Part shown: positions 1 through 64,000 of the stretch, in pieces
Position numbering within the stretch: position 1 is the stretch's first letter
Layout of the letters: every line of letters starts with the position of its first letter
Assembly: GCA_028875225.1 (NCBI GenBank)
Contig: JAPPFB010000002.1
Coordinates: forward strand, 62,001-126,000
DNA from: Chloroflexota bacterium
GTDB lineage: Bacteria > Chloroflexota > Dehalococcoidia > Bin125
DNA length: 64,000 nucleotides
Direction of reading: 5' to 3'
Notes under the pieces: model-generated
Database searches by the model: none
Told to the model about the DNA's origin: nothing
The model's input: only the letters and a program-made list of their open reading frames with translations
Made by a program: the position numbers and the translations under genes

Positions 1-150
1 CAGGAGCAGGTCGCGGTCGTGCCCGGCTCCGCCTTCGGCGCGGCCGGCGCCGGACACGTGCGCGCCTGCTACGCGACCAGCTACGACGAGATCGAGGACG
101 CGCTTGAGCGCATCGGCCGCTTCCTCCACTATGCGCCGCTGGCCAAGTAA
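1..150 (+). CDS. C-terminal fragment of a class I PLP aminotransferase
   Basis: The window opens inside a gene. The 49 visible residues contain VVPGSAFG, GHVRACYATSY and IEDALERI, the usual C-terminal end of aspartate aminotransferase-like class I/II enzymes, where the Arg in VRACYA lies at the substrate carboxylate-binding position. The PLP lysine lies upstream of the window, so substrate cannot be assigned. The gene ends with TAA, 40 bp before the next start. Confidence 0.75.
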   Translation, partial: QEQVAVVPGSAFGAAGAGHVRACYATSYDEIEDALERIGRFLHYAPLAK

Positions 151-178
151 CGCGTTCGGGCAACGGATGACCAGCCGC

Positions 179-184
179 TAGCCT
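179..184 (+). promoter_or_regulatory. -10-like TAGCCT just upstream of the hydrolase start
   Basis: A TANNNT hexamer lies six bases before the ATG at 191, and no Shine-Dalgarno sequence is visible. That spacing would put transcription start on or next to the ATG, giving a leaderless mRNA. It is one of five similar arrangements in the window (1919, 11616, 28922, 35436). The assignment is inferred from pattern only. Confidence 0.35.
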
Positions 185-190
185 GCGGCC

Positions 191-913
191 ATGACGTTTC
201 GCCTCAATCCGCCGCCGGGAGAGTCCGAACCCGAGGATCTGACGCTGAGAATCACCGGCGTGCAGGCGCGTCCGCGGCCGGTTGAAGGCGGCGAACCCGA
301 CCCGTCGCGCCTGGAACTGCGCCTGGGAACCACCCGCGGCGAGCTCAGCGCCCTGCTCGACGTCGCCGAGGGTCAGACCGGAGCGCTGATCACGTGTTCA
401 GGCGCGATGGGGGGCGAGCACGAGGTCCGCGGTCCGGCCGACAGCGTCTACCAGCGTCTGGCCGAGCAGCTGCCCGCCGAGGGCATCTCTGCGCTGCGGA
501 TTCACTACCGCATTGCCGGCGAGTTTGAGGAATGCGTACTCGACCTACTCGGCGCCTGTTCGTTCCTGAGCGGCGTCGGCGCGGAACGGATCGTCCTCGC
601 CGGACACTCATTCGGTGGAGCGGTCGTGATCAAGACCGCGCAGATCATGCCTCAGGTGCGGGGAGTCATTTCCCTCTCACCGCAGCTGTTCGGTACCCGC
701 CAGGTCGAGGAAATGGACAAGCCGCTCCTGCTGATCCACGGCACCGCCGACGCGATCCTGCATCACATGGCCTCGGAAGATATCTACGAGCGAGCCAACG
801 AACCGAAGCGGCTGGTGCTGATCCCCGATGGCGGCCACGGCCTGGCCGAAGATCCCGACACCGTGATGTCGGAGATGCACCAGTTCGTCCACGAACACGT
901 CGGGCCGCATTAG
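191..913 (+). CDS. alpha/beta hydrolase (dienelactone hydrolase-like)
   Basis: This 240-residue soluble protein has an alpha/beta-hydrolase core starting near residue 60. The nucleophile elbow GHSFGG is at 138-143 (Ser140). The likely acid is Asp187 in HGTADAIL and the likely base is His216 in DGGHGLAE, so the catalytic triad looks complete. The first 55 residues are rich in Pro, Glu and Arg and have no recognisable domain. There is no signal peptide, so it probably acts in the cytoplasm on an ester or thioester. The substrate is unknown. It stands alone, convergent with the SPFH gene. Confidence 0.75.
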   Translation: MTFRLNPPPGESEPEDLTLRITGVQARPRPVEGGEPDPSRLELRLGTTRGELSALLDVAEGQTGALITCSGAMGGEHEVRGPADSVYQRLAEQLPAEGISALRIHYRIAGEFEECVLDLLGACSFLSGVGAERIVLAGHSFGGAVVIKTAQIMPQVRGVISLSPQLFGTRQVEEMDKPLLLIHGTADAILHHMASEDIYERANEPKRLVLIPDGGHGLAEDPDTVMSEMHQFVHEHVGPH

Positions 914-926
914 TCCCGGCTACCGG

Positions 927-1793
927 CTACTCGTCGTTGTTGTTGCCGTTCCCGGCCGCCACGCCGACGCCCAGACGCTCGGCGATCGTGCGGGCCGCGT
1001 TGGTCAGCTCCATCGGGATGATCCACTTGGTGCTGTCGCTGTTGGCCAGGTTGCGCAATGTTTCGAGGTACTGCAGACCCATCGTGTTGCCGTGCGCGAT
1101 CTGAGCGGCCGCGTTGATCGAGTTCAGCGCGTCCGCGTAACCCTGGGCTTCGAGAATCTGCGCTTCTCGGTGACCTTCGGCTCGCAGGATCTGCGCCTGC
1201 TTCTCGCCTTCGGCCTCGAGGATCGCTGCCTGGCGCTCACCCTCGGCGACGTTGATCTGCGCATCACGTGAACCCTCAGACTCGGTGATTTGCGCGCGCC
1301 GTGTGCGTTCCGCCGACATCTGCCGGGTCATCGCTTCCGCGATCGCGGGCGGCGGCTCGATCTCCCGGATCTCCACCGCGGTCACCTTGACGCCCCAGCG
1401 GTTCGTCACCTCATCGAGTTTGACCTGCATCTGGTCGTTGATGTCGTCGCGCCGAGACAGGACTTCGTCCAATGCCATCTCACCGACCACAGCACGCAGG
1501 GTCGTCGTGGCCAACTGGCGGGCTGCGCCGAGGTAGTCGCGGACTTCGAGCACCGTGCGCTCGGGATCCATTACACGCAGATAGACGACGAAGTCGACGT
1601 CGACGCCGGCGTTATCCCGCGTGATGTTGCGTTGCGGTGGCACGTCGAAGTACTGCTCGCGCATATCGACCTTGGTCCCGGCCTGGATGATCGGGATGAT
1701 CCAGACCAATCCCGGGCCCTTCATCCCGACGTAGCGGCCGAGCTGGAACTTGGCGACCCGTTCGTAGTCACGGACCATATTGATAATCGCCAT
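927..1793 (-). CDS. SPFH/band-7 (stomatin/slipin-like) protein without a membrane anchor
   Basis: The 288-residue protein begins directly with the SPFH domain (YERVAKFQLGRYVGMKGPGL, residues 10-29). A long Ala/Glu/Arg-rich coiled-coil region follows (about 160-215) with repeated EAEG/RAEG units, then a short tail ending in Asn/Asp. Stomatin-type proteins normally carry an N-terminal hydrophobic hairpin; here none precedes the domain. The ATG is supported by an AGAGGAG ribosome site six bases upstream, so the missing anchor is not an obvious start error. A membrane-associated scaffold role is the family expectation. No NfeD partner is adjacent. Confidence 0.8.
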   Translation of the reverse strand: MAIINMVRDYERVAKFQLGRYVGMKGPGLVWIIPIIQAGTKVDMREQYFDVPPQRNITRDNAGVDVDFVVYLRVMDPERTVLEVRDYLGAARQLATTTLRAVVGEMALDEVLSRRDDINDQMQVKLDEVTNRWGVKVTAVEIREIEPPPAIAEAMTRQMSAERTRRAQITESEGSRDAQINVAEGERQAAILEAEGEKQAQILRAEGHREAQILEAQGYADALNSINAAAQIAHGNTMGLQYLETLRNLANSDSTKWIIPMELTNAARTIAERLGVGVAAGNGNNNDE

Positions 1794-1918
1794 GGGGTAC
1801 TCCTCTATTGGCTATCGCTGCCGACCGCCCGTTGTTCGTTCGCAGCGAGTATATGGATTCGCTCGCAACCTGAATGTACACAGCGGGCCAGGTTCCGCGC
1901 GATTCGGCGGGCGGCGAA

Positions 1919-1924
1919 TAAGCT
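1919..1924 (+). promoter_or_regulatory. -10-like TAAGCT before the UbiA-like gene
   Basis: The TANNNT hexamer is seven bases before the GTG at 1932, with no ribosome-binding site between. This is consistent with leaderless transcription and supports choosing GTG 1932 rather than the internal ATG at 2028. Confidence 0.3.
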
Positions 1925-1931
1925 GCCTCTT

Positions 1932-2852
1932 GTGAACGATCCCGATCCCAATCGTGATCCGCTGCCCGAGTCCGAGGTGCCCTGGCAGACCAGGGTTGTC
2001 CGCAGCCGCGCCTTCGCCTGGCTCGAGATGTGCCGGCCCACCACCGGAACCTGGCTGCTTTTCTCGAGCGCGCTGATGGTCCTGACGGCGGCCGAGGGCT
2101 CGCTCGAGTGGGGCCTGCCGTTTCAATACGGGGCGATGGTCGTCGCCTTCGCGTACGCGGCTGCCTTGATCGGCAATGCGCTGGATGCCGAGATCGACTC
2201 GTCCAGCCGTCTGATGCGGCCGATTCCAGCCGGCAAGGTCACGATCCGGGGTGCGCTCATTGCCGCGGCGGTTCCCGTTGCCCTCGGCGCCGCGATCGGG
2301 TTCGCCACTGACTGGCGAGTCGGCGTGATCGGTCTGGCCATGCTCGCCGCCAGTGGGCTGTACAGCGCGGCCTGGCGCGGATCGCCGCTGGGCTTCCTGG
2401 CCTTCGCGCTGATCGGCGTGCTTCTGCCGCTCGGCGCCATTCAGACCGCCGACGAGGGATTCTCCAATGCTCATCTGATCTGGGTCATTCCGGTCGGAGC
2501 CTTGACCGGGGCGGCCACATTCATGATCTACAAGCTGCCCGACTTCGAGATTGACGACTTCGACGGCGCACGCTCGATCCTGCACTGGCTCGGGATCGAC
2601 ACGGCGATTTCGATGTCCTGGGCCATACTCGCCGCAGCGCTGGCGCTTGCGGCCGCGTCGATCAATCTCTCCGGCGGCAACCTCGCCTGGCTGCTCGGTC
2701 CGCTGCTCTACATCATCATCGCCGGACTGTTCTGCATCTGGATCCTGATGCGGCGCGTTTCGGAAGTGAGACTTCGACTGCAACGTTGGCTGATCGTGCC
2801 GCCGGTGCCGATCTTGCTGATCGGCTGGTTGGGCGCCGCCGCTTCCGCCTGA
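1932..2852 (+). CDS. UbiA-family prenyltransferase-like membrane protein
   Basis: This 306-residue protein has about eight or nine hydrophobic segments. It shows the two Asp-rich landmarks of UbiA prenyltransferases: a first motif GNALDAEID (81-89) followed by RLMRPIPAG, and a second motif DFEIDDFDGAR (204-214). The first motif is shorter than the usual NDxxDxxxD and lacks the ND pair. The family transfers polyprenyl chains to aromatic or other acceptors at the membrane; the substrate here is unknown. The frame is open upstream, so the start (GTG 1932) is chosen from a -10-like element and because about 30 polar residues before the first helix are normal. ATG 2028 is the alternative. Confidence 0.7.
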   Translation: MNDPDPNRDPLPESEVPWQTRVVRSRAFAWLEMCRPTTGTWLLFSSALMVLTAAEGSLEWGLPFQYGAMVVAFAYAAALIGNALDAEIDSSSRLMRPIPAGKVTIRGALIAAAVPVALGAAIGFATDWRVGVIGLAMLAASGLYSAAWRGSPLGFLAFALIGVLLPLGAIQTADEGFSNAHLIWVIPVGALTGAATFMIYKLPDFEIDDFDGARSILHWLGIDTAISMSWAILAAALALAAASINLSGGNLAWLLGPLLYIIIAGLFCIWILMRRVSEVRLRLQRWLIVPPVPILLIGWLGAAASA

Positions 2853-2918
2853 CCACCCCTGTGGTCTCGGCAATCCGTCAATCCGCTAGGTTGATCGCGC
2901 AGACTCCAGGAGCGCGTG

Positions 2919-4487
2919 ATGTCCGAACCGACCAACTGGCAACCCGAAGTCGATGAGCTGTATCTGCGTCGCGAACTGGCGCTCAAGATGGGCGGCGAGG
3001 AACGCGTCAACCGCCAGCGCGAGCTGGGCAAACTGACCATCCGCGATCGCATCGACGCGCTGGTCGATCCGGGCAGCTTCCACGAAATCGGCGGGCTGGC
3101 GGGCTACGGCGCGTACGAGGATCGAGCGTTCAAGGACTTCAAACCGCTGCCCTACATCGGCGGACTGGCCAAGGTTGATGGTCGTTCCATCGTCGTGGGC
3201 GGCGAGGACTTCACCGTCGGCGGCGGCGCGGCCGACATCAGCACCCAGGAGCGATTCAAGAGCCTGTTCCTGGCCGACATGGCGCGCGAGTACCGCGTGC
3301 CCCTGTTCGTGTTCCACGAAGGCGCCGGCGCCAATGTCGCCGCCGAGGGAGACGGCCACGGCCACCTGCCCAGCAGCTTCGACGTGTTCGGCCCCGACAT
3401 TCTCGCCGGACAGGAAGTGCCGCTCGTGTTCGGCGTTTCGGGCGCGACTGCCGGCGGCGTCGCGGCGCGGGCGATGCTCGGCCACTTCACGGTGATGACG
3501 CCGCAGGGCGCGCTCTTCGCCGGCGGGCCGCCGCTCGTCAAGCGCGCGCTCGGCCAGGAAGTGACCAAGGACGAGCTCGGCGGGCCCGACATTCACGTCG
3601 GCCAGTCCGGCGCAATCGACAACCGGGCCAAAGACGAGTTTGACGCGATCGAGCAGATGAAGGCGTTCCTCAGCTACATGCCGCAGAACGTCTACCAGCA
3701 GCCGCCGTTCAAGGCGACCGACGATCCGCCCGACCGCGAGGAGGAGGCGCTGCTCAGCATCATCCCGCGCAAGCGGACCAGGCCGTACAACATGCTCAAG
3801 CTGATCAAGCTCCTGGTCGACGACGGCGAATTCTTCGAGATCAAGCCGGAGTTCGGCACGACAGTGCACACGCTCTTCGCCCGCGTCGGCGGGTATGTCG
3901 TTGGCATCGTGGCCAACAATCCCAGCATGCTGGCAGGCGCGATGACCGCCGATTCTGCCGACAAGCAGGGACACTTCGTCGAACTCTGCGACCACTTCCA
4001 TATCCCGATCGTCTTCGTCGCCGACGTGCCCGGCTTCATGCTCGGCCCGCAGGCCGAAGCGACGGGCACCCTGCGTCACGGGATGCGCGCCTACTGGGCG
4101 ACCTACCTCGCCACGGTGCCCGTCTTCACCGTGATCACGCGCAAGAACTACGGCATGGCCGGACAGGCGACGGCCAACGTCGGCACGATGAACTACCGCG
4201 TCGGCTGGCCCTCGGGCGATTGGGGCTCGATTCCAATCGAGGGCGGCGTCGCCGCGGCCTACCGCCGCGAAATCGAGAGCGCGCCCGATCCCGACGAGCG
4301 ACGGCGCGAGATCGAGGAGCACCTGCTCCAGTTCCGCAATCCGTTCCGCACCGCAGAGGCGTTCGGGATTGAGGACATCATCGACCCGCGCCAGACTCGG
4401 TCCTACATTCATCGTTTCCTCGAGCACGCTTACGACACGATCTCGACCAACCTCGGCGTCAAGGGCAAAGCGGGGGTGCGGCCTTAG
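2919..4487 (+). CDS. acyl-CoA carboxylase carboxyltransferase (beta) subunit
   Basis: This 522-residue protein has the double crotonase-like fold of propionyl/methylcrotonyl/geranyl-CoA carboxylase beta subunits. The N-terminal half holds VSGATAGGVAARAMLGHF and the acyl-CoA site; the C-terminal half holds GIVANNP, FVADVPGFMLGPQAE and KNYGMAGQATANVG. It would transfer CO2 from carboxybiotin to an acyl-CoA. Length is typical. A CCAGGAG ribosome site is six bases before ATG 2919. No biotin carboxylase or carrier subunit is adjacent, so the partner lies elsewhere and the acyl specificity is undetermined. Confidence 0.85.
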   Translation: MSEPTNWQPEVDELYLRRELALKMGGEERVNRQRELGKLTIRDRIDALVDPGSFHEIGGLAGYGAYEDRAFKDFKPLPYIGGLAKVDGRSIVVGGEDFTVGGGAADISTQERFKSLFLADMAREYRVPLFVFHEGAGANVAAEGDGHGHLPSSFDVFGPDILAGQEVPLVFGVSGATAGGVAARAMLGHFTVMTPQGALFAGGPPLVKRALGQEVTKDELGGPDIHVGQSGAIDNRAKDEFDAIEQMKAFLSYMPQNVYQQPPFKATDDPPDREEEALLSIIPRKRTRPYNMLKLIKLLVDDGEFFEIKPEFGTTVHTLFARVGGYVVGIVANNPSMLAGAMTADSADKQGHFVELCDHFHIPIVFVADVPGFMLGPQAEATGTLRHGMRAYWATYLATVPVFTVITRKNYGMAGQATANVGTMNYRVGWPSGDWGSIPIEGGVAAAYRREIESAPDPDERRREIEEHLLQFRNPFRTAEAFGIEDIIDPRQTRSYIHRFLEHAYDTISTNLGVKGKAGVRP

Positions 4488-4492
4488 CAGGC

Positions 4493-4536
4493 GGCCCCCT
4501 CCGTCACTTCGTGACACCTCCCCCGAAGGGGAGGTC
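4493..4536. repeat. CCCCCTCC-type intergenic repeat, single copy
   Basis: This 44-bp sequence starts GGCCCCCTCCG, carries an inner palindrome (GTCACTTCGTGAC) and ends in CTCCCCCGAAGGGGAGG. Two relatives in inverted orientation occur at 45381-45504. It lies between the carboxyltransferase and the F420-type reductase and could also act as a hairpin in RNA. Confidence 0.55.
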
Positions 4537-4587
4537 GGGGACGGCTTAGACTCGACACAGCACGATTAGCAAGAAGAGGCGCCCCTG

Positions 4588-5049
4588 ATGTCTGATGTCT
4601 TCACCGTCGACCCCAACCTCCCCGACTGGATCCGCACGCACACCGAGCAATACCTCAACTCGGGCGGCGAAGAGGGACACATGTGGGATCGGCCCGATGG
4701 TTCCGGTCCGATTCCCTGCCTACTGCTCGCGGCCCAGGGCCGCAAGTCCGGAGAGTGGCGCACGCTGCCACTGATCTACGGCGAGGCGGACGACGCCTAC
4801 GTGATCGTGGCCAGCAAGGGCGGCGCCAGGAGTCACCCGGCCTGGTATCTCAACCTGGACGCCAACCCCGACGTGCAGCTGATGGTCGGCACCGAGCAGT
4901 TCGAGGCCACCGCCCGCACCGCCGAGGGCGCCGAGCGGGACAAGCTATTCGCCATGATGGCCAAGGACTTTGACCCATACCTCGACTACGCGATCAGGGC
5001 CGGGGGCGCCGGTCGGCAGATTCCGATCGTGGTGCTCGAACGGAAGTAG
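4588..5049 (+). CDS. nitroreductase-family deazaflavin (F420)-dependent oxidoreductase
   Basis: This 153-residue protein matches the Ddn/F420H2-dependent quinone reductase family. Recognisable pieces are GRKSGEWRTLPLIYG (51-65), VIVASKGG and HPAWYLNLDANPDVQ, the split-barrel residues that bind the deazaflavin. The family reduces quinones or nitro compounds with reduced F420. An AAGAAGAGG element lies upstream of the ATG. With the luciferase-like gene at 47594 it suggests that the organism makes or uses F420; no F420 biosynthesis gene is in the window. Confidence 0.85.
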   Translation: MSDVFTVDPNLPDWIRTHTEQYLNSGGEEGHMWDRPDGSGPIPCLLLAAQGRKSGEWRTLPLIYGEADDAYVIVASKGGARSHPAWYLNLDANPDVQLMVGTEQFEATARTAEGAERDKLFAMMAKDFDPYLDYAIRAGGAGRQIPIVVLERK

Positions 5050-5061
5050 CCCATTCGCTCC

Positions 5062-5150
5062 GTCATACCCGCGCTTGCCGCGGGTATGACGCAGTCGCAA
5101 CAGCCGTCGCGTGAACGTCGAGATTGCCGCGCTGAGGCGCGGCAATGACG
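5062..5150. repeat. Paired-palindrome (REPIN-like) element
   Basis: Two palindromes face each other. 5062-5090 reads GTCATACCCGCG through CGCGGGTATGAC. 5119-5150 reads CGAGATTGCCGCGC through GCGCGGCAATGAC. The GTCAT ends point outward, as in five other intergenic pairs in the window. It fills the space between two convergent genes and may also act as a transcription stop. Confidence 0.6.
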
Positions 5151-5157
5151 AACTTGT

Positions 5158-6159
5158 TCAGGACACGTTCGCAACCTCCGGCAGCGACGCGGGCAGTCCG
5201 ATTGCCTCTTTGACGTCGGCCAGGACCTCGGCTGCGATCACGCGGGCGCGGCGGGCGCCATCGATCAGGATCTCATCGACCGCGTCCGGATCGGCCGAGA
5301 GCTCCTCGCGGCGCGCGCGGATCGGGGCGAAGTAGTCGTTGACCGATTCGGTCAGCATCTTCTTGCAGTCGACGCAGCCAATCGCAGCGCTGCGGCAGTC
5401 TGAGTCGATCTGGGGCTGTTTCTCCGGTCCGAAGAAGCCGTGCAGGGTGTAGACGTTGCAGACCTCGGGGCGGCCCGGATCGTCGCGGCGCACGCGCTGC
5501 GGATCGGTGATCGCGGTACGGATGGCCTGGAATGTCTCTTCCGGCGTGGCGGCCATATCGACGGCGTTGCCGTACGACTTGGACATCTTGCGGTTGTCGA
5601 AGCCCAGCACCATGGGCGCGCTGGTCAGTTCGGCCTCGGGCTCGGGGAACGTGTCGCCGAAGATGTTGTTGAAGCGGCGCACGATTTCGCGGGCCAGCTC
5701 GAGGTGCGGCAGCTGATCCTCACCGACCGGCACCTTGTTGGCCCGGTAGAGGACGATGTCTGCGGTCTGGAGGACCGGATACCCGACCAGTCCGTAGTTG
5801 ACGTTTTCGGGCTGCGACTTGGCCTTCTCCTTGAACGTGGGCACGTTCATCAGGCGGCCGATCGGGGTGACCATCGAGAGCAACAGGTGGAGTTCTGAAA
5901 TCTCCGGGACATGGCTCTGGGCGTAGAGGATGGTCTCCTCTGGGCGAATCCCGGCGGCGAGCAGGTCGATGGCGGTTTCGCGCACGTTGTCCCGGAGTTG
6001 CTCAGTCTCGGTCAGCGTGGTCAGCGAGTGCAGGTCGACGATCGAGTAGATGCACTCGTACCTGTCCTGCAGCGCGACGAAGTTCTGGATCGCGCCGAGG
6101 TAGTTGCCGATGTGTTGTCGGCCGGTCGCGCGGATACCCGCGAACACGCGATCCTGCAT
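5158..6159 (-). CDS. trpS: tryptophanyl-tRNA synthetase
   Basis: This 333-residue class I synthetase charges tRNA-Trp. The ATP-binding HIGH-type motif is TGRQHIGNYLG (12-22) and the KMSKS loop is intact in DNRKMSKSYGNAVD. Length is typical for bacterial TrpS. ATG 6159 is chosen because AGCAGGAG lies with ideal spacing before it, whereas the ATG two codons upstream touches the ribosome site. It starts 40 bp after argS ends on the same strand, so the two synthetases are probably co-transcribed. Confidence 0.95.
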   Translation of the reverse strand: MQDRVFAGIRATGRQHIGNYLGAIQNFVALQDRYECIYSIVDLHSLTTLTETEQLRDNVRETAIDLLAAGIRPEETILYAQSHVPEISELHLLLSMVTPIGRLMNVPTFKEKAKSQPENVNYGLVGYPVLQTADIVLYRANKVPVGEDQLPHLELAREIVRRFNNIFGDTFPEPEAELTSAPMVLGFDNRKMSKSYGNAVDMAATPEETFQAIRTAITDPQRVRRDDPGRPEVCNVYTLHGFFGPEKQPQIDSDCRSAAIGCVDCKKMLTESVNDYFAPIRARREELSADPDAVDEILIDGARRARVIAAEVLADVKEAIGLPASLPEVANVS

Positions 6160-6198
6160 ATCCATCTCCTGCTCCGGTCGGGCTCTTCTACTCAAACG

Positions 6199-7881
6199 TT
6201 ACATTTCGTCGGGCGAGTCGACGCCGATCAGTCGCAGGGTGGCGGCGAGCGCCGCTTGCGACGCCTGGGTCAGCGTCAGTCTGGCTCCCGACTGCTCCGG
6301 TTCTTCCGGGACGACGATCCGGTGGGCGTCGTAGAACTGGGTGAACGCCTGGGCCAGGCTCTGCGCGTAGTAGGTCAGGTGGTGGGGTTCGCGTCGCGCG
6401 GCCATGTCGGCGACCAGCTCCGGCAAGCGCAGGATTTCACCAATCAGGACAGATTCCTGCTCTTCGACCAGCAGATCCAGGTGGTCCGAGGACGGCGCCA
6501 GGCCGGCTTCCGCCGCGTTGCGCAGGACGCTGGCGCAGCGGGCGTGAGCGTACTTGACGTACGACGCCGGATTCTGGCGTGGGTCGGCGGACGCCGCCGC
6601 GGCCAGGTCGAAATCCATTTGCGCGTCGGCCGAGCGCTGGAGCATGAAGAATCGCGCGGCGTCCGCACCAACTTCCTCGATCAACTCGCGCAGGGTCACG
6701 ATTTCGCCGGTCCGCTTCGACATTCGCACGCGCTCATCGCCGCGACGCAGATGCACGAGCTGGTAGAGCAAGACCTCAAGCGCGTCGCCGTCGCCGCCGA
6801 CGGCGGACACCGCAGCCTTGGTCCGGGCGACATGGCCCTGGTGATCGGCGCCCCAGACATCGATCACGGTGTCGAACTCACGGGTGAGGAACTTGTCGTA
6901 GTGGTAGGCGACATCCGAGGCGAAGTAGGTCGGCTCGCCGGAGGAACGAATCAGAACGTTGTCCTTGTCCTCGCCCAGATCCTCGGAGCGGAACCAGACC
7001 GCGCCTTCCTTCTCAATCACGAAGGAGCCGCCGCGTAGCCGCTCCATAGCCACGTCGTAGGTGGAGGTACCGTTCGCGCCGTCGTAGAGCGCGGATTCCC
7101 GCTGCCAGTGGTCGAACTCGACCCGCAAGAGGGCCAGGTCGTCGTGAATCTGTTCGATCATCAGTTGCAGGCCGCGCTCCGAGAGCTCGGCCGGCGGATC
7201 CTCGCTGCTTTGCAGCCAGCGGTCGCCCGACTCCTCTTTGAGCTGCCTGGCCACGTCGACCATGTACGCGCCCTGGTAGCCGCCCTCGGGCAGCGGGACC
7301 TCGCGTCCGAACTGCTGCTGATATCGAGCGAACAGGGTGCGTCCGAAGAGGCGGATCTGCGCGCCGGCGTCGTTGACGTAGTACTCGCGCTGGACATCGA
7401 ATCCGGCGGCGTCGAGCACCGAGGCCAGTGCGTCTCCGAGGACCGCGCCGCGTCCGTTGCCGACCTGCAACGGACCGGTCGGGTTTGCGGAGACGAACTC
7501 GACCTGAACGCGGTGTCCGGCGCCCTGTTCGACTCGGCCCCACTGGTCTCCGGCGTCGATCACGGCGAGCAACAGGTTGCGCTGCCACTCGGCGTCGAGC
7601 GTGACGTTGATGAATCCAGGCCGAGCCACGTCCACATCGGCGATGGGCTCGGTGCGCATGATGCGCTGCGCAATCGCCGAGGCGACATCCATCGGCGGCA
7701 TGCGCACGGCGCTGGCCAGCCTCAGGGCGACGTTGCAGGAATAGTCGCCGTGCTCGCGTTCTTTGGGGCGTTCGATGCGCAGCTCGATCGGTGGAATTGG
7801 TGGCAAGGCCCCGTCGGCCTGCGCCAGTTCGAGGGCATTGCGGACCAGTTCGCCGACCAGATCCCGCGTCGCGCGCGCCAT
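6199..7881 (-). CDS. argS: arginyl-tRNA synthetase
   Basis: This 560-residue class I synthetase has the N-terminal Add1 tRNA-binding domain, the catalytic core beginning VEFVSANPTGPL, the KMSKS-like loop VRMSKRTGEIVTLREL, and the DALR anticodon-binding domain at the end. The HIGH-type signature after NPTGPL reads QVGNGRGAV, so both usual histidines are replaced (Gln, Asn). The rest of the protein looks intact. ATG 7881 aligns with the family N-terminus. trpS follows. Confidence 0.95.
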   Translation of the reverse strand: MARATRDLVGELVRNALELAQADGALPPIPPIELRIERPKEREHGDYSCNVALRLASAVRMPPMDVASAIAQRIMRTEPIADVDVARPGFINVTLDAEWQRNLLLAVIDAGDQWGRVEQGAGHRVQVEFVSANPTGPLQVGNGRGAVLGDALASVLDAAGFDVQREYYVNDAGAQIRLFGRTLFARYQQQFGREVPLPEGGYQGAYMVDVARQLKEESGDRWLQSSEDPPAELSERGLQLMIEQIHDDLALLRVEFDHWQRESALYDGANGTSTYDVAMERLRGGSFVIEKEGAVWFRSEDLGEDKDNVLIRSSGEPTYFASDVAYHYDKFLTREFDTVIDVWGADHQGHVARTKAAVSAVGGDGDALEVLLYQLVHLRRGDERVRMSKRTGEIVTLRELIEEVGADAARFFMLQRSADAQMDFDLAAAASADPRQNPASYVKYAHARCASVLRNAAEAGLAPSSDHLDLLVEEQESVLIGEILRLPELVADMAARREPHHLTYYAQSLAQAFTQFYDAHRIVVPEEPEQSGARLTLTQASQAALAATLRLIGVDSPDEM

Positions 7882-8016
7882 GTCGAACACACTCTCTCGT
7901 TTGCCAGACTCACACTGTAGTCGGGCGCGGGCCAAAGGAGCAGGATATCGCGGGTCGAATGCGACACATAGCCGCCGCCAGACCTGCCGACGATGTGGCG
8001 CTCCGAACCAAGCCTC

Positions 8017-8162
8017 GTCATTCCCGCGCCTGTCGCGGGAATCTCGCCGAACTCTGCAGCGCCCGTCTCATTGGGCCGATCGGAGCTGCGGCGATGAGCG
8101 GCTCACATGCCACGGCCACGGGGACCAATGCGAGATACCCGCGGCAAGCGCGGGTATGACGG
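8017..8162. repeat. Paired-palindrome (REPIN-like) element in the argS upstream gap
   Basis: The left arm (8017-8047) reads GTCATTCCCGCG through CGCGGGAATCTCGC. The right arm (8130-8160) is its near reverse complement, GCGAGATACCCGCG through CGCGGGTATGAC. Matched T/A changes keep each arm's own palindrome intact. This element occupies most of the 323-bp gap 7882-8204 between argS and recG. No gene is visible there. The argS promoter must lie near 7890-7930, where a TACAGT hexamer is seen on the minus strand. Confidence 0.65.
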
Positions 8163-8204
8163 GTTTCGTTTCACGTCCTCTCTCGTTCGTCGCGGTTCCA
8201 CTTG

Positions 8205-10760
8205 CTAATGCACGGCCGTGGCGCCCGCGACGTTCAGGCTGTCGGCTCGGGCGCGGAGGAGGCGGTGTTCGGGGGCTCGGAGGTGGGGGTCGCCGTCGAG
8301 GATTCGGTTGGCCCAGTTGCGGGCGAGGTTGAGGGTTCGGTGGTCGGTCAACTTTGCCACCCGCAACTCGGGCAGGCCCGACTGGCGGGTGCCGAAGTAT
8401 TCGCCCGGACCGCGCATTTCGAGATCGGCTTCGGCCAGCTCGAATCCGTTGGTGGTCTGGACCATCAGGTCCAGCCGGCGCTGACTCTGCTCGACATCCG
8501 TCTCGGAGATCAGGTAACAGACCGACGGCAGGTCGCTGCGGCCGACGCGGCCGCGCAGCTGATGCAACTGCGCCAGGCCGAATCGTTCCGCGCCCTCGAT
8601 CACCATCACGGTCGCCCGGGGCAGGTCGACGCCGACTTCGACGACGATCGTGGAGACCAGCACATCGGCGTCGCCGCGGGCGAGGTCGGCCATGACGGAG
8701 CGTTTCTCATCGGCGGACATGCGGCCGTGCAGCAGGCGAATCCTGGGTGCCAGTTCGCGCAACGGACCGCTGCGCAGGAACTCGTACTGCTCGGTCGCCG
8801 CCTCAGCCTCCAGCTTGTCGGACTCGTCAATCAGCGGACAGATCACGAAGGTCTGGCGACCCTGAGCGGCCTCCTCGCGGATGCGCTGATAGACGATCTC
8901 CTCGCGCTGGGACGGCTCTACGATTTGCGTGCGCACGCGTTGTCTGCCCGGCGGCAGTTCGTCGATCACCGAGTTGTCCAACTCGCCGTAGATGGTCAAC
9001 GCGAGGGTGCGCGGGATCGGCGTGGCGGTCATGACCAGCAGGTGCGGGCTGCGTCCCTTGCTGCGCAGGGCGTCGCGCTGGAGCACGCCGAAGCGGTGCT
9101 GCTCGTCGACGACGGCCAGGCCGAGGTCGTTGAAGTTGGCGCTCTCCTGGATCAGCGCGTGCGTGCCGACCACGAGGTCGAGCATGCCTGAGGCCATCTC
9201 CTGGTGAATCTGTCGCTTGCGCGCCGCGCGGACGCTGCCGGTCAGCAGCGCCATCCGCACCGGACGTCCGAGGGCCGGGGCGAGGCTGAAGTTGTACCAG
9301 AGCTGTTCGCCGCCGGTGTGATCGTCGCCCGCGAAGAGGCGTTGGAAGGTCTCGTAGTGCTGGGAGGCGAGCACCTCGGTCGGCGCCATGAGCACCGTCT
9401 GGTGTCCGGCGCGCACCGCGGCGAGCATCGCGGCGGCGGCGACGACGGTCTTGCCGGAGCCGACGTCGCCCTGCAGCAATCGCGCCATCGGCTCGCGGCG
9501 GAACATGTCGTTGCGAATCTCGGTCAGGACGCGTTGCTGCGCGGCGGTCAGTTCGAAGGGCAGGGCGCCGATGAACCTGTCGAGGAAATCGCCGGGCATC
9601 GGGATCGGCGGGGCGTCGGCCCTGAGGCGGGCCTCGCGCTTGCGCGAGAGCACGGCGAGCTGGATTGACAGCAGTTCCTGGAACGCAATGCGTTCTTTGG
9701 CGAGTTCGACGTCTTCCAGTCGGTCGGGAAAGTGAATGGTGGCCAGGGCCTCAGCCTCGGACTGGTAGCCCTGTTCGGCGATGATCTGCGGCGGCAATGA
9801 CTCGGCCAGCAGCGGCAGATAGTCCCGGACCGCCCTGTGAGCCAGGCGTCGGATGGTGCGATTGGGCAGTCCCTTGGTGCGTGGATAGACAGGCGAGAGG
9901 CGACCGACGTGGACGGTGTCGTCGTCGGGATCGTCGAGCCGCTCCCATTCTGGTGAGACCATGCGCAGTCGGCGTCCCTGGATCTCGACCGTGCCGGAGA
10001 GTCCGACCCGCATGCCCGCCTTGAGCGAGCGCGCCAGGTAGGGCTGCTGCCACCACCAGATACGGAGGCTGCCCGTGCCGTCGCGGACAACGGCCTCGGT
10101 CGCGGTGCGTCCGCCGCGCAGGTACTTGACGCCGATGCTGGCGATTTCGGCCACGATCGTCAGTTCGATCCCTTCGAGCGCTTCCGAGATCGTGCGCACG
10201 TTGCGCCAGTCCTCGTAGCGGCGAGGCAGATGCCAGAGCAGGTCATAGACGGTCTCCAGCCCGATCGACGTCATCGCCTTGCGGGAGATGGGCGGGATGC
10301 GGCCGAGGACGGAGACGTCGCGGGCGAGGGGATTTTCGTCGTCGAATGTGGCCGGAGGCCGTCTGCGGCTGGACTTCGTGCGCTTTGGCGTCCGGATTTG
10401 TCCAGATTTGTCCAGATTATGTTGGGATTGGTCCGGGTCATTACTCGCCGGCTGAGTGGTCGTCCTGCCGTTTCTGGTTCTGTCCGAGCGTTTGAAGCTG
10501 CCCGGCGCGGCGCCGGGGCGCAGGGCGGCGCGCACGTCGGCGGCCCAACGCTTGCGCTGGTCGGGGGTGAGCGAGGCGTAGCCATCCTGCGGGAGGGCGG
10601 CAACGATCTGCGTGAAGAACTGCGCCTGTTCGCCATCCTTGAGGACATTGCGCAGGAATCCGTCAAGTCCGCCGGCGACGGCGCGATCCTCGTAGCCGAG
10701 TTTCTCCTCCAACGCCAGCATCGACTGGAGCGTCTGCGTGGGCCGGCGCTGGCTGGTCAT
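8205..10760 (-). CDS. recG: ATP-dependent DNA helicase RecG
   Basis: This 851-residue protein remodels stalled replication forks and recombination intermediates. It has an N-terminal extension of roughly 150 residues, the OB-fold wedge domain, and the helicase core with Walker A GDVGSGKT (431-438), DEQH box (552-555), TATPIPRT and the C-terminal QLRGRVGR motif. E. coli RecG is about 690 residues; the extra length is the N-terminal extension. Residues about 113-123 of that extension are encoded by a 10-bp tandem repeat. The ATG overlaps the stop of the upstream DegV gene by one base. Confidence 0.95.
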   Translation of the reverse strand: MTSQRRPTQTLQSMLALEEKLGYEDRAVAGGLDGFLRNVLKDGEQAQFFTQIVAALPQDGYASLTPDQRKRWAADVRAALRPGAAPGSFKRSDRTRNGRTTTQPASNDPDQSQHNLDKSGQIRTPKRTKSSRRRPPATFDDENPLARDVSVLGRIPPISRKAMTSIGLETVYDLLWHLPRRYEDWRNVRTISEALEGIELTIVAEIASIGVKYLRGGRTATEAVVRDGTGSLRIWWWQQPYLARSLKAGMRVGLSGTVEIQGRRLRMVSPEWERLDDPDDDTVHVGRLSPVYPRTKGLPNRTIRRLAHRAVRDYLPLLAESLPPQIIAEQGYQSEAEALATIHFPDRLEDVELAKERIAFQELLSIQLAVLSRKREARLRADAPPIPMPGDFLDRFIGALPFELTAAQQRVLTEIRNDMFRREPMARLLQGDVGSGKTVVAAAAMLAAVRAGHQTVLMAPTEVLASQHYETFQRLFAGDDHTGGEQLWYNFSLAPALGRPVRMALLTGSVRAARKRQIHQEMASGMLDLVVGTHALIQESANFNDLGLAVVDEQHRFGVLQRDALRSKGRSPHLLVMTATPIPRTLALTIYGELDNSVIDELPPGRQRVRTQIVEPSQREEIVYQRIREEAAQGRQTFVICPLIDESDKLEAEAATEQYEFLRSGPLRELAPRIRLLHGRMSADEKRSVMADLARGDADVLVSTIVVEVGVDLPRATVMVIEGAERFGLAQLHQLRGRVGRSDLPSVCYLISETDVEQSQRRLDLMVQTTNGFELAEADLEMRGPGEYFGTRQSGLPELRVAKLTDHRTLNLARNWANRILDGDPHLRAPEHRLLRARADSLNVAGATAVH
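10391..10420 (-). repeat. Decanucleotide tandem repeat inside recG
   Basis: On the minus strand three 10-bp units (AATCTGGACA, AATCTGGACA, AATCCGGACG) run head to tail, with degenerate units beyond. They encode the Lys/Asp/Ser-rich linker around LDKSGQIRT in the N-terminal extension of RecG. The same unit recurs in the intergenic array at 43531-43620. Confidence 0.7.
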
Positions 10761-11608
10761 CAGGCGCGTCTCAGGACCGAAGCTCCAACGGTTCCCGGAC
10801 CGACGTGGGCGCCGATCACGGGCGAGGAGAGCACGACCGGGACGTTCATGCCGTCGCAGGCGGCCGAGACGCGGTCGGCGAGGTCGCGAGCGTCAGACTC
10901 CACGCCGCCATGCATGATCGCGACGCGCTCCGGCGCTCCCTGCGCCACAATCTGCGCGTAGATCCGGTCGAGCGCCTTCTTGCGGGTGCGCGGCTTCTCG
11001 ACGTCGACGATCTCCCCATCGATCACTTCCAATAGCGGGCGCATGCGCAGCAGGCGTCCGGCAAGGTGGCGGGCGCGTCCAATGCGTCCGCCGCGCTGCA
11101 GGTAGTCGAGGGTCTCGACGAACAGCACGGCTTGCGAGCGGGCTGCGCTCTCACGCGCCGCCTCGGCGGCCTGTTCGATGCCGGCGCCCTCGCGGGCGGC
11201 GTCGAGTGCGGCATGTGCGGCCCAGGCAACCGACATCGATGCGGTCTCGGTGTCGACGAATTCGAAGGGCGGCGCGTCCTCGAGCAGGGACGCGCCCTGG
11301 CGGGCGGAGTTGAGGGTGCCCGAGAGTTTGCCGCTGATGTGGATCGAGATGATTCCGTCCGCGCCGTCGTCGATCAGTTGCTGGTACGTGTCGCGGAAGG
11401 CTCCCGGCGCGGGCTGCGAGGTGGTGGGCAGCGTGCCGCCTTCGTCGACGACGCGATTGAGTCGCTGCCAGAAATCGGGCTTGGTCAGGGTGACGCCGTC
11501 CTCAAACACCTCGTCTCCGAAATGCAGATGCAGCGGGATTACGGTAATGCCGTCGATCTCGCCCTGTTCGAGGTCGGAGGCGGAGTCGGTGACGATTGCG
11601 ATGGACAT
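10760..11608 (-). CDS. DegV-family fatty-acid-binding protein (FakB-like)
   Basis: This 282-residue protein starts with the DegV signature IVTDSASDL and contains LPTTSQPAPGAF and ISIHISGKLSGTLNSA, the Thr/Ser-rich loops that hold the fatty-acid carboxylate in this family. FakB proteins present exogenous fatty acids to FakA for phosphorylation. The fakA-like gene lies immediately upstream on the same strand, which fits that role. recG follows with a one-base overlap. A TAGGAT hexamer seven bases before the ATG suggests it may have its own promoter. Confidence 0.88.
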   Translation of the reverse strand: MSIAIVTDSASDLEQGEIDGITVIPLHLHFGDEVFEDGVTLTKPDFWQRLNRVVDEGGTLPTTSQPAPGAFRDTYQQLIDDGADGIISIHISGKLSGTLNSARQGASLLEDAPPFEFVDTETASMSVAWAAHAALDAAREGAGIEQAAEAARESAARSQAVLFVETLDYLQRGGRIGRARHLAGRLLRMRPLLEVIDGEIVDVEKPRTRKKALDRIYAQIVAQGAPERVAIMHGGVESDARDLADRVSAACDGMNVPVVLSSPVIGAHVGPGTVGASVLRRA

Positions 11609-11615
11609 ATGTTCT

Positions 11616-11621
11616 ATCCTA
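11616..11621 (-). promoter_or_regulatory. -10-like TAGGAT before the DegV gene
   Basis: On the minus strand TAGGAT is followed by seven bases and then the ATG at 11608, with no Shine-Dalgarno sequence. This fits a leaderless start. The rest of the gap to fakA (to 11764) holds a CCCCGA/TCGGGG hairpin at 11703-11719 and no gene. Confidence 0.35.
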
Positions 11622-11764
11622 ACAGGCTTCGTCAGGGGAGCAGGTGAAGGATTGTTGGTGGGTGAGCGTCGGCGGGACCCCCTCAGCCTTCGGCAGGTCC
11701 CTCCCCGATCAAGTCGGGGACAGGCTCTGCGAGGGAATGCGAGGAATGGCAGGGTATGACATCC

Positions 11765-13357
11765 CTACTCCAGAGCGAGCAGCCACGGGTAATGCGGCTG
11801 TCCACCGTCGATCAGGTCGACCTCGAGGCCCGTTGATTCTGCAATCGCTTCGGCCAGCGCATCGGCCCGTTCTTCCGAAACCTCTTCACCGATATATGCG
11901 GTGAACAGCGACGCTCCCGACAACGAATCGGCCATTTGCGCGGCCAGCGACAGCGCGACATCGTCGATGGAATCACCGGCGCCGGCAATTTCGCCGTCGA
12001 GCATCGCGAATGGCTGACCTTCGGCGATCGGGATGTCGCCTTCGAGTGTCCGGGCGGCATGGGTGACGCGACCGATTCGCACCGATTCCAGGGCGTCCTG
12101 CATTTCGGCGACGACATCCTCGGCCGGCACTCCGCCGATCACGGCGGCGAGGGCGGCCACGCCTTCGGCCTGGCTGTCGTTGTGGATCACGTGAATCCGC
12201 TGCGGTTCGGCGGCCGCGGCGGCGAGTTCTCCGGCGCGCTCGGCGGCCGGCGTGACGTTGTGGTTGTTGGGCAGGATGATCACGTCCTCGCCCTTGACCG
12301 ACTCGGCCGCAGAAAACAGCATCTCGACCGAGGGGTTGTCGGCCGCGCCGCCGGAAACGATGGCGGCGGCGCCGAGCTCGGTGAAGACGCGGACAAAGCC
12401 GCTGCCCTGGACGACCGCGACGACCGCGGCGTCGGACTCCGACTCGTGGGTGCGGGCCGCCTGCATGCGCATGTCGACGGCGCGGAAGACTCGAATCCGG
12501 CCGGCCTCGTCGGCGGCGGCGTAGGCGTCGGCGGGCTCGGTGGTGTGCAGGTGAATGCGCAGATCGTCGCCATCGGGGGCGAGCATGACGGTCTCGTCAT
12601 CGCCCGAGAGCACGTCGCGCAGGCCGTCGATGTCATCGACGTTGGCAACGACGAGCTCGGTGCAGAAGCCGTCGAACTCGCCTCCGTCGTCGAGCCGGCG
12701 GGCGAGCCAACCCGGGTCGATGGCGCCCAACTCGGCGGGTACGTCGGGAATGGGCTCGCCGGCGAGCGCGCCGGCCATGCCGCGCAGCATGAACTCGAGT
12801 CCGCGCGCGCCGGCGTCGACGACGCCGGCGTCCTTGAGCACAGGGTTCTGCTCGGGCGTGTGCTCGACCGATTCATAGGCCGCCTCGACAGCGCGCTGCA
12901 ACTGCGCGAGCAGCTCGGCATCGGCGGATTGAACGGCGGCGGCGGTATCGGCAGCGACAGAGATCATCGTGCCGTCGCGGGGTTCGGCGACGGCGTTGCG
13001 CGCGGCCTCGGCGGCGCTGGCAAAGGCTGCGGCCAGTGAGGCGTCGCCGTCTGCTGACAATCCGGCGGCGAATCCGCGCAGCCATTGGGCGCCAATCACC
13101 CCGGAGCTACCTCGACCGCCCAGCAGGGCAGCAGAGGAGGCGGCGGTCGCGATCTCCCGTGCCGGGGCGTCGTCGGCCAGATCGTCCAGCGCCTCGCTGG
13201 CGGCGGCCAGGGTGCGACCGAGGTTGGCGCCGGTGTCGCCGTCGGGCACGGGATAGACGTTGATCAGATTCAGGGCTTCGCGGTGCAAGGCGACCCAGCC
13301 GGCGGCGCCTTGGATCATGCGCTTGACATCGGCGCCGGTGAGCACGCTCTCGACCAT
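11765..13357 (-). CDS. fakA: DAK2/YloV-type fatty acid kinase subunit FakA
   Basis: This 530-residue protein has an N-terminal DhaL/DAK2 kinase domain with the metal/ATP loop NVYPVPDGDTGANL (33-46) and GGRGSSGVIGAQWL. A linker and a C-terminal half of the YloV type (GDDETVMLAPDGDDLRIHLHT; ILPNNHNV) follow. FakA phosphorylates fatty acids bound by FakB; the DegV gene next to it is the likely partner. A GGGAGG ribosome site lies six bases before ATG 13357, which fixes the start despite the frame being open upstream. It is divergent from rpmB, an arrangement related to the rpmB-yloV-recG neighbourhood of many bacteria. Confidence 0.88.
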   Translation of the reverse strand: MVESVLTGADVKRMIQGAAGWVALHREALNLINVYPVPDGDTGANLGRTLAAASEALDDLADDAPAREIATAASSAALLGGRGSSGVIGAQWLRGFAAGLSADGDASLAAAFASAAEAARNAVAEPRDGTMISVAADTAAAVQSADAELLAQLQRAVEAAYESVEHTPEQNPVLKDAGVVDAGARGLEFMLRGMAGALAGEPIPDVPAELGAIDPGWLARRLDDGGEFDGFCTELVVANVDDIDGLRDVLSGDDETVMLAPDGDDLRIHLHTTEPADAYAAADEAGRIRVFRAVDMRMQAARTHESESDAAVVAVVQGSGFVRVFTELGAAAIVSGGAADNPSVEMLFSAAESVKGEDVIILPNNHNVTPAAERAGELAAAAAEPQRIHVIHNDSQAEGVAALAAVIGGVPAEDVVAEMQDALESVRIGRVTHAARTLEGDIPIAEGQPFAMLDGEIAGAGDSIDDVALSLAAQMADSLSGASLFTAYIGEEVSEERADALAEAIAESTGLEVDLIDGGQPHYPWLLALE

Positions 13358-13399
13358 CTGTAGCCTCCCGTATAGAGTGCCAACGTCGCCACAGGCGCC

Positions 13400-13431
13400 G
13401 ACCCGAAATCGGGTCAAGGTGCTGGTATGAT
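13400..13431 (+). promoter_or_regulatory. Palindrome and -10-like TATGAT in the fakA/rpmB divergent region
   Basis: A perfect palindrome GACCCGA-AA-TCGGGTC (13400-13415) precedes TATGAT (13426-13431). The hexamer is well placed to serve rpmB, with a leader of about 70 nt. No clear -35 is visible. The palindrome could be an operator shared by both directions, but nothing else supports that. Confidence 0.35.
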
Positions 13432-13506
13432 ACCTGCCACACGCGGGCGTTTGGCGCGCCCGGCTGCCAGTGCGCGTGGGCGGACGAAGGACTTGAGGGC
13501 AGATCG

Positions 13507-13722
13507 ATGGCCGGTAAGTGCGACCTCTGCGACAAACGGACCAGCTTCGGCCGCAATATCCGCCACAAGCACTCCGGACGCTGGAAGCGCAAGGCGCCAC
13601 GCACGTCGCGCACCTTCAAGCCAAATGTTCACCGACACAAAATAGTCGTTGACGGTAAAACGCAACGGCTTAACGTTTGCACCGCATGCCTGAGAACGAT
13701 GATGAAGCGGCTCGCCGCCTGA
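13507..13722 (+). CDS. rpmB: 50S ribosomal protein L28 (zinc-ribbon form)
   Basis: This 71-residue protein is basic and matches bacterial L28. It keeps two CxxC pairs (Cys5/Cys8 and Cys58/Cys61), so it is the zinc-binding C+ form rather than the cysteine-free paralogue used under zinc limitation. The start GCAGATCG-ATG has only a weak ribosome site. A GC-rich hairpin at 13788-13804 follows, without a T-tract. Confidence 0.95.
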   Translation: MAGKCDLCDKRTSFGRNIRHKHSGRWKRKAPRTSRTFKPNVHRHKIVVDGKTQRLNVCTACLRTMMKRLAA

Positions 13723-13787
13723 TTCATCAACGATGATCGACCAAGATCGAGCCGGATCGGAACACCCAATCCCCGAGAGCCAGAGCC

Positions 13788-13804
13788 GCGGACGAAGCGT
13801 CCGC
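13788..13804 (+). terminator. GC hairpin after rpmB (possible terminator)
   Basis: A perfect stem GCGGACG-AAG-CGTCCGC lies between rpmB and the RRM gene. It has no U-run, so intrinsic termination is uncertain. It could also be a processing site or chance. Confidence 0.25.
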
Positions 13805-13867
13805 CCCTGACGACCTGTACGAGCCCGAAGACGGCGCACCAGCGCTGCCACACCGAGACCGAGGAAT

Positions 13868-14332
13868 ATGCGAATCTACGTTGGAAACCTGCCCTTCCGA
13901 ACCAACTCCGAAGAACTCCGCGACCTGTTCGCCGAACACGGCGAAGTTCACGACTGTGTGATCCCTGTCGACCGCGACAGCGGCCGCTCACGTGGATTCG
14001 GCTTCGTGGATATGTCGGACGACGAAGCGCGTAACGCGATCACCGCGCTTGACGGCTACGACCTCGACGGCCGCCAGTTGCGCGTCAACGAAGCGCGCCC
14101 GCGAGGCGCCGGCGGCGGCGGCGGTGGTGGCTACCGAGGCGGCGGTGGCGGTGGCGGCGGCTACCGGGACGACCGAGGCGGCGGCTACCGCGAAGAGCGT
14201 GGCGGTGGCTACCGCGACGGCGGCAGCCGGGACGGCGGTTACCGCGAGAATCGCGGTGGCGGCGTCCGCGAGCCGCGCTATGACGACCGTGGTTCACGCG
14301 ACAGCTACGCCGACCGCGGACGACGCTGGTAG
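13868..14332 (+). CDS. RRM RNA-binding protein with Gly/Arg/Tyr-rich tail
   Basis: This 154-residue protein has one RNA-recognition motif: RNP2 is IYVGNLPF (3-10) and RNP1 is SRGFGFVDM near residue 40. From about residue 80 the chain is a low-complexity Gly/Arg/Tyr/Asp tail with repeated GGGYR units, like the small glycine-rich Rbp proteins of cyanobacteria and other bacteria that act as cold-induced RNA chaperones. The tail's GGCGGT-type DNA repeats are a likely site of length variation. Confidence 0.9.
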   Translation: MRIYVGNLPFRTNSEELRDLFAEHGEVHDCVIPVDRDSGRSRGFGFVDMSDDEARNAITALDGYDLDGRQLRVNEARPRGAGGGGGGGYRGGGGGGGGYRDDRGGGYREERGGGYRDGGSRDGGYRENRGGGVREPRYDDRGSRDSYADRGRRW

Positions 14333-14368
14333 CCCAAAACCGGCACTGCTCTCGTTTCACCTGTTGAG

Positions 14369-15502
14369 ATGACGTCCGGCGTCCGGGTCCGAGCGATCGG
14401 ATTCGGGCGTCAGGCCGCGCCGTTCGTCGATCTGCTCTGGACCGTCTATCGCGGAGATCCCAACTGGATCCCGATGCTGCGCCGGGCGCAGATGGAGCGT
14501 CTCGATCCGGAGAAGACGCCGTTCCTGCGATACGGCGAGGCGCAGCTCTTCATTGCCGAACGTGATGGCCGCGATGTCGGGCGAATCTCGGCGCAGATCA
14601 ACCCGCTGCACGATGAGAAATGGAACGAGTCGGCCGGATTCTTCGGTCACTTCGACTGCACCAATGACATCGAAGCGGCGACCGCGTTGTTCGAGGCGGC
14701 TGAGACGTGGCTGCGCGAGCGCGGGGCCAGATTTTCGCGCGGGCCGTTCAGTTTCACGATCAATGACGAATCCGGTTGCCTGGTCGAGGGCTTCGACACG
14801 CCGCCGATGGTCGCCATGCCCCACGGCCGGACCTGGTTTCCCGAGCTGATCGAGGCCAACGGCTACCAGAAGGCCAAGGACCTCTGGGCGTATCGCTATC
14901 CCGTCGACGCGCCGCTCGGCGACCGGCGCGAGCGCGCCTGGCGGCGGATTCACGACCATCCGCGGGTGACCGTTCGGCCCTTCGACAAGCGCAACTTCCA
15001 GCGCGACGTGCGCATTGCGGCCGAGATCTTCAACGAGGCATGGGTCGAGAACTGGGGATCGGTCCCAATCACGGCGGAGGAGGCGGACCGGTTGGCCGCC
15101 GACCTCGCGCAGTTCGCCGATCCGCGGCTGACCGCGTTTGTCGAGATCGACGGCGAAGCGGCGGCGATGGTGATTTCGATCCCGAATCTGAACGAGTGCG
15201 CCCGCGACATTGATGGTCGGTTGTTCCCCTTCGGATGGGCGAAGGTGCTCTGGCGGCTCAAGCGAGGTCCGGAGAGCGGGCGGGTGATGCTGCTCGGGGT
15301 GCGGCAGAAATGGCGCACGCGGGAGTTCGCGCAGCTGGGCGTCATGCTGACCGCCGAGGTCCACGTGCGCGGCGCGGCCCAGGGGTATCAGTGGGCCGAA
15401 CTCGGTTGGGTGCTGGAGGACAACCACCTGCTCAACCACGCCCTGCGCCGCACGGACGCCGAGGTCTACAAGGTCTATCGGATCTTCGAGAAGACGCTGT
15501 AA
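14369..15502 (+). CDS. GNAT-fold N-acyltransferase-like protein
   Basis: This 377-residue soluble protein resembles the YghO-like family usually labelled GNAT acyltransferase. N-terminal pieces are WIPMLRRAQ and DGRDVGRISAQINP; the central GFFGHFDCTND lines up with the acyl-CoA-fold strand; the C-terminal GYQWAELGWVLEDN resembles the GNAT motif where a family-conserved stretch contacts CoA. Substrate and pathway are unknown. It follows the RRM gene by 36 bp. Fold assignment is moderately sure; the reaction is not. Confidence 0.6.
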   Translation: MTSGVRVRAIGFGRQAAPFVDLLWTVYRGDPNWIPMLRRAQMERLDPEKTPFLRYGEAQLFIAERDGRDVGRISAQINPLHDEKWNESAGFFGHFDCTNDIEAATALFEAAETWLRERGARFSRGPFSFTINDESGCLVEGFDTPPMVAMPHGRTWFPELIEANGYQKAKDLWAYRYPVDAPLGDRRERAWRRIHDHPRVTVRPFDKRNFQRDVRIAAEIFNEAWVENWGSVPITAEEADRLAADLAQFADPRLTAFVEIDGEAAAMVISIPNLNECARDIDGRLFPFGWAKVLWRLKRGPESGRVMLLGVRQKWRTREFAQLGVMLTAEVHVRGAAQGYQWAELGWVLEDNHLLNHALRRTDAEVYKVYRIFEKTL

Positions 15503-15527
15503 CAGGGTGCTGAAGTAGTCCGCTTCC

Positions 15528-15614
15528 GTCATACCTGGCTCTGCCTGGAAACTCGATCCCACTGACGCCATGTCCGGTCAGGCGAGATTCCCGCGACAAG
15601 CGCGGGAATGACGG
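15528..15614. repeat. Paired-palindrome (REPIN-like) element
   Basis: The left arm (15528-15555) is a decayed copy reading GTCATACCTGGC through CTGGAAACTCG. The right arm (15582-15614) reads GCGAGATTCCCGCG through CGCGGGAATGACGG. The outer GTCAT ends are conserved. It lies between two convergent genes. Confidence 0.6.
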
Positions 15615-15640
15615 GGATTGGTGGATGCGCGCAGGGGATG

Positions 15641-16333
15641 CTACGGCTGTGCGTTAGTCAGCGCGCGGCGCAGACGAGCGACCGCGTCGGCGATGGATTC
15701 GCGATCGTTGAAGACGGCCGAACCGGCGACCAGCCAGTTGGCGCCGGCCTCGACGATGGCGGCGATCGTCGATTCGTTGACGCCGCCGTCGACGGCGACG
15801 TGCGCTTGCTCGCGGCCGCAGGCATCGAGCATGCGTCTCGCCTGCGCGATTCGCTGGAGCGACTCGGGGATGAACTGTTGTCCGCCCCAGCCGGGATTGA
15901 CACTCATGATCTGGATGCGGTCGCAGATCGGAACGACGGCGTCGATCTCGGTGAGCGGGGTGCCTGGATTGAGTGTCACTCCGGCTTCGACGCCGGCGGC
16001 GGCAATCTGCTGGAGCAGTCGATGCGGATGGCGCGTGGACTCGATGTGGATCGTGACGCAATTGACGCCAGCGGCGATGAAGTCTCCGATGTGATCTTCG
16101 GGATGCTCGACCATCAGGTGGGCTTCAATCGGCAGCTCGGTCAACGAACGCACCGCCGAGGCCATCTGGGCGCCAAAGGTGATCGGCGGGACGAAGTTGC
16201 CGTCCATCACGTCGAGCGTGATCCAGTCGACGTTCGCGGCCTCCGCGTCGGCGACCTGTTCAGCCAACCGAGTCCAATCGGCGCTCAGGATCGAGGGCGC
16301 AATCTGCACCGGCCTGCTTGCGGTCACAGTCAT
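15641..16333 (-). CDS. rpe: ribulose-phosphate 3-epimerase
   Basis: This 230-residue TIM-barrel enzyme interconverts ribulose-5-phosphate and xylulose-5-phosphate. Family landmarks are IAPSILSADWTRL (11-23), the metal Asp/His set in LDVMDGNFVPPITFG and EAHLMVEHP, SVNPGWGGQQFIPES, and the phosphate-binding end VDGGVNESTI/ANWLVAGSAVF. Its ATG overlaps the argH stop by four bases (ATGA), so it is translationally coupled to argH although it belongs to the pentose phosphate pathway. Confidence 0.95.
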   Translation of the reverse strand: MTVTASRPVQIAPSILSADWTRLAEQVADAEAANVDWITLDVMDGNFVPPITFGAQMASAVRSLTELPIEAHLMVEHPEDHIGDFIAAGVNCVTIHIESTRHPHRLLQQIAAAGVEAGVTLNPGTPLTEIDAVVPICDRIQIMSVNPGWGGQQFIPESLQRIAQARRMLDACGREQAHVAVDGGVNESTIAAIVEAGANWLVAGSAVFNDRESIADAVARLRRALTNAQP

Positions 16334-17877
16334 CGTCGACCCTGCTGTTTGGCGGCGGCGCGCTCGGCGGCGCGACGCTGCGCGCGATTGAGTCCGGTTT
16401 CGAGTTGCGCCTCTGTCTGGGGCGCCGACGGCTGGTTCGCCTCCTGGCTCGACGGTTGTCCAGCCGGCTGGAGCTGGAGTCGCTCCTTCGCCTCAGTGAG
16501 CGCCGCCTGGACCTGGTCTGGCGCGGTTCCACCAGGCACGTTGCGAGACTCCAGGGCGAACTGCACGGTCATCCCAACGGCGTCGGAATCGAACGAAGGA
16601 TGCTCCGACTGCAGGTCCGCAAGTGTGAGCTCCGAGAGTCCGCAGCCGCGTTGCTCGCAGAGTCTGACCAGGCGACCCACGACTCCGTGCGCCTCGCGGA
16701 AGGGCACGCCCTTTCGCGAGATGTAGTCGGCGTAGTCGGTGGCCAGGATGAACGGATCCTGGTCGACCATCGCGCGCGCGCGGTCGCCGTTCACCTGGGC
16801 CGTCAAGAGCGCTCGGGCGAGGACGTGCAGCGTGCCGATCAGGGTCTCAGCGGTGTCGAACAGGCCGGACTTGTCCTCTTGCAGGTCGCGATTGTAGGCC
16901 AGGGGCAGACCCTTGAGCGTGGTCAGCAGACCGGTCAGGTGGCCGAGCACCTTGCCGCTGCGACCGCGAGCGAGTTCGGCGATGTCGGGGTTGCGCTTTT
17001 GCGGCATGATCGACGAACCGGTCGTGAACGCGTCGGCGAACTGGAGGATGCCGAACTCGGCAGAGCTCCAGAGAATCACGTCTTCGCAGAGCCGTGAGAT
17101 GTTGACCATGCAGATCGCCGCGTTGGAGAGAAATTCGACGATGTAGTCACGCGACGAGACGGCGTCGATGCTGTTGCGCGAAACTGCTTCGAATCCCAGT
17201 TCGTCGGCGACGGCCTGGCGGTCCAACGGGTAGGCGGCGCCGGCCAGCGCGGCGCTGCCCAGGGGCATGACGTCGGCGCGGGCGAAGGAGTCGACCAGGC
17301 GATCGGCGTCGCGGTCGAGCATTTCCAGGTAGGCCAGCAGGTGGTGCGCGAAGAGGACCGGTTGGGCTCGCTGGAGGTGTGTGTAGCCGGGCAGGTAGAC
17401 GTCGAGCGAGCGCTCGGCCAACTCGATCAGCGAGGCCTGCAATCCGCGCACGGCGCCGACCGCCTGGACGATCGCGTCGCGGACGAACATCCGGGTGTCG
17501 AGCGCGACCTGGTCGTTGCGCGAGCGGGCCGTGTGCAGCCGACCGGCGGCGTCGGCGCCGATGATCTGGCCGAGCCGCGCCTCGACGTGCGTGTGGATGT
17601 CTTCGAGCTCGTGATTGATCTCGAAGCCGCCGGACTCGATCTCCGATTCGACCTGGTCGAGTCCCTGGATGATGCTGGCCGCGTCTGCGGCGTCGATGAT
17701 GCCCTGGGCGGCGAGCATGCGTGCGTGGGCACGCGAGCCGGCGATGTCATGCCGGAAAAGCAGGAGATCGGTCTGGATCGAGGACGTATAGGCCTGGACC
17801 AGGGCGTCGGGCGCTTCTTCGAAGCGTCCGCCCCAGAGGCGTTGGGCGTCGTCGCTCGGACCGTCGGCGTCTGCCAT
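16330..17877 (-). CDS. argH: argininosuccinate lyase
   Basis: This 515-residue enzyme of the fumarase/aspartase superfamily splits argininosuccinate into arginine and fumarate. It shows RLWGGRFEEAPD at the start, HTARSRNDQVALDTR, and the flexible catalytic loop GSSIMPQKRNP near residue 286. The last 55 residues are a Gln/Ala/Ser-rich extension ending in RAQRRAAERAAAKQQGRR, beyond the usual 460 residues. It ends the arg block and overlaps rpe by four bases. Confidence 0.95.
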   Translation of the reverse strand: MADADGPSDDAQRLWGGRFEEAPDALVQAYTSSIQTDLLLFRHDIAGSRAHARMLAAQGIIDAADAASIIQGLDQVESEIESGGFEINHELEDIHTHVEARLGQIIGADAAGRLHTARSRNDQVALDTRMFVRDAIVQAVGAVRGLQASLIELAERSLDVYLPGYTHLQRAQPVLFAHHLLAYLEMLDRDADRLVDSFARADVMPLGSAALAGAAYPLDRQAVADELGFEAVSRNSIDAVSSRDYIVEFLSNAAICMVNISRLCEDVILWSSAEFGILQFADAFTTGSSIMPQKRNPDIAELARGRSGKVLGHLTGLLTTLKGLPLAYNRDLQEDKSGLFDTAETLIGTLHVLARALLTAQVNGDRARAMVDQDPFILATDYADYISRKGVPFREAHGVVGRLVRLCEQRGCGLSELTLADLQSEHPSFDSDAVGMTVQFALESRNVPGGTAPDQVQAALTEAKERLQLQPAGQPSSQEANQPSAPQTEAQLETGLNRAQRRAAERAAAKQQGRR

Positions 17878-17887
17878 GCGCCGCCTG

Positions 17888-18247
17888 CTATTCGTCTGCG
17901 GGCAGCCTGGTCAATCCTGCTGCGTTGATCGTGTGTTCAAATTGTTCGTCGTCGAAATCTCCGGCGCGGATCGTGATGATCGCAGGCGGAATTGCGCCGT
18001 CGGCGAACAGGGCCGGGTAGAGGTCGGCGGCGATTGCCCGGATGAGCGCCTGCGTCTGCGCTTCGGCGAGCGGACCGCAGGCGGCCTCGAAGGCCTGCTT
18101 GGCGTCGAGCGCCAGGTACAGCGCGACTTCGAGGGTCGCGTGCCCGGGACGGCGAATCTCGAAATCCGCGGCGTCGGGACCGCCGGCGGTGGGCACGGCG
18201 GCCTCGTACTGAATGATGATCTCGGCGTCAGAGGCGTTCGTCGTCAT
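17888..18247 (-). CDS. Small acidic hypothetical protein between argG and argH
   Basis: This 119-residue ORF has no recognised domain and no membrane segment. It is acidic, with alternating beta-like (EIIIQYEAAV; ATLEVALYLALD) and helical stretches. It ends 10 bp before argH begins and starts 48 bp after argG ends, on the same strand, so it is probably co-transcribed. Coding appearance is good (strong GC3 bias, tight packing). Position suggests a link to arginine synthesis but gives no function. Confidence 0.6.
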   Translation of the reverse strand: MTTNASDAEIIIQYEAAVPTAGGPDAADFEIRRPGHATLEVALYLALDAKQAFEAACGPLAEAQTQALIRAIAADLYPALFADGAIPPAIITIRAGDFDDEQFEHTINAAGLTRLPADE

Positions 18248-18295
18248 CGCACGCTCTCCTGTCTGGCCGGTTCGTCCGGCTCACCGGCCGGTCGG

Positions 18296-19549
18296 TCAGC
18301 TCGTACTACCCGATGATACGTCGAGGACGCCGCCCGGTTGTTGCAGCAACTGTTTTTCGGCCTGGACCCTGACCGGCAAGCCGAAGATGTCGATGAAGCC
18401 GACGGCCGAGGTCTGATCGTAGATGTCGCCTTCGTCGTAGGTCGCCAACGAGTACTGATACAGGCTGTTGGGACTTTCGACGCCGACGGTGACTGCCTGA
18501 CCCTTGTACAGCTTGACCCTCACTGTGCCGGTCACGTGCCGCTGCATGGAGGAGGTCAACGCCGCGAGATCCTGATGCAGGCCGGTGAACCAGAGGCCGT
18601 CGTAGATCAGGTCCGCGTAGTCGTGCGTCAGCCGGTATTTGATCCGGAGCTGGGCCTTGGAGAGCGTCATGGTTTCCAGGGCTTCGTGCGCGATCCGCAA
18701 GGTGGTCGCGGCGGGCGCCTCGTAGACCTCTCGCGACTTGATGCCGACCAGGCGGTCTTCGATCATGTCGATCCGACCGACGCCGTTCGCTCCGGCGACA
18801 TCGTGCACGCGACTGATTAGCGTCACCGGATCGAGCTCTTCTCCGTCCAGGGAGACGGGACGTCCACGCTCGAACCCGATCTCGATGTAGGTCGGCTCGT
18901 CGGGCGCGTCTTCAGGGTTGACCGTCCAATCCCAGACGTTGTCGGGCGGTTCAGTCCACGGATCCTCAAGCGGCCCGGCTTCGATCGAGCGCCCCCACAG
19001 GTTCTCGTCAGTGGAGTATTGCTTGTCGACGCTGACGGTGATCGGGATGCTGTGCGCCTGTGCGTAGACGATTTCGGATTCGCGCGTCGTCAGTTCCCAC
19101 TCCCGGACCGGCGCGAGGATGCGTAGATCCGGGGCCAGCGCCTGGACCGAGACATCGAAGCGGACCTGGTCGTTGCCCTTGCCGGTGCAGCCGTGTGCGA
19201 CGGCGGTCGCGTTGTGCTGGCGCGCGACGTCAACCAGGGCCTTGGCGATCAGCGGCCGCGCGAGCGCGGTCGCCAGTGGGTAGCGTCCCTCGTACTGCGC
19301 GCCGGCCATGAGCGCGGGAAAACAGAAGGCGCGGGCGAAATCGTCGCGCAGGTCGAGCATCTCGAATCCGACCGCACCGGCGGCGTAGGCGCGGCTCTCG
19401 AGGTCTTCGTCCGCCTCGAGGTAGCCCATGTCGGCGGTCATGCAGATGACTTCCCAGCCGCGTTCGGTCAGCCAACGCGTCACGACGGATGTATCGAGTC
19501 CGCCCGAATAGGCCAGCACCACCCGCTTGTCGTCAGTTCGTCTTGCCAC
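18296..19549 (-). CDS. argG: argininosuccinate synthase
   Basis: This 417-residue enzyme joins citrulline and aspartate using ATP. The PP-loop AYSGGLDTSV is at 13-22. AHGCTGKGNDQVRF and SVDKQYSTDENLWGRS are the usual citrulline/aspartate-binding segments. Length is normal. It lies downstream of argD on the minus strand, separated by 160 bp filled with a 10-bp tandem repeat. Confidence 0.97.
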   Translation of the reverse strand: MARRTDDKRVVLAYSGGLDTSVVTRWLTERGWEVICMTADMGYLEADEDLESRAYAAGAVGFEMLDLRDDFARAFCFPALMAGAQYEGRYPLATALARPLIAKALVDVARQHNATAVAHGCTGKGNDQVRFDVSVQALAPDLRILAPVREWELTTRESEIVYAQAHSIPITVSVDKQYSTDENLWGRSIEAGPLEDPWTEPPDNVWDWTVNPEDAPDEPTYIEIGFERGRPVSLDGEELDPVTLISRVHDVAGANGVGRIDMIEDRLVGIKSREVYEAPAATTLRIAHEALETMTLSKAQLRIKYRLTHDYADLIYDGLWFTGLHQDLAALTSSMQRHVTGTVRVKLYKGQAVTVGVESPNSLYQYSLATYDEGDIYDQTSAVGFIDIFGLPVRVQAEKQLLQQPGGVLDVSSGSTS

Positions 19550-19567
19550 CCCAGTGCTCCCAACTGT

Positions 19568-19712
19568 GTTCGACTTGTTCGGATCTGATCAGATCTGTTC
19601 GATCTTGTTCGATCGCGTTCGATTCTGACCGGCCATGGGCGGACGTGGAGGGTTCGCGGCGGGTCGAATTCGTTCGCTGGTGTTCGATCCTGTTCGGTTC
19701 TGTTCGGGCCTA
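19568..19712. repeat. Decanucleotide repeat array between argD and argG
   Basis: The core GTTCG recurs on the plus strand at 19568, 19577, 19597, 19607, 19617, 19652, 19672, 19682, 19692 and 19702, nearly always 10 or 20 bp apart, and a variant ATTCG begins at 19712. The unit approximates TGTTCGATCC. All copies face the same way, so sites repeat on one face of the helix. The last copy reaches the argD stop codon (19710-19712). It lies in the argG leader. Confidence 0.7.
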
Positions 19713-20903
19713 TTCGGCGATCGACGACAGCGCGTCGTCGATGATGCCGATGGCATCGTTGATTTCGTCTTCGGAGATGGTCAGCGGCGGCACGAGGCGC
19801 AGCACGTTCGGCTTGACCACGTTGCAGATCAATCCGCGCTCGCGAATCGCCGCGACCAGCGCCGGACCGACGTCCTCGCTGAGTTGGACGGCGACCAGCA
19901 ATCCCTTGCCTCGCACGTGGTCGATCAGCGGATGCCGATCCTCGAGCGCGCGGATGCCGGATGTGAGCTGTTCACCGCGGGCGGCAGCCTGCGAGGGAAT
20001 GTCCTCTTCGATGATGACGCGCAGGGTCTCCAGCGCCACCGACGTGGTGAAGGGCTGGCCGCCGAAGGTGGTTCCGTGGTCGCCGGGTTCGAGGATGTCG
20101 CCGCGCTCGTTGGCCACGATCGCGCCAATCGGCACGCCGCTGCCGAGCCCCTTGGCCAGCGCCATCACGTCGGGCTGGACATCCTCGTGCTGCCAGGCGA
20201 AGAGCTTGCCGGTTCGGCCGATGCCCGTCTGCACCTCGTCCAGCATGAGCAGGAGATTGTGCTCGTCGCAGACCTGGCGCAGCGCGACGAGATAGCCTTC
20301 GTCGGCGACGTTGACGCCGCCCTCGCCCTGCAGTGGCTCGACCAGAATCGCGGCGGTCTGCGGACCGATCGCGTCACGGACGGCGCCGACGTCATTGAAC
20401 GGCACGTGCCGGAAGCCTTCGAGCGGGCCAAACGGCTCGCGATAGTTGGGATTGCCGGAGGCGTTGACCGAGGCCAGGGTGCGGCCGTGGAAGGCCTCGT
20501 CCATGACGATGATCTCGGTCGCGCCGTCGCGCCGGGTCTGGCCCCACTTACGGCCGATCTTGATCGCGCCCTCGGTCGCCTCGGCGCCGCTGTTGCAGAA
20601 AAAAATGCGGGTCATGCCCGACTGCTCGAGGATCACGTCGGCGAGGTCGAGTTGAGGAATCGTGTAGAAGTAGTTCGAGACGTGCAGCAACGTCTCGGCC
20701 TGCCGCTTGATCGCCTCGACGATCCGCGGGTGGCAGTGTCCGAGGTTGTCGGCCGCGATCCCGGCGACGAAGTCGAGGTACTCGTTGCCTTCGTCGTCCC
20801 AGACCTTCGAGCCCTCGCCGCGCACCAGGGTGACGGGCAGACGGCCCGCCGACATCATGAAGACAGCGGACTCGCGCTCAGCAGTGGTGGGCATGGTCGT
20901 CAC
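19710..20903 (-). CDS. argD: acetylornithine aminotransferase
   Basis: This 397-residue class III PLP aminotransferase makes N-acetylornithine (or the reverse). It has YLDFVAGIAADNLGHCHP, the cofactor-binding FFCNSGAEATEGAIK, MLDEVQTGIGRTGKLFA, and the Schiff-base lysine in MALAKGLGSGVPIGA. Its place between argB and argG supports the acetylornithine role over other class III aminotransferases. Confidence 0.93.
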   Translation of the reverse strand: MTTMPTTAERESAVFMMSAGRLPVTLVRGEGSKVWDDEGNEYLDFVAGIAADNLGHCHPRIVEAIKRQAETLLHVSNYFYTIPQLDLADVILEQSGMTRIFFCNSGAEATEGAIKIGRKWGQTRRDGATEIIVMDEAFHGRTLASVNASGNPNYREPFGPLEGFRHVPFNDVGAVRDAIGPQTAAILVEPLQGEGGVNVADEGYLVALRQVCDEHNLLLMLDEVQTGIGRTGKLFAWQHEDVQPDVMALAKGLGSGVPIGAIVANERGDILEPGDHGTTFGGQPFTTSVALETLRVIIEEDIPSQAAARGEQLTSGIRALEDRHPLIDHVRGKGLLVAVQLSEDVGPALVAAIRERGLICNVVKPNVLRLVPPLTISEDEINDAIGIIDDALSSIAE

Positions 20904-20992
20904 TCCGGCTACGCAGACAGGACATTCAACCGATTCAGATTAGGCGAGCGTTCAGTGCGCGTCTATGCAGTCGGTAGCGCTCGAACAGCGGC

Positions 20993-23900
20993 CTACTCCG
21001 CCGAAACTGTCAGACGCTCGAGGATCTGGCCCAGGCGCTCGATCGCAGCGCCGTAGCCGGCCCAGTCGCCTTCGCGCTGCTTCTCGAGCGCTTCCTCGAA
21101 TGCGGCCTGCGCCTGGTCGGCCAGTTCGGCGGCGTCGTCGGACAGCTCAATCGGCGGCGGTGGCTCCGCTTCCTGTTCTGCCTGTTCAGATCCAGTTTGA
21201 GCGACCGGTTCCGGCGGAGGTTCCTGGCCGGGAACATCGCCGAGGAACGACAGCCCCTGCGCCGCGCGCTTGCCCAGCGCGACGTCGACCGCGTTGACGA
21301 AGGTGTCCTCGAAGGCGATCGTGTCGCCGTTGACGACGATCACTCCTTTGAGCTGCGGGAACCGCCCGGTTTCTGCCTGCAGATAGATCGGTTCCACGTA
21401 GACATAGGAATCTCCGACCGGGATGAAGAGCAGGTTGCCGCGGATCACCTCCGAGCCCTGCTGTCCGAGCAGCGTGAATTGCCGCGACACGGCGACGTCC
21501 TGGTCGATCCGGTTTTCGATCTGCTTGGGGCCGTCGACGTTCTTGTTGGCGGGGAAGCGGAAGGCGAACAGCTTGCCGTAGTTTTCGCCATCCGAGCGGC
21601 CGGCCATCCAGGCGATCGAGTTGAGCCGGTTGCGCGGAGTGAAGGGCAGGATCAGCAGGAACTCCGGCTCTGCCTGGTCGGGCAGGCGCAGAGTCACGTA
21701 GTACGGCTCGACCGCGATCTCCTGTTGCCGCAACAGCTCTTGCGGGATCGCCCAGAGGTCCTCGCGGTTGAACAGGCCGCGGGCCGACTCGATGTGGTAG
21801 GTCAGGTACTGGTCGGCCTGGATCTGGAAGTAGTCCTGCGGGTAGCGCCAGTGCTGCTGCAGGTCGCCGGGGAACGCTTCGGCCGGCTTGAACAGTTCGG
21901 GGAAGATGTCTTCCCAGACCTGGATGATCGGGTCGCTGTCGTCGACAACGTAGAGGTCGACCGTCCCGTGGTAGGCGTCGATCACCGCTTTGACCGAGTT
22001 GCGCACGTAGTTGAATCCAACGCCGTGCGGCTGTGAGTAGGGGTAGCGGTCGGTGACGGTGTAGGCGTCCTGGATCCAGTACAACCGCCCGTCCTCGCCG
22101 ACCACGATGTAGGGGTCGGCGTCAAGCTGGAGGAATGGCGCCAGTTCGTTCACGCGCTCCTGGATCAGGCGTCGGAAGAGGATCCGACTGTCGCCGTCCA
22201 CAGACCCGGAGATCAAGATGTTGGCGTCGCCGAACGACCAGGCGAAGGCCAGTCGACGGAAGAAGCCGCCCAGCTCGATGCCGCCGTCGCCTGAGTACCG
22301 CGTCGTGGCCTGATCGGCCTCGCCGTCAGATTCCTCGCCGCTCAGCGGGTAATCGAACTCTTCGGTCTCGCTGTTGGCGATCACGTAGGCGTCGGTCGCT
22401 TCGCCGTAGTAGATGCGCGGTTCGACGATTTCCAGGTCGATCGGTCCTGAGGAGGTCTCTTCAATCACCTCGGGCGGGATGTTCGAGACCCAGAAGACGG
22501 GCTCGCCGGCGGGCGAGACTTCGTCAACCGGCGTCATCACGACGCCGAATCCGTGCGTGAATTGCAAGCGCCGGTTGACCCAGCCCTGCTGGGTCGACTG
22601 GAGATTGGCCTGTGACAGCTCGCGCGCCGCGAGAAACACCTGGTGTTCCACGCCGCCGACCTTGTAGCGGTCGACATCCACGTCCGGGTAGACGTAGAGC
22701 GGGCGGATGGTCTGGATCGTGTTCAGCGTGTCGTTCAACGGGCGGTGGTCCCAGAGTCGGACGTTCTGCAGCGCCTCGGGATTCAGCGCGAGGTCGGCTT
22801 CTCCAACAACGTCGTCGGCAGCAAACTCACGTTCCTCGATCGTGTCGAGAGCAAACGCGGCGCGGGTCGCGGCGATGTTGCGTTCGATGTAGGGCGTTTC
22901 ACGCTGCAGCTCGTTCGGCTCGACGGTGAACCGCTGGATCGCGGCGGGCAGGATCGCGCCACCGACGATCGAGACCAGGATCAGCAGCGCGATTGAGGTC
23001 AGCGGGAAGCGCAGGCGCTCGTGGAAGGGCCAGGAGAGCACGCCGAGGATGACCAAGACGCCCGCCACCATCTTGACAATCTGAACGGGCGAGCGAATGT
23101 TGTCGTCGGTGAAGGTGGCGCCGAAGACGAATCCGCCGGGGTTGAGCGCCAGCTCGAAGCGCGCCAGCCAGTAACTCCAGACAAACAGGCCCATCACGAC
23201 GGCGATCGTGAACGCGATGTGGATCCTCACGCCCAGCGTGGAGCGCGCGTTTCCGCGGTGAATCATCAACCGCACGCCGTAGGTGGCGGCGGTGGTCAGC
23301 ATCGCCATGATCGCGAGACCCGTCGCCCAGCCCTTCATGAACTGCAGCGCCTCAAGCTCGAAGACGTAGAAGCCCAGGTCCTTGCCGAACTGCGGATCAG
23401 TCGTCCCGAACGGCTTGGCGTTCAGATACTGGAGAATCAGGTCCCACTGTCCCGCCGCCACTGAACCGAAGATGATCGCGAGCAGGATCATCGCGACGGC
23501 GGCGATGATGTGAATCACTCGGGACAAGCGCGGATCGTCGACCGGTGGGGCCAGCGCTTCAACCGGCATGCGCCAGGCGATCGCGTACGTGCCGCCGAGG
23601 ATCAGGAGCGCAACGCCGGCTCCCGCCACGAACAACCAGACCTGGGTCACAATGCGCAGGTCGAATACGCCCTGGTAGCCGACATTGCCGAACCAGAGCC
23701 GATCGACATAGATGTCGATGCCGATGTTGAGCAGGATCAGCAGGACCAGCAGGGCCACGCCGGCGACCACCACCCGGGGCCAGGTTCGACCGCCCTGCGG
23801 CGGCTGACCTTCGGCTGCTGTGTACGGCGGCGGCTCGTCGTCGCCAATGCCTCCTCCACCGCCGAGTCCCTCGCGGAACACCGGGGGAGGAGGACCGAGC

Positions 23901-24016
23901 TGTCCGGATCGGCCCTCGTCCGAGGGCGGCACGTCGCGCGGGCCGTCGTTGCCGTTGCGCCAGCCGCCTTGCGTGCGATGGATCAGGGTCGTCCACTTCT
24001 GATTGAGATTGCTCAC
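20993..24016 (-). CDS. UPF0182 family large membrane protein
   Basis: This 1007-residue protein matches UPF0182 (COG1615). An N-terminal cytoplasmic region (1-80) is rich in Pro and Gly. About seven membrane helices follow between residues 80 and 350, beginning VVVAGVALLVLLILLNIGIDIYVDRLWF. A long extracytoplasmic domain contains QRFTVEPNELQRETPYIERNI and LPFTPRNRLNSIAWMAGRSDG. The tail is Pro/Glu/Gln-rich. The family is common in Actinobacteria, Chloroflexota and Cyanobacteria and its function is unknown. It starts with GTG overlapping the argB stop by four bases, so it is translationally coupled inside the arginine block. Confidence 0.9.
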   Translation of the reverse strand: MSNLNQKWTTLIHRTQGGWRNGNDGPRDVPPSDEGRSGQLGPPPPVFREGLGGGGGIGDDEPPPYTAAEGQPPQGGRTWPRVVVAGVALLVLLILLNIGIDIYVDRLWFGNVGYQGVFDLRIVTQVWLFVAGAGVALLILGGTYAIAWRMPVEALAPPVDDPRLSRVIHIIAAVAMILLAIIFGSVAAGQWDLILQYLNAKPFGTTDPQFGKDLGFYVFELEALQFMKGWATGLAIMAMLTTAATYGVRLMIHRGNARSTLGVRIHIAFTIAVVMGLFVWSYWLARFELALNPGGFVFGATFTDDNIRSPVQIVKMVAGVLVILGVLSWPFHERLRFPLTSIALLILVSIVGGAILPAAIQRFTVEPNELQRETPYIERNIAATRAAFALDTIEEREFAADDVVGEADLALNPEALQNVRLWDHRPLNDTLNTIQTIRPLYVYPDVDVDRYKVGGVEHQVFLAARELSQANLQSTQQGWVNRRLQFTHGFGVVMTPVDEVSPAGEPVFWVSNIPPEVIEETSSGPIDLEIVEPRIYYGEATDAYVIANSETEEFDYPLSGEESDGEADQATTRYSGDGGIELGGFFRRLAFAWSFGDANILISGSVDGDSRILFRRLIQERVNELAPFLQLDADPYIVVGEDGRLYWIQDAYTVTDRYPYSQPHGVGFNYVRNSVKAVIDAYHGTVDLYVVDDSDPIIQVWEDIFPELFKPAEAFPGDLQQHWRYPQDYFQIQADQYLTYHIESARGLFNREDLWAIPQELLRQQEIAVEPYYVTLRLPDQAEPEFLLILPFTPRNRLNSIAWMAGRSDGENYGKLFAFRFPANKNVDGPKQIENRIDQDVAVSRQFTLLGQQGSEVIRGNLLFIPVGDSYVYVEPIYLQAETGRFPQLKGVIVVNGDTIAFEDTFVNAVDVALGKRAAQGLSFLGDVPGQEPPPEPVAQTGSEQAEQEAEPPPPIELSDDAAELADQAQAAFEEALEKQREGDWAGYGAAIERLGQILERLTVSAE

Positions 24017-24792
24017 GAGAGCGCCGTCCCCACCGCTGCGCCGTCGACCGCATCACGGACAATATGCGGTTGTCTGCCATCCACGATACGCACCAACGCG
24101 CCTTCAGCGAACGCCTGGCGTCCGGCGCGCAGTTTGGGCAACATGCCGCCGGCGATCACGCCGGCCTCGGTCAGCGCCCGTTGTTGCACTTCTGACAGGA
24201 AATCGATGCCCGCGCCTTGTCCATCCAGTACCTGCGGCACATCAGTCAGAAAGACCAGTGCATCGGCTCCAAGCGCCGCAGCAACCGCTCCCGCGGCGGC
24301 ATCGGCGTTGATGTTGAGCGTGGTCGACAGATCAACCGCGAGTCCGACCGGCGCGAGCACCGGCAGCAAGCCCGCATCCAGGACTCGCCGCAAGGTCTGC
24401 GGGTCGCAGCACGGCGTCTCCCCGACCAGTCCGATCCGGGTCGAGATCGGCGAGCTGAGCGTGCGTCCGTCGACGCCGCTGAGTCCCACGGCCGGCGCGC
24501 CCAATTCTTGCAGACGACGGGTCAATTCCTTGTTGATCAGGCCGGCCAAGACTGCCACGACCACCTCCAGCGACTCTGGAGTGGTCGATCGCAGGCCATC
24601 CACCCAGGCGGCCTCCGCGCCCAACCGCTTCTGCCAGTCAGTGACGGCCGCGCCACCTCCGTGAACGACGACCACCTGGCGGCCCTGGCGGTGCAGTTCC
24701 ACACAATCGGACAACGACGTGTCGTGCTCGCCGAGGGTCGATCCCCCGATCTTGATCACGAGCGCGCCATAGCCGTGGTTGGCAGATCTCAT
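24013..24792 (-). CDS. argB: acetylglutamate kinase
   Basis: This 259-residue amino-acid-kinase-fold protein phosphorylates N-acetylglutamate. It begins with VIKIGGSTLG, followed by the substrate loop VVHGGGAAVTDW and the C-terminal NINADAAAGAVAAALGADALVFLTDVPQVLDG. Candidate starts are ATG 24792 (used here, family-typical length) and an upstream in-frame GTG at 24813. It is divergent from the oxidoreductase at 24867, leaving about 74 bp for both promoters. Confidence 0.93.
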   Translation of the reverse strand: MRSANHGYGALVIKIGGSTLGEHDTSLSDCVELHRQGRQVVVVHGGGAAVTDWQKRLGAEAAWVDGLRSTTPESLEVVVAVLAGLINKELTRRLQELGAPAVGLSGVDGRTLSSPISTRIGLVGETPCCDPQTLRRVLDAGLLPVLAPVGLAVDLSTTLNINADAAAGAVAAALGADALVFLTDVPQVLDGQGAGIDFLSEVQQRALTEAGVIAGGMLPKLRAGRQAFAEGALVRIVDGRQPHIVRDAVDGAAVGTALS

Positions 24793-24866
24793 CGATGCCA
24801 GCCTAGCCGACACCCGTCTCTCGGACGCCTCCGGAGATGACAGGCGCAACCCGATACCGTCGCACT

Positions 24867-25907
24867 ATGAGCGCCCGAGCGACGAACCATGCAATCCTCT
24901 TCCTGCTCAGCGTCGAGCTGCTCTCCGGTCTGATCTCCTTCACGATTGGCCGTCCGAGCGGCGAGTGGGTCTTCTGGCTGCACGGGATCGCGGGATTCTC
25001 GCTGGTCGGTCTGGTGATCTGGAAGTACCGGATCGTCCTGCGTTCGTTTCGGCGACGCGGCGTGGCCGCGGAGACCGTCGGTTCGATCATCCTTGTGCTG
25101 CTCTTCGTCGGCGTCCTGACCACGGGTACGCTCTGGGCGATCATCGGCCGAGGCAGCCTCGACATCCCCGGTTATGGCAACGCCCGGCTGCTGGTGATCC
25201 ACACGACGCTGGGACTGGCACTGACGATTCCGCTGATCGCCCATGCGGCGGTGCGCTGGCCTCGGAGGGTCAAGCGCACCGATTTCACCAACCGACGAGC
25301 CGCGCTCAGGCTGATTGCCGTGGGGCTCGGCGGGCTCGTGCTCTGGCAGGGCGCGTCAGCGGCGGCTCCCATCGCCGGTCAGAGACCCCGTTTTACCGGT
25401 TCGAGAGAGGAAGCGAGCGGACTGGGCAACGCGCATCCGGTCACGCAATGGCTCTTCGACAGCCGCCAACGAATCAACGCGAAGGACTGGAGCCTCACCA
25501 TCCATGGGCAGGTGAACAAGCCTGTCAGAATCACATACGACGAACTGCAGGACATCGCCAACCACGGCACGACCGCCACGCTCGACTGCACCGGAGGCTG
25601 GTACACCATCCAGGATTGGAGCGGCGTCAGCTTGTCGGATGTACTGGCGCGAGTCCAGGTGGGAGCAGAGGCGGAGAGCGTCGTCATCAAATCCGCGACC
25701 GGGTTCAATCGCCGCTTCTCGATTGAGGAGACAGGCCGACTGCTGTTGGCCACCCATATCGGAGGAGAGCCGCTCTCATCGGGACACGGGTTCCCGCTCA
25801 GGCTGGTTGCGCCAGGCCATCGCGGATACAACTGGGTTAAGTGGGTGACGTCAATCGAGGTCAGCAGCAAGCCGTCGTGGTGGCAATCGCCCTTGCCGCT
25901 GCAGTAG
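24867..25907 (+). CDS. membrane cytochrome-b/molybdopterin oxidoreductase fusion
   Basis: This 346-residue protein has two parts. Residues 1-150 hold about four membrane helices with histidines (NHAILFLLS, WLHGIAGF, VIHTTLGLAL, IAHAAVRW) as in haem-b ferric reductase/YedZ-like or b561-like domains. Residues about 175-340 form a sulfite-oxidase-fold molybdopterin domain with the presumed Mo-ligand cysteine in TLDCTGGWYTIQDWSG and GFPLRLVAPGHRGYNWVKWV. It may couple quinone electrons to a periplasmic or outer-face reduction, as MsrPQ does with separate subunits. The substrate is unknown. Confidence 0.75.
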   Translation: MSARATNHAILFLLSVELLSGLISFTIGRPSGEWVFWLHGIAGFSLVGLVIWKYRIVLRSFRRRGVAAETVGSIILVLLFVGVLTTGTLWAIIGRGSLDIPGYGNARLLVIHTTLGLALTIPLIAHAAVRWPRRVKRTDFTNRRAALRLIAVGLGGLVLWQGASAAAPIAGQRPRFTGSREEASGLGNAHPVTQWLFDSRQRINAKDWSLTIHGQVNKPVRITYDELQDIANHGTTATLDCTGGWYTIQDWSGVSLSDVLARVQVGAEAESVVIKSATGFNRRFSIEETGRLLLATHIGGEPLSSGHGFPLRLVAPGHRGYNWVKWVTSIEVSSKPSWWQSPLPLQ

Positions 25908-25917
25908 CTGAATCTCG

Positions 25918-26175
25918 TCAGTCCGCAACGGCCAGAATCCGCAGTAGTCTCACGACCTCGTTGGCGTGGTCCAACTCATACACCAGTGTGATTGGACCAT
26001 TTCTCAGCTCACGCACATCGAGGTCCGGTCGCGAGTAACCCGAAGAGGAAACACCCATCAACCACCGATTGTGAGGGAAACTGCCGATCAACTTCCGTGT
26101 TGGAGGGATGTTCTGTGGCAGCAGGGCCTGGAAGTCAGCGAATGCCTGGTCGCTGTACTCAATCCGAAACGGCAT
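25918..26175 (-). CDS. RelE/ParE-like toxin-family protein
   Basis: This 85-residue protein has the short beta-rich layout of the RelE/ParE superfamily: YSDQAFADFQAL at the N-terminus and RELRNGPITLVYELDHANEVVRLLRI at the C-terminus. Catalytic residues of RelE-type nucleases cannot be confirmed. Its start overlaps the upstream ORF by 17 bp, typical of an antitoxin-toxin pair. It lies between unrelated genes, inside the split arginine region. Confidence 0.55.
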   Translation of the reverse strand: MPFRIEYSDQAFADFQALLPQNIPPTRKLIGSFPHNRWLMGVSSSGYSRPDLDVRELRNGPITLVYELDHANEVVRLLRILAVAD

Positions 26176-26515
26176 GCTGTTCGGAGTATCGCTCCAAGAA
26201 CCTCAACACCTCAGCTTCGGTTGGCAGCCCCAGGGAATCCGCAAGTTCTTCGCGAGGTTCGCCAAACTGCTCGAGTATCTCGTCGTCGCTCATCCCGAGA
26301 TGATCGAGCAATCTATCGGCAGTCATTCCCATCGAGCACATCAGGTCGTGGTCAGAAATGCCGCCTTGCGCCGACCGTGGGAGCAGAGCCTGGATGCGCT
26401 GGATTTCATCCCATGAGTCCGCGTCATACCATGCTTCTCCGACCTGAACCGGTGGACGGCTCGATGGATCGCGCCCAGGCAGAATCCATGGCTTTGTTGG
26501 GGTTGGCTCGGTCAT
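26159..26515 (-). CDS. Putative antitoxin or partner of the RelE/ParE-like protein
   Basis: This 118-residue acidic protein has a Pro-rich N-terminus. Its C-terminal half has short helices (DHDLMCSMGMTADRLLDHLG, then DDEILEQFG and EVLRFLERYSEQH). The MTADRLLDHLGMSDDEIL stretch could be a small helical repeat or HTH-like fold, but no known antitoxin DNA-binding domain is recognised. Gene order (antitoxin first, 17-bp overlap with the downstream toxin-like gene) is the main argument. Confidence 0.45.
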   Translation of the reverse strand: MTEPTPTKPWILPGRDPSSRPPVQVGEAWYDADSWDEIQRIQALLPRSAQGGISDHDLMCSMGMTADRLLDHLGMSDDEILEQFGEPREELADSLGLPTEAEVLRFLERYSEQHAVSD

Positions 26516-26545
26516 TGACTCAGCCTAGTTGATCGAATGGATCTA

Positions 26546-27763
26546 CTACGTCACGTAGTCCGCGTTGAAACGGACATACTCCTCGGTCAGATCGCAGCCC
26601 CAGGCGGTGGCTTCGGCGTCTCCCTGGCCGAGATCCATTCTGAGGAAGACCTCCTCGCCCTGCGTCTTCTCCGAGGCCTCAGCCTCGGGCACGCCGGTGG
26701 CGGTGCCGTCGAACACACACAGGTCGGAGATCCAGATGCGCACCCGGTCGAGGTCGTAGGGAACGCCGGCGCGACCGGCGGCCATCAGGATCCGGCCCCA
26801 GTTCGGGTCGTACTTGCTCAAGGCGGCCTTGAGTAATGGAGACACTGCGATCGTACGGCCCACGTCGCGCGCGTCGTTCCAGGACTTCGCTCCCGAGACC
26901 GTGATCGCAATCCGCTTGGTCGCGCCCTCGCCGTCGCGAGCCATCATCCTTGCCAACGCCGTCGACACCTCCAGCAAAGCAGCACCGAATGCTTCAAGCG
27001 CCGCATCGGTGAGCGGCTCTCCTCCGGCAGCCCCGTTCGCCAGGATCACCGACGAGTCGTTGGTCGACGTATCCCCATCGACCGTGACCATGTTGAACGA
27101 TCGATCCATGGCGAAGCGGAAGCAGGAGTCCAGCGCGCCGGCAGCGACCGGCGCATCCGTGGTGAAGAAGGCCAGCATCGTGGCCATGTCGGGATGGATC
27201 ATGCCCGCGCCCTTGGCGCAGCCGCCCACGGTGTAGCTGACGCCGTTGGCTTCGAACGTCGCCACCGCTTCCTTCTGGAAGGTGTCGGTGGTCATGATCG
27301 AACGGGCGAAATCCGCGCCACCGTCGGACGCCGGCGCGAGCTGTGGGATCGCGGATCGCAACAGGTCCATGGGCAGGTAGTGCCCGATGATCCCGGTCGA
27401 GTTGACGAACACGTCGTCGGCCTCGCAGCCGATCAACGAGGCCGCCAGCTGCGTCATTTCGCGGGCATCGGCGAGGCCTTGCTCGCCGGTCGCGCAATTG
27501 GCGTTGCCGGAGTTGACGACGACCGCCCGCAGCGATCCATTTGCCGTATGCGCCTGGCTGATGTGTACCGGCGCCGCCGTGCTCTGGTTCTGGGTGTAAA
27601 CGGCCGCTGCCGTCGCCGGGCGATCCGAAACCAGCAGCGCCAGATCGGGCAGTCCCGACTCCTTGATCCCGGCGGTGAAGCCGCATGCCGAGAACCCCTG
27701 CGCTCCGGTGACAGCTCCCTCAGCGTCGGGATTGGCTCCCAGCGCATCATGTGTGCCGCTCAT
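26546..27763 (-). CDS. argJ: bifunctional glutamate N-acetyltransferase/ornithine acetyltransferase
   Basis: This 405-residue precursor cleaves itself before the nucleophile Thr in HPDMATMLAF to give alpha and beta chains. KGAGMIHP and the N-terminal GFSACGFTAGIK also fit. It recycles the acetyl group from acetylornithine to glutamate. The ATG (27763) overlaps the argC stop by four bases, so argC and argJ are translationally coupled. A cyclic acetyl pathway is implied; no separate argA or argE is in the window. Confidence 0.95.
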   Translation of the reverse strand: MSGTHDALGANPDAEGAVTGAQGFSACGFTAGIKESGLPDLALLVSDRPATAAAVYTQNQSTAAPVHISQAHTANGSLRAVVVNSGNANCATGEQGLADAREMTQLAASLIGCEADDVFVNSTGIIGHYLPMDLLRSAIPQLAPASDGGADFARSIMTTDTFQKEAVATFEANGVSYTVGGCAKGAGMIHPDMATMLAFFTTDAPVAAGALDSCFRFAMDRSFNMVTVDGDTSTNDSSVILANGAAGGEPLTDAALEAFGAALLEVSTALARMMARDGEGATKRIAITVSGAKSWNDARDVGRTIAVSPLLKAALSKYDPNWGRILMAAGRAGVPYDLDRVRIWISDLCVFDGTATGVPEAEASEKTQGEEVFLRMDLGQGDAEATAWGCDLTEEYVRFNADYVT

Positions 27764-28833
27764 GGGTACACGCCGATCTTGCTCAGCCCCAGTTCTTCGG
27801 GCAAACCGAACATCAGGTTGAAGCACTGAACGGCAGCGCCGGCGGTGCCCTTGACCAGGTTGTCAATCGCGCTGATCACCATCACCTCGCCGGTCATTGG
27901 GTCGACCGTCGGATAGACGATGCAGGCGTTCGAGCCTAGCGTTTGCTTGGTGGAGGGCGCGCTCGGTGCGACATGCACGAACGGTTCGTCCTCGTAGTAG
28001 GACTCGTAGACGTCCCGCAGGGCTTCACACCGCTCTTCCGAGTTCTCCGGCAGCGACCCTTCGGCGATCGACGGATAGCAGGTCGCCAGGATGCCCCTTG
28101 TCATCGGTACGAGGTGCGGAACAAAGGTGACGCTTAGCTCAGAATCGCCCTCTGCGCCGTCCTGCAACGTCGAGAGTTCCTGAACCATCTCCGGTTGATG
28201 CCGATGACCACTCAGGCCATAGGCGGAGAAGTTGGAATCAACCTCAGAGAAATGAGACGTGATCTTCAGCGCGCGACCCGCACCGGAAACGCCGGACTTG
28301 GCGTCGACGACCGTGCGGCCGTCCAGCCAACCCTTCGCGGCCAGGGGCGCTAGCGCCAGAATAGCCGAGGTCGGGTAGCAACCCGGCACGCCGACCAGCC
28401 GCGACTCGGCGATCGCGTCGCGGTGCAGCTCGGGCAGGCCGTACACCGACTCGGGCAGCAAATGCGGCGACGGATGTTCGCCGTACCACTGCTCATAGGT
28501 CTCTTCGTCGTAGAGGCGAAAGTCCGCTGATGCATCGATCACCGGTGTGCCGCCCTCGATAAAGGGGGTGAGTCGCTCGGCCGCGGCCGCGTGCGGCAGG
28601 CCCGAAAAAATCACGTCGACATCGTCCTCGACCTCGGCCACGATCGGCAGATCGAGCGACCAGAGGTGCGGAAACACCTCGGGCAAACGCTTGCCCACCT
28701 CGGAACGGCCGGTGACGCAGACGATCTCCACACGCGGGTGTTGCGCGAGCAGACGCGCCAACTCCGCTCCGACGTATCCCGTCACGTTGATGATCGCTGC
28801 CCGGATCGGCGATCCGGAGACCGAGGTGCTCAC
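27760..28833 (-). CDS. argC: N-acetyl-gamma-glutamyl-phosphate reductase
   Basis: This 357-residue NADPH-dependent enzyme has an N-terminal Rossmann fold (IINVTGYVGAELARLL), a catalytic Cys in GVPGCYPTSAILALAPL, and VDAKSGVSGAGRA. It reduces the argB product. The start is GTG at 28833 (GTGAGCACC). It is the first gene of the argCJ pair and is divergent from the CoA-transferase at 28935. Confidence 0.95.
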   Translation of the reverse strand: MSTSVSGSPIRAAIINVTGYVGAELARLLAQHPRVEIVCVTGRSEVGKRLPEVFPHLWSLDLPIVAEVEDDVDVIFSGLPHAAAAERLTPFIEGGTPVIDASADFRLYDEETYEQWYGEHPSPHLLPESVYGLPELHRDAIAESRLVGVPGCYPTSAILALAPLAAKGWLDGRTVVDAKSGVSGAGRALKITSHFSEVDSNFSAYGLSGHRHQPEMVQELSTLQDGAEGDSELSVTFVPHLVPMTRGILATCYPSIAEGSLPENSEERCEALRDVYESYYEDEPFVHVAPSAPSTKQTLGSNACIVYPTVDPMTGEVMVISAIDNLVKGTAGAAVQCFNLMFGLPEELGLSKIGVYP

Positions 28834-28899
28834 AACCTGTTCCGTTCAACTGCGGCACTGTTGCCGACTCGTCCGTCAGAAAAGAAGAAGATACACGGA

Positions 28900-28927
28900 T
28901 TGTCATCCGCCCCACCTGTCGTACTGT
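28900..28927 (+). promoter_or_regulatory. Candidate promoter TTGTCA-16-TACTGT for the CoA-transferase cluster
   Basis: A -35-like TTGTCA (28900-28905) and a -10-like TACTGT (28922-28927) are spaced by 16 bp. The ATG at 28935 lies seven bases after the -10, with no ribosome site, so the mRNA is probably leaderless. Confidence 0.45.
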
Positions 28928-28934
28928 ATTGACT

Positions 28935-30125
28935 ATGTCCCAGTTGTCGCCGAGCGGTGCGTTGAGTCCGTACCGAGTCATCGATCTGACAGCCGAAATC
29001 GGCGGTCTCTCGACGATGGTCCTGTCTGGACTCGGCGCCGAGGTCATCCGCGTCGAACCGCCCGCTGGCCATCCGACCAGGCAACGCGGCCCGATGCTGC
29101 GGGACGACGAGACCTCATCCCTGTACTGGGCCCAGATGAACGCCGGCAAGCGGTCAACCACGCTCGACCTTGAGGATGAACGCGACCGCGAGCGACTGCG
29201 CGGTCTGTGCGAGACGGCCGATTTCCTGTTTGAGTCGGACGCGCCGGGCGCGATGGCATCAAAGCGTCTCGGTTACCACGACCTCCGAGATCGGGCGCCG
29301 CAACTGATCTATGTCTCGATCACACCCTTCGGACAGACCGGGCCAAAATCGATGTGGGCCGCCTCCGACCTGATCGGCCACGTCTCCGGCGGTCTGAGTT
29401 CACTCGTCGGAGACCCCGACCGCGCGCCCCTGCGGCCCTCGGTCGAGCAGGCGTACAACATCACCGCTCTGAACGCCGGCTCGGCCGCGATGATCGCTCT
29501 GCATGCCCGACACCTGACCGGCCACGGTCAACATGTCGACGTATCGATGCAGGCGGCCATGGCCAACACGCTGGGCAACGCCCGGCTCTACTACGAAATG
29601 GATGGAATCGTCACTCAGCGCGCCGGCGGCGCCCGCGCCTTCGCTGACCGAGCCACGCGGATCATTTATCCCTGCGCCGACGGCTACGTCGCCTTCGTCC
29701 GGGTTCCGGCCTCGATGATCCGCCTGCACAAATGGATGTCCGCGGAAGGCGCGGACCCCCAGTTCGATGCGGAGCGTTGGGCCGGCATCGCCATCGCCGG
29801 CAACAATCTGCCCAGCGAAGATGAAATCGCCGAACTGGAGACGGAGATCGAGCGGTTCTTTTCCGCGCGCGGAGCGCAGGCGTTGTACGAGTCGGGACAA
29901 CAATTCAACGTGATGATCTGTCCAGTCAACACGATGCAGGACATCGTCGACAGTCCTCAGCTCAACGCGCGCTCGTTTTTCGACGAGGTTGACGACCCAA
30001 ACCTCGGGCGACTCAAGGTTCCCGGAGCGCCGCTGAACATGTCCGCTACGCCCTGGCGGACGAGACCTGCGCCGACGCTCGGACAGGACAATGACCACAT
30101 CCTCGCCCACTCCCACCCCGGCTAG
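28935..30125 (+). CDS. CaiB/BaiF-family (class III) CoA-transferase, atypical active site
   Basis: This 396-residue protein has the family N-terminus YRVIDLTAEIGGLSTMVL, LGAEVIRVEPPAG, MNAGKRSTTLDL and ITPFGQTGP. At the place of the catalytic Asp of formyl-CoA transferase the sequence reads RPSVEQAYNITAL, with no Asp, so the standard glutamyl/aspartyl-anhydride mechanism may not apply. It heads a three-gene cluster with a crotonase and a second CoA-transferase, suggesting activation and degradation of a carboxylic acid. The substrate is unknown. Confidence 0.85.
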   Translation: MSQLSPSGALSPYRVIDLTAEIGGLSTMVLSGLGAEVIRVEPPAGHPTRQRGPMLRDDETSSLYWAQMNAGKRSTTLDLEDERDRERLRGLCETADFLFESDAPGAMASKRLGYHDLRDRAPQLIYVSITPFGQTGPKSMWAASDLIGHVSGGLSSLVGDPDRAPLRPSVEQAYNITALNAGSAAMIALHARHLTGHGQHVDVSMQAAMANTLGNARLYYEMDGIVTQRAGGARAFADRATRIIYPCADGYVAFVRVPASMIRLHKWMSAEGADPQFDAERWAGIAIAGNNLPSEDEIAELETEIERFFSARGAQALYESGQQFNVMICPVNTMQDIVDSPQLNARSFFDEVDDPNLGRLKVPGAPLNMSATPWRTRPAPTLGQDNDHILAHSHPG

Positions 30126-30143
30126 ACACCTGGAGAACATCGC

Positions 30144-30935
30144 ATGACCGATGACCACTTGCTAATCGACCGACGCGACAACGGTGTGGTCGTGGCCACG
30201 CTCAACCGACCCGAGGTGCTCAACGCGCTGTCCCCCCGGATTCGCAGTGGGCTGCGAGAAATGGCCACCGACCTGCGCGGTGATCCCGACGCTCGCGCCC
30301 TGGTGATCACCGGCGCCGGCCGGGGATTCTGCTCGGGCGCCGACCTCTCCAATCGAGACGAGCGCGTCGCCGCTGAGAACGAACCCGGACTCGCATCGAC
30401 CGAACTGCGCTACGGCTTTGCCGCCGAATTGCAACAGCTGGAAATCCCCGTGATCGCCGCCGTCAATGGCGCGGCCGCCGGCGCCGGCATGGCGATCGCC
30501 CTCGCCTGTGACATCCGCCTGATGTCCGACCGCGCCCGCATTCACCCGGGCTTCCTCAAGATTGGACTCGGCCCGGACTGGGCCGCCTCGTGGACGATGA
30601 CCCGCCTCGTCGGACATGCGAAGGCGATGGAACTGTTCTGGACGTCCGATCCGATTGACGCTCAACAAGCCGTCGCAATCGGACTCGCCAACCGCGTGAT
30701 TCCGCACGACGATCTGATGACCGAGACGCTCGCCTTCGCCGATCGACTCGCGAACATGGCGCCGTTCGCGGTCGGGTTGACCAAGCGCGCGATCTATGCC
30801 GCACTGAACAACGACGCCACCCAGCAGGCGCAGCTGGAAGAGCTCTACCAGTCCTGGCTGCGTGGCTCGCTTGACGCCAGAGAAGGTGCGCGCTCGTTTG
30901 TCGAGAAGCGCGACCCTCAGTTTCAGCGGCGCTAG
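30144..30935 (+). CDS. enoyl-CoA hydratase/isomerase (crotonase) family protein
   Basis: This 263-residue protein has the crotonase oxyanion-hole motifs TGAGRGFCSGADLS (53-66) and AVNGAAAGAGMAIALACD. The usual catalytic Glu region reads HPGFLKIGLGPDWAASW, more like isomerase or hydrolase relatives than true hydratase. It lies 18 bp after the first CoA-transferase and 14 bp before the second, so it is very likely in one transcript. Confidence 0.88.
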   Translation: MTDDHLLIDRRDNGVVVATLNRPEVLNALSPRIRSGLREMATDLRGDPDARALVITGAGRGFCSGADLSNRDERVAAENEPGLASTELRYGFAAELQQLEIPVIAAVNGAAAGAGMAIALACDIRLMSDRARIHPGFLKIGLGPDWAASWTMTRLVGHAKAMELFWTSDPIDAQQAVAIGLANRVIPHDDLMTETLAFADRLANMAPFAVGLTKRAIYAALNNDATQQAQLEELYQSWLRGSLDAREGARSFVEKRDPQFQRR

Positions 30936-30949
30936 GGTCGACTGGCCTG

Positions 30950-32194
30950 ATGACCAGCAACGACACTCCCGGCGCACAGGTCTTCGACGGCATCCGGATC
31001 GCCGACTTTGCCTGGGTCGGCGTCGGTCCGAACGCGACGATGCAGATGGCCTTCCATGGAGCCGAAGTCATCCGGGTCGAGTCTTCGCACCGGCCCGATA
31101 CGTTCCGCTCCGGCGGTCCGCGACCGGCCGGCGACAGCTCGCTCGACGCTTCCGCCTACTTCGCCAAGTTCAACCGTGGCAAACGCTCCGTCGCGATCAA
31201 TCTTGGACATCCAAAGGGCGCGGAGGTCGCCAAACGGCTGATCGCCGCCGCCGACATCGTGACCGAATCCTTCGCGCCCGGCTTCATGGAACGCATCGGC
31301 CTGAGTTACGAGGAAGTCCGCAAGATCAAGTCGGATGTGATCATGTGCTCAATGTCGATGGAAGGCCAGACCGGCCCGCACGCGAAGTTCCGCGGCTTCG
31401 GACTCACACTGCAGGCGACCGCCGGTATCACCGGAGTCACCGGCTGGCCCGATCGACCACCGGTCGGCACGGGCGTCGCCTACACCGACTGGGTCGCCAC
31501 TCACATCGGAATCATCGGCATCCTGGCCGCGCTCGACCATCGACGCCGCACTGGCGAGGGTCAGTACATCGACCTCTCCCAGCTTGAAGCCTCGACCCTG
31601 GTCCTGGACGCCGGTGTGATCGACGCCGCCAACACGGGTCGGGTCGCTCAACCCCTCGGCAACCGCGACCTCCGCTATGCGCCCCACGGCGTCTATCCCT
31701 GCGCCGACGACCACACCGGCGGCGACCGCTGGATCGCGATTGCCGTCACCAACGACGACCAGTGGCGTCGCCTGGCGCTGATCATGGACCGTCAGGACTG
31801 GCTGGAGTCGGAGGAGCTCTGCCACGCCGCGGGACGTCTGGCCGAGCAGGACCAACTCGACCACGGGATCACTCGCTGGACTTCTGAACAGACCGTCGCC
31901 GAGGTCGAACAACTGCTCCAAGCGGTGGGAGTTCCCGCGCACCGAGCGTCAAATGTGCGCGACGCACACGAAGACCCACAACTCGCGCACCGCAATCACT
32001 GGTGGCCCAGCGACCATCCCGTCATCGGAGAGATGTCCTACGAGAGTCCGGCCTGGAGGCTGAGCGACACGCCGCCGCCGATGCCAGCGCCGTCCCCACT
32101 CCTCGGCGAGGATTCCGAGTACGTCTACCGAAAGTTGTGCGGCTACTCAGAGGAGGAGTTCCAACAGCTGATCGTCGACGGCGTGGTTGAGTAA
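30950..32194 (+). CDS. CaiB/BaiF-family (class III) CoA-transferase
   Basis: This 414-residue protein has FDGIRIADFAWVGVGPNATMQ, GAEVIRVESSHRPD, FNRGKRSVAINL and ALDHRRRTGEGQYIDLSQLEA. The region of the catalytic Asp reads VGTGVAYTDWVATHIG and keeps an Asp, unlike its partner at 28935. Together with the crotonase it may form a CoA-ester cycle in which one protein is catalytic and the other regulatory or differently specific; that is inference. Confidence 0.88.
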   Translation: MTSNDTPGAQVFDGIRIADFAWVGVGPNATMQMAFHGAEVIRVESSHRPDTFRSGGPRPAGDSSLDASAYFAKFNRGKRSVAINLGHPKGAEVAKRLIAAADIVTESFAPGFMERIGLSYEEVRKIKSDVIMCSMSMEGQTGPHAKFRGFGLTLQATAGITGVTGWPDRPPVGTGVAYTDWVATHIGIIGILAALDHRRRTGEGQYIDLSQLEASTLVLDAGVIDAANTGRVAQPLGNRDLRYAPHGVYPCADDHTGGDRWIAIAVTNDDQWRRLALIMDRQDWLESEELCHAAGRLAEQDQLDHGITRWTSEQTVAEVEQLLQAVGVPAHRASNVRDAHEDPQLAHRNHWWPSDHPVIGEMSYESPAWRLSDTPPPMPAPSPLLGEDSEYVYRKLCGYSEEEFQQLIVDGVVE

Positions 32195-32246
32195 CGCACG
32201 TACGCCTCACTTCCGCTTCAGAATCCTCCGCCACAGTCAGTGCTAC

Positions 32247-32399
32247 GTCATTCCCGCGCAGGCGGGAATCCATCCAGAACGACCGGCGCACGCCATTCTG
32301 GACTTCGCGACTTCTCAGCCGTCGGACGACAGGAATCACAAGATTCCGTGGTGGACACGATCTTCTCGGTGAATGGATTCCCGCCTGCGCGGGAATGAC
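32247..32399. mobile_element. 153-bp MITE-like element with perfect 27-bp terminal inverted repeats
   Basis: The left end (32247-32273) begins GTCATTCCCGCGCAGG and ends GGGAATCCAT. The right end (32373-32399) is its exact reverse complement. Each end is itself palindromic, as in the REPIN-like family. The 99-bp interior has no ORF. It fills most of the 216-bp gap 32195-32410 between convergent genes. Confidence 0.65.
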
Positions 32400-32410
32400 A
32401 GGATCCGACT

Positions 32411-33994
32411 CTACGGCACCGACCGTCCAGCAAGCACACCAGTGGGCCGACCGCCATCGACCGCGATTTGCCCATTCACAACCACGTATGGAATCCCCGC
32501 CGGCGGCGTCCGGGGATCGTTGAAGTCAGCGGTATCGATCACCGAATCGGCGTCAAACACGACCAGATCCGCATACTTCCCTTCTGCAACCACACCCCGA
32601 TCGGTTAATCCAAACCGGCCCGCCGGCAGCGATGTCATTCCCCGTACCAGGTGCGCCAGCGAGACGCCCGTTCGCCGACGCAGCCGACCGACGATTCTGG
32701 GAAACGTCCCGTAGGCGCGAGGATGCGGCACGCCCTCGTCGAACGGGATTCCGTCCGAGCCGACCATGTAGTCGTCGCGCGAAAGCAGGGCAATCACATC
32801 CGCCTCGACCTGCCGCGCGATCGCCGGACTGGCCGGCATGGCGTCGCGGAAGCCGACCTGCAGACCCGACTCGCGCATCACCTTCAGCGTCAGGTCCGAG
32901 ACCGACATGTCCATCCGCACGGCAGCGTCTGCGAACGACAGACCTTCGAGGTGTTTCAGGTGATCCGCGCCAATCCAGGTGAACGTGGCCGCGTCGTTGC
33001 GTCCGGGGAAGAGATTCTCCAGCGAGTCGACCAGTCGGTCGTGCCAGGCCGGATCACCGAGACGCGCCAGCAACCGATCGATGCCTCCGACGTGGCACTC
33101 ACCCCGCAGGAAGTAGCCGGGCACCGTCGCTGCAGCCGCGTAGGGGTAGCACTCGAGCGTCACATCGACGCCGTCGGCCTTGGCCCGGTCGACTTCCGAC
33201 ATGATCGAGTCAATGTCTCCGGCGTTGCTGGGAAAGGTGCGGTAGTGCGAGATGTGCACCTTGACCCCGCTGCGCCGGCCGATGTTCATCGCCTCGACGA
33301 TGCCCGAGCCGCCGGGCGCGCGGTCGTCGTTGTGGTTGCGGATGTGCGTCACATAGACACCGTCGTAGCGCGCGACGACTTTGTTCAGCGCCACCAGTTC
33401 GTCGGTGTTCGAGTAGGAGTTCGGATAGTAGGACAGCCCGGTCGAAAACCCCGTCGCGCCCTGCTCCATCGCCTCAGCGACCATCCGCTCCGCGGTGGCG
33501 AGCCCCTCGCCCTCGAGCGGCACGTCCTCAAAGCCGACGCTCTCCAGCCGGACCGGACCATGCGGCGCCTGCACCGCGACGTTGCAGCCCTTGCCCTCGT
33601 AGTGCGAGCGAAACGCCGCCATCGTCGACATATCCAGATCCACTGGCGGTGGACCGTACAGGCCCGCGATGTATCGGCCGTACGAGTCAAGATTCTCGGC
33701 GGAGAGCAGTGCGTACGAGAGCCCGTCCTGGGTGATGAACTCCGTTGTCACGCCTTGCAACAACCCGTGCGCATGGACCGGATCACGCAGCAACACGCCG
33801 TCCGAATGGGCGTGCGTATCGATGAACCCGGGCGAGACCGTCAGTCCCGTCGCGTCGATCTCCCGCTGCGCCGACATGCCGGACAGATCGCCAACCGCGC
33901 TGATCCGATCCCCGTCAACCGCGACATCGGCGGTGAAGCCTGCCGCCCCGGTCCCATCGACGACCGTGCCGCCGCAAAGGATGAGGTCAGCCAT
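32411..33994 (-). CDS. N-acyl-D-amino-acid deacylase/D-aminoacylase family amidohydrolase
   Basis: This 527-residue protein has the small beta-sandwich ends of urease-type amidohydrolases (LILCGGTVVDGTG at the start, GKYADLVVFDAD at the end). The barrel contains metal ligands in GFIDTHAHSDG and VYVTHIRNHND, and GSDGIPFDEGVPHPRAYGTF, the catalytic Asp segment of D-aminoacylases. It would release D-amino acids from N-acyl derivatives. ATG 33994 overlaps the CotH stop by eight bases. Confidence 0.87.
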   Translation of the reverse strand: MADLILCGGTVVDGTGAAGFTADVAVDGDRISAVGDLSGMSAQREIDATGLTVSPGFIDTHAHSDGVLLRDPVHAHGLLQGVTTEFITQDGLSYALLSAENLDSYGRYIAGLYGPPPVDLDMSTMAAFRSHYEGKGCNVAVQAPHGPVRLESVGFEDVPLEGEGLATAERMVAEAMEQGATGFSTGLSYYPNSYSNTDELVALNKVVARYDGVYVTHIRNHNDDRAPGGSGIVEAMNIGRRSGVKVHISHYRTFPSNAGDIDSIMSEVDRAKADGVDVTLECYPYAAAATVPGYFLRGECHVGGIDRLLARLGDPAWHDRLVDSLENLFPGRNDAATFTWIGADHLKHLEGLSFADAAVRMDMSVSDLTLKVMRESGLQVGFRDAMPASPAIARQVEADVIALLSRDDYMVGSDGIPFDEGVPHPRAYGTFPRIVGRLRRRTGVSLAHLVRGMTSLPAGRFGLTDRGVVAEGKYADLVVFDADSVIDTADFNDPRTPPAGIPYVVVNGQIAVDGGRPTGVLAGRSVP

Positions 33995-35387
33995 CGCCCG
34001 GAGCCTTTCCGCTGGAGTCCCAGGCCGCAATCTTGTCGGCAATGTACTGCCAACGGTCGTCGATCTCGTCATGCAGCAGCTTCACTGCTGCGCGCCACTT
34101 GATCTCCCCCGGACCCTTGTCGTCGGCCAGCACATGCGGCTCGATCAGCTCAGCGATCGAGTCGACTCGTTCATGCATCTGCTCGAGCGTGACGACATCC
34201 CGCATCAGCTCGCGCGACGCCTCGATGTAGCGTTCCCAACCCTGCGTCGCCAGCGCGTGAATGACTGCATTGCAGTGCGGCGCGCGGGCGTCGATGTCCC
34301 AGAACACTTTGCGCAAGCGGCAGCTGCGCTCCAGCTCATCCCAGTCGGGCATCTCGTAGTACGAACGGATCGGGCTGGGCGAGCGCCAGCTGTTTTCCAC
34401 GTCCCAGGGAATCAGGCTGAACGCTCCCGACAGCGCATCTTCGTACCAGAAGTAGTTGTGATTGCCGCAGACCGGCACGCAGTACCAGGCCACGATCCCG
34501 TCCCAGTTGTCGGTCAGGCGGTCTGCGGCCAGGTAACCGTAGAGCTCGTCCAGATCCTGGATGTAGTCCTCCAGCACGGCGAACACCGCCGCGGGCGGAT
34601 CGTCCGACTGCTCCGCTTCGTTCAGCGCCGCCGAGAACTCGCGCAGGCCCGACGGATCTTCGGGACCCCGCCTGATCGCCCCCTCAATCGTCTCGCTGAA
34701 TGCCGGCAACCGCTCAATGTTGCCCGGCCAGATCTCCTTGTAGAGCACGCCCCGGCCGCCGTCGCGGAAGCGATCAGCAATGAATCGATCGTCGATATCT
34801 TCGGACAACGTGTACAGACCAAGCGGCTCGCCGTTGAGGCGCAGCAGCGCGAAGACCGAGCGCGGCGCCGCTACCCCGGCGTCGCGGAACACCTGATAGG
34901 TCAGCACCTCGCGCATCTGCGCGTCGTCGCTGTTCATCTGGTGGAAGTTAAGCCGCTTCAAACCATGGAAGCGCAGCGACGGCTCGTAGTGGTTGAACTT
35001 CAACTTCCAGGCCAGCTTGTCGCAGGTGTTCACGCCGGTGAAGAAGCACTGCCGCAGCACGCCGAAAAAGCCTTTGTAACGAACGCCGATCGGCCCGTAG
35101 CGTTTGCCGTCGATGATCACCGCGCCCTCGACGTACTGCTCGGCGGTCGGATTGGCGTCGAGCTTCGCCTGCTCAGCTTCGCCGAGCTGAATGTCGTAGA
35201 CCCGAACCGTGCTCAGGTCAAAGACGATGTTGAAGGGATCGCTGCGCTGTTGATCGACGCCAATTGTCGTCTCCGCCGCCCTCGAGGGCACGCGCGGAGC
35301 CGAAGCGTTGCCCGTGGTCGCGATGACGACGCCGGCGACAATCACGGCGACCGCCAGGACCAGCGCCAGCGCCGACCGCTTGTTCAC
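33987..35387 (-). CDS. Secreted CotH-kinase-family protein
   Basis: This 466-residue protein has an N-terminal signal/anchor (ALALVLAVAVIVAGVVIA). The CotH fold shows GPIGVRYKGFFG, LKFNHYEPSLRFHGLKRLNF, LYTLSEDIDDRFI, and the kinase-like core DNWDG...NHNYFWYEDALSG and FSLIPWDVENSW, where Asp and Asn residues would bind ATP-metal. CotH proteins phosphorylate spore-coat or other surface proteins. The start is GTG with GGAGG five bases upstream. It is divergent from the VTC and DUF4956 genes; these three families often travel together. Confidence 0.87.
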   Translation of the reverse strand: MNKRSALALVLAVAVIVAGVVIATTGNASAPRVPSRAAETTIGVDQQRSDPFNIVFDLSTVRVYDIQLGEAEQAKLDANPTAEQYVEGAVIIDGKRYGPIGVRYKGFFGVLRQCFFTGVNTCDKLAWKLKFNHYEPSLRFHGLKRLNFHQMNSDDAQMREVLTYQVFRDAGVAAPRSVFALLRLNGEPLGLYTLSEDIDDRFIADRFRDGGRGVLYKEIWPGNIERLPAFSETIEGAIRRGPEDPSGLREFSAALNEAEQSDDPPAAVFAVLEDYIQDLDELYGYLAADRLTDNWDGIVAWYCVPVCGNHNYFWYEDALSGAFSLIPWDVENSWRSPSPIRSYYEMPDWDELERSCRLRKVFWDIDARAPHCNAVIHALATQGWERYIEASRELMRDVVTLEQMHERVDSIAELIEPHVLADDKGPGEIKWRAAVKLLHDEIDDRWQYIADKIAAWDSSGKAPGDG

Positions 35388-35435
35388 CGCGCCTCCGGGG
35401 CCGCATGACCCGCATGTGCCGCGTCAACGACGGGA

Positions 35436-35441
35436 TAACAT
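35436..35441 (+). promoter_or_regulatory. -10-like TAACAT before the VTC gene
   Basis: TAACAT ends six bases before the ATG at 35448, with no ribosome site, as in other putative leaderless genes of the window. It lies in the 60-bp divergent space between CotH and VTC. Confidence 0.35.
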
Positions 35442-35447
35442 ATCGGC

Positions 35448-36182
35448 ATGGCGCTCACCTTACGTCGCCCGGGCACTCGGAACCAGATAACGAAAGCGGA
35501 TTCGCGAGAGGAACGCAAGTATCCGCTGCTGGCAGCCCGAGCCGCCCTGTTGACCGCCTGGCTCGACGCCCGCCTGCCCCGCGATCCGCAGTATCCGGTC
35601 GGCGTCATTACCAGCTGCTACTACGACACGCCCGAGCTCGACTCCTACCAGGAATCGGCCGACGGCGAGTTCGCCAAACAGAAGCTGCGCCTGCGCTGGT
35701 ACGGCGATCCCGTCGATCCATACGCCGGCGTCTGGCTCGAACTGAAATCGCGCGACGGCGCCCGCTCGACCAAGCAGCGGCTTCGCTATCCGTCGACCGG
35801 CGTGCCCAATCAGCTCGGACTGATCATCCCCGAGCGCGACGAGCTCGTACTCCGCCTGCGCGACCTGTCTGGAGTCGCCGCGCTGCCGCTCGAGCCGACC
35901 GTCATACCCACCGCCCTGATTCGCTACCAACGGATTCGCTGGCAATCCGCCGACGGCTCAGTCCGAGCATCACTGGACACCGATGTGCGTACGTCAAACC
36001 CGCGAGGCGCCCCGATCTGGCTGCCGGTTCCCAACGGTTCCGTCCTCGAACTCAAATCGAGCGACGAACTTCCGGCGCAACTGGCCCATCTCGGACGGCT
36101 CGGCCTGCGCCGCACCGCCCACTCGAAGTACGCGCTCGCCGTCGAAACGCTCTACGGCGGCGAATCCGCCCGTGCCGGCTGA
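35448..36182 (+). CDS. VTC-domain (polyphosphate polymerase-like) protein
   Basis: This 244-residue protein has the triphosphate-tunnel fold of the VTC domain. Basic and acidic tunnel strands are visible as ERKYPL, SCYYDTPELDSYQES, KLRLRWYG, LELKSRDG, TKQRLRYP, IRYQRIRW, LDTDVRT, LELKSS and TAHSKYALAVE. In yeast Vtc4 this fold makes polyphosphate from ATP. Bacterial members next to CotH and DUF4956 genes have no settled role. No transmembrane segment is present; the DUF4956 gene 27 bp downstream would supply the membrane part. Confidence 0.88.
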   Translation: MALTLRRPGTRNQITKADSREERKYPLLAARAALLTAWLDARLPRDPQYPVGVITSCYYDTPELDSYQESADGEFAKQKLRLRWYGDPVDPYAGVWLELKSRDGARSTKQRLRYPSTGVPNQLGLIIPERDELVLRLRDLSGVAALPLEPTVIPTALIRYQRIRWQSADGSVRASLDTDVRTSNPRGAPIWLPVPNGSVLELKSSDELPAQLAHLGRLGLRRTAHSKYALAVETLYGGESARAG

Positions 36183-36209
36183 ACCGCAACGCCCTACCTG
36201 GAGAAGCCG

Positions 36210-36899
36210 ATGCCCATTGTCATGATCGAGTGGCCCGACATCCTCGGCCCGACCTCGGAGATCGCGCTCGAGGAATATCTGCTCGCCATGATCGTCTCGC
36301 TCGCCGCCTCGATCGCGATCTATGTGCTCTATCTCATCTTCTACCGCGACTGGCAGCGCGGCGCGGGCATCCACCGGGTCTTCCTGCTCGCCGGACCCGC
36401 GATCACGCTGCTCTTTATCGCCATTCAGTGGTCGCTGCCGCTCTCGCTCGGCCTGCTCGGTGCGCTCTCCTTCGTCCGCTTCCGCACGCCGATCAAGGAC
36501 CCCGCCGAAATCGGTTACCTGCTCGTCGTCATCGCCTCGTCAATCGGCGCGGCGACCTACAACTACGAGCTGATCGGCATCCTCTTCGCCGCCGTCGCCC
36601 TGGTCCTGGTCGGCCAGCGCATCTTCGGCTCGACCGGCCTGAGAGGCCTCACCGCCGGCAGCCGCGACCTGATCATCACCATGCCCTCAGACGACTACGC
36701 CCAACACGAGACCGAGCTGTTGCGTTTCCTGCGAGCCAATCTGCGAGGCTTCAAAATCGCCTCATCCACGCAGAACGCCGGAACCGCCAGCCTCCACGCC
36801 AACTTCCGCCGTTCGACCTACGACGATCGCTGGGCCGAGTTCCGCTCCGCCCTCGAATCCACCGTCGCCCCAGCCTCGGTCGACCTGTACGTCGGCTAG
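36210..36899 (+). CDS. DUF4956 membrane protein
   Basis: This 229-residue protein has about four N-terminal membrane helices and the family signature LSLGLLGALSFVRFRTPIKD (84-103), followed by a soluble C-terminal alpha/beta domain of about 80 residues (DLIITMPSDDYAQHETELLRF onward). A GGAGAAG ribosome site precedes the ATG. Its constant neighbours in other genomes are VTC-domain and CotH proteins, as here. Its function is unknown; a membrane partner for the VTC protein is inferred. Confidence 0.85.
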   Translation: MPIVMIEWPDILGPTSEIALEEYLLAMIVSLAASIAIYVLYLIFYRDWQRGAGIHRVFLLAGPAITLLFIAIQWSLPLSLGLLGALSFVRFRTPIKDPAEIGYLLVVIASSIGAATYNYELIGILFAAVALVLVGQRIFGSTGLRGLTAGSRDLIITMPSDDYAQHETELLRFLRANLRGFKIASSTQNAGTASLHANFRRSTYDDRWAEFRSALESTVAPASVDLYVG

Positions 36900-36921
36900 T
36901 CTCCGCTAACCTCACTGGCAC

Positions 36922-37019
36922 GGGAGCGGAAGGGGACCGGTGTCTTCCACAGTCTTCAAAACTGATGCGGGGCGGTCCGCACCGTCTCGGGTGGGTTCGA
37001 CTCCCATGCGCTCCCGCCA
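36922..37019 (+). tRNA. selC: selenocysteine tRNA (anticodon TCA)
   Basis: The 98-nt gene (CCA encoded at 37017-37019) has the unusual size and shape of tRNA-Sec. The acceptor stem is GGGAGCGG/GCGCTCCC, with seven good pairs and a G-G opposition at the eighth. The anticodon loop is CTTCAAA with TCA at 36956-56958 read as window bases 36956-36958. The variable arm has an 8-bp stem (CGGGGCGG with CCGTCTCG). The T-arm is GTGGG-TTCGACT-CCCAT. A TAACCT hexamer at 36907-36912 is a fitting -10. It would insert Sec at the UGA of the gene at 52221-53726. selA, selB and selD are not in the window. Confidence 0.95.
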
Positions 37020-37040
37020 ACAGGCCACCCGCAACCAGAT

Positions 37041-37215
37041 CCGATGCCCCGCGCCCCGACGCGGGGCCCAGAGCACCCAACCTCGCGCGCGGGACAGCAA
37101 TTGCATCGACCGCGCACCCGTCAACGGATCTGCTGTACAACGCTGAAGTAAGAGCACCATTCAGCTTCGTACACCGGCTGAAATCTGGTCCCCGCGTCGG
37201 AGCGCGGGGCATCGG
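37041..37215. mobile_element. 175-bp MITE-like element downstream of tRNA-Sec
   Basis: The left end (37041-37069) begins CCGATGCCCCGCGC; the right end (37187-37215) is its reverse complement with two mismatches over 29 bp. Each end folds on itself (CCCCGCG/CGCGGGG). The interior (about 117 bp) has no ORF. It begins 21 bp after the tRNA 3' end and fills most of the 213-bp gap to the next gene. Confidence 0.6.
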
Positions 37216-37232
37216 AAGTTGGGCACCGGTGG

Positions 37233-38348
37233 CTACAGCGCGTCGATCACCGCCTGCGCGAACTCCTCGGTGCTCGCCGAGCCGCCCTGATCCGGCGTCA
37301 GCCGCTCCCCGGCTTCGTAGACCGCGTCAATCGCCGACTCCAACGCCGACGCCCGCTCGTGTTGACCGAGATGGTGCAGCATCATCACCGCCGAAAGCAG
37401 CGTCGCGGTCGGGTTAATCCGGTGCATCCCGGCGATGTCCGGCGCGGTCCCGTGGACCGATTCGAAGTAGGCCCAGTCCTCGCCAAAACAGCCCGACGGC
37501 GCTAGTCCCAGCCCACCGATCGTGCCCGCGCCCTCGTCGGAAAAGATGTCGCCGTAGAGATTGGGCAACAGCACCACGTCGAGGTCATGGGGCGACGCCA
37601 CGATCCGACGGGCGAAATCGTCGGCGATGAATGACTCAAAGGTGATATCGGGATAACCGGACGCGACCTCGGCGGCGATCTCGACAAACCACCCGTCGGT
37701 CTTCGAGAGCACATTGGTCTTGGCCGAGCAGGTCAGCTTGCCTTCGAATCCCTCGGCTTTGCGCTGCTGCGTCAGCCGACAGGCGAAATGAGCCACCCGC
37801 TCGACGTTGGCCCGCGTGAAGTACTTGATCGCATACCGACCCTCGGCCTCGGCGAAGTGGCCGAATCCGCCGGGAATCTGCGTCCGCGAGACGCCGCCGA
37901 AGCGCGGCCGGTCGGCCAGACCCGAGGCTGCGACCTCCGACAGCTCGCCCTCAATCCCGGCATACAGGTCCTCGAGGTTTTCGCGCACGATGACGTAATC
38001 GATGCCCTCAGGTTGCGCCATCGGTGAGCGGAAGCCGGGCCGCCACTTGATCGGGCGCACGTTGGCGTACGTCTGCCTGCCCCAGCGGAAGTAGCCGACG
38101 CCCGGCGTCTGACCATTGGTCGAGCCGAACAGCACCGTGTCGCAGCGCTCGGCCGTATCGATCACCAGCTGCTCGCCCTCCTCGCGCGACATCTCCCGAG
38201 CCATGTCCGCGCCGTCGGGCAACACTTCGAACGCAATCGGTAACTCCATCGCCTGTAGGACCGCCAGCGAGGCATGCACCGCCTCGGGCGCCGCGTCGTC
38301 GCCGGGCAGCACGCCGACCGTCGGTTGCGCGTCAGTGGCAGCACTCAT
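37233..38348 (-). CDS. isocitrate/isopropylmalate-dehydrogenase family protein
   Basis: This 371-residue beta-decarboxylating dehydrogenase begins VGVLPGDDAAPEAV. It has the substrate Arg/Tyr set in VIVRENLEDLYAGIEGE, the Lys in CSAKTNVLSKTDG, the metal Asp residues in HDLDVVLLPNLYGDIFSDEGAG, and ESVHGTAPDIAGMHRINP for cofactor binding. Isolation from leucine genes and divergence from LeuB suggest isocitrate, tartrate/malate or homoisocitrate as substrate; this cannot be settled by sight. ATG 38348 has GGAG seven bases upstream. Confidence 0.85.
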   Translation of the reverse strand: MSAATDAQPTVGVLPGDDAAPEAVHASLAVLQAMELPIAFEVLPDGADMAREMSREEGEQLVIDTAERCDTVLFGSTNGQTPGVGYFRWGRQTYANVRPIKWRPGFRSPMAQPEGIDYVIVRENLEDLYAGIEGELSEVAASGLADRPRFGGVSRTQIPGGFGHFAEAEGRYAIKYFTRANVERVAHFACRLTQQRKAEGFEGKLTCSAKTNVLSKTDGWFVEIAAEVASGYPDITFESFIADDFARRIVASPHDLDVVLLPNLYGDIFSDEGAGTIGGLGLAPSGCFGEDWAYFESVHGTAPDIAGMHRINPTATLLSAVMMLHHLGQHERASALESAIDAVYEAGERLTPDQGGSASTEEFAQAVIDAL

Positions 38349-38350
38349 CC

Positions 38351-39118
38351 TCAGTCTCCGTCCCTGACTCGTTGGTCGCTGGCCAGGCCGCGGAACCACT
38401 CGTCGTCGACGCCCGTCACCCGTCCGATCTCATCGAAGATCAGTCCCAGCCGGTTTGTATACATCAAATCGAGCAACTCGTCGCCGTCGACCAGCTCGAT
38501 CGGCTGCTCCCCGCCGTCCGCCTCGTCGATCGCGGACGACGAAAACTCGCCGTTGGAAACGAACAGGCCCTCCGCCGCCTTGCCCTCCATCGACGCCCGC
38601 AAATCCCGGATCTGGTTCGCTCCCAGCGACCCGAACGAACGGCGAAAGATCGCGTACACACTGGCCCGCTCCTCGTCATCGTGGACGCCGACGCACTCAA
38701 CCGCGCCGTCGAACGCAATCCGCTCGACCTTGACGTCCACCACCGCCAACGCACCCAGGATCCGGATCGTGAACTGTTCAAACGCGTCGCGCCCCAGGTT
38801 GCGGATCGACGACTCCAGCCGCGACCGCCACTCGTAATCATCCATGGGCGGAGCATCCGAGCGGCCCTCATCGCCCCAGCCGTCGCGCTCCTCGCCGGTT
38901 TCCTCCATCCGGGCTTCCGCCTCGCGCCGTTGCCGCCCCCGCCGAAGCGTCCGCCAACCCAGGTAGATCATCGCCAGCACCAGCGGAGCAAACTGAGCCC
39001 AGTCCGGAGCCGTCTCCCCCTCCTCAACCCCCGCAAGCCGGGCAAAGATGATCCCGCCAAAGATCATGATCAGCAACGCAACCAGCACATCAACCAGGAC
39101 AGATCGCATGTTGCTCAT
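38351..39118 (-). CDS. Membrane protein with Mrr-like nuclease-fold domain
   Basis: This 255-residue protein has two N-terminal membrane segments (VLVDVLVALLIMIFGGIIF; FAPLVLAMIYLGW), an Arg/Glu-rich linker, and a C-terminal Mrr_cat-like domain (about 115-235): FEQFTIRILGAL, VERIAFDGAVECVGVHDD, IRDLRASMEGKAAEGLFVSNGEFSSSAIDEAD split over conserved strands, and IELVDGDELLDLM. In active Mrr domains an Asp is followed by a (Q/E)xK strand; here that strand reads VYAIFRRS, so the catalytic Lys seems absent. It ends 2 bp before the dehydrogenase begins. Confidence 0.6.
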   Translation of the reverse strand: MSNMRSVLVDVLVALLIMIFGGIIFARLAGVEEGETAPDWAQFAPLVLAMIYLGWRTLRRGRQRREAEARMEETGEERDGWGDEGRSDAPPMDDYEWRSRLESSIRNLGRDAFEQFTIRILGALAVVDVKVERIAFDGAVECVGVHDDEERASVYAIFRRSFGSLGANQIRDLRASMEGKAAEGLFVSNGEFSSSAIDEADGGEQPIELVDGDELLDLMYTNRLGLIFDEIGRVTGVDDEWFRGLASDQRVRDGD

Positions 39119-39155
39119 ATCGCCAGCCGTTCGCAGTTCGAATTGCAGACTACCG

Positions 39156-40499
39156 CTAGCTTTCGCCCAACCGCTCTTGAAGGTCCGGTGCTGGTCGAAA
39201 CACATACTGGCGGTGGTTGCCGTGGCGGACGAAGAGCCCGATCTTGACGAGGCCCATCAGATCGCTGCGCGCCGTTGCGTTGACCACCCGAAACTCGGTT
39301 GCATGACCCGCCACTGTGAACTGGGATTGTGATCCTCGGAATGCCCGATCAAGAATCACTTCCTGACGATGATTGAGATCTCGCCGCTGCTTGAGCAGCA
39401 GGGCGACCGATGCCGCGCGTTCCGCCTGGCGCTCGATGTAGGTACGCAGTCGGTCAGCCGCCCGCTGCAAAATGTCCAACTGGTGAATGAGGAAGTAGGT
39501 GGCGTCGTTGGCGTCCGCGTGGACGTACTCATATGCCCGCGAGTAACGACTCGGGGCATCGTGGAGCAAGTCGGAGATCGACAGATAGGCGGCCAACCAG
39601 TATCCGTTGCGCAACATCGTCCAATAGAACAGGGCTCGGGCGGTACGTCCGTTGCCGTCGACGAATGGGTGGTCGTATCCAATCATGAAGTGACACAGGA
39701 TCGCTCGGACAGCCGGGTGCAGATAGCCGTCGTCGGCCACGCCATTGGCGAAGTCGCAGAGCCGAGCGACGCGTTCAGGTAACTCAGCGGCTGGGGGCGG
39801 TGTGTGAACGATGGACCCGTCGCCCGAAACGACAGCGACTCTTCCTTCGCCGGATTGCTGCAGCCGGCCTGAGTCTGTGGGATCGGCGAGCGTTCCGTCG
39901 GTCACGATCTCATGAAGCTGCAGCAGTCGCTGTTCCGTGACCGCGACATCTTCGCGCGCCCAGCGCTCGACCGTCTGCATGGCGGCGAAGTTGTTGAAGA
40001 TCATGCGCTCGCTCTTGTTGACCGGCTGTCTTCCGGTGCGCAACATCTCTTGGGCTACCTGTCGAGTCGTGTTCGCTCCCTCGAACTGGCTGGAGCGAAT
40101 TGCCTCCTCCATTAGCGAGCTGACCAGATAGCGGTCCTTGTCCGAGTTGCTGACGACATCCTGATCGAGCAGGATGTGTCCAGCCATTTCACGGTCGACC
40201 CGTTGTAGGCCCTCTGTGAGCGGTGGAGCATTGCAGAACCAGAAAGGGACGCCGCCTTTGCCAAGTAGCGGAAGTCGCTGGCGGCCCGCGCGTCGAGCCA
40301 GGACGAACCCGAGCCACCAGGTGCGGTGGGTCAGCCCTTCGGGTGGCAGTCGGCGTCGAACCTGATCCCAGTGGAGGTAGCGGCGCTTGCCATCAAGGAC
40401 ATCCGATTCCTCTAACAGCCGCAAGCGCTGGCTCGGTTCGAGAGAGTCGAACTCCTCCATCAGCGACTGCAGCGCCGGAGAGGATTGAGGTAGTCGCAT
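39156..40499 (-). CDS. Fic-domain protein A (class II, self-inhibited AMPylator type)
   Basis: This 447-residue protein has a DNA-contact-like N-terminal region (YLHWDQVRRRLPPEGL), an inhibitory helix SSQFEGAN (136-143) with the [S/T]xxxEG rule, and the catalytic loop HPFVDGNGRTAR (277-288) complete with His277. The C-terminal 90 residues look like a winged helix. Fic proteins transfer AMP from ATP to target hydroxyls; class II members keep the inhibitory Glu in cis. Its upstream gap carries three 34-bp palindromes, the nearest covering the likely transcription start, which suggests autoregulation through the winged helix. Confidence 0.9.
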   Translation of the reverse strand: MRLPQSSPALQSLMEEFDSLEPSQRLRLLEESDVLDGKRRYLHWDQVRRRLPPEGLTHRTWWLGFVLARRAGRQRLPLLGKGGVPFWFCNAPPLTEGLQRVDREMAGHILLDQDVVSNSDKDRYLVSSLMEEAIRSSQFEGANTTRQVAQEMLRTGRQPVNKSERMIFNNFAAMQTVERWAREDVAVTEQRLLQLHEIVTDGTLADPTDSGRLQQSGEGRVAVVSGDGSIVHTPPPAAELPERVARLCDFANGVADDGYLHPAVRAILCHFMIGYDHPFVDGNGRTARALFYWTMLRNGYWLAAYLSISDLLHDAPSRYSRAYEYVHADANDATYFLIHQLDILQRAADRLRTYIERQAERAASVALLLKQRRDLNHRQEVILDRAFRGSQSQFTVAGHATEFRVVNATARSDLMGLVKIGLFVRHGNHRQYVFRPAPDLQERLGES

Positions 40500-40520
40500 C
40501 CCGCAGGCTCCATTGCCGAT

Positions 40521-40554
40521 TGTCAGTTTGAAGTCAATCTCATTGACTTTGACA
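40521..40554 (-). promoter_or_regulatory. Fic-A operator copy 1 (34-bp palindromic repeat)
   Basis: Architecture: TGTCA, GTTTG, AAGTCAA, 5-bp spacer TCTCA, TTGACTT, TGACA. It lies 21 bp upstream of the Fic-A ATG. On the minus strand a GATAAT -10-like hexamer (40554-40559) abuts it, so transcription would start inside the repeat. Binding would block the promoter. Confidence 0.65.
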
Positions 40555-40607
40555 TTATCAGTAGAGACAGGAGCCTGGGAGACTCATTCGACCGTGTGGA
40601 GGCGATG

Positions 40608-40641
40608 TGTCACTTTGAAGTCAAGTTCGCTGACTTTGACA
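40608..40641 (-). promoter_or_regulatory. Fic-A operator copy 2 (34-bp palindromic repeat)
   Basis: It has the same architecture and length as copy 1 (TGTCA, CTTTG, AAGTCAA, spacer GTTCG, CTGACTT, TGACA), with one change in the second half-site. It starts 87 bp from copy 1. Confidence 0.6.
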
Positions 40642-40684
40642 CCTCAAGCCAACGTGCTACAGCGGATGGCGCTTCTGCTGATTT

Positions 40685-40711
40685 GCTCACGGTTTCTGTG
40701 AAACCGTGAGC
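40685..40711. promoter_or_regulatory. Perfect 12-bp-stem hairpin in the Fic-A upstream region
   Basis: GCTCACGGTTTC, loop TGT, GAAACCGTGAGC: a perfect inverted repeat. Neither side has a T-run, so it is not a typical terminator for the upstream amidohydrolase gene. A second, looser inverted repeat (CTATCGG/CCGATAG) lies at about 40753-40777. The whole gap 40500-40865 (366 bp) has no gene and is mostly inverted repeats. Confidence 0.5.
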
Positions 40712-40830
40712 AACTGCCCAATCTCGGCCCTGCGCAGGAGCCGATCGGCTTCCTATCGGTTTCTATCGATCCGATAGTTGGCTGAGTCGTGCCAGATCGA
40801 CATGCAGCCGACCTGAAGCGAGAGGCTAGG

Positions 40831-40864
40831 TGTCAGTTTGAAGTCAATTCCGTTGACATTGACA
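40831..40864 (-). promoter_or_regulatory. Fic-A operator copy 3 (34-bp palindromic repeat)
   Basis: TGTCA, GTTTG, AAGTCAA, spacer TTCCG, TTGACAT, TGACA, with outer AGG/CCT extending the symmetry. It ends one base before the stop codon of the upstream amidohydrolase (40866). Confidence 0.6.
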
Positions 40865-40865
40865 C

Positions 40866-42002
40866 CTACACCGGCAGCGCGTTCACGTCGATGTTGTACA
40901 GCTTCTGCACGTTGCCCCAGACCATCTTGTCCACGTCCTCCTGCGGCACGCCCTCCATGATCTCGTCCAGAATCCGGCGCGAGTTCGGCCAGATCGCGTC
41001 GTGGTGCGGGTAGTCGTTGCCCCAGAGCAGATTGTCGACCCCGATGCCGTCGCGCGTCTGCACGCCGATCGCATCGTCCTCGAACGTCACGTTGAAGTTG
41101 CGGTGGAAGTACTCCGAGGGCAGCATCTCCAGCTCGGGCGTGCGGTCAACCGCGCGGGCCCGGTAGTACGCGTGATCCCAGCGCTCCAGAGTGTGCGCGA
41201 TCCAGCCCGTCTCCCACTCGGCCATGACGAACTTCAGTCCCGGATGACGCTCGCAGACGCCCGACGTGACCAGGTTCGAGATCGTGTTCCAGGCGGCCGA
41301 GTGCGCCAGCGTGTAGCTCACGACCTCGTCCCACTCCTTGGGCAATCCCATGCCCGGCTCCGCGCCGCAGAAGATGTGCATCGTCAGCGGCAGGCCGGCT
41401 TCCTCAGCCGCCGTCCAGAACGGCTCGTAGTACGGGTCCGAGTACGGCTTGTCCTTGGGCGCCGTGCAGGGAATGGCGACGCCCTTGATCCCCATGTTGG
41501 CGCAGCGCTCGAGCTCGGCGATTCCGACCTCCACGTCGCGCAACGTCAGGCATCCGACGCCGATCAGGCGCTCGGGGCTGTGCGAGCAATAGTCCCGGAT
41601 CCAGTCGTTGTGACGCTGGAACACGGCGTCAACCACTTCGACGTCGTCGACCATGTAGGTGAGCATGTTGATCGACGGGTACATGACCTCGCCGACCACG
41701 CCGTCGGTGTCCTGCTCGGTCAGGCGCGCCACCGGGTCCTTGACGCCGGGGTTGATCAGATCCCAGCCGCGCTGCATCTTTTCCTTGGTCTCGGGCAGGT
41801 TCAGGTTCGCCCCGGCGATCCCCAGGCGGCCGACCAGCATCGCGAAGTCGATCTGCGGCCAGGCCAGGTACACCCCCTCGCGGCCCTTCCAGCCATCGAC
41901 CACGCGCGGCGCGCGATCGCCGAACTTTTCCACCAATCCGTCAAAGACCTCCGGGCCCTCGACCACGTGGGAATCACAGGAATAGACAATCTCGCTGACC
42001 AT
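40866..42002 (-). CDS. amidohydrolase-2 (ACMSD-like) family protein
   Basis: This 378-residue TIM-barrel hydrolase or decarboxylase starts with the metal motif SCDSHVVEGPEVF. It has PLTMHIFCG, HPGLKFVMAEWETGW and the catalytic Asp in LLWGNDYPHHDAIWP. The family includes 2-amino-3-carboxymuconate semialdehyde decarboxylase and related enzymes; Chloroflexota and Actinobacteria carry many copies of unknown substrate. The start has AGAGGA upstream. Its stop touches the Fic-A repeat array. Confidence 0.85.
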   Translation of the reverse strand: MVSEIVYSCDSHVVEGPEVFDGLVEKFGDRAPRVVDGWKGREGVYLAWPQIDFAMLVGRLGIAGANLNLPETKEKMQRGWDLINPGVKDPVARLTEQDTDGVVGEVMYPSINMLTYMVDDVEVVDAVFQRHNDWIRDYCSHSPERLIGVGCLTLRDVEVGIAELERCANMGIKGVAIPCTAPKDKPYSDPYYEPFWTAAEEAGLPLTMHIFCGAEPGMGLPKEWDEVVSYTLAHSAAWNTISNLVTSGVCERHPGLKFVMAEWETGWIAHTLERWDHAYYRARAVDRTPELEMLPSEYFHRNFNVTFEDDAIGVQTRDGIGVDNLLWGNDYPHHDAIWPNSRRILDEIMEGVPQEDVDKMVWGNVQKLYNIDVNALPV

Positions 42003-42105
42003 GACACTCGTCCTCTCGGCTTCCGAATCAGGATAGAGGGATACAACGCCGACTCGCTGGTATCGTTCCTGATTTCCAACCTGAAGCGTTCTCTCGAGGA
42101 ACTCG

Positions 42106-43119
42106 ATGCGGCTCAGACACCTCCGATCGTTCAGCGTCCCACTCCTGCTCGCCGCGCTGTCGCTCTCCGCCTGCTCGATCGACCGACCCACGCAGCCCGA
42201 TCAGTCCGCCGGCCAGACAGTGCAGTCCGAACCCCAGCAGGACCAGCGGAACGTGCAGCCGCGGGCGCACACCGTTCCCGAGCAACCTGTCGAGCAACCT
42301 GCCGAACATCAGCAGGAAGCCCACGATCGGTACGAGACACTGCTCGCCCAGCTCAGCGTCGCCCCCGAGTCCGACGGCGGCGTCGATTACGACCGCGACC
42401 TGTACATGCCCCACGGATGGCTCGACACCGACCGATCGCGCTGTAACGTCCGCGAACTCGTACTGATCGCGGAAGCCATCACCATCACCGAGGTCAACCA
42501 GGACTGTCGACCGTTGGATGGCCTCTGGCATTCCTGGTACGACGACCGCCCATTCGACAATCCCTCCGCTCTCGACATCGACCACATGGTCCCCTTGGCC
42601 GAAGCGCACGACTCCGGCGCCGCCGCCTGGTCGGCCGAGCGCAAGTCGGCCTTTGCCAACGACCTTGATCTCCCCGCCGCGCTCACGGCCGTATCAGCCT
42701 CGAGTAACCGCACCAAGAGCGCCGACGATCCCGCCGACTGGAAGCCGCCGCTCAGGAGCGCCTGGTGTCAGTACGCCCACGACTGGATCGCCGTCAAGGT
42801 CAAGTGGTCGCTCACCGCCGACCAGCAGGAAGTCGACGCCCTCCGGACCATGCTGCACACCTGCCCCGCCAACTACCTCCGCCGCGCCGAACACCCCGAC
42901 CGCCAACCCACCGTGGTCCACATCGAATACCAGCAACAAGACCAGCAGCGCGCAGGCAGCGCGGAACAGCCGACCAACGTCTACGCCTCCTGCGACGAAG
43001 CCGAAGCCGCGGGCCTCGAGCGACAGGTCGGCGCCCGGGGAGATGGTCGAGGCTTCCCAGCCGACGTCGTCCCCTCAGCCCGTGATGGAGACGGCGACGG
43101 AGTCGTCTGCGAACAGTAG
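42106..43119 (+). CDS. Secreted lipoprotein nuclease: HNH (DUF1524-like) plus excalibur domain
   Basis: This 337-residue protein has a lipobox signal ([12 protein letters not shown], Cys23), a Gln/Pro/Glu-rich linker, then an HNH domain with [31 protein letters not shown] and the closing K, as in secreted DNases of Actinobacteria. The C-terminus is an excalibur calcium-binding motif [11 protein letters not shown]. It is likely anchored outside the membrane to degrade extracellular DNA. GAGGA lies five bases before the ATG. Confidence 0.82.
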
Positions 43120-43156
43120 TCTCATTCCCCGCTGCAAGCCCCCGTGCACGCTGCCA

Positions 43157-43351
43157 GGGCCTGTTCACATGAAGAAGAACATCCGAGAGATCTCGTCATA
43201 CCCGCGCTTGTCGCGGGTATCTCGCCGGTTTCAGCACCGATGTCGGCGCACGGCACCACGAGATTGCCGCAGCCCGCCCCGCACTTGATGCGGGGGCGAG
43301 CGCGGCAATGACGGCATTTGGGGGCTGATGTCGGTCCATGTGAACAGGCCC
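43157..43351. mobile_element. Short element bounded by 15-bp inverted repeats, carrying a REPIN-like pair
   Basis: GGGCCTGTTCACATG (43157-43171) and its exact reverse complement (43337-43351) bound 195 bp. Inside is a paired-palindrome element (43195-43313) reading GTCATACCCGCG through GGGTATCTCGCC, then CGAGATTGCCGC through GCGGCAATGACGG. No ORF is present. It is the first part of a 672-bp gene-free stretch (43120-43791). Confidence 0.5.
43195..43313. repeat. Paired-palindrome (REPIN-like) element nested in 43157-43351
   Basis: The left arm is GTCATACCCGCGCTTG... with its own CCCGCG/CGCGGG stem. The right arm CGAGATTGCCGC... carries an inserted secondary palindrome CCCCGCACTTGATGCGGGG. Outer GTCAT/ATGAC ends are conserved. 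Confidence 0.55.
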
Positions 43352-43530
43352 GAGTCCCAGTCCCCGCTTCACGCGGGAACCCGCTCGCCGCTCCATCCGT
43401 CGAACACTCCACTCGTCACCTGTCCACAGCTCAATCGACCCAAATCCGGCTACGATAAGAACATCTGAGCGTATCACCGCCGAGGAGCCGTCGCATGCCT
43501 CACCGACAGCCAGATCCCCATCCAGACGTT

Positions 43531-43620
43531 CCCGGACTCTCCCGGATCAGGCCGGATTCACACTCACATGTTCCGGACTCATCTGGACAAATCTGGACTG
43601 ATCTGGACAAATCTGGACTC
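43531..43620. repeat. Decanucleotide repeat array in the 43 kb intergenic region
   Basis: Read in steps of ten from 43531, nearly every block carries CCGGA or CTGGA at the same place: CCCGGACTCT, CCCGGATCAG, GCCGGATTCA, one odd block, TTCCGGACTC, then four near-identical ATCTGGACNN units at 43581, 43591, 43601 and 43611. Identity decays outward. The unit ATCTGGACAA is the one found in recG. The rest of 43352-43791 shows no gene. Confidence 0.7.
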
Positions 43621-43791
43621 CAACGCGCCTCAACCGCCGTTGAGCACTGGAAATTGTCCAAAACTGACCCAAATTCCCTTCTCGCGCGCCGCGCATCAAG
43701 AATTGGGCCTGATCCACGCTCCGCGAGGCGGCCGTCAACTCCGTCCCGACGACGACTTGAACTCCGTAAACCAGGACGCAGCGGCGGGCGC

Positions 43792-44844
43792 TCAGACCTC
43801 CAGCGGAATCCCCATCTCCGACGACAACTCGCGCAACTCCTGCAGCGTCGATGCGGGATAGACGACGTGCCCCGCCGCGACCCGCTCCTCGTACGCCCGT
43901 TGCTCGATCTCGCCCGGAGCGAAGACCTCATCGACGCCCGGCAGCGGATCGGCCGACTTGATCTGTTCGACCATCGAGTCCACCTTCTCCGCGAACTTAT
44001 CCGCCTCGCCGAAGATCTCGGGATCGATCACCAGCAGGAACTGTCCCCGCTTACCAATGTTCACGTCTTGCGAGTGATAGCCGCCCGGCAGCGCGCCGGC
44101 GAGCAGGTTCATGAACATGCTCAGCCCAGACCCCTTGTAGGCCGCGACCGCGCCCAGCGCCGGGATGATCCCCGACAGCGCCGTCTCCGGATCGGTCGTC
44201 GGCAGACCTTCGATGTCGAGGAAGCCCCACTCCTCCGGTATCTCTCGGCCTTCGGCCCGCGCCCGCATCACCTTGCCCAGCGCGACCGGCGTCAGCGCCA
44301 TGTCCAGCACCACCGGCGGACCCGACGCCCGCGGCGCGGCGAAGGCCATCGGATTGTTGCCGGAAATCCGGGTGCGCGAGCCGAACGGCGCGATGTTGGG
44401 CACGCTGGTCGTCGTGCAGAACGAAACGAAACCGTCGGCCGCCGCCATCATCGGATAGAACGCGCCCATCCCCCAGTCGTTCGAGTTGCGCAGCGTGCCC
44501 AGCGCCAGTCCGGTCTCCTTCGCCTTCGCGATCGTCCGCTCCATCGTCCGCGCCACGATCAACTGGCCGATCCCGCCGTCACCGTCGACCACGTGCGAGA
44601 CCGGCGTCTCCTTCAGCACCTCCAGGCTCGGCGTCGGGTTGTAGCGACCGGCCTGCAGGTGTCCCGCGTACCAGCCCAATCGCTGGAAGCCGTGCGTGTC
44701 GACGCCGCGCAGATCGGCGGTCAGTTGAATCTCGACCGTGAACGCCGCGTCTGCTGATGGAACGCCGCAGGCCTCGTAGACCTTCGCGCCAAACTCGCGC
44801 AGCGGCTCCAGCGGGACGACTTCGGTCGCATCCTGGTCGGCCAT
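43792..44844 (-). CDS. Ldh-family (malate/L-lactate/ureidoglycolate-type) NAD(P) dehydrogenase
   Basis: This 350-residue protein belongs to the MDH2/Ldh fold, unlike Rossmann dehydrogenases. It has TADLRGVDTHGFQRLGWY (catalytic His), SNDWGMGAFYPM, GSRTRISGNNPMAFAAPR, and YKGSGLSMFMNLLAGAL. It reduces or oxidises small 2-hydroxy/2-oxo acids. The ATG shares one base with the stop of the cupin gene, so the two are co-translated. The substrate is unknown. Confidence 0.87.
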   Translation of the reverse strand: MADQDATEVVPLEPLREFGAKVYEACGVPSADAAFTVEIQLTADLRGVDTHGFQRLGWYAGHLQAGRYNPTPSLEVLKETPVSHVVDGDGGIGQLIVARTMERTIAKAKETGLALGTLRNSNDWGMGAFYPMMAAADGFVSFCTTTSVPNIAPFGSRTRISGNNPMAFAAPRASGPPVVLDMALTPVALGKVMRARAEGREIPEEWGFLDIEGLPTTDPETALSGIIPALGAVAAYKGSGLSMFMNLLAGALPGGYHSQDVNIGKRGQFLLVIDPEIFGEADKFAEKVDSMVEQIKSADPLPGVDEVFAPGEIEQRAYEERVAAGHVVYPASTLQELRELSSEMGIPLEV

Positions 44845-45329
44845 CAGTCGTCGCCCCCGTCGCCCGCTTCCAGCAGGCCGCCGTCGGACATGCCCCGCGC
44901 CTCGCCCTGCGTCTGCGCCGCGCAGACGATGAACTCGAGATCTTCGGGACCCTGGCTGTAGATCTGGTGCGCGATATCGGCCGGGAAGAAGAGGAAATCG
45001 CCCGCCGTCGCCGTCGTCCGCCAGGGACCGCAATCGATCTCTGCATTGCCCTTGAGGAAGTAGTAGACCTTCTCGATGTCCTCATGAATGTGCCGCACGT
45101 TCGTCTCGCCCACCGGCAGCACGTTGTAGAGCACAAACTGGAAGGAACTCTCAAACCGCCCCTCCGCCGTCGTGAACATCCGCCGGGAATGAATGTTCCG
45201 CCCCACGCTGACCGCCGTCTCCGAAATCGGCTTGATCACAAAGCGCGAATCCTCGGGCGGCGGAACCGGGTCGCCCTCAAGGGCCGGAGCCACCGGCGGC
45301 ATGTTCCGTTCGGGCGTCTGCTGAGTCAT
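44844..45329 (-). CDS. cupin-domain protein
   Basis: This 161-residue protein has one cupin barrel with metal ligands in VRHIHEDIEKVYYFLKG (motif 1: H-x-H...E) and motif 2 GDFLFFPADIAHQIYS (His). It could be an isomerase, a dioxygenase or a small-ligand sensor. It is coupled to the Ldh-type gene, which suggests a shared substrate. Confidence 0.8.
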   Translation of the reverse strand: MTQQTPERNMPPVAPALEGDPVPPPEDSRFVIKPISETAVSVGRNIHSRRMFTTAEGRFESSFQFVLYNVLPVGETNVRHIHEDIEKVYYFLKGNAEIDCGPWRTTATAGDFLFFPADIAHQIYSQGPEDLEFIVCAAQTQGEARGMSDGGLLEAGDGGDD

Positions 45330-45380
45330 CGCGTCCTCCTCATCAATACCTTCGGCTCGCAGGATAAACAGAGGGTGAAG

Positions 45381-45504
45381 AGCTCCCCCTCCGGGGGAGC
45401 TGTCGCGGAGCGACTGAGGGGGCGCGCAGCAGCTTGGGCGGAGTCGGGGAGCTGGCGTGGGCCCCCTCCGCCCCTTCGTGGCACCTCCCCCGGAGGGGGA
45501 GGTC
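45381..45504. repeat. Inverted pair of CCCCCTCC-type repeats
   Basis: The left copy (45381-45423) starts with a perfect hairpin AGCTCCCCC-TCC-GGGGGAGCT and runs into ACTGAGGGGGC. The right copy (45461-45504) reads GCCCCCTCCGCCCC to CCGGAGGGGGAGGT, the same family in the opposite direction. A single copy is at 4493-4536. It occupies the space between the cupin and DUF2461 genes. Confidence 0.6.
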
Positions 45505-45507
45505 CTT

Positions 45508-46188
45508 CTAGAACGGCAACCCGATCGCCTTGGTCAGGAAGGCCATCCACTCCCTCGACTCCCGGAATCGCTCGACCGAGTAGTCGACGAAGTCAGGCGA
45601 GGTCACGTCTTCGACGTCGAGGTAGTGGGTGATGATGAAGTGCTTGCGCTTGATGTCCTCGATCAGCGGGTGCTCGGCCGTGTAGCCGCGCGGCGGACGC
45701 TTGAGGCTGTCGCCGTGACCGCCCAGTTCCCAGTCTTCCGACTCGGTCAGCTGCTTGATCGCCAGCCAGTCGCGGGGATGCTCGTCGATCGCCCGGCGGT
45801 ACGCCGCCAACGCATCGCGGTCGGGCATGTAGCTGCCCACGCCGAGAAAGCAGTCGTCGGCCGCGATGTGCACGTAGTACCCGGGCGCATGCACGTCCTT
45901 GCCCGACTCGTGCCGGAACTGGATCCCGACATTGGTCTTGTACGGCGACTTGTCCCGCGAGAAGCGCACGTCGCGGTAGATCCGCATCAGCGAACCGCCC
46001 TGCTTGCGGTCCGACGCCGTCATATGCGGCGAAATATCGGCCAGCGGTCCCGAGATCTGGCGCACGTACTCCAGCGCTGGCTCGCGCAGCACCGACTCGT
46101 AGAGGTCCTTGCGCGCGTTGAACCACTCGCGATCGTTGTGGGTCGCCAGCTCGACCAGGAAGTCAAACAACTGCTCGCTAAAGACCAT
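45508..46188 (-). CDS. DUF2461 (TIGR02453) family protein
   Basis: This 226-residue protein has the family motifs FLVELATHNDREWFNARKD (10-28), DRKQGGSLMRIYRDVRFS, KSPYKTNVGIQF and GYYVHI. The family is widespread and of unknown function. ATG 46188 sits after GGGGACTGAG. It follows the MFS gene by 26 bp on the same strand. Confidence 0.85.
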   Translation of the reverse strand: MVFSEQLFDFLVELATHNDREWFNARKDLYESVLREPALEYVRQISGPLADISPHMTASDRKQGGSLMRIYRDVRFSRDKSPYKTNVGIQFRHESGKDVHAPGYYVHIAADDCFLGVGSYMPDRDALAAYRRAIDEHPRDWLAIKQLTESEDWELGGHGDSLKRPPRGYTAEHPLIEDIKRKHFIITHYLDVEDVTSPDFVDYSVERFRESREWMAFLTKAIGLPF

Positions 46189-46214
46189 CTCAGTCCCCGT
46201 TCCGGTGCGGCCGC

Positions 46215-47480
46215 TCAACTGACGAGGGTATCGGGCGCATGATCGGGAGCCCGATAGCGGCTGATCGAGCGCCAGAGCACGCCGATCAACAAGGTCGCGC
46301 CCAGACCGATCACGCCGCCCAGCAGATAGGTCCGGTCCACGCCGATCTCGTCGCCCCAGAACCCGACCCAGATGATGCCCAGGTTGTTCGCCGTCTGCGC
46401 CATCAGCACCATCACCGAGAAGGCCCGCCCGCGCATCTCATCCGGCGTGGTCAGGTGCACCGTCACCTGGCGCACCGCCACCGTCACGGCGTCGGCCGCG
46501 CCCAGCATCGCGATCACGATCATCCCCACCCAGAGCCAGGGCGCCGCGCCCAGGGCGAACAGCAGCGCCGCATAGAACGCCGAGGCCGCCAGGACCATGA
46601 TCCCCTTGGCCCGGTAGTTGACCAGGAACAGCGCCAGCAGCATCCCGCAGGCCGAGCCCACCGCGTTAACAGTGCCCAGCGCTCCCGCCGCGCCGACCCC
46701 GGCCATGAACAGCCCGGTCGCCAGCAACGGCAGGATCTCGCGGTAGTAGGAGATCACCGTGATCCCCCAGTCGAGGATGAACAGCCCCGGCAGGATCGGA
46801 TGCCGGATCACGTAGCGCGTGCCCTCGATCACCATGCGCAGCGTCGACTGCCGCTCCGAGACCGCCCGCGCCGACGTCTTGATCAGAGCCGGCATGATCG
46901 CCGAAATCAGGGCGAACCCCGCCGCCACCCAGAGCATCCCGATCGCGTCCAGACCGACCGCCAGCGCCGTCACGATCAGTCCGCCCAGGATCCAGCCCGT
47001 CATCTGGGTGCTCGTGTCCAGCGTGACGGCGGCGCTGAGATAGCGGGGCGGCACGACCCGCGGCGTGATCGTCGCCCGCGCCGGCGCGACGAAGGTGGCC
47101 AGACCGCCGAGCGCGCCCAACGCGACCCAGGCCATCCAGAACTCGAGCAGATCGAGGGTGGCCGCCGTGGCGACGGCGACGAGGATGGCCAGCACCGCCG
47201 CATTGGCCGAGGCCATCAGCCAGCGCCGATCGAAGCGATCGGCCAGGACGCCGCCATAGAGTACGCCGAACGCCTGGATCGGCAACTGCACCGCCCCGAT
47301 GATCGCCACCTCGGTGAACGACTCGCCGCCGGTCTGGTCGACGAACCACTGCGGGATCGCGACGAAGCGGATCATCTGGGAGATGATCATGCAGAGCGCT
47401 GCGACCCAGAGCACGCGGTAGTCACGGATCCGGAACAGGCTGCGCAGCGGCGGGCGGGAGAAGGCGGGGCGCTGGCTCAC
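46215..47480 (-). CDS. MFS transporter (EntS-like exporter family)
   Basis: This 421-residue protein has about 12 membrane helices. The loop 2-3 motif is YGGVLADRFDRRWLM, and the central region ATFVAPARATITPRVVPP fits the MFS_3/EntS-type efflux branch. The start is GTG. The cargo is unknown; it is probably an export pump. Confidence 0.85.
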   Translation of the reverse strand: MSQRPAFSRPPLRSLFRIRDYRVLWVAALCMIISQMIRFVAIPQWFVDQTGGESFTEVAIIGAVQLPIQAFGVLYGGVLADRFDRRWLMASANAAVLAILVAVATAATLDLLEFWMAWVALGALGGLATFVAPARATITPRVVPPRYLSAAVTLDTSTQMTGWILGGLIVTALAVGLDAIGMLWVAAGFALISAIMPALIKTSARAVSERQSTLRMVIEGTRYVIRHPILPGLFILDWGITVISYYREILPLLATGLFMAGVGAAGALGTVNAVGSACGMLLALFLVNYRAKGIMVLAASAFYAALLFALGAAPWLWVGMIVIAMLGAADAVTVAVRQVTVHLTTPDEMRGRAFSVMVLMAQTANNLGIIWVGFWGDEIGVDRTYLLGGVIGLGATLLIGVLWRSISRYRAPDHAPDTLVS

Positions 47481-47593
47481 GGCATCCGCCGCCGCTGCAG
47501 GGACGCGTCGGGCATACTATGCGGCGAACGCGAGATCGGTTGGGGCATATCTGCCGAGGGTATCGCCCAGCCCGAATTTCACGGGAGGTGAGC

Positions 47594-48478
47594 ATGAAGG
47601 TCGGCATCTACCTGCCGCAGGTCGGCGGCGTCGCCAGCCCGGAGAACATCAAGCGAGTGGCGATCGCGGTCGAGGCCAACGGCTACGACTCGCTCTGGAC
47701 CTTTGATCACGTGGTGCTGCGCCCGGATCAGGGTTCCGACTACCCCTACTCCGAAGACGGCCGCTTCCTGGTCCCGGCCGAGGCGCCGTTCCTCGAGCCG
47801 CTCACCCTGATGACCTTCGCCGCCGCCGTGACCGAACGGGTCGAGTTGGGCACCGCCGTCCTGGTCGCGCCGATGCGCGCGCCCGTCCTGCACGCCAAGC
47901 TGATGGCCACGCTCGACCACCTGGCCGGTGGACGGCTGATCCTCGGCGCCGGCGTCGGCTGGTGGAAGGAGGAGTTCGAGGCGCTGTCGATGCCGTTCGA
48001 CCGTCGCGGCGCGCGGATGGACGAGTATCTGCAGGTCCTGCGCGATCTCTGGGAGAACGAGATCGGCTCGTTCGAGGGCGAGTTCTACAACACCAGGGGC
48101 TGGTACTGCCGGCCGCAGCCGCCGCGGCGCGTGCCGATCCTGCTGGGCGGCAACAATCCCCGCCAACTGCGCCGCGCCGGCCGCTTCGCCGACGGCTATC
48201 TGGCCAATCCGGCGATGCTCGACACGCTGGATGAGGACTGGGCGCTGGTCAAATCCGAGGCCGAGTCGCGCGGCCGCGATTCCTCGGGCATGCAGCTGAT
48301 GATCAACCGGATCACGGTGCTCGCCGAGGACACGATCGACGAGGCCGCCGAGACCCTCAACGAGATGAAATCACGGGGCTTCGATCAGGCAATCGCCAAC
48401 CTGCATCCCGCCGCCGACGCCGAGGCCGTGCTGGCCGAGTTCGCGGGGAAGCATCTCCAGGGCCTGCAGAGCGGGTGA
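47594..48478 (+). CDS. LLM-class (luciferase-like) F420-dependent oxidoreductase
   Basis: This 294-residue TIM-barrel protein has IYLPQVGGVAS, DSLWTFDHVV, LGTAVLVAPMRAPVLHAKLMATLDHLAGGRLILGAGVGWW in adjoining strands, and VPILLGGNNPRQLRRAGRFADGY. Such features mark the F420- rather than FMN-using branch. GGGAGGTGAGC precedes ATG 47594. A TACTAT hexamer at 47514-47519 could be its -10. The substrate is unknown. Confidence 0.85.
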   Translation: MKVGIYLPQVGGVASPENIKRVAIAVEANGYDSLWTFDHVVLRPDQGSDYPYSEDGRFLVPAEAPFLEPLTLMTFAAAVTERVELGTAVLVAPMRAPVLHAKLMATLDHLAGGRLILGAGVGWWKEEFEALSMPFDRRGARMDEYLQVLRDLWENEIGSFEGEFYNTRGWYCRPQPPRRVPILLGGNNPRQLRRAGRFADGYLANPAMLDTLDEDWALVKSEAESRGRDSSGMQLMINRITVLAEDTIDEAAETLNEMKSRGFDQAIANLHPAADAEAVLAEFAGKHLQGLQSG

Positions 48479-48489
48479 ACAACGTTTCC

Positions 48490-48735
48490 TTATTCTGTGT
48501 TGCCAGGAAACCAGGAATAACGAACTGAGTTATTCCAACTTCCGCATTTGCTGACCTCGTTATTCCGACTTATCGGTGAAGTCGGAATAACGCTGTTCCT
48601 TATTCCAAGTTGAGGAGCTACGACCCATGCTATTCTGATTTCAGACAGAAAGTCAGAATAACGATGATCGTTATTCCAACTTCAGGAACAAGGGACACCG
48701 CTATTCCGACTTCACTGTCCATCCAGGAATAACCG
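48490..48735. promoter_or_regulatory. Fic-B upstream array: 3.5 copies of a 70-71 bp palindromic unit
   Basis: Forward half-sites (T/C)TATTC start at 48490, 48530, 48560, 48600, 48630, 48671 and 48701, i.e. spacing 40, 30, 40, 30, 41, 30. Reverse half-sites GAATAA start at 48515, 48585, 48656 and 48727 (70, 71, 71). Each unit is a palindrome followed by a lone forward half-site. The best palindrome is CGTTATTCCGACTT, 7 bp, AAGTCGGAATAACG (48558-48592). The array ends 30 bp before the Fic-B ATG. The 286-bp gap has no gene. Confidence 0.7.
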
Positions 48736-48764
48736 CCGCGGTCCATTGGCCGGACCGTCGACTG

Positions 48765-49946
48765 ATGGAACGCCAACTCGTGAAACGCCCGACGACCGGT
48801 CACTTCGAGACGACCATCTTTGCCGAGGAGCCCGTCCGGGCCTTCGTCCCGGCGCCGATGCCACCCGCGCCGCCGATCAATTTCTCCAACCTGCATCGAC
48901 CGCTCGAGCTTGCGACCATCGCGCTGGGTTCGCTGGATGCGGTGACCAGGCACCTGCCCGATCCCGATCTGTTCATCTACTCCTACGTCCGGCGCGAAGC
49001 GCAGCTCTCCTCCGAAATCGAAGGGACGCAGTCGTCGCTCTCCGACCTCCTGGAATTTGAACTCGGCAACCGGCCCGGAGCTCTGGTCGACGACGTCACC
49101 GAGGTGTCCAACTACGTCGCCGCGCTGGACCACGGACTGCGCCGGATGCGGGACGACGACTTCCCGCTCAGCAACCGGTTGTTGCGCGAACTGCACCGGC
49201 TGCTGCTCCAGAGTGGACGCGGCTCCGAGAAGCAGCCGGGCGAGTTCCGCCGCTCGCAGAACTGGATCGGCGGCCGGCGACCCGGCGTCGCGCACTACGT
49301 CCCGCCGCCCCATGACCAGGTCGAACCATGCATGGGCGATCTGGAGCGCTTCATCCATGCCGCGGACGACGGCTTGCCATCCCTGATTCGGGCCGGTCTG
49401 GCGCATGCCCAGTTTGAGTCGATCCACCCGTTCCTGGACGGCAACGGGCGGGTCGGCCGGATGCTGATCGCCTTCATCCTCGTCCAGTCGGGCGCGCTCA
49501 GCCAACCGATCCTCTATCTCAGCCTCTATCTCAAACAGTTCCGCTCGACCTACTACGACCTGCTCAATCAGCTGCGCGACGACGGCGACTGGGAGGCCTG
49601 GCTGCAATTCTTTCTCGAGGGCGTGCGCCTGACCGCACAGCATGGCGTCGAAACGGCGCAGCGCCTGACCCAGTTGTTCGACGCCGATCGGAAACGCATC
49701 GCCGTCTCGGGCCGACGGGCCAACTCCGCCATTCGTGCGCACCACGAGTTCATGCAGCGACCGCTGCTGACGATCTCCGCCGTCCGCGACGCAACCAGCC
49801 TCTCCTTCTCGGCCGCCGACGCGGCGGTGCAACATCTCGAGCGTCTGGGCATCGTCGAGGAGATCACCGGGCGCCGGCGTGATCGCCGATATGTGTACGC
49901 GGACTATCTCAACACGCTCAACGAGGAACTGAACCCCTTCGCCTAG
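48765..49946 (+). CDS. Fic-domain protein B (SoFic-like, class II)
   Basis: This 393-residue protein has the inhibitory helix SSEIEGTQ (82-89), the target-docking flap region NYVAALDH, the catalytic loop HPFLDGNGRVGR (221-232), and a C-terminal winged helix (TISAVRDATSLSFSAADAAVQHLERLGIVEE). It closely fits the Shewanella SoFic layout: an AMP-transferase regulated in cis. The dense repeat array directly upstream and the winged helix suggest autoregulation. Confidence 0.92.
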   Translation: MERQLVKRPTTGHFETTIFAEEPVRAFVPAPMPPAPPINFSNLHRPLELATIALGSLDAVTRHLPDPDLFIYSYVRREAQLSSEIEGTQSSLSDLLEFELGNRPGALVDDVTEVSNYVAALDHGLRRMRDDDFPLSNRLLRELHRLLLQSGRGSEKQPGEFRRSQNWIGGRRPGVAHYVPPPHDQVEPCMGDLERFIHAADDGLPSLIRAGLAHAQFESIHPFLDGNGRVGRMLIAFILVQSGALSQPILYLSLYLKQFRSTYYDLLNQLRDDGDWEAWLQFFLEGVRLTAQHGVETAQRLTQLFDADRKRIAVSGRRANSAIRAHHEFMQRPLLTISAVRDATSLSFSAADAAVQHLERLGIVEEITGRRRDRRYVYADYLNTLNEELNPFA

Positions 49947-50019
49947 ACGAGTTCGCCCAGACCGAGACGCCGGATAGGCTGGATCAGACCCGCGCAGCCG
50001 ATGAATCCTGGAGGCCCCG

Positions 50020-50787
50020 ATGGGCGACACCGTCACCTATGAGCGCAGCGGCCGGATTGGCACGATCACCTACAACCGGCCCGAGGCGCTGAACGCGATC
50101 AACCATGAACTGCGGTCCGACCTGAACGCGGCCTGGGAGGCGTTCCGCAACGACGACGAGGCCTGGGTCGGGATCGTCACCGGCGCCGGACGCGCCTTCT
50201 CGGCCGGGGCCGACCTGCGTTCGCCCGCGCCGCCCGAGGAGCACACGTTCTGGGAGGTACCCTCGCTGACCTCGCTTGAATCGGGGATGGAGGTCTGGAA
50301 GCCGACGATCGCCGCCGTCAATGGGTACGCGCTCGGCTTTGGCCTGACGATGGTCGCCGCCTGCGATTTCGTGATCGCCTCCGACCGCGCCCAGTTCGGC
50401 TTCCCCGAGGTGCAGATCGGCGTGCCTACAATCCAGGGCGCGATCCGCATGCCCAAGCGCGTCGCCTGGCACTACGCGATGGAACTGCTCCTGATCGGCG
50501 ACCGGGTCGACGCCTGGCGGGCCAAGGAGATGGGACTGGTCTGGGAGATCGTGCCGCACGATGATCTGATGCCGGCCGCCCGCAACCTGGCCGAGCGCCT
50601 GTGCAAGGGCGCGCCGCTCGCGGTTCGCGCAACCAAGGAAGTCGCCCACCGAGGCCAGGAGCTGCCCTTCGTGCAGGCGATCCGCTTCGGCGAAACGATG
50701 CGCCGCGTGGCACGTGAGACCAGCGACGCGAAAGAAGGCCCTCAAGCATTTCGCGAAAAGCGCGTTCCCAGCTGGGACGCCCACTGA
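50020..50787 (+). CDS. enoyl-CoA hydratase/isomerase (crotonase) family protein
   Basis: This 255-residue protein has the oxyanion-hole loops TGAGRAFSAGADLRS (53-67) and AAVNGYALGFGLTMVAACD. The catalytic segment FGFPEVQIGVPTIQGA keeps a Glu at the first crotonase Glu position. Its stop shares one base with the ATG of the next gene. A TAGGCT hexamer at 49974-49979 is a possible -10. Confidence 0.9.
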   Translation: MGDTVTYERSGRIGTITYNRPEALNAINHELRSDLNAAWEAFRNDDEAWVGIVTGAGRAFSAGADLRSPAPPEEHTFWEVPSLTSLESGMEVWKPTIAAVNGYALGFGLTMVAACDFVIASDRAQFGFPEVQIGVPTIQGAIRMPKRVAWHYAMELLLIGDRVDAWRAKEMGLVWEIVPHDDLMPAARNLAERLCKGAPLAVRATKEVAHRGQELPFVQAIRFGETMRRVARETSDAKEGPQAFREKRVPSWDAH

Positions 50788-52028
50788 TGGCGGATTCCGA
50801 GCGGCGTTTCTACCGTGCAGCGCGCGTCGCGAATCAAGCGATGGACGACTGGCTGCCCGACCATGCCGTGGGCGTGGCCAACGGCACGATCATCGATGTC
50901 CTGCCCGCCGCCGACGCTCCGGCAGCCGAGACCGTCGACCTGGGCGATGTCTCGCTCTTGCCCGGCCTGGTCGAAGGCCACACGCACATTCCCTGCCCGC
51001 CGCGGGTTGACGCCTTCGACATCATTTCCGAGGAGCCCAACGAACCGGCGCTGATGCGCGCGGCGCATGCGGTCGGCCTGGCGTTGCGCAGCGGCATCAC
51101 GACGATGCGCGATCTGGGCTCGAAGAACGAAGTCGTGTTCGCGGTCCGAGACGCGATTGCGTCGGGCACCATTCCCGGACCGCGATTGCTGGCCGCCGGG
51201 GCGCCGATCACGCGCACGATGGATCACTGCTGGTTCTGGGGCGGCGAGGCCGATTCGCCCGAAGCGGTTCGCGCCATGGCCCAGGCCCATGTCGATCAAG
51301 GCGCCGACGTCCTCAAAGTCATGGCCTCGGGCGGCAACTTCACACCGACCTCGAATCCGCGCGACCGGCAGTATCCGCCGGAGACGATCCGGGAGATCGT
51401 CGAGGCGGGCCAGTCAGGCGGGATCGAGGTTGCGGCGCACACCCACGCCGCCGATGGCATTCGCGCTGCCGTCGAGGGCGGCGTCAGGCACCTGATCCAC
51501 TGCCGCTGGTTGTCGGCCAATCCTGAGGAAGGGTTCCGCTACGACCCGGAACTGGCCCAGCGGATCGCCGACGAAGGCATCTGGGTGAACCCGACCATCG
51601 GTCTGGGCCTGCTCGCCTCAGAGGCGCGCGAGCGCGGCGACGCCGCACCGCGGCGCAATCCGAACCTGCAGGGGCCGTCGCCCCGAGAGCAGGGTCTGGA
51701 CATCCTGCGCGATATGCGGAATCGCGGCGCTCGCTTCACTTCCGGCCTCGACATGGGCATGGCCTACGCCGACTTCAACCGCGCTCCGGCCGAGGCCTGG
51801 GCGTTCGTGGAGGACGTGGGCCTGTCCGAGTGGCAGGCGCTCAGAATCATGACCTGTGATACGGCCGGCGCGATCGGCGTCGGCGATCAGGTTGGCAAGT
51901 TGGTCACGGGCTACGACGCCGACCTGATTGCGTTCACCGGCGATCCCGCCGCAAACATCCGCGACCTGGACCAGCCGGTCTTCGTGATGCAGGGCGGCGA
52001 TGTCATTGTCGGGGTACCCTCACCCTAG
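50787..52028 (+). CDS. Imidazolonepropionase/prolidase-like metal amidohydrolase
   Basis: This 413-residue protein has LPGLVEGHTHIPC (HxH), a likely carboxylated Lys in DVLKVMASGGNF, HTHAADGIRAAVEGGVRHLIHC, and a late Asp in TSGLDMGMAYADF. It is coupled to the crotonase before it (TGATG), suggesting that a CoA product and a cyclic amide or dipeptide are handled together. The last codons (PSP-stop) lie inside the inverted repeat of the element at 52018-52211. Confidence 0.85.
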   Translation: MADSERRFYRAARVANQAMDDWLPDHAVGVANGTIIDVLPAADAPAAETVDLGDVSLLPGLVEGHTHIPCPPRVDAFDIISEEPNEPALMRAAHAVGLALRSGITTMRDLGSKNEVVFAVRDAIASGTIPGPRLLAAGAPITRTMDHCWFWGGEADSPEAVRAMAQAHVDQGADVLKVMASGGNFTPTSNPRDRQYPPETIREIVEAGQSGGIEVAAHTHAADGIRAAVEGGVRHLIHCRWLSANPEEGFRYDPELAQRIADEGIWVNPTIGLGLLASEARERGDAAPRRNPNLQGPSPREQGLDILRDMRNRGARFTSGLDMGMAYADFNRAPAEAWAFVEDVGLSEWQALRIMTCDTAGAIGVGDQVGKLVTGYDADLIAFTGDPAANIRDLDQPVFVMQGGDVIVGVPSP

Positions 52029-52211
52029 CCCTCTCCCAGAGAAGACCTGCGCGTCACCCCGTCACCGCCCGATCTTGTCATTCCCGCCTCAGGCGGGAAT
52101 CTCGTCCCCACCAGATAGAAGAGGAACGGGAACGAGATTCCAGGCAGAGCCTGGAATGACGGAATCTGGAGTTCCGCGCAACTCTCCAGAGGGAGAGGGT
52201 TGGGGTGAGGG
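52018..52211. mobile_element. Element with CCCTCACCC-type inverted ends that supplies a gene's stop codon
   Basis: The left end (from 52018) reads CCCTCACCCTAGCCCTCTCCC. The right end (to 52211) reads GGGAGAGGGTTGGGGTGAGGG, its reverse complement with two mismatches. A REPIN-like pair (52077-52162) sits inside. The TAG at 52026-52028 within the left end terminates the amidohydrolase gene. Confidence 0.55.
52077..52162. repeat. Paired-palindrome (REPIN-like) element nested in 52018-52211
   Basis: The left arm is GTCATTCCCGCCTCAGGCGGGAATCTCGT split as two halves of one palindrome (52077-52105). The right arm (52132-52162) starts ACGAGATTCCAGG and ends CCTGGAATGACGG. Outer GTCAT/ATGAC ends are kept while stem sequences differ between arms. 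Confidence 0.6.
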
Positions 52212-52220
52212 CCAGCGGCA

Positions 52221-53726
52221 CTAGAACTTCAGCACAATCTCCCGGCCCTGCCGCGTCTCCAGGTCCAGTTGCACGATGCGGTGGTTGTTGGTGTCCGCCA
52301 CCAACAGTGAGCGGCCGGGGCCGTTGGTCAGGCCGCCGGGTTCGTCGAGCTCGAGCTCGCTGAAGCTGCCCAGCATGTCGCCGTGGCCACCGACCAGCGT
52401 GTTGACGTTCTCGGTCAGCGGGTAGACCTGCTTGATCTTGTGGTTGAAGGTGTCCGCGACGTAGAGCTCGTCGCCGACGCGGGCGACGTCGAGCGGATGC
52501 TGGAGTTTCGCGACCGAGCGCCCGCCGTCGGCGTCGCCGAAGTGGAAGAGTCCGCCCTGACCGGTCTTGCCGATGAACGTCGTCGTCCGACCGTCGGGAT
52601 CCCAGCTAATCTCGCGCACGCCGCTGGACTCGGAGTCGGCGAAGGCGAGCCCGCTCGGGCCCGGCGCCAGGCCGGAGACCTGGGCCAGCTCGGACTGCAT
52701 CCGCGGACCGTCAACGATGCCCTCGCGGCCGGAGCCGCCCCAGGGGCCGACGTATGAGCCGTCGCCGGCGGCGTCGCCGAGCGGCATCCGCCAGATCTGG
52801 TGGATACCGGCCATCGCGATGTAGAGGTCGCCCTCATGGACGGCGACATCCCAGGGAGAGCTGAGCGCGGTGCGGATGGCCGGTTCGCCCGACGGCATCA
52901 TTCGCGCCTGCTCGCCGGTACCGGCGATCGTGGCGACGCTGCCATCGCGCAGATCGATCCGGCGCAGGGCGTGATTCTCGTTGTCGGCGACGAAGACATG
53001 GTCACCGACGATCTCGACGCCCTGGGGTTGGTTGTATTGCGCCTCGCCGGCCGGACCGTCGCTGAATCCGGCCTCGGAGCCGCCGATCACCTGCGACACG
53101 TTGCCGTCGATGTCGGCCACGATGATCCGGTCGTTGTTGCTGTCGGAGACGACGAGCCGACCCGACGCGTCGTCCCAGGCGACCTTGCCCGGGAAGGAGA
53201 GTGCGCTGTCGCGGCCGGTCTCACGGACCAGGCCGAGATTCTGGCGCGTCAGGATCTGTTCTGCTTCGTATTCGACCAGCCATCCCTCGATCAGGGGAGC
53301 GGCCATGTCCTCGGTCAGCTCGCCCTCGTGGATGCCGATCACATTGCCGCGCGGATCGATGAAGTAGAGCGTCGGCCAGGCCCGGGCGCCGAAGGTTTGC
53401 CAGTACTTGAAATCGGCGTCGTTGAGCACCGGGTGCTCAATCCGTAGACGCAGGATCGCCTGACGCAGGTTTTCGGTCTCGCGCTCGGTGGGGAACTTGG
53501 GCGAGTGGACCGAGACGATCTGCAGCGTGTCGGCGTAGCGGCGTTCAAGCTTCCGCAACTGCGGAAGCACGTGCAGACAGTTGATTCAAGCGTAGGTCCA
53601 GAAGTGCAGGATGAGCAGGCGGCCCTTGAAGTCGTCCATCGACATCTCGCGCCCGGTGTTCAGCCAGGTCATGCCGGCGGGAACGTCGGGCGCGGGCGTC
53701 TTGCCAAACGCGCGAGAGGTGGTCAT
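52221..53726 (-). CDS. Selenoprotein: thioredoxin-like domain plus NHL beta-propeller (UGA = Sec47)
   Basis: Read through one in-frame TGA (53586-53588), this is a 501-residue protein. The N-terminal thioredoxin-like domain (about 10-150) has HFWTYA-U-INC-LHVLP with Sec47 and Cys50, and the cis-Pro segment ARAWPTLYFID. Relatives (NHLRC2-like) carry Cys-Ile-Asn-Cys at this spot. Residues about 170-500 form NHL propeller repeats (GRLVVSDSNNDRI; VADNENHALRRIDL; VADTFNHKIKQV; VADTNNHRIVQL). GGAGAG lies eight bases before the ATG. The frame is conserved on both sides of the TGA, and a SECIS-like hairpin follows. Reading it as a stop would leave a 46-residue stub and an internal start lacking the redox centre. 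Confidence 0.88.
53549..53568 (-). promoter_or_regulatory. Bacterial SECIS-like hairpin after the Sec codon
   Basis: On the mRNA, an 8-bp perfect stem GCUUCCGC/GCGGAAGC closes a 4-nt loop AGUU with a G near its top. The loop is about 25 nt after the UGA, inside the usual 16-37 nt range for bacterial SECIS elements read by SelB. It also encodes LPQLRKLE. Confidence 0.75.
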
Positions 53727-53765
53727 AGGGGAATCTCTCCGACCATCGGGTGCTGTCGACTCAGA

Positions 53766-55181
53766 CTAGCGCTCCTCCCCGACCAGCTTGAGGATCGGAC
53801 CGTTGAAGACGAGCACGTAGATCTCGCCGTCGTCGCCTGCGGCGAAGGATGCGATCGGGGCGCCGCTCTCGATGATCGGGCTTCGAGTCCAGCCGGTTTC
53901 AGAGCTGTTGTCGGGCCACAGACCCCAGATAGTTCCCGAACAGAAATCACCGAACACGTAGGCGCCCACCATGTGTGGCATCGCCTGGCCGCGATAAACC
54001 AGGCCACCGGTGACCGAGCAGCCCTCGTCGTGTCCGTAGACCCCAACCGGCGCGATCGCACCGGACAGCGCTGCGCAGTCGTCTTCGCTGCGGAAGCACT
54101 GGTCACCCTCGAAGACGTTCCAGCCGTGATTCTCGCCCTCTCTGATGATCACAATCTCCTCAACCCGGTCCTGTCCGACATCTCCGGCCCAGAGCAGGCC
54201 GGTTTCGGGATCGAACGCCATCCGCCAGGGATTACGCAGTCCGTACGCCCAGACTTCAGGCCGGACGCCGGCAATACCGAGGAACGGGTTGTCCGCCGGG
54301 ATCCGGTAGGGCGTCGCGGTGTCGATGTCGTTGACGTCGATGCGGATGATCGTGCCCAGCAGGGTCTCGCGGTTTTGTCCGTGTCCCTGCGGATCGTTGG
54401 CGGCGCCGCCGTCGCCCAGCCCGAGATAGAGCATGCCGTCCGGTCCGAAGCGGACCGCGCCGCCGTTGTGGTTGGAGTAGGGCTGGGGAATCTCGATGAT
54501 CACCAACTCCGTGGCCGGCGGCGCCACACCCTGGACGATGCGGAATCGCGACAGTCGAGTGATGCTCTTTCCCCTGGGCGAGTAGTAGACGTAGAGGAAG
54601 GGCTGACTCTCGAACTGCGGATGCTGGGCAACGCTGAGCAAGCCCTGTTCACCGCGAAACATGACCGACTCGGTCAGGTCGAGGATGCCGATCTGCTCGA
54701 TTTCATCACCGTCTTCGACAAATCGGGTGATGTAACCGCGCTGCTCCGCCACCAGCAGGGATCCGTCGGGCAGGGCCAGCATCTCGATTGGTTGATGAAA
54801 CTGAAATCCGCCCAGGATCGGCCGCAGCGCCGGAGCGAAGCCCGGCGACGACGCCTCCGACGCCTGAACATCTGAAGCCGTGCGGTCGCGCTGGCCGTCA
54901 TCGCCTTCGTCGGATCTGTCCTGCTGCTGGAGCGTCTCGGTGGTCGGTTGCAGCTGTTCCTCATCCATTGCCGAATCAGGTTGATCCGAGTCGGTTTGCC
55001 CTGACGCCGCTTCTGACGCCGACGCGGCCCGCTGTTCTTGCTGTTGCCCTGTCGGCCCTGGAGCAGGCTGGGTCGTCTGCCGCGCCGCGTCATCGCCGCA
55101 GGCGACGAGCAGCACGCCTCCGAGGAGGAGGAGGAGTGCGGCCAGCGCAGGCAAGGCGCGGATCCTAGGGAGCCGGCTCAT
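53766..55181 (-). CDS. Lipoprotein PQQ-type glucose/sorbosone dehydrogenase-like protein
   Basis: This 471-residue protein has a lipobox signal (LLLLGGVLLVACGDD), a Gln/Ser/Asp-rich linker to about residue 95, then a six-bladed sugar-dehydrogenase propeller: LALPDGSLLVAEQRGYI, SNHNGGAVRFGPDGMLYLG, GDGGAANDPQ, YGLRNPWRMAFDPETG, GENHGWNVFEG, YGHDEGCSVTGG. It would oxidise sugars with PQQ at the outer face; HNGG and RNPW are typical cofactor-site segments. It overlaps the DUF35 gene by 17 bp and precedes the selenoprotein gene by 39 bp. Confidence 0.87.
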   Translation of the reverse strand: MSRLPRIRALPALAALLLLLGGVLLVACGDDAARQTTQPAPGPTGQQQEQRAASASEAASGQTDSDQPDSAMDEEQLQPTTETLQQQDRSDEGDDGQRDRTASDVQASEASSPGFAPALRPILGGFQFHQPIEMLALPDGSLLVAEQRGYITRFVEDGDEIEQIGILDLTESVMFRGEQGLLSVAQHPQFESQPFLYVYYSPRGKSITRLSRFRIVQGVAPPATELVIIEIPQPYSNHNGGAVRFGPDGMLYLGLGDGGAANDPQGHGQNRETLLGTIIRIDVNDIDTATPYRIPADNPFLGIAGVRPEVWAYGLRNPWRMAFDPETGLLWAGDVGQDRVEEIVIIREGENHGWNVFEGDQCFRSEDDCAALSGAIAPVGVYGHDEGCSVTGGLVYRGQAMPHMVGAYVFGDFCSGTIWGLWPDNSSETGWTRSPIIESGAPIASFAAGDDGEIYVLVFNGPILKLVGEER

Positions 55182-55584
55182 AGCGCAGAAGGGTCGTATC
55201 CGTCTCGGGCACGTCCTCAAAGACGGGGCGCACTCGCATTCCGACGACGATCCGGTCTTCATCAACATTGACGAGCGTCGATGTCAGACGCGGTCCCTCG
55301 TCCAGTTCCACCACAGCGATGACCTGCGGCTCATCGCCGGCGAAGTCGGGCGCTGTGGGCCGGCGGGCAATCGTGTAGGTGTAGAGCGTGCCTTCGCCGG
55401 AAATGTCCCGCCACTCCAGGTCGTCGGCCAGCGTCAGCGGCGCGTGCGAACGCGGATAGAAGACCCACGTGTCGCTGGAGGGCGAGTACTGGATGCGCAC
55501 CTTGCGCTCGCGCAGGCCGTCCCAGAACGGTCGGGTCCGATCGATCGGCGTCGGCAGTGGTCGTTGCGGAGTCTCGGCGGCCAT
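55165..55584 (-). CDS. DUF35-type OB-fold protein without zinc-ribbon cysteines
   Basis: This 139-residue protein has an N-terminal helix (TPIDRTRPFWDGLRERKVRIQ), a rubredoxin-like segment, and an OB-fold (GTLYTYTIARRP, VIAVVELDEG, VVGMRVRPVFED). DUF35 proteins assist thiolase or HMG-CoA synthase-like enzymes. The segment that normally carries CxxC pairs reads QYSPSSDTWVFYPRSHAP, so all zinc cysteines are replaced. Its ATG shares one base with the thiolase stop, so it is the thiolase partner. Confidence 0.82.
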   Translation of the reverse strand: MAAETPQRPLPTPIDRTRPFWDGLRERKVRIQYSPSSDTWVFYPRSHAPLTLADDLEWRDISGEGTLYTYTIARRPTAPDFAGDEPQVIAVVELDEGPRLTSTLVNVDEDRIVVGMRVRPVFEDVPETDTTLLRYEPAP

Positions 55585-56783
55585 TAGTCGCCCTCCAGGA
55601 TCAGGGCCACCTGCTCGGACATCAGACCGCCGTTGCCGGTGATGAAGGCCACGTCGGCGTCGGGCACCTGGTGATCCTCACCGCGGCGCATGACCTGGCG
55701 CGCGCCCTCGGTGATGTGCGACATCCCGCCGGCCAGTCCGGCCTGGCCGAAGCCGAGTTGTCCGCCGTGCGTGTTGCAGGGGAAGTCGCCACGGAACGAC
55801 AGGTCGTGTTCGCGCACGAAGGGCTGGCCCTCACCGCGCGGACAGAAGCCAGCGTCCTCGATCGTCATCAACACCGTGATCGTGTAGCAGTCGTACACCG
55901 AGATCAGGTCGACTTCTTCGCGACTCCGCCCGGCCATGGTGAAGGCCTGGTCGGCCGCTGGAATCAGCGCGGTTGAGAGCAGGTCCTCGGCATAGGTCGG
56001 CGTCTTGTGCAGCACGCGCTCGCCGAAGCCGGAGATCCACGCGGGCCGGTGCTTCGAGCGCCGCGCCACGTCCTTGCCGGCCACGACGATCGCCGCGCCG
56101 CCGACGCAGGGCATGACGATCTCGAGCATGTGAATCGGGTCGGCGATCATCGGCGAATTGAGCACATCCTCAACCGTGATCGGCACGTGATGGAAGACCG
56201 CGGCCGGATTATGGTTGGCCGAGACGCGCTGGTCGACCGCGATCTTGGCCAGCGCCACGGGGTCGAAGCCGTATTCGGCCCCGTACTTCATGGCAATCTG
56301 CGCGTAGCCGCAGTTCTGGGCCACGTTGCCGTAGGGGATGTCGAACTCGGCCTGGGGCGAGCCGTAGTTGGCGGACGATGCGCCATAGCGCCAGCTGCTC
56401 GGCCCGGAGGGAGGATTCGGCGGTCGGGGAGAGGGCCAGGACGGAGCGGCAATCACGACCACGTTGCACAGTCCCAGCTCAATCGCCGCCGCTGCACGCC
56501 AGACCATCGCTGCGCATGACGCTCCTCCCAGGTCGACGACCTCGGCAAAGTTGACTTGCATACCGAGGTACTCGGTGATGGTGGAGGGGACGAAGGAGTC
56601 GGACTCGCGGATGTTGGTGGCGCAAATGCCGTCGACCTCGGAGGGGTCGATGCCGGCGTCGTCGAGTGCCTCGCGAGTCAGCTGGGCCCACTGCTCGAGG
56701 GTGAACATCGGGGGCGCCGTCGGCCGCCGCTCCGGTTTCCACTCCGCAATCCCGACAATCGCCGCTTCACCGCGAAGTCCCAT
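55584..56783 (-). CDS. thiolase-family (SCP-x/acetyl-CoA acetyltransferase-like) protein
   Basis: This 399-residue protein has IVGIAEWKPER at the start, the nucleophile Cys in VDLGGASCAAMVW (about residue 89), YDCYTITVLMTIEDAGFC, and the C-terminal NTHGGQLGFGQAGLAGGMSH with the catalytic His. This branch makes or breaks acyl-CoA C-C bonds together with a DUF35 partner, here the next gene. It heads a run of four minus-strand genes ending with the selenoprotein. Confidence 0.88.
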   Translation of the reverse strand: MGLRGEAAIVGIAEWKPERRPTAPPMFTLEQWAQLTREALDDAGIDPSEVDGICATNIRESDSFVPSTITEYLGMQVNFAEVVDLGGASCAAMVWRAAAAIELGLCNVVVIAAPSWPSPRPPNPPSGPSSWRYGASSANYGSPQAEFDIPYGNVAQNCGYAQIAMKYGAEYGFDPVALAKIAVDQRVSANHNPAAVFHHVPITVEDVLNSPMIADPIHMLEIVMPCVGGAAIVVAGKDVARRSKHRPAWISGFGERVLHKTPTYAEDLLSTALIPAADQAFTMAGRSREEVDLISVYDCYTITVLMTIEDAGFCPRGEGQPFVREHDLSFRGDFPCNTHGGQLGFGQAGLAGGMSHITEGARQVMRRGEDHQVPDADVAFITGNGGLMSEQVALILEGD

Positions 56784-56844
56784 GATCCGCTCCGTTTCAC
56801 TGTCGGGAGCAGTGTACGCGGGGTGTCCGATCGTTCGGTAGGGC

Positions 56845-57333
56845 CTATGTCTCCGCAGCCATCGCGACTGATTCCGGAGGAGAGGCGACAGCGCAGTCTT
56901 CGACTATCAACACGCGTCCAAGGATGGACAGAGCACGCTGCACGGTCGTCAAGTGGGTTCGGTATCGCGGATCGAGCAACCGGCGCGTCTTCTCGTCACT
57001 GATGTCCATGCGCTTGGCCAACTCCGATAGCGTCATGTCCTGCTCGCGCATGGCTGATCGGATCGCCAGCTTTCCGGCCATGATTGGGGTAGCTGCAACC
57101 ATCACCTCTCCTGCCTGCAGGGGACTTGGAGGCGGAGGATCTGCGTCATCGTCCAGGTACCAGGAGAGCGCAACGTCCAAACAGTCCTCGGCCATCTCGA
57201 GTGCCTCCGGCCACGACCAGCCACACGAGTTCGCGCCTCGGATGTCGCGGAACGTGATTACGTAGGCCTCACGACCAGAGGCCCGAAGCTCTTCCAGGTC
57301 TCGCTCAATCGAGCATGGGTACTCATAGCGCAT
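56845..57333 (-). CDS. HicB-like antitoxin-family protein with HTH, no HicA neighbour
   Basis: This 162-residue protein has an N-terminal HicB-type fold (YVITFRDIRGANSCGWSWPEALEMAEDCLDVAL in pieces) and a C-terminal XRE-like HTH (MTLSELAKRMDISDEKTRRLLDP). HicB usually neutralises the mRNA interferase HicA from an adjacent gene. Upstream DNA is only 21 bp to the CoA-transferase gene and downstream is the thiolase, so no HicA is present here. It may be an orphan regulator. Confidence 0.75.
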   Translation of the reverse strand: MRYEYPCSIERDLEELRASGREAYVITFRDIRGANSCGWSWPEALEMAEDCLDVALSWYLDDDADPPPPSPLQAGEVMVAATPIMAGKLAIRSAMREQDMTLSELAKRMDISDEKTRRLLDPRYRTHLTTVQRALSILGRVLIVEDCAVASPPESVAMAAET

Positions 57334-57354
57334 GAACGACTGGCTCCGCGTTGA

Positions 57355-59760
57355 TTACTCCAGTTCAACCGGCTCCGACCAGACGATACCTTCGGCTCGG
57401 AGGCGGTCAGTGTCGGAGGCTCGCCCGATCTCCTCGAGGATCTCGTCCGTGTCCTGACCGGCCAGGACGCCGGGGCCGTAGTCGTCGCGGCCGCCGGCCA
57501 TGGTCGTCAGCGGGCCCCAGCGACGCACATCACCGAGCCGTCGGTGATTGGCGATTGGGCTGAAGTCATTGGCCAGCACATGTTCGCTTTTGGACAGGAA
57601 CTCGCCGACCGGTCCGCCGTCCGCTCTCACGCAGCCGACGCCGATCTCCGTCAGACGACGCTCCCACTCGTCTGCGGGAGACTTCGAGAACAGATCGGCG
57701 AGCGCAGCGATCAGCGCATCTTCAGCGATTGCGTCCCGACCGACCAACTCGGGAGCGGCCTCGCGGCAGAATGCCGACCACTCGTCGTCGGTCACCGCGG
57801 CCAGAAAGACCCAGCCCTCGGACGCTTCGTACAGCCGATACCAGGGCGCGGTGCCGTACAGCTCGCCGTCGACCTGGCGGCGCGACGGCTTGCCCTCGTA
57901 CTGGAGGAAGTCGTCGCTGTTGGCGTAGGCGTTGGCAGTCAACATGTTGACGTAGATTTCCTGGCCGACGCCGTAGCGACGCTGCGCGTAGAGTCCCAGC
58001 AAGGTGGCCGAGGCGACCAGCAGGCCCGTGTTCGGATCGGGATTGGCCTCGTTCGCCCGCATCAACTGGCGCGACGCCTCGCGGATCTCCTCAATCGTCT
58101 CGCAGCCCGCCGGCGGCATCGCCGAACCCGCCTGGAAGAGCGCTCCGCCGATCACCGCTCCCGGAATCGGATGCGCCGACGGGCGCCGCGCGCCGGGCGC
58201 ATCGGGGCCGTAGCCGTTGGCCGAGACCCAGACGATCTCGGGATTGATCGCCTTCGCGGTCTCGTAACCGATGCCCAGCCGATCCGGCACGCCTGGGCGG
58301 TAGTTGTGCACGATCGCGTCGGCTTGGGCGATCAGATCGGCGACGATCGCCTGGCCTTCGGGATCCTTGAGGTTGATGCAGATCGATTCCTTGGCCGCGT
58401 TCGTCTTCGTCGCCAGCAGACCGCGCAGCGGACCGCCGCCCATGCCGCGGAACGGATCGCCGCCGATCGGCTCCACCTTGATCACTCGGGCGCCGAGATC
58501 GGCGAGCATCGACACCCCGATGGGCGTGGCGATGATCGTCGCGAACTCCAGCACCGTGAATCCGTCGAGCGGCTTGCCGGACGGTTTTGCGCCGTTGGGC
58601 GAGGTCATCATCGGCGCGTCGCCGTTGCGAGACGTCCAGGAGAAGCCATTCGCCTCGCCGAGCGCCGGCGCCGGACGCGAAATCTCCGCCGGAGTCTCGC
58701 GCAAGTGCGCGATCGGGCCGATTTGCTTGATCGCTCCCAGGACCGGATCGTCGATCGTGATCGTGTCGCCGTTGGCGGCCATGTCGAGGTTGTCGACCGC
58801 GTCATGGGTCGGCGTGAACGGCTCAGCCGCGACGTTGCCCTGGGCGCGGAAGATCTCCATCCACTCGTCGCAGGTCTTCTCCTGCATCCGTTCGAGGATG
58901 CGGTCGCGCATTTCCTCGGTCGCTTCCGGTGTCCACTCGGCCTGACCGCCCTGCCACTGCTCCTCGGCGAACAGCAAGGTCAGATCGGCGGCGTCCATGA
59001 ACGCGTAGAAGAGATGCTCGAGCAGGTTGCCCAGCTGGATCCAGCGCCCGTCGCGCGTCATTACCGGGTGATAGTTCAGGGTCGGCATCCCGCCGCCGAT
59101 GTTGAAGACCTGCGGATACACCTCTGGTTCCCGCTCGGTGAGCTGGGTTAGCAGCAGGAGCAGCAGGTCGAAGGGCATCAGTCCCTGCAGGAGCGAGGTT
59201 TCGACGATCTGCCCGAGCCCACAGCGCTGACGCTCGATCAGCGCCGCCAGGATTCCCTGCACCGCCCCCTGCGACGCGCCGTGCGCTCCGACCGGTACCG
59301 CGGCAAAGCCCGGACCCTCGCGCAGCCGCTGACCGGCAAACGACAGCATCCGGCCCGACTTGGCCGAAGCCAGGGCCTCGTAGGCCGGATACTCCGCGTA
59401 CGGACCGGTCGGGCCGAAGCCGGTGATCGAGCAGAACACCACGGCTTCGTTCAATGCACGGATGTCCGCGTACTCCAGTCCGCGAGTTCTCGCCTGCGCC
59501 GGGGAATCCGTCGATACCACGACGTCAGCCTGGCGGATCAACTCCTCCAGCCTTGCCCGCTCCGAAACGACATCCAGCTCGACGGATCGCTTGCCGCGCA
59601 GCCACATCGGCGCCGCCGCCAGCGAGCGCCAGGGATCGCCGCCGATCGGCTCCACCTTCACCACTTCCGCGCCAAAGTCGGCCAGCACCATCGTGGCGAT
59701 TCCACCGACCGACCCGGTTGAGAGGTCGAGGACGCGAGTGTTGATCAAGGGAGGGGCCAT
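57355..59760 (-). CDS. Tandem fused CaiB/BaiF CoA-transferase
   Basis: This 801-residue protein holds two whole class III CoA-transferase modules. Module 1 (about 1-375) has TRVLDLSTGSVGGIATMVLADF split by its first strand, VVKVEPIGGDPW and GPTGPYAEYPAYEAL. Module 2 (about 390-795) has FTVLEFATIIATPIGVSML, VIKVEPIGGDPF, and ANPDPNTGLLVAS. The catalytic Asp region is intact in module 2 (NPDPNTG) but reads PVGAHGASQGAVQG in module 1. The native enzymes are interlocked dimers, so a fusion gives a fixed hetero-pair. The substrate is unknown. Confidence 0.88.
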   Translation of the reverse strand: MAPPLINTRVLDLSTGSVGGIATMVLADFGAEVVKVEPIGGDPWRSLAAAPMWLRGKRSVELDVVSERARLEELIRQADVVVSTDSPAQARTRGLEYADIRALNEAVVFCSITGFGPTGPYAEYPAYEALASAKSGRMLSFAGQRLREGPGFAAVPVGAHGASQGAVQGILAALIERQRCGLGQIVETSLLQGLMPFDLLLLLLTQLTEREPEVYPQVFNIGGGMPTLNYHPVMTRDGRWIQLGNLLEHLFYAFMDAADLTLLFAEEQWQGGQAEWTPEATEEMRDRILERMQEKTCDEWMEIFRAQGNVAAEPFTPTHDAVDNLDMAANGDTITIDDPVLGAIKQIGPIAHLRETPAEISRPAPALGEANGFSWTSRNGDAPMMTSPNGAKPSGKPLDGFTVLEFATIIATPIGVSMLADLGARVIKVEPIGGDPFRGMGGGPLRGLLATKTNAAKESICINLKDPEGQAIVADLIAQADAIVHNYRPGVPDRLGIGYETAKAINPEIVWVSANGYGPDAPGARRPSAHPIPGAVIGGALFQAGSAMPPAGCETIEEIREASRQLMRANEANPDPNTGLLVASATLLGLYAQRRYGVGQEIYVNMLTANAYANSDDFLQYEGKPSRRQVDGELYGTAPWYRLYEASEGWVFLAAVTDDEWSAFCREAAPELVGRDAIAEDALIAALADLFSKSPADEWERRLTEIGVGCVRADGGPVGEFLSKSEHVLANDFSPIANHRRLGDVRRWGPLTTMAGGRDDYGPGVLAGQDTDEILEEIGRASDTDRLRAEGIVWSEPVELE

Positions 59761-59965
59761 GCTGCTCTCCTATCGCCGCGAACGCGATACCATCCTAGCC
59801 GCCCACCTGGTGGCGACCCGAACGCCTCTCCTCATGTACCAGCGCAAAGGTACCCAACCGGACAGCCTCACCACTCCCACCGCGCCGCTGCGACGACAAA
59901 CGAAGCAATTCTCCGCCGGACCATTATCATTAGCTTCGTCAAACCCAAGATAACGAGTGTGACCA

Positions 59966-61447
59966 ATGAACCAAACCGCACCACCAGTTGCTTTCGAATG
60001 GGACCTGATCGACGATCTTCCACCAAACTGGGACACGCTTTGCCGCGTTGACCTCCATGCTGTGCATCGCCAGTGGATTGAGGATCGATCCCTCATCAAA
60101 GACCAGGAGAAGCTACGGAGGTTTCAGGAACAGCTCGCCCTTCAATGGGCAGTCGAAACTGGGATCATCGAACGACTCTACAAGGTTGACCGTGGGGTTA
60201 CAGTCCAGATACTCCAAGCGGGGATGGAGGCTCTCGGCCAATTCCACGCACGCGGCCTCCTAACGGCTAACGCGCAGGCGCTGATTAAGGACCAGCGGGA
60301 AGCCTTGGAGATGGTCATGGATCTCGTAGGCGGCGAACGTACCCTAAACGACGCCTATATGAAAGAACTCCACCATCGCCTTACCTTGAGTCAAGAGACG
60401 ACAGACGCCCTGGATCCCTCCGGTAAAGAGATTCAAGTACAGCTCATGAAGGGCGTCTGGAAACGTAACCCCAACAATCCGCTGCGCCCAGACGGCTCCA
60501 TACACCAATACTGTCCCCCCGAGTTCGTTCAAGACGAAATCGATCAACTCCTGAAGTGGCACTCAGAACACGAATCGTTAGGAGTGTGCCCCGAGGTCGA
60601 AGCCGCATGGCTGCATCACCGATTCACACAAATCCACCCGTTTCAAGACGGTAATGGACGGGTTGCTCGTGCGCTGACGACCGCCATATTCGTCAAAGCA
60701 GACTATCTCGTTTTAGTCATCCGAGACGAGGAACATAGAGAACGTTACATCAACGCCCTAGAAGCAGCTGATTATGGCGATCTGAAACCCCTGGTGGACC
60801 TCTTCGCTGAAGTACAAATCAGCGATTTAGACGGAGCTATCTCTGCACTCAGAGAGCTCCGAGGCGAGACGCTCGTTAGGGTATCGGAAACCATTGCGGA
60901 ACGAGCCAAGCGCAGAATGGAGGTTTCTCAGCGGCAGGCGGCTGGTGTAATGGAAGATCTTCAACAGGTGGCCGATGCGCGTCTTCAAGAGGCGGCTGCT
61001 GAGATACAACGAGCCTTTCAGCGTTTGGGTGTCACCGTGCAAGCTGAGGTACTAGGCGACGAGGATGACAAGCGAGATTGGTGGTCATGGCAGATCATAG
61101 ATTCGGCCCGACGGCACAACTACTTCGCTGAACTCGATCGACCTCGTCGGTGGGTGTCCCTCAAGCTAGCTCTTCCAGACATTGAGAAGCGACAGGCTCG
61201 TCTTGTCGTATCGTTCCATGCTGTTGGAAGATCTGCCGACCTGCATGCTGTCACGGCATTTCTAACTAATCCTCTAGAGGGAGGCGAGGACGATGAATCG
61301 CGCCGATGGGAAACCAAGACCATTCCTGAGTACGCATTCAAGTTTGGTGCCGAGACTTCCAGACTCGATCAAATCGAACCTGCGTTTCGGGATTGGCTGG
61401 ATGAGACGGTTGAGAGCGGCCTGAGCGTGTGGGGGGAGCGCCTCTAA
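59966..61447 (+). CDS. Fic-domain protein C, foreign-looking base composition
   Basis: This 493-residue protein has an N-terminal helical region (WDLIDDLPPNWDTLCRVDLH), ETGIIERLYKVD as the likely inhibitory-helix segment, the catalytic loop HPFQDGNGRVAR (224-235), and a long C-terminal region with coiled coil (RRMEVSQRQAAGVMEDLQQV) and a beta-rich end. Its codon use is visibly more A/T-rich than all neighbours, which suggests acquisition by transfer. Unlike Fic A and B it lacks an obvious upstream repeat array; only ACGAAGC/GCTTCGT inverted bits are seen at about 59900-59940. Confidence 0.88.
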   Translation: MNQTAPPVAFEWDLIDDLPPNWDTLCRVDLHAVHRQWIEDRSLIKDQEKLRRFQEQLALQWAVETGIIERLYKVDRGVTVQILQAGMEALGQFHARGLLTANAQALIKDQREALEMVMDLVGGERTLNDAYMKELHHRLTLSQETTDALDPSGKEIQVQLMKGVWKRNPNNPLRPDGSIHQYCPPEFVQDEIDQLLKWHSEHESLGVCPEVEAAWLHHRFTQIHPFQDGNGRVARALTTAIFVKADYLVLVIRDEEHRERYINALEAADYGDLKPLVDLFAEVQISDLDGAISALRELRGETLVRVSETIAERAKRRMEVSQRQAAGVMEDLQQVADARLQEAAAEIQRAFQRLGVTVQAEVLGDEDDKRDWWSWQIIDSARRHNYFAELDRPRRWVSLKLALPDIEKRQARLVVSFHAVGRSADLHAVTAFLTNPLEGGEDDESRRWETKTIPEYAFKFGAETSRLDQIEPAFRDWLDETVESGLSVWGERL

Positions 61448-61501
61448 CTTACATTGCTACAATACGGGTGATACACTTGAGCGCCGGATCCTACTGAACT
61501 T

Positions 61502-63523
61502 CTACTCCGGCGAGACGGGCAACCAGCGATTGTCCCACTCCGGGGCGAAGCTGAGGGCGCCCAGGTCGGCGTAGTTGCCCAGGTCGTAGGTCCGGATCTC
61601 CTCGCCGCCGAGCAGGTGGATGCGCTCGCCAAGCGGGATGGCGCGGCGCGCCTCTCCGTGGACCCTGAGCGTTGACTCGTGACTCAAGCCCTCACTGGTG
61701 ACTCGGACGCCGAAGAAGGCGCCATCGTGGTTCTGGCGCAGCCAGTGGTCAATCGGGCCGACTGGAATCCAGGCGACGCCATTCTGATAGCGGAAGGCGC
61801 GATGGTCGTGCTCGACCGGACTGTAGGCGTCATGACCCAGGGGGAGAATGGCAATCTGGGTCGGATTGGCCGGGTCGGAGACGTCGAACAGCGTCGCCTG
61901 CAGCCCCCACTCCCAACCGGTCTGTGGGTCGGCGTCGCGGCCGACGCCGAGTAGCAGCCCGCCGCTCAGCGGATGCAGGTAGCGCGAGAAGCCGGGAATC
62001 TTCAGCTCGCCGACTTCCATCGGGTTCGCAGGATCCGAGAGGTCGAGGACGTAGAGCGGATCGACCAGGCGGAAGGTGACGACGTAGCCGACATCGCCGG
62101 CGAACCGCACCGACTTGATCTCCTCCGTCTTGCCGAGTCCGCCGACGCGACCGACCTCGCGCAGTGAACCGGTCGGTCTGCCGTTGTCGTCGTCCACCGA
62201 TTCGTCGCTGACCGCCTCGAGCACGGTCACACTGCTGACCCACGGCCAGCGGTTCCTGTTGGTCGTCGCCACGCGTAGGTATCCGTCGTGCTCGGACAAC
62301 GACCATTGCGAGAGCAATTGGCCGGTCACTGTCGCGCCGCCGAAGTAGGTCGACTCGAGCGGGTCGGAGATGTCGAAGCGATGAATCGCCGTGTCGCGCC
62401 ACCAGTTGTGCGGCGCAGCCAGGTAGAGCGAGTCGCGCGACGCGTAGACCGTCGGGTCCGTCGCCATGCCGAGCACGCCCACGCTGCCCCAATCGCCGAT
62501 TCCTGCGGCGTCCTCACCGATGTTGAACGAGAGCATGAAGGCCGTACTGGGCAGCTCGCCCCAGCGGGTCGGCAGCCGATCTTCCGGCGCAAAGGTCTGA
62601 GAGCACTCAACGGCGTAGCCGTGCGAGAAGGAGTTGTCGACGTGGTTCTGCAGACCGTACAACGGGAACCAGCGACCCAGCTGGAACGACCCCTGTAGCG
62701 CTCGGTTGTAGCGCTCGGCATTGGTCCATCGATTCTGCCAGCCGAACGACCAGGGCGAGACGTAGGGAATCGCCGAGCTGTGTTGCATCGCGACCCGCAG
62801 GTCGCTGCCCACCAGCCGTGCGCTGAGGAACCGGCCATCCAGGTCGAGCTCGTGGACCAGCGCCGGCGAGGACGGATCGGCAATGTCTATCTCCAGCAGC
62901 TCCGCCTGTTGGCGCTCGTACCAGATGTCGTGAGCGGGCTTGATCAGTTCGTCATCGTCGACTTCGAGCGAAGTAGAGATGGCCGCCAGCTGACGAACCA
63001 CGATCGCCTTCCCGCTGCCGATCAGCAGTTCCTGCCGGTAGCCGCGCGCTGAGAAGTCGATCCGTCCCACTTCGACGAGCGGACCGTCTGCCGAGATCTC
63101 CGCAATCAACAGCGACTGTGGTCGCAAAATGTAGAAATGTGCGCCGTCGGTCTTGATGATGTCCGACTCGTCGACGCCGCGTTCCTGGATGTTGGTCCCC
63201 GTGTCCGACACCTCGCCCTCATCCACAGGACCGGTACCGGTGTTTGGCAACTCCGCGTCGCCCCCGACGCCGGAATCATCGGCCATGGCATCCTCTTCGA
63301 ATGCTGCTTCCTCCTCCTCTGCCACCGCTTCCTCTTCGTACCGCTCCTCCTCTGCCGACGCCACGGCCAGCCGCACGTAGTGATCGTGCAACTCGGCGCA
63401 GGTGTTGAACCTGCGCAAGGCCGGAGCCTCGGTCGACTGCGCCAGTGCGAGGTGTTGGGTAGCCACGACGGCGACCCCCAGGAGTGCCACAAGCACGATG
63501 AGCCAGAGTCGAGATCGGATCAT
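61502..63523 (-). CDS. Secreted beta-propeller domain protein (COG4880-like)
   Basis: This 673-residue protein has a signal peptide (LWLIVLVALLGVAVVATQHLALAQ), a Glu/Ala/Asp-rich acidic stretch (about 58-85), then a C-terminal-type beta-propeller (PF09826-like): VQERGVDESDIIKTDG-like IQERGVDESDIIKTDGAHF, LSEHDGYLRVATTNR, RFAGDVGYVVTF, LYVLDLSDPANPMEVGELKIPG and HPLSGGLLLGVG. The family is of unknown function and is found in secreted proteins of archaea, Actinobacteria and Chloroflexota. Confidence 0.85.
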   Translation of the reverse strand: MIRSRLWLIVLVALLGVAVVATQHLALAQSTEAPALRRFNTCAELHDHYVRLAVASAEEERYEEEAVAEEEEAAFEEDAMADDSGVGGDAELPNTGTGPVDEGEVSDTGTNIQERGVDESDIIKTDGAHFYILRPQSLLIAEISADGPLVEVGRIDFSARGYRQELLIGSGKAIVVRQLAAISTSLEVDDDELIKPAHDIWYERQQAELLEIDIADPSSPALVHELDLDGRFLSARLVGSDLRVAMQHSSAIPYVSPWSFGWQNRWTNAERYNRALQGSFQLGRWFPLYGLQNHVDNSFSHGYAVECSQTFAPEDRLPTRWGELPSTAFMLSFNIGEDAAGIGDWGSVGVLGMATDPTVYASRDSLYLAAPHNWWRDTAIHRFDISDPLESTYFGGATVTGQLLSQWSLSEHDGYLRVATTNRNRWPWVSSVTVLEAVSDESVDDDNGRPTGSLREVGRVGGLGKTEEIKSVRFAGDVGYVVTFRLVDPLYVLDLSDPANPMEVGELKIPGFSRYLHPLSGGLLLGVGRDADPQTGWEWGLQATLFDVSDPANPTQIAILPLGHDAYSPVEHDHRAFRYQNGVAWIPVGPIDHWLRQNHDGAFFGVRVTSEGLSHESTLRVHGEARRAIPLGERIHLLGGEEIRTYDLGNYADLGALSFAPEWDNRWLPVSPE

Positions 63524-63589
63524 GGAAACCTCCCGTGGGTCGGTGGCGGGGCAACGACGCCTCTTTCACAGTTGACGTTGAGGATGACG

Positions 63590-64000
63590 CTAATGTTCCC
63601 TCAGCGCATCGGCACAGCCATCGAGTCCGTCAATGACAGTCAGCTCCCAAACGCCGAGGCCTGCCAGGTCGAACGAGTCCGTGATTCGGGGATTGGAGGC
63701 GCTGCTGACCGTCAGCCGGTCGGCGCCTCTGATCGCCTCATAGAAGTCGTCGTCGTTTCTCGGAGAGATGGCGCGTCCTACTGGGGAGCGATTGCTCGTC
63801 CAGAGGTCCCAGGTGTCGGTCATGGTCGTTTGGTTGGCCGTCCACGAAACTTCGACGCTGGTACCCGAGGCAGCGAACGGGAATTCCCGCTCCAGGCCGT
63901 AGATCTCGATGCCCAGGCCGTCGATCCCGCAAGTCATCACCAACATCGGTTGGTTCGCGTCCTCGCGATGAACGCTGAGCGAATCGACCTGCAAGCGAAC
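63590..64000 (-). CDS. Partial secreted-type protein, VasI/TagO-like fold possible
   Basis: The N-terminus lies outside the window; the frame is still open at 64000. About 136 residues are visible, with a beta-rich pattern, FPFAASGTSVEVSWTANQTTMTD, TSNRSPVGRAISPRNDDDFY, ADRLTVSSASNPRITDSFDLAGLG and a Cys near the C-terminus. The layout resembles VasI/TagO-type small beta-sandwich proteins (binding-property comparison of ADRL...FDLAGL), but this is a weak resemblance. Confidence 0.45.
   Translation of the reverse strand, partial: VRLQVDSLSVHREDANQPMLVMTCGIDGLGIEIYGLEREFPFAASGTSVEVSWTANQTTMTDTWDLWTSNRSPVGRAISPRNDDDFYEAIRGADRLTVSSASNPRITDSFDLAGLGVWELTVIDGLDGCADALREH

Follow-up and report, generated by a model that had tools for sequence, protein, structure and literature searches.

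The window analysed here is a 64,000-nt stretch of a Chloroflexota genome (GCA_028875225.1, contig JAPPFB010000002.1, positions 62,001 to 126,000; Chloroflexota; Dehalococcoidia; Bin125), and the locus under study is a minus-strand frame (53726-52221) that begins with an ATG, ends in TAG and is interrupted by one TGA only (Table 1). As had been proposed from the sequence, this TGA (53586-53588) is codon 47 of the frame, and translation across it yields a continuous protein of 501 residues. A GGAGAG element (53740-53735) precedes the ATG by 8 nt, in agreement with the strong ribosome site that the original prediction had placed there. The predicted truncation was also observed: standard ORF calling returned only a GTG-started piece of 449 aa (52221-53570), from which the redox motif is missing. 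Residue 46, directly before the TGA codon, is Ala in the window gene (YA-U-INC); most relatives read C-U-INC or G-U-INC.

Table 1. Features of the predicted selenoprotein gene and the tRNA-Sec gene in the window
Feature	Coordinates	Strand	Basis
Complete predicted selenoprotein gene, 501 residues with Sec47, thioredoxin-like domain and NHL propeller	52221..53726	-	frame open except for one TGA; relatives; NHLRC2 match
TGA codon 47, predicted to be read as selenocysteine	53586..53588	-	TGA in Sec-form and TGC/TGT in Cys-form relatives
TGT codon 50, second redox residue (UINC)	53577..53579	-	translation; invariant in alignment A2
SECIS hairpin CTTCCGC-AGTT-GCGGAAG, within the coding sequence	53550..53567	-	fold; pairing, covariation and shuffles; absent from Cys forms
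Shine-Dalgarno-like GGAGAG, 8 nt 5' of ATG	53735..53740	-	sequence; GGAGAG or GGAGGG also in L005, L008, L012 and L014
Thioredoxin-like domain, residues ~10-155	53262..53699	-	Pfam Thioredoxin_8 at 35-129; in the model Sec47 directly before helix 48-63
NHL beta-propeller, residues ~174-496	52239..53207	-	Pfam NHL; strands in model; Foldseek
tRNA-Sec gene, predicted supplier of the decoding tRNA	36922..37019	+	ARAGORN; Rfam RF01852

Among 120 related genomes, every gene of the same genus and family that spans the codon (18, the window gene included) has TGA at this position, and so have G104 and G114 from other families; TGC occupies it in G116, G070, G093, G077, G107 and G043. The gene of G007 is split across two contigs, and the piece covering the codon likewise contains one TGA. 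The original prediction held that the TGA stands where relatives carry the first redox cysteine; the Cys homologues indeed have TGC or TGT at this position, and every relative examined has one of these codons or TGA. Across the class, a homologue at E <= 1e-60 was present in 93 of 393 genomes, with one-TGA and no-stop forms mixed. A scan of species representatives (one genome per species) with the pattern WTYxUINCxH yielded at least 117 stretches, and among those listed, 96 are full-length thioredoxin-NHL loci distributed over at least eight named phyla. By label, these loci belong to Chloroflexota (62), Gemmatimonadota (10), Actinomycetota (10), Thermomicrobiota (6), Methylomirabilota (2), and Acidobacteriota, Nitrospirota and Planctomycetota (one each, which may be mis-binned because most Sec-form loci come from MAGs), with three carrying no phylum. 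One Sec form (L122) belongs to a cultured relative, Thermomicrobium sp. CFH 73360.

Selection was estimated in 12 genes of the genus together with that of G017 (13 in all). The dN/dS was 0.096 on the upstream side of the TGA (44 codons) and 0.034 on its downstream side (60 codons), which indicates that both sides are coding and that the gene is not decaying. Together with the occurrence of TGA at this codon in 18 of 18 genes and of TGC/TGT in the Cys homologues, these low values exclude a chance TGA. A single in-frame stop in a single assembly would look alike if the gene were a pseudogene or the codon a sequencing error; however, this explanation is refuted by the identical TGA in independent assemblies from the genus, the family and other phyla, and it is also at odds with dN/dS values of 0.03-0.10, leaving it a practically negligible chance.

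The 18 nucleotides CTTCCGCAGTTGCGGAAG (53567-53550) begin 18 nt past the TGA and fold into a hairpin of 7 bp whose loop is AGUU. The minimum free energy of the 49-nt stretch is -16.0 kcal/mol; taken alone, the z of this single hairpin is modest (-1.73). As the hairpin stretch lies outside the pattern with which L069-L185 were collected, its conservation in these loci constitutes an independent test. In 71 distinct sequences, 88.3% of the hairpin cells were paired, compared with 81.5 +/- 0.7 after shuffling (0 of 500), and 41 cells were changed on both sides, compared with 14.6 +/- 2.9 (0 of 500), although these counts are not probabilities since the shuffles ignore relatedness. The covariation score of the same sequences was 0.257 against 0.132 for the shuffled ones, and slid versions of the helix scored far worse. 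Most informative is the pairing of the third position of a Leu codon with the first position of the next Lys/Glu/Arg codon, which occurs as T-A in CTT..AAG, C-G in CTC..GAG and G-C in CTG..CGG; similarly, a Pro codon covaries through its third position with the opening base of Arg/Gly (CCG..CGG, CCT..AGG, CCC..GGG). These compensatory changes fall at synonymous sites. In some lineages the register has shifted and the hairpin is kept, as with CCAGAGC/GCTCTGG in NC10 (L069) and L095. The hairpin is conserved only in TGA genes, and pairing falls to 41% of the corresponding cells in the Cys forms (n=26). The conserved hairpin in TGA genes is thus a bacterial SECIS element, and its 7 bp, its AGUU loop, in which one of the first two bases is G, and its distance of 25 nt from UGA to loop fit the bSECIS model.

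These data also bear on the reading in which the UGA is a true stop, such that the locus would encode a leader peptide of 46 residues and, from a separate restart at GTG 53570, a protein devoid of the active site. The 449-aa piece called by mechanical ORF calling is what such an arrangement would give. Nevertheless, purifying selection acts on the codons upstream of the TGA, the Cys forms run continuously across the codon, the thioredoxin fold requires both halves in the structural model, and the covarying hairpin is tied to the TGA, so that a true stop is very improbable.

The tRNA-Sec that had been reported 16 kb away was recovered both by ARAGORN and with Rfam RF01852 (68.2 bits; gathering score 47). 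It begins 23 nt past a plus-strand ORF of 229 aa (36210-36899) and stands apart from selA and selB, which are both on other contigs. SelB (C26:17551), SelA (C12:30545) and SelD (C23:272746), the absence of which the original prediction had named as evidence against itself, are all encoded in the window genome and all score above curated cut-offs. In addition, selD itself (L198, G000:C23:272746-273687, outside the window) holds an in-frame TGA at the usual Sec site (LARCGG-U-GSKFG), and the genome therefore carries at least two selenoproteins. Formate dehydrogenase was considered as a further selenoprotein of this genome and rejected, its best homologue containing no in-frame TGA.

Among the related genomes, selA was found in 32 of 33 with the Sec form and in 36 of 48 with the Cys form (Fisher p 0.012, which is only indicative because the genomes are related). 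The sole exception among the Sec-form genomes is G356 (91% complete), in which no selA match was obtained; in G017, tRNA-Sec, SelA and SelB are present and no SelD match exceeded the cut-off. These two missing genes are probably assembly gaps, with divergent genes as the alternative.

The relationship between the two forms was examined in a quick tree that comprises 43 Sec proteins and 27 Cys proteins and establishes neither the root nor the direction of change. The Sec/Cys label requires four changes on this tree, at least two of them forced by well-supported branches, compared with 21.6 for shuffled labels; thus, Sec for the most part follows the descent of the gene, and several switches between Sec and Cys have occurred. 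One Cys form, L060 of G167, is nested inside a Sec clade. It still reads PQLAK, only 1 of the 7 hairpin pairs is left (MFE -4.5), and no selA was detected in G167. L060 looks like a natural Sec-to-Cys reversion accompanied by SECIS decay.

In principle, a suppressor or variant tRNA could insert another amino acid at the UGA, such as Cys or Trp, and tRNAs with a UCA anticodon besides tRNA-Sec are known. Against it stand the canonical tRNA-Sec, SelA, SelB and SelD, the SECIS-like hairpin specific to TGA genes, the second TGA at the usual Sec site of SelD, and the decayed hairpin of a Cys form whose genome gave no selA match, and we regard such a reading as highly unlikely. At the sequence level, bacterial selenoproteins are recognized by an in-frame UGA aligned with a Cys of homologues, a SECIS hairpin shortly downstream within the coding sequence, and the presence of tRNA-Sec, SelA, SelB and SelD, and all of these were found here. 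By this computational evidence, we put the probability that the gene is an intact selenoprotein gene, with UGA codon 47 decoded as Sec, at about 95%; decoding would be carried out by tRNA-Sec and SelB under the direction of the hairpin beginning 18 nt further on.

An AlphaFold2 model of the protein, built from the window protein and 24 relatives with Cys placed for Sec, reached a mean pLDDT of 94.6 and a pTM of 0.93. The alignment to NHLRC2-like proteins suggested with the original prediction extends over almost the full length of the readthrough protein: human NHLRC2 (6gc1) was matched by phmmer over residues 12-493 (E 3.9e-99), and the plant SOQ1 lumenal domains were matched with E 2.1e-97 (7djj), the Foldseek TM-scores of the model being 0.92 (6gc1) and 0.93 (7djk). 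With NHLRC2 the window protein shares the architecture of a thioredoxin-like domain and a six-bladed NHL propeller; NHLRC2 differs in having Cys for Sec, an extra C-terminal domain and no SECIS-dependent decoding. In the model, the window protein ends after the propeller, and the C-terminal beta domain of NHLRC2 has been described as non-conserved (PMC6107167). SOQ1 likewise shares both domains, but it has Cys instead of Sec and, in addition, a HAD domain and a membrane helix (PMC6107167).

In NHLRC2, the CCINC motif sits in an inter-domain cleft that gathers conserved residues (PMC6107167), and Sec47 aligns with the second Cys of this motif (Cys-90, PMC6107167 numbering). Instead of the family motif CC(I/V)NC (PMC6107167), the window protein has A-U-I-N-C, with Sec for the second Cys and Ala for the first, and many of its relatives have C-U-I-N-C. 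Because the first Cys is Ala in the family of the window protein, the conserved core is U/C-I-N-C. Judged by its sequence, the window protein is a Sec variant of the NHLRC2/SOQ1 family and, by its motif, not a standard member. The closest solved thioredoxin-like protein of the SCINC type (motif: PMC6107167) is the C-terminal domain of mycobacterial DipZ (2hyx, 5cyy), which differs in lacking an NHL propeller and in having Cys rather than Sec. Classical thioredoxin is a single domain with WCGPC, whereas the window protein has YAUINC and a fused propeller, and the NCBIfam thioredoxin model gave it 12.6 bits against a cut-off of 96.8. No model of NCBIfam 20.0 exceeded its cut-off for the window protein, no PHROGs family was assigned to it, and the plasmid records contained only two homologues, both distant.

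In the proposed action, the Sec47 selenolate, at the N-terminus of helix 1, would face the cleft between the two domains and attack an oxidised sulphur of a partner or ligand that the face of the propeller holds; Cys50 would resolve the intermediate through an Se-S bridge, and a cellular reductant would reset the enzyme. We consider this the likely action, by a modest preference; any function beyond selenol/thiol redox chemistry in the thioredoxin-propeller cleft is inferred. Given Sec, the protein might instead remove or make some other modification on a ligand in the cleft, for example by seleno-peroxidase-like chemistry or adduct repair. The presence of UxxC with a conserved resolving Cys50 argues against such chemistry, UxxC with a resolving Cys being the classic disulfide-exchange motif, as does the fact that the next gene in several lineages encodes another thioredoxin-domain protein (PF03190). 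NHLRC2, however, is an essential protein of unknown function that was inactive in an insulin reduction assay, and DTT does not reverse the SOQ1-linked modification of plastid lipocalin (PMC6107167); because of these two results, non-disulfide chemistry retains an appreciable, if smaller, chance.

The original prediction also made the gene the last of a thiolase-DUF35-sugar-dehydrogenase run. Membership in such a functional unit was not supported: outside the genus, only G017 keeps the GSDH upstream of the gene and the amidohydrolase downstream of it, and operon context was therefore rejected as functional evidence. The authors of the NHLRC2 study found no operon conservation in 7 bacterial genomes and did not mention selenocysteine (PMC6107167). 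The gene directly after the Sec gene, on the same strand and mostly within ~50 nt where the gap was measured, encodes a DUF255/YyaL protein (PF03190, Cys form CHWCHVM) in 22 other Chloroflexota loci, and the order is the same in the Cys-form genome G167. Such genes after the thioredoxin-NHL gene are located, for example, at 2395-4479 (-) in L191, 2758-4803 (-) in L192 and 2128-4233 (+) in L196. The DUF255/YyaL protein is a possible functional partner of the thioredoxin-NHL protein; since the single DUF255 gene of the window genome (C22:259737) lies on the same contig ~134 kb past the window, this association is a lead only.

The exchange of Cys for Sec at exactly one position, in a family whose human member is essential, linked to disease and of unknown function, marks that position as the probable catalytic nucleophile. 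More broadly, Sec at this site spans at least eight named bacterial phyla and may be an old trait of the NHLRC2 family. The second Cys of CCINC in NHLRC2/SOQ1 would then act as a catalytic redox nucleophile, and eukaryotic NHLRC2 would be a redox enzyme whose substrate is yet to be identified; in bacteria, the protein might belong to the same pathway as the DUF255/YyaL protein that adjoins it in several lineages. We advance this wider proposal tentatively, at slightly less than even odds; NHLRC2 has been said not to carry out thiol-disulfide exchange. The Sec form could serve as a more reactive homologue for substrate trapping.

Beyond the original prediction, the analysis adds the SECIS hairpin with its compensatory changes and the occurrence of the Sec form of the NHLRC2 family across several phyla. 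Wherever the Sec form occurs, standard gene calling truncates the protein at its active site, and its role consequently stays hidden. The term 'NHL' is absent from five reviews and surveys of prokaryotic selenoproteins (PMC13188914, PMC9312934, PMC12013277, PMC1088965, PMC2398784), and the literature on selenoproteins yielded nothing relevant with NHL repeat, NHLRC2, SOQ1 or SAR202. Reviews of prokaryotic selenoproteins list several thioredoxin-like UxxC families, the Cys homologues of which are widespread (PMC13188914, PMC2398784). These families (thioredoxin, thioredoxin-like 1, thiol-disulfide isomerase-like and the redoxin family) share with the window protein a Sec at the first CxxC position of a thioredoxin-like fold; as far as their descriptions allow comparison, they differ in that none is mentioned with an NHL propeller. 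Some members of the Sec-form thioredoxin-NHL family may already be listed under 'Trx-like 1', 'Thiol-disulfide isomerase-like' or 'Redoxin family'. The species-representative scan also included shorter Sec genes (L097, L158, L171 and L114) with WTYGUINC and ~107 residues after Sec, which lack the NHL propeller and form a separate Sec-containing thioredoxin-like subfamily, some of them with a good hairpin downstream.
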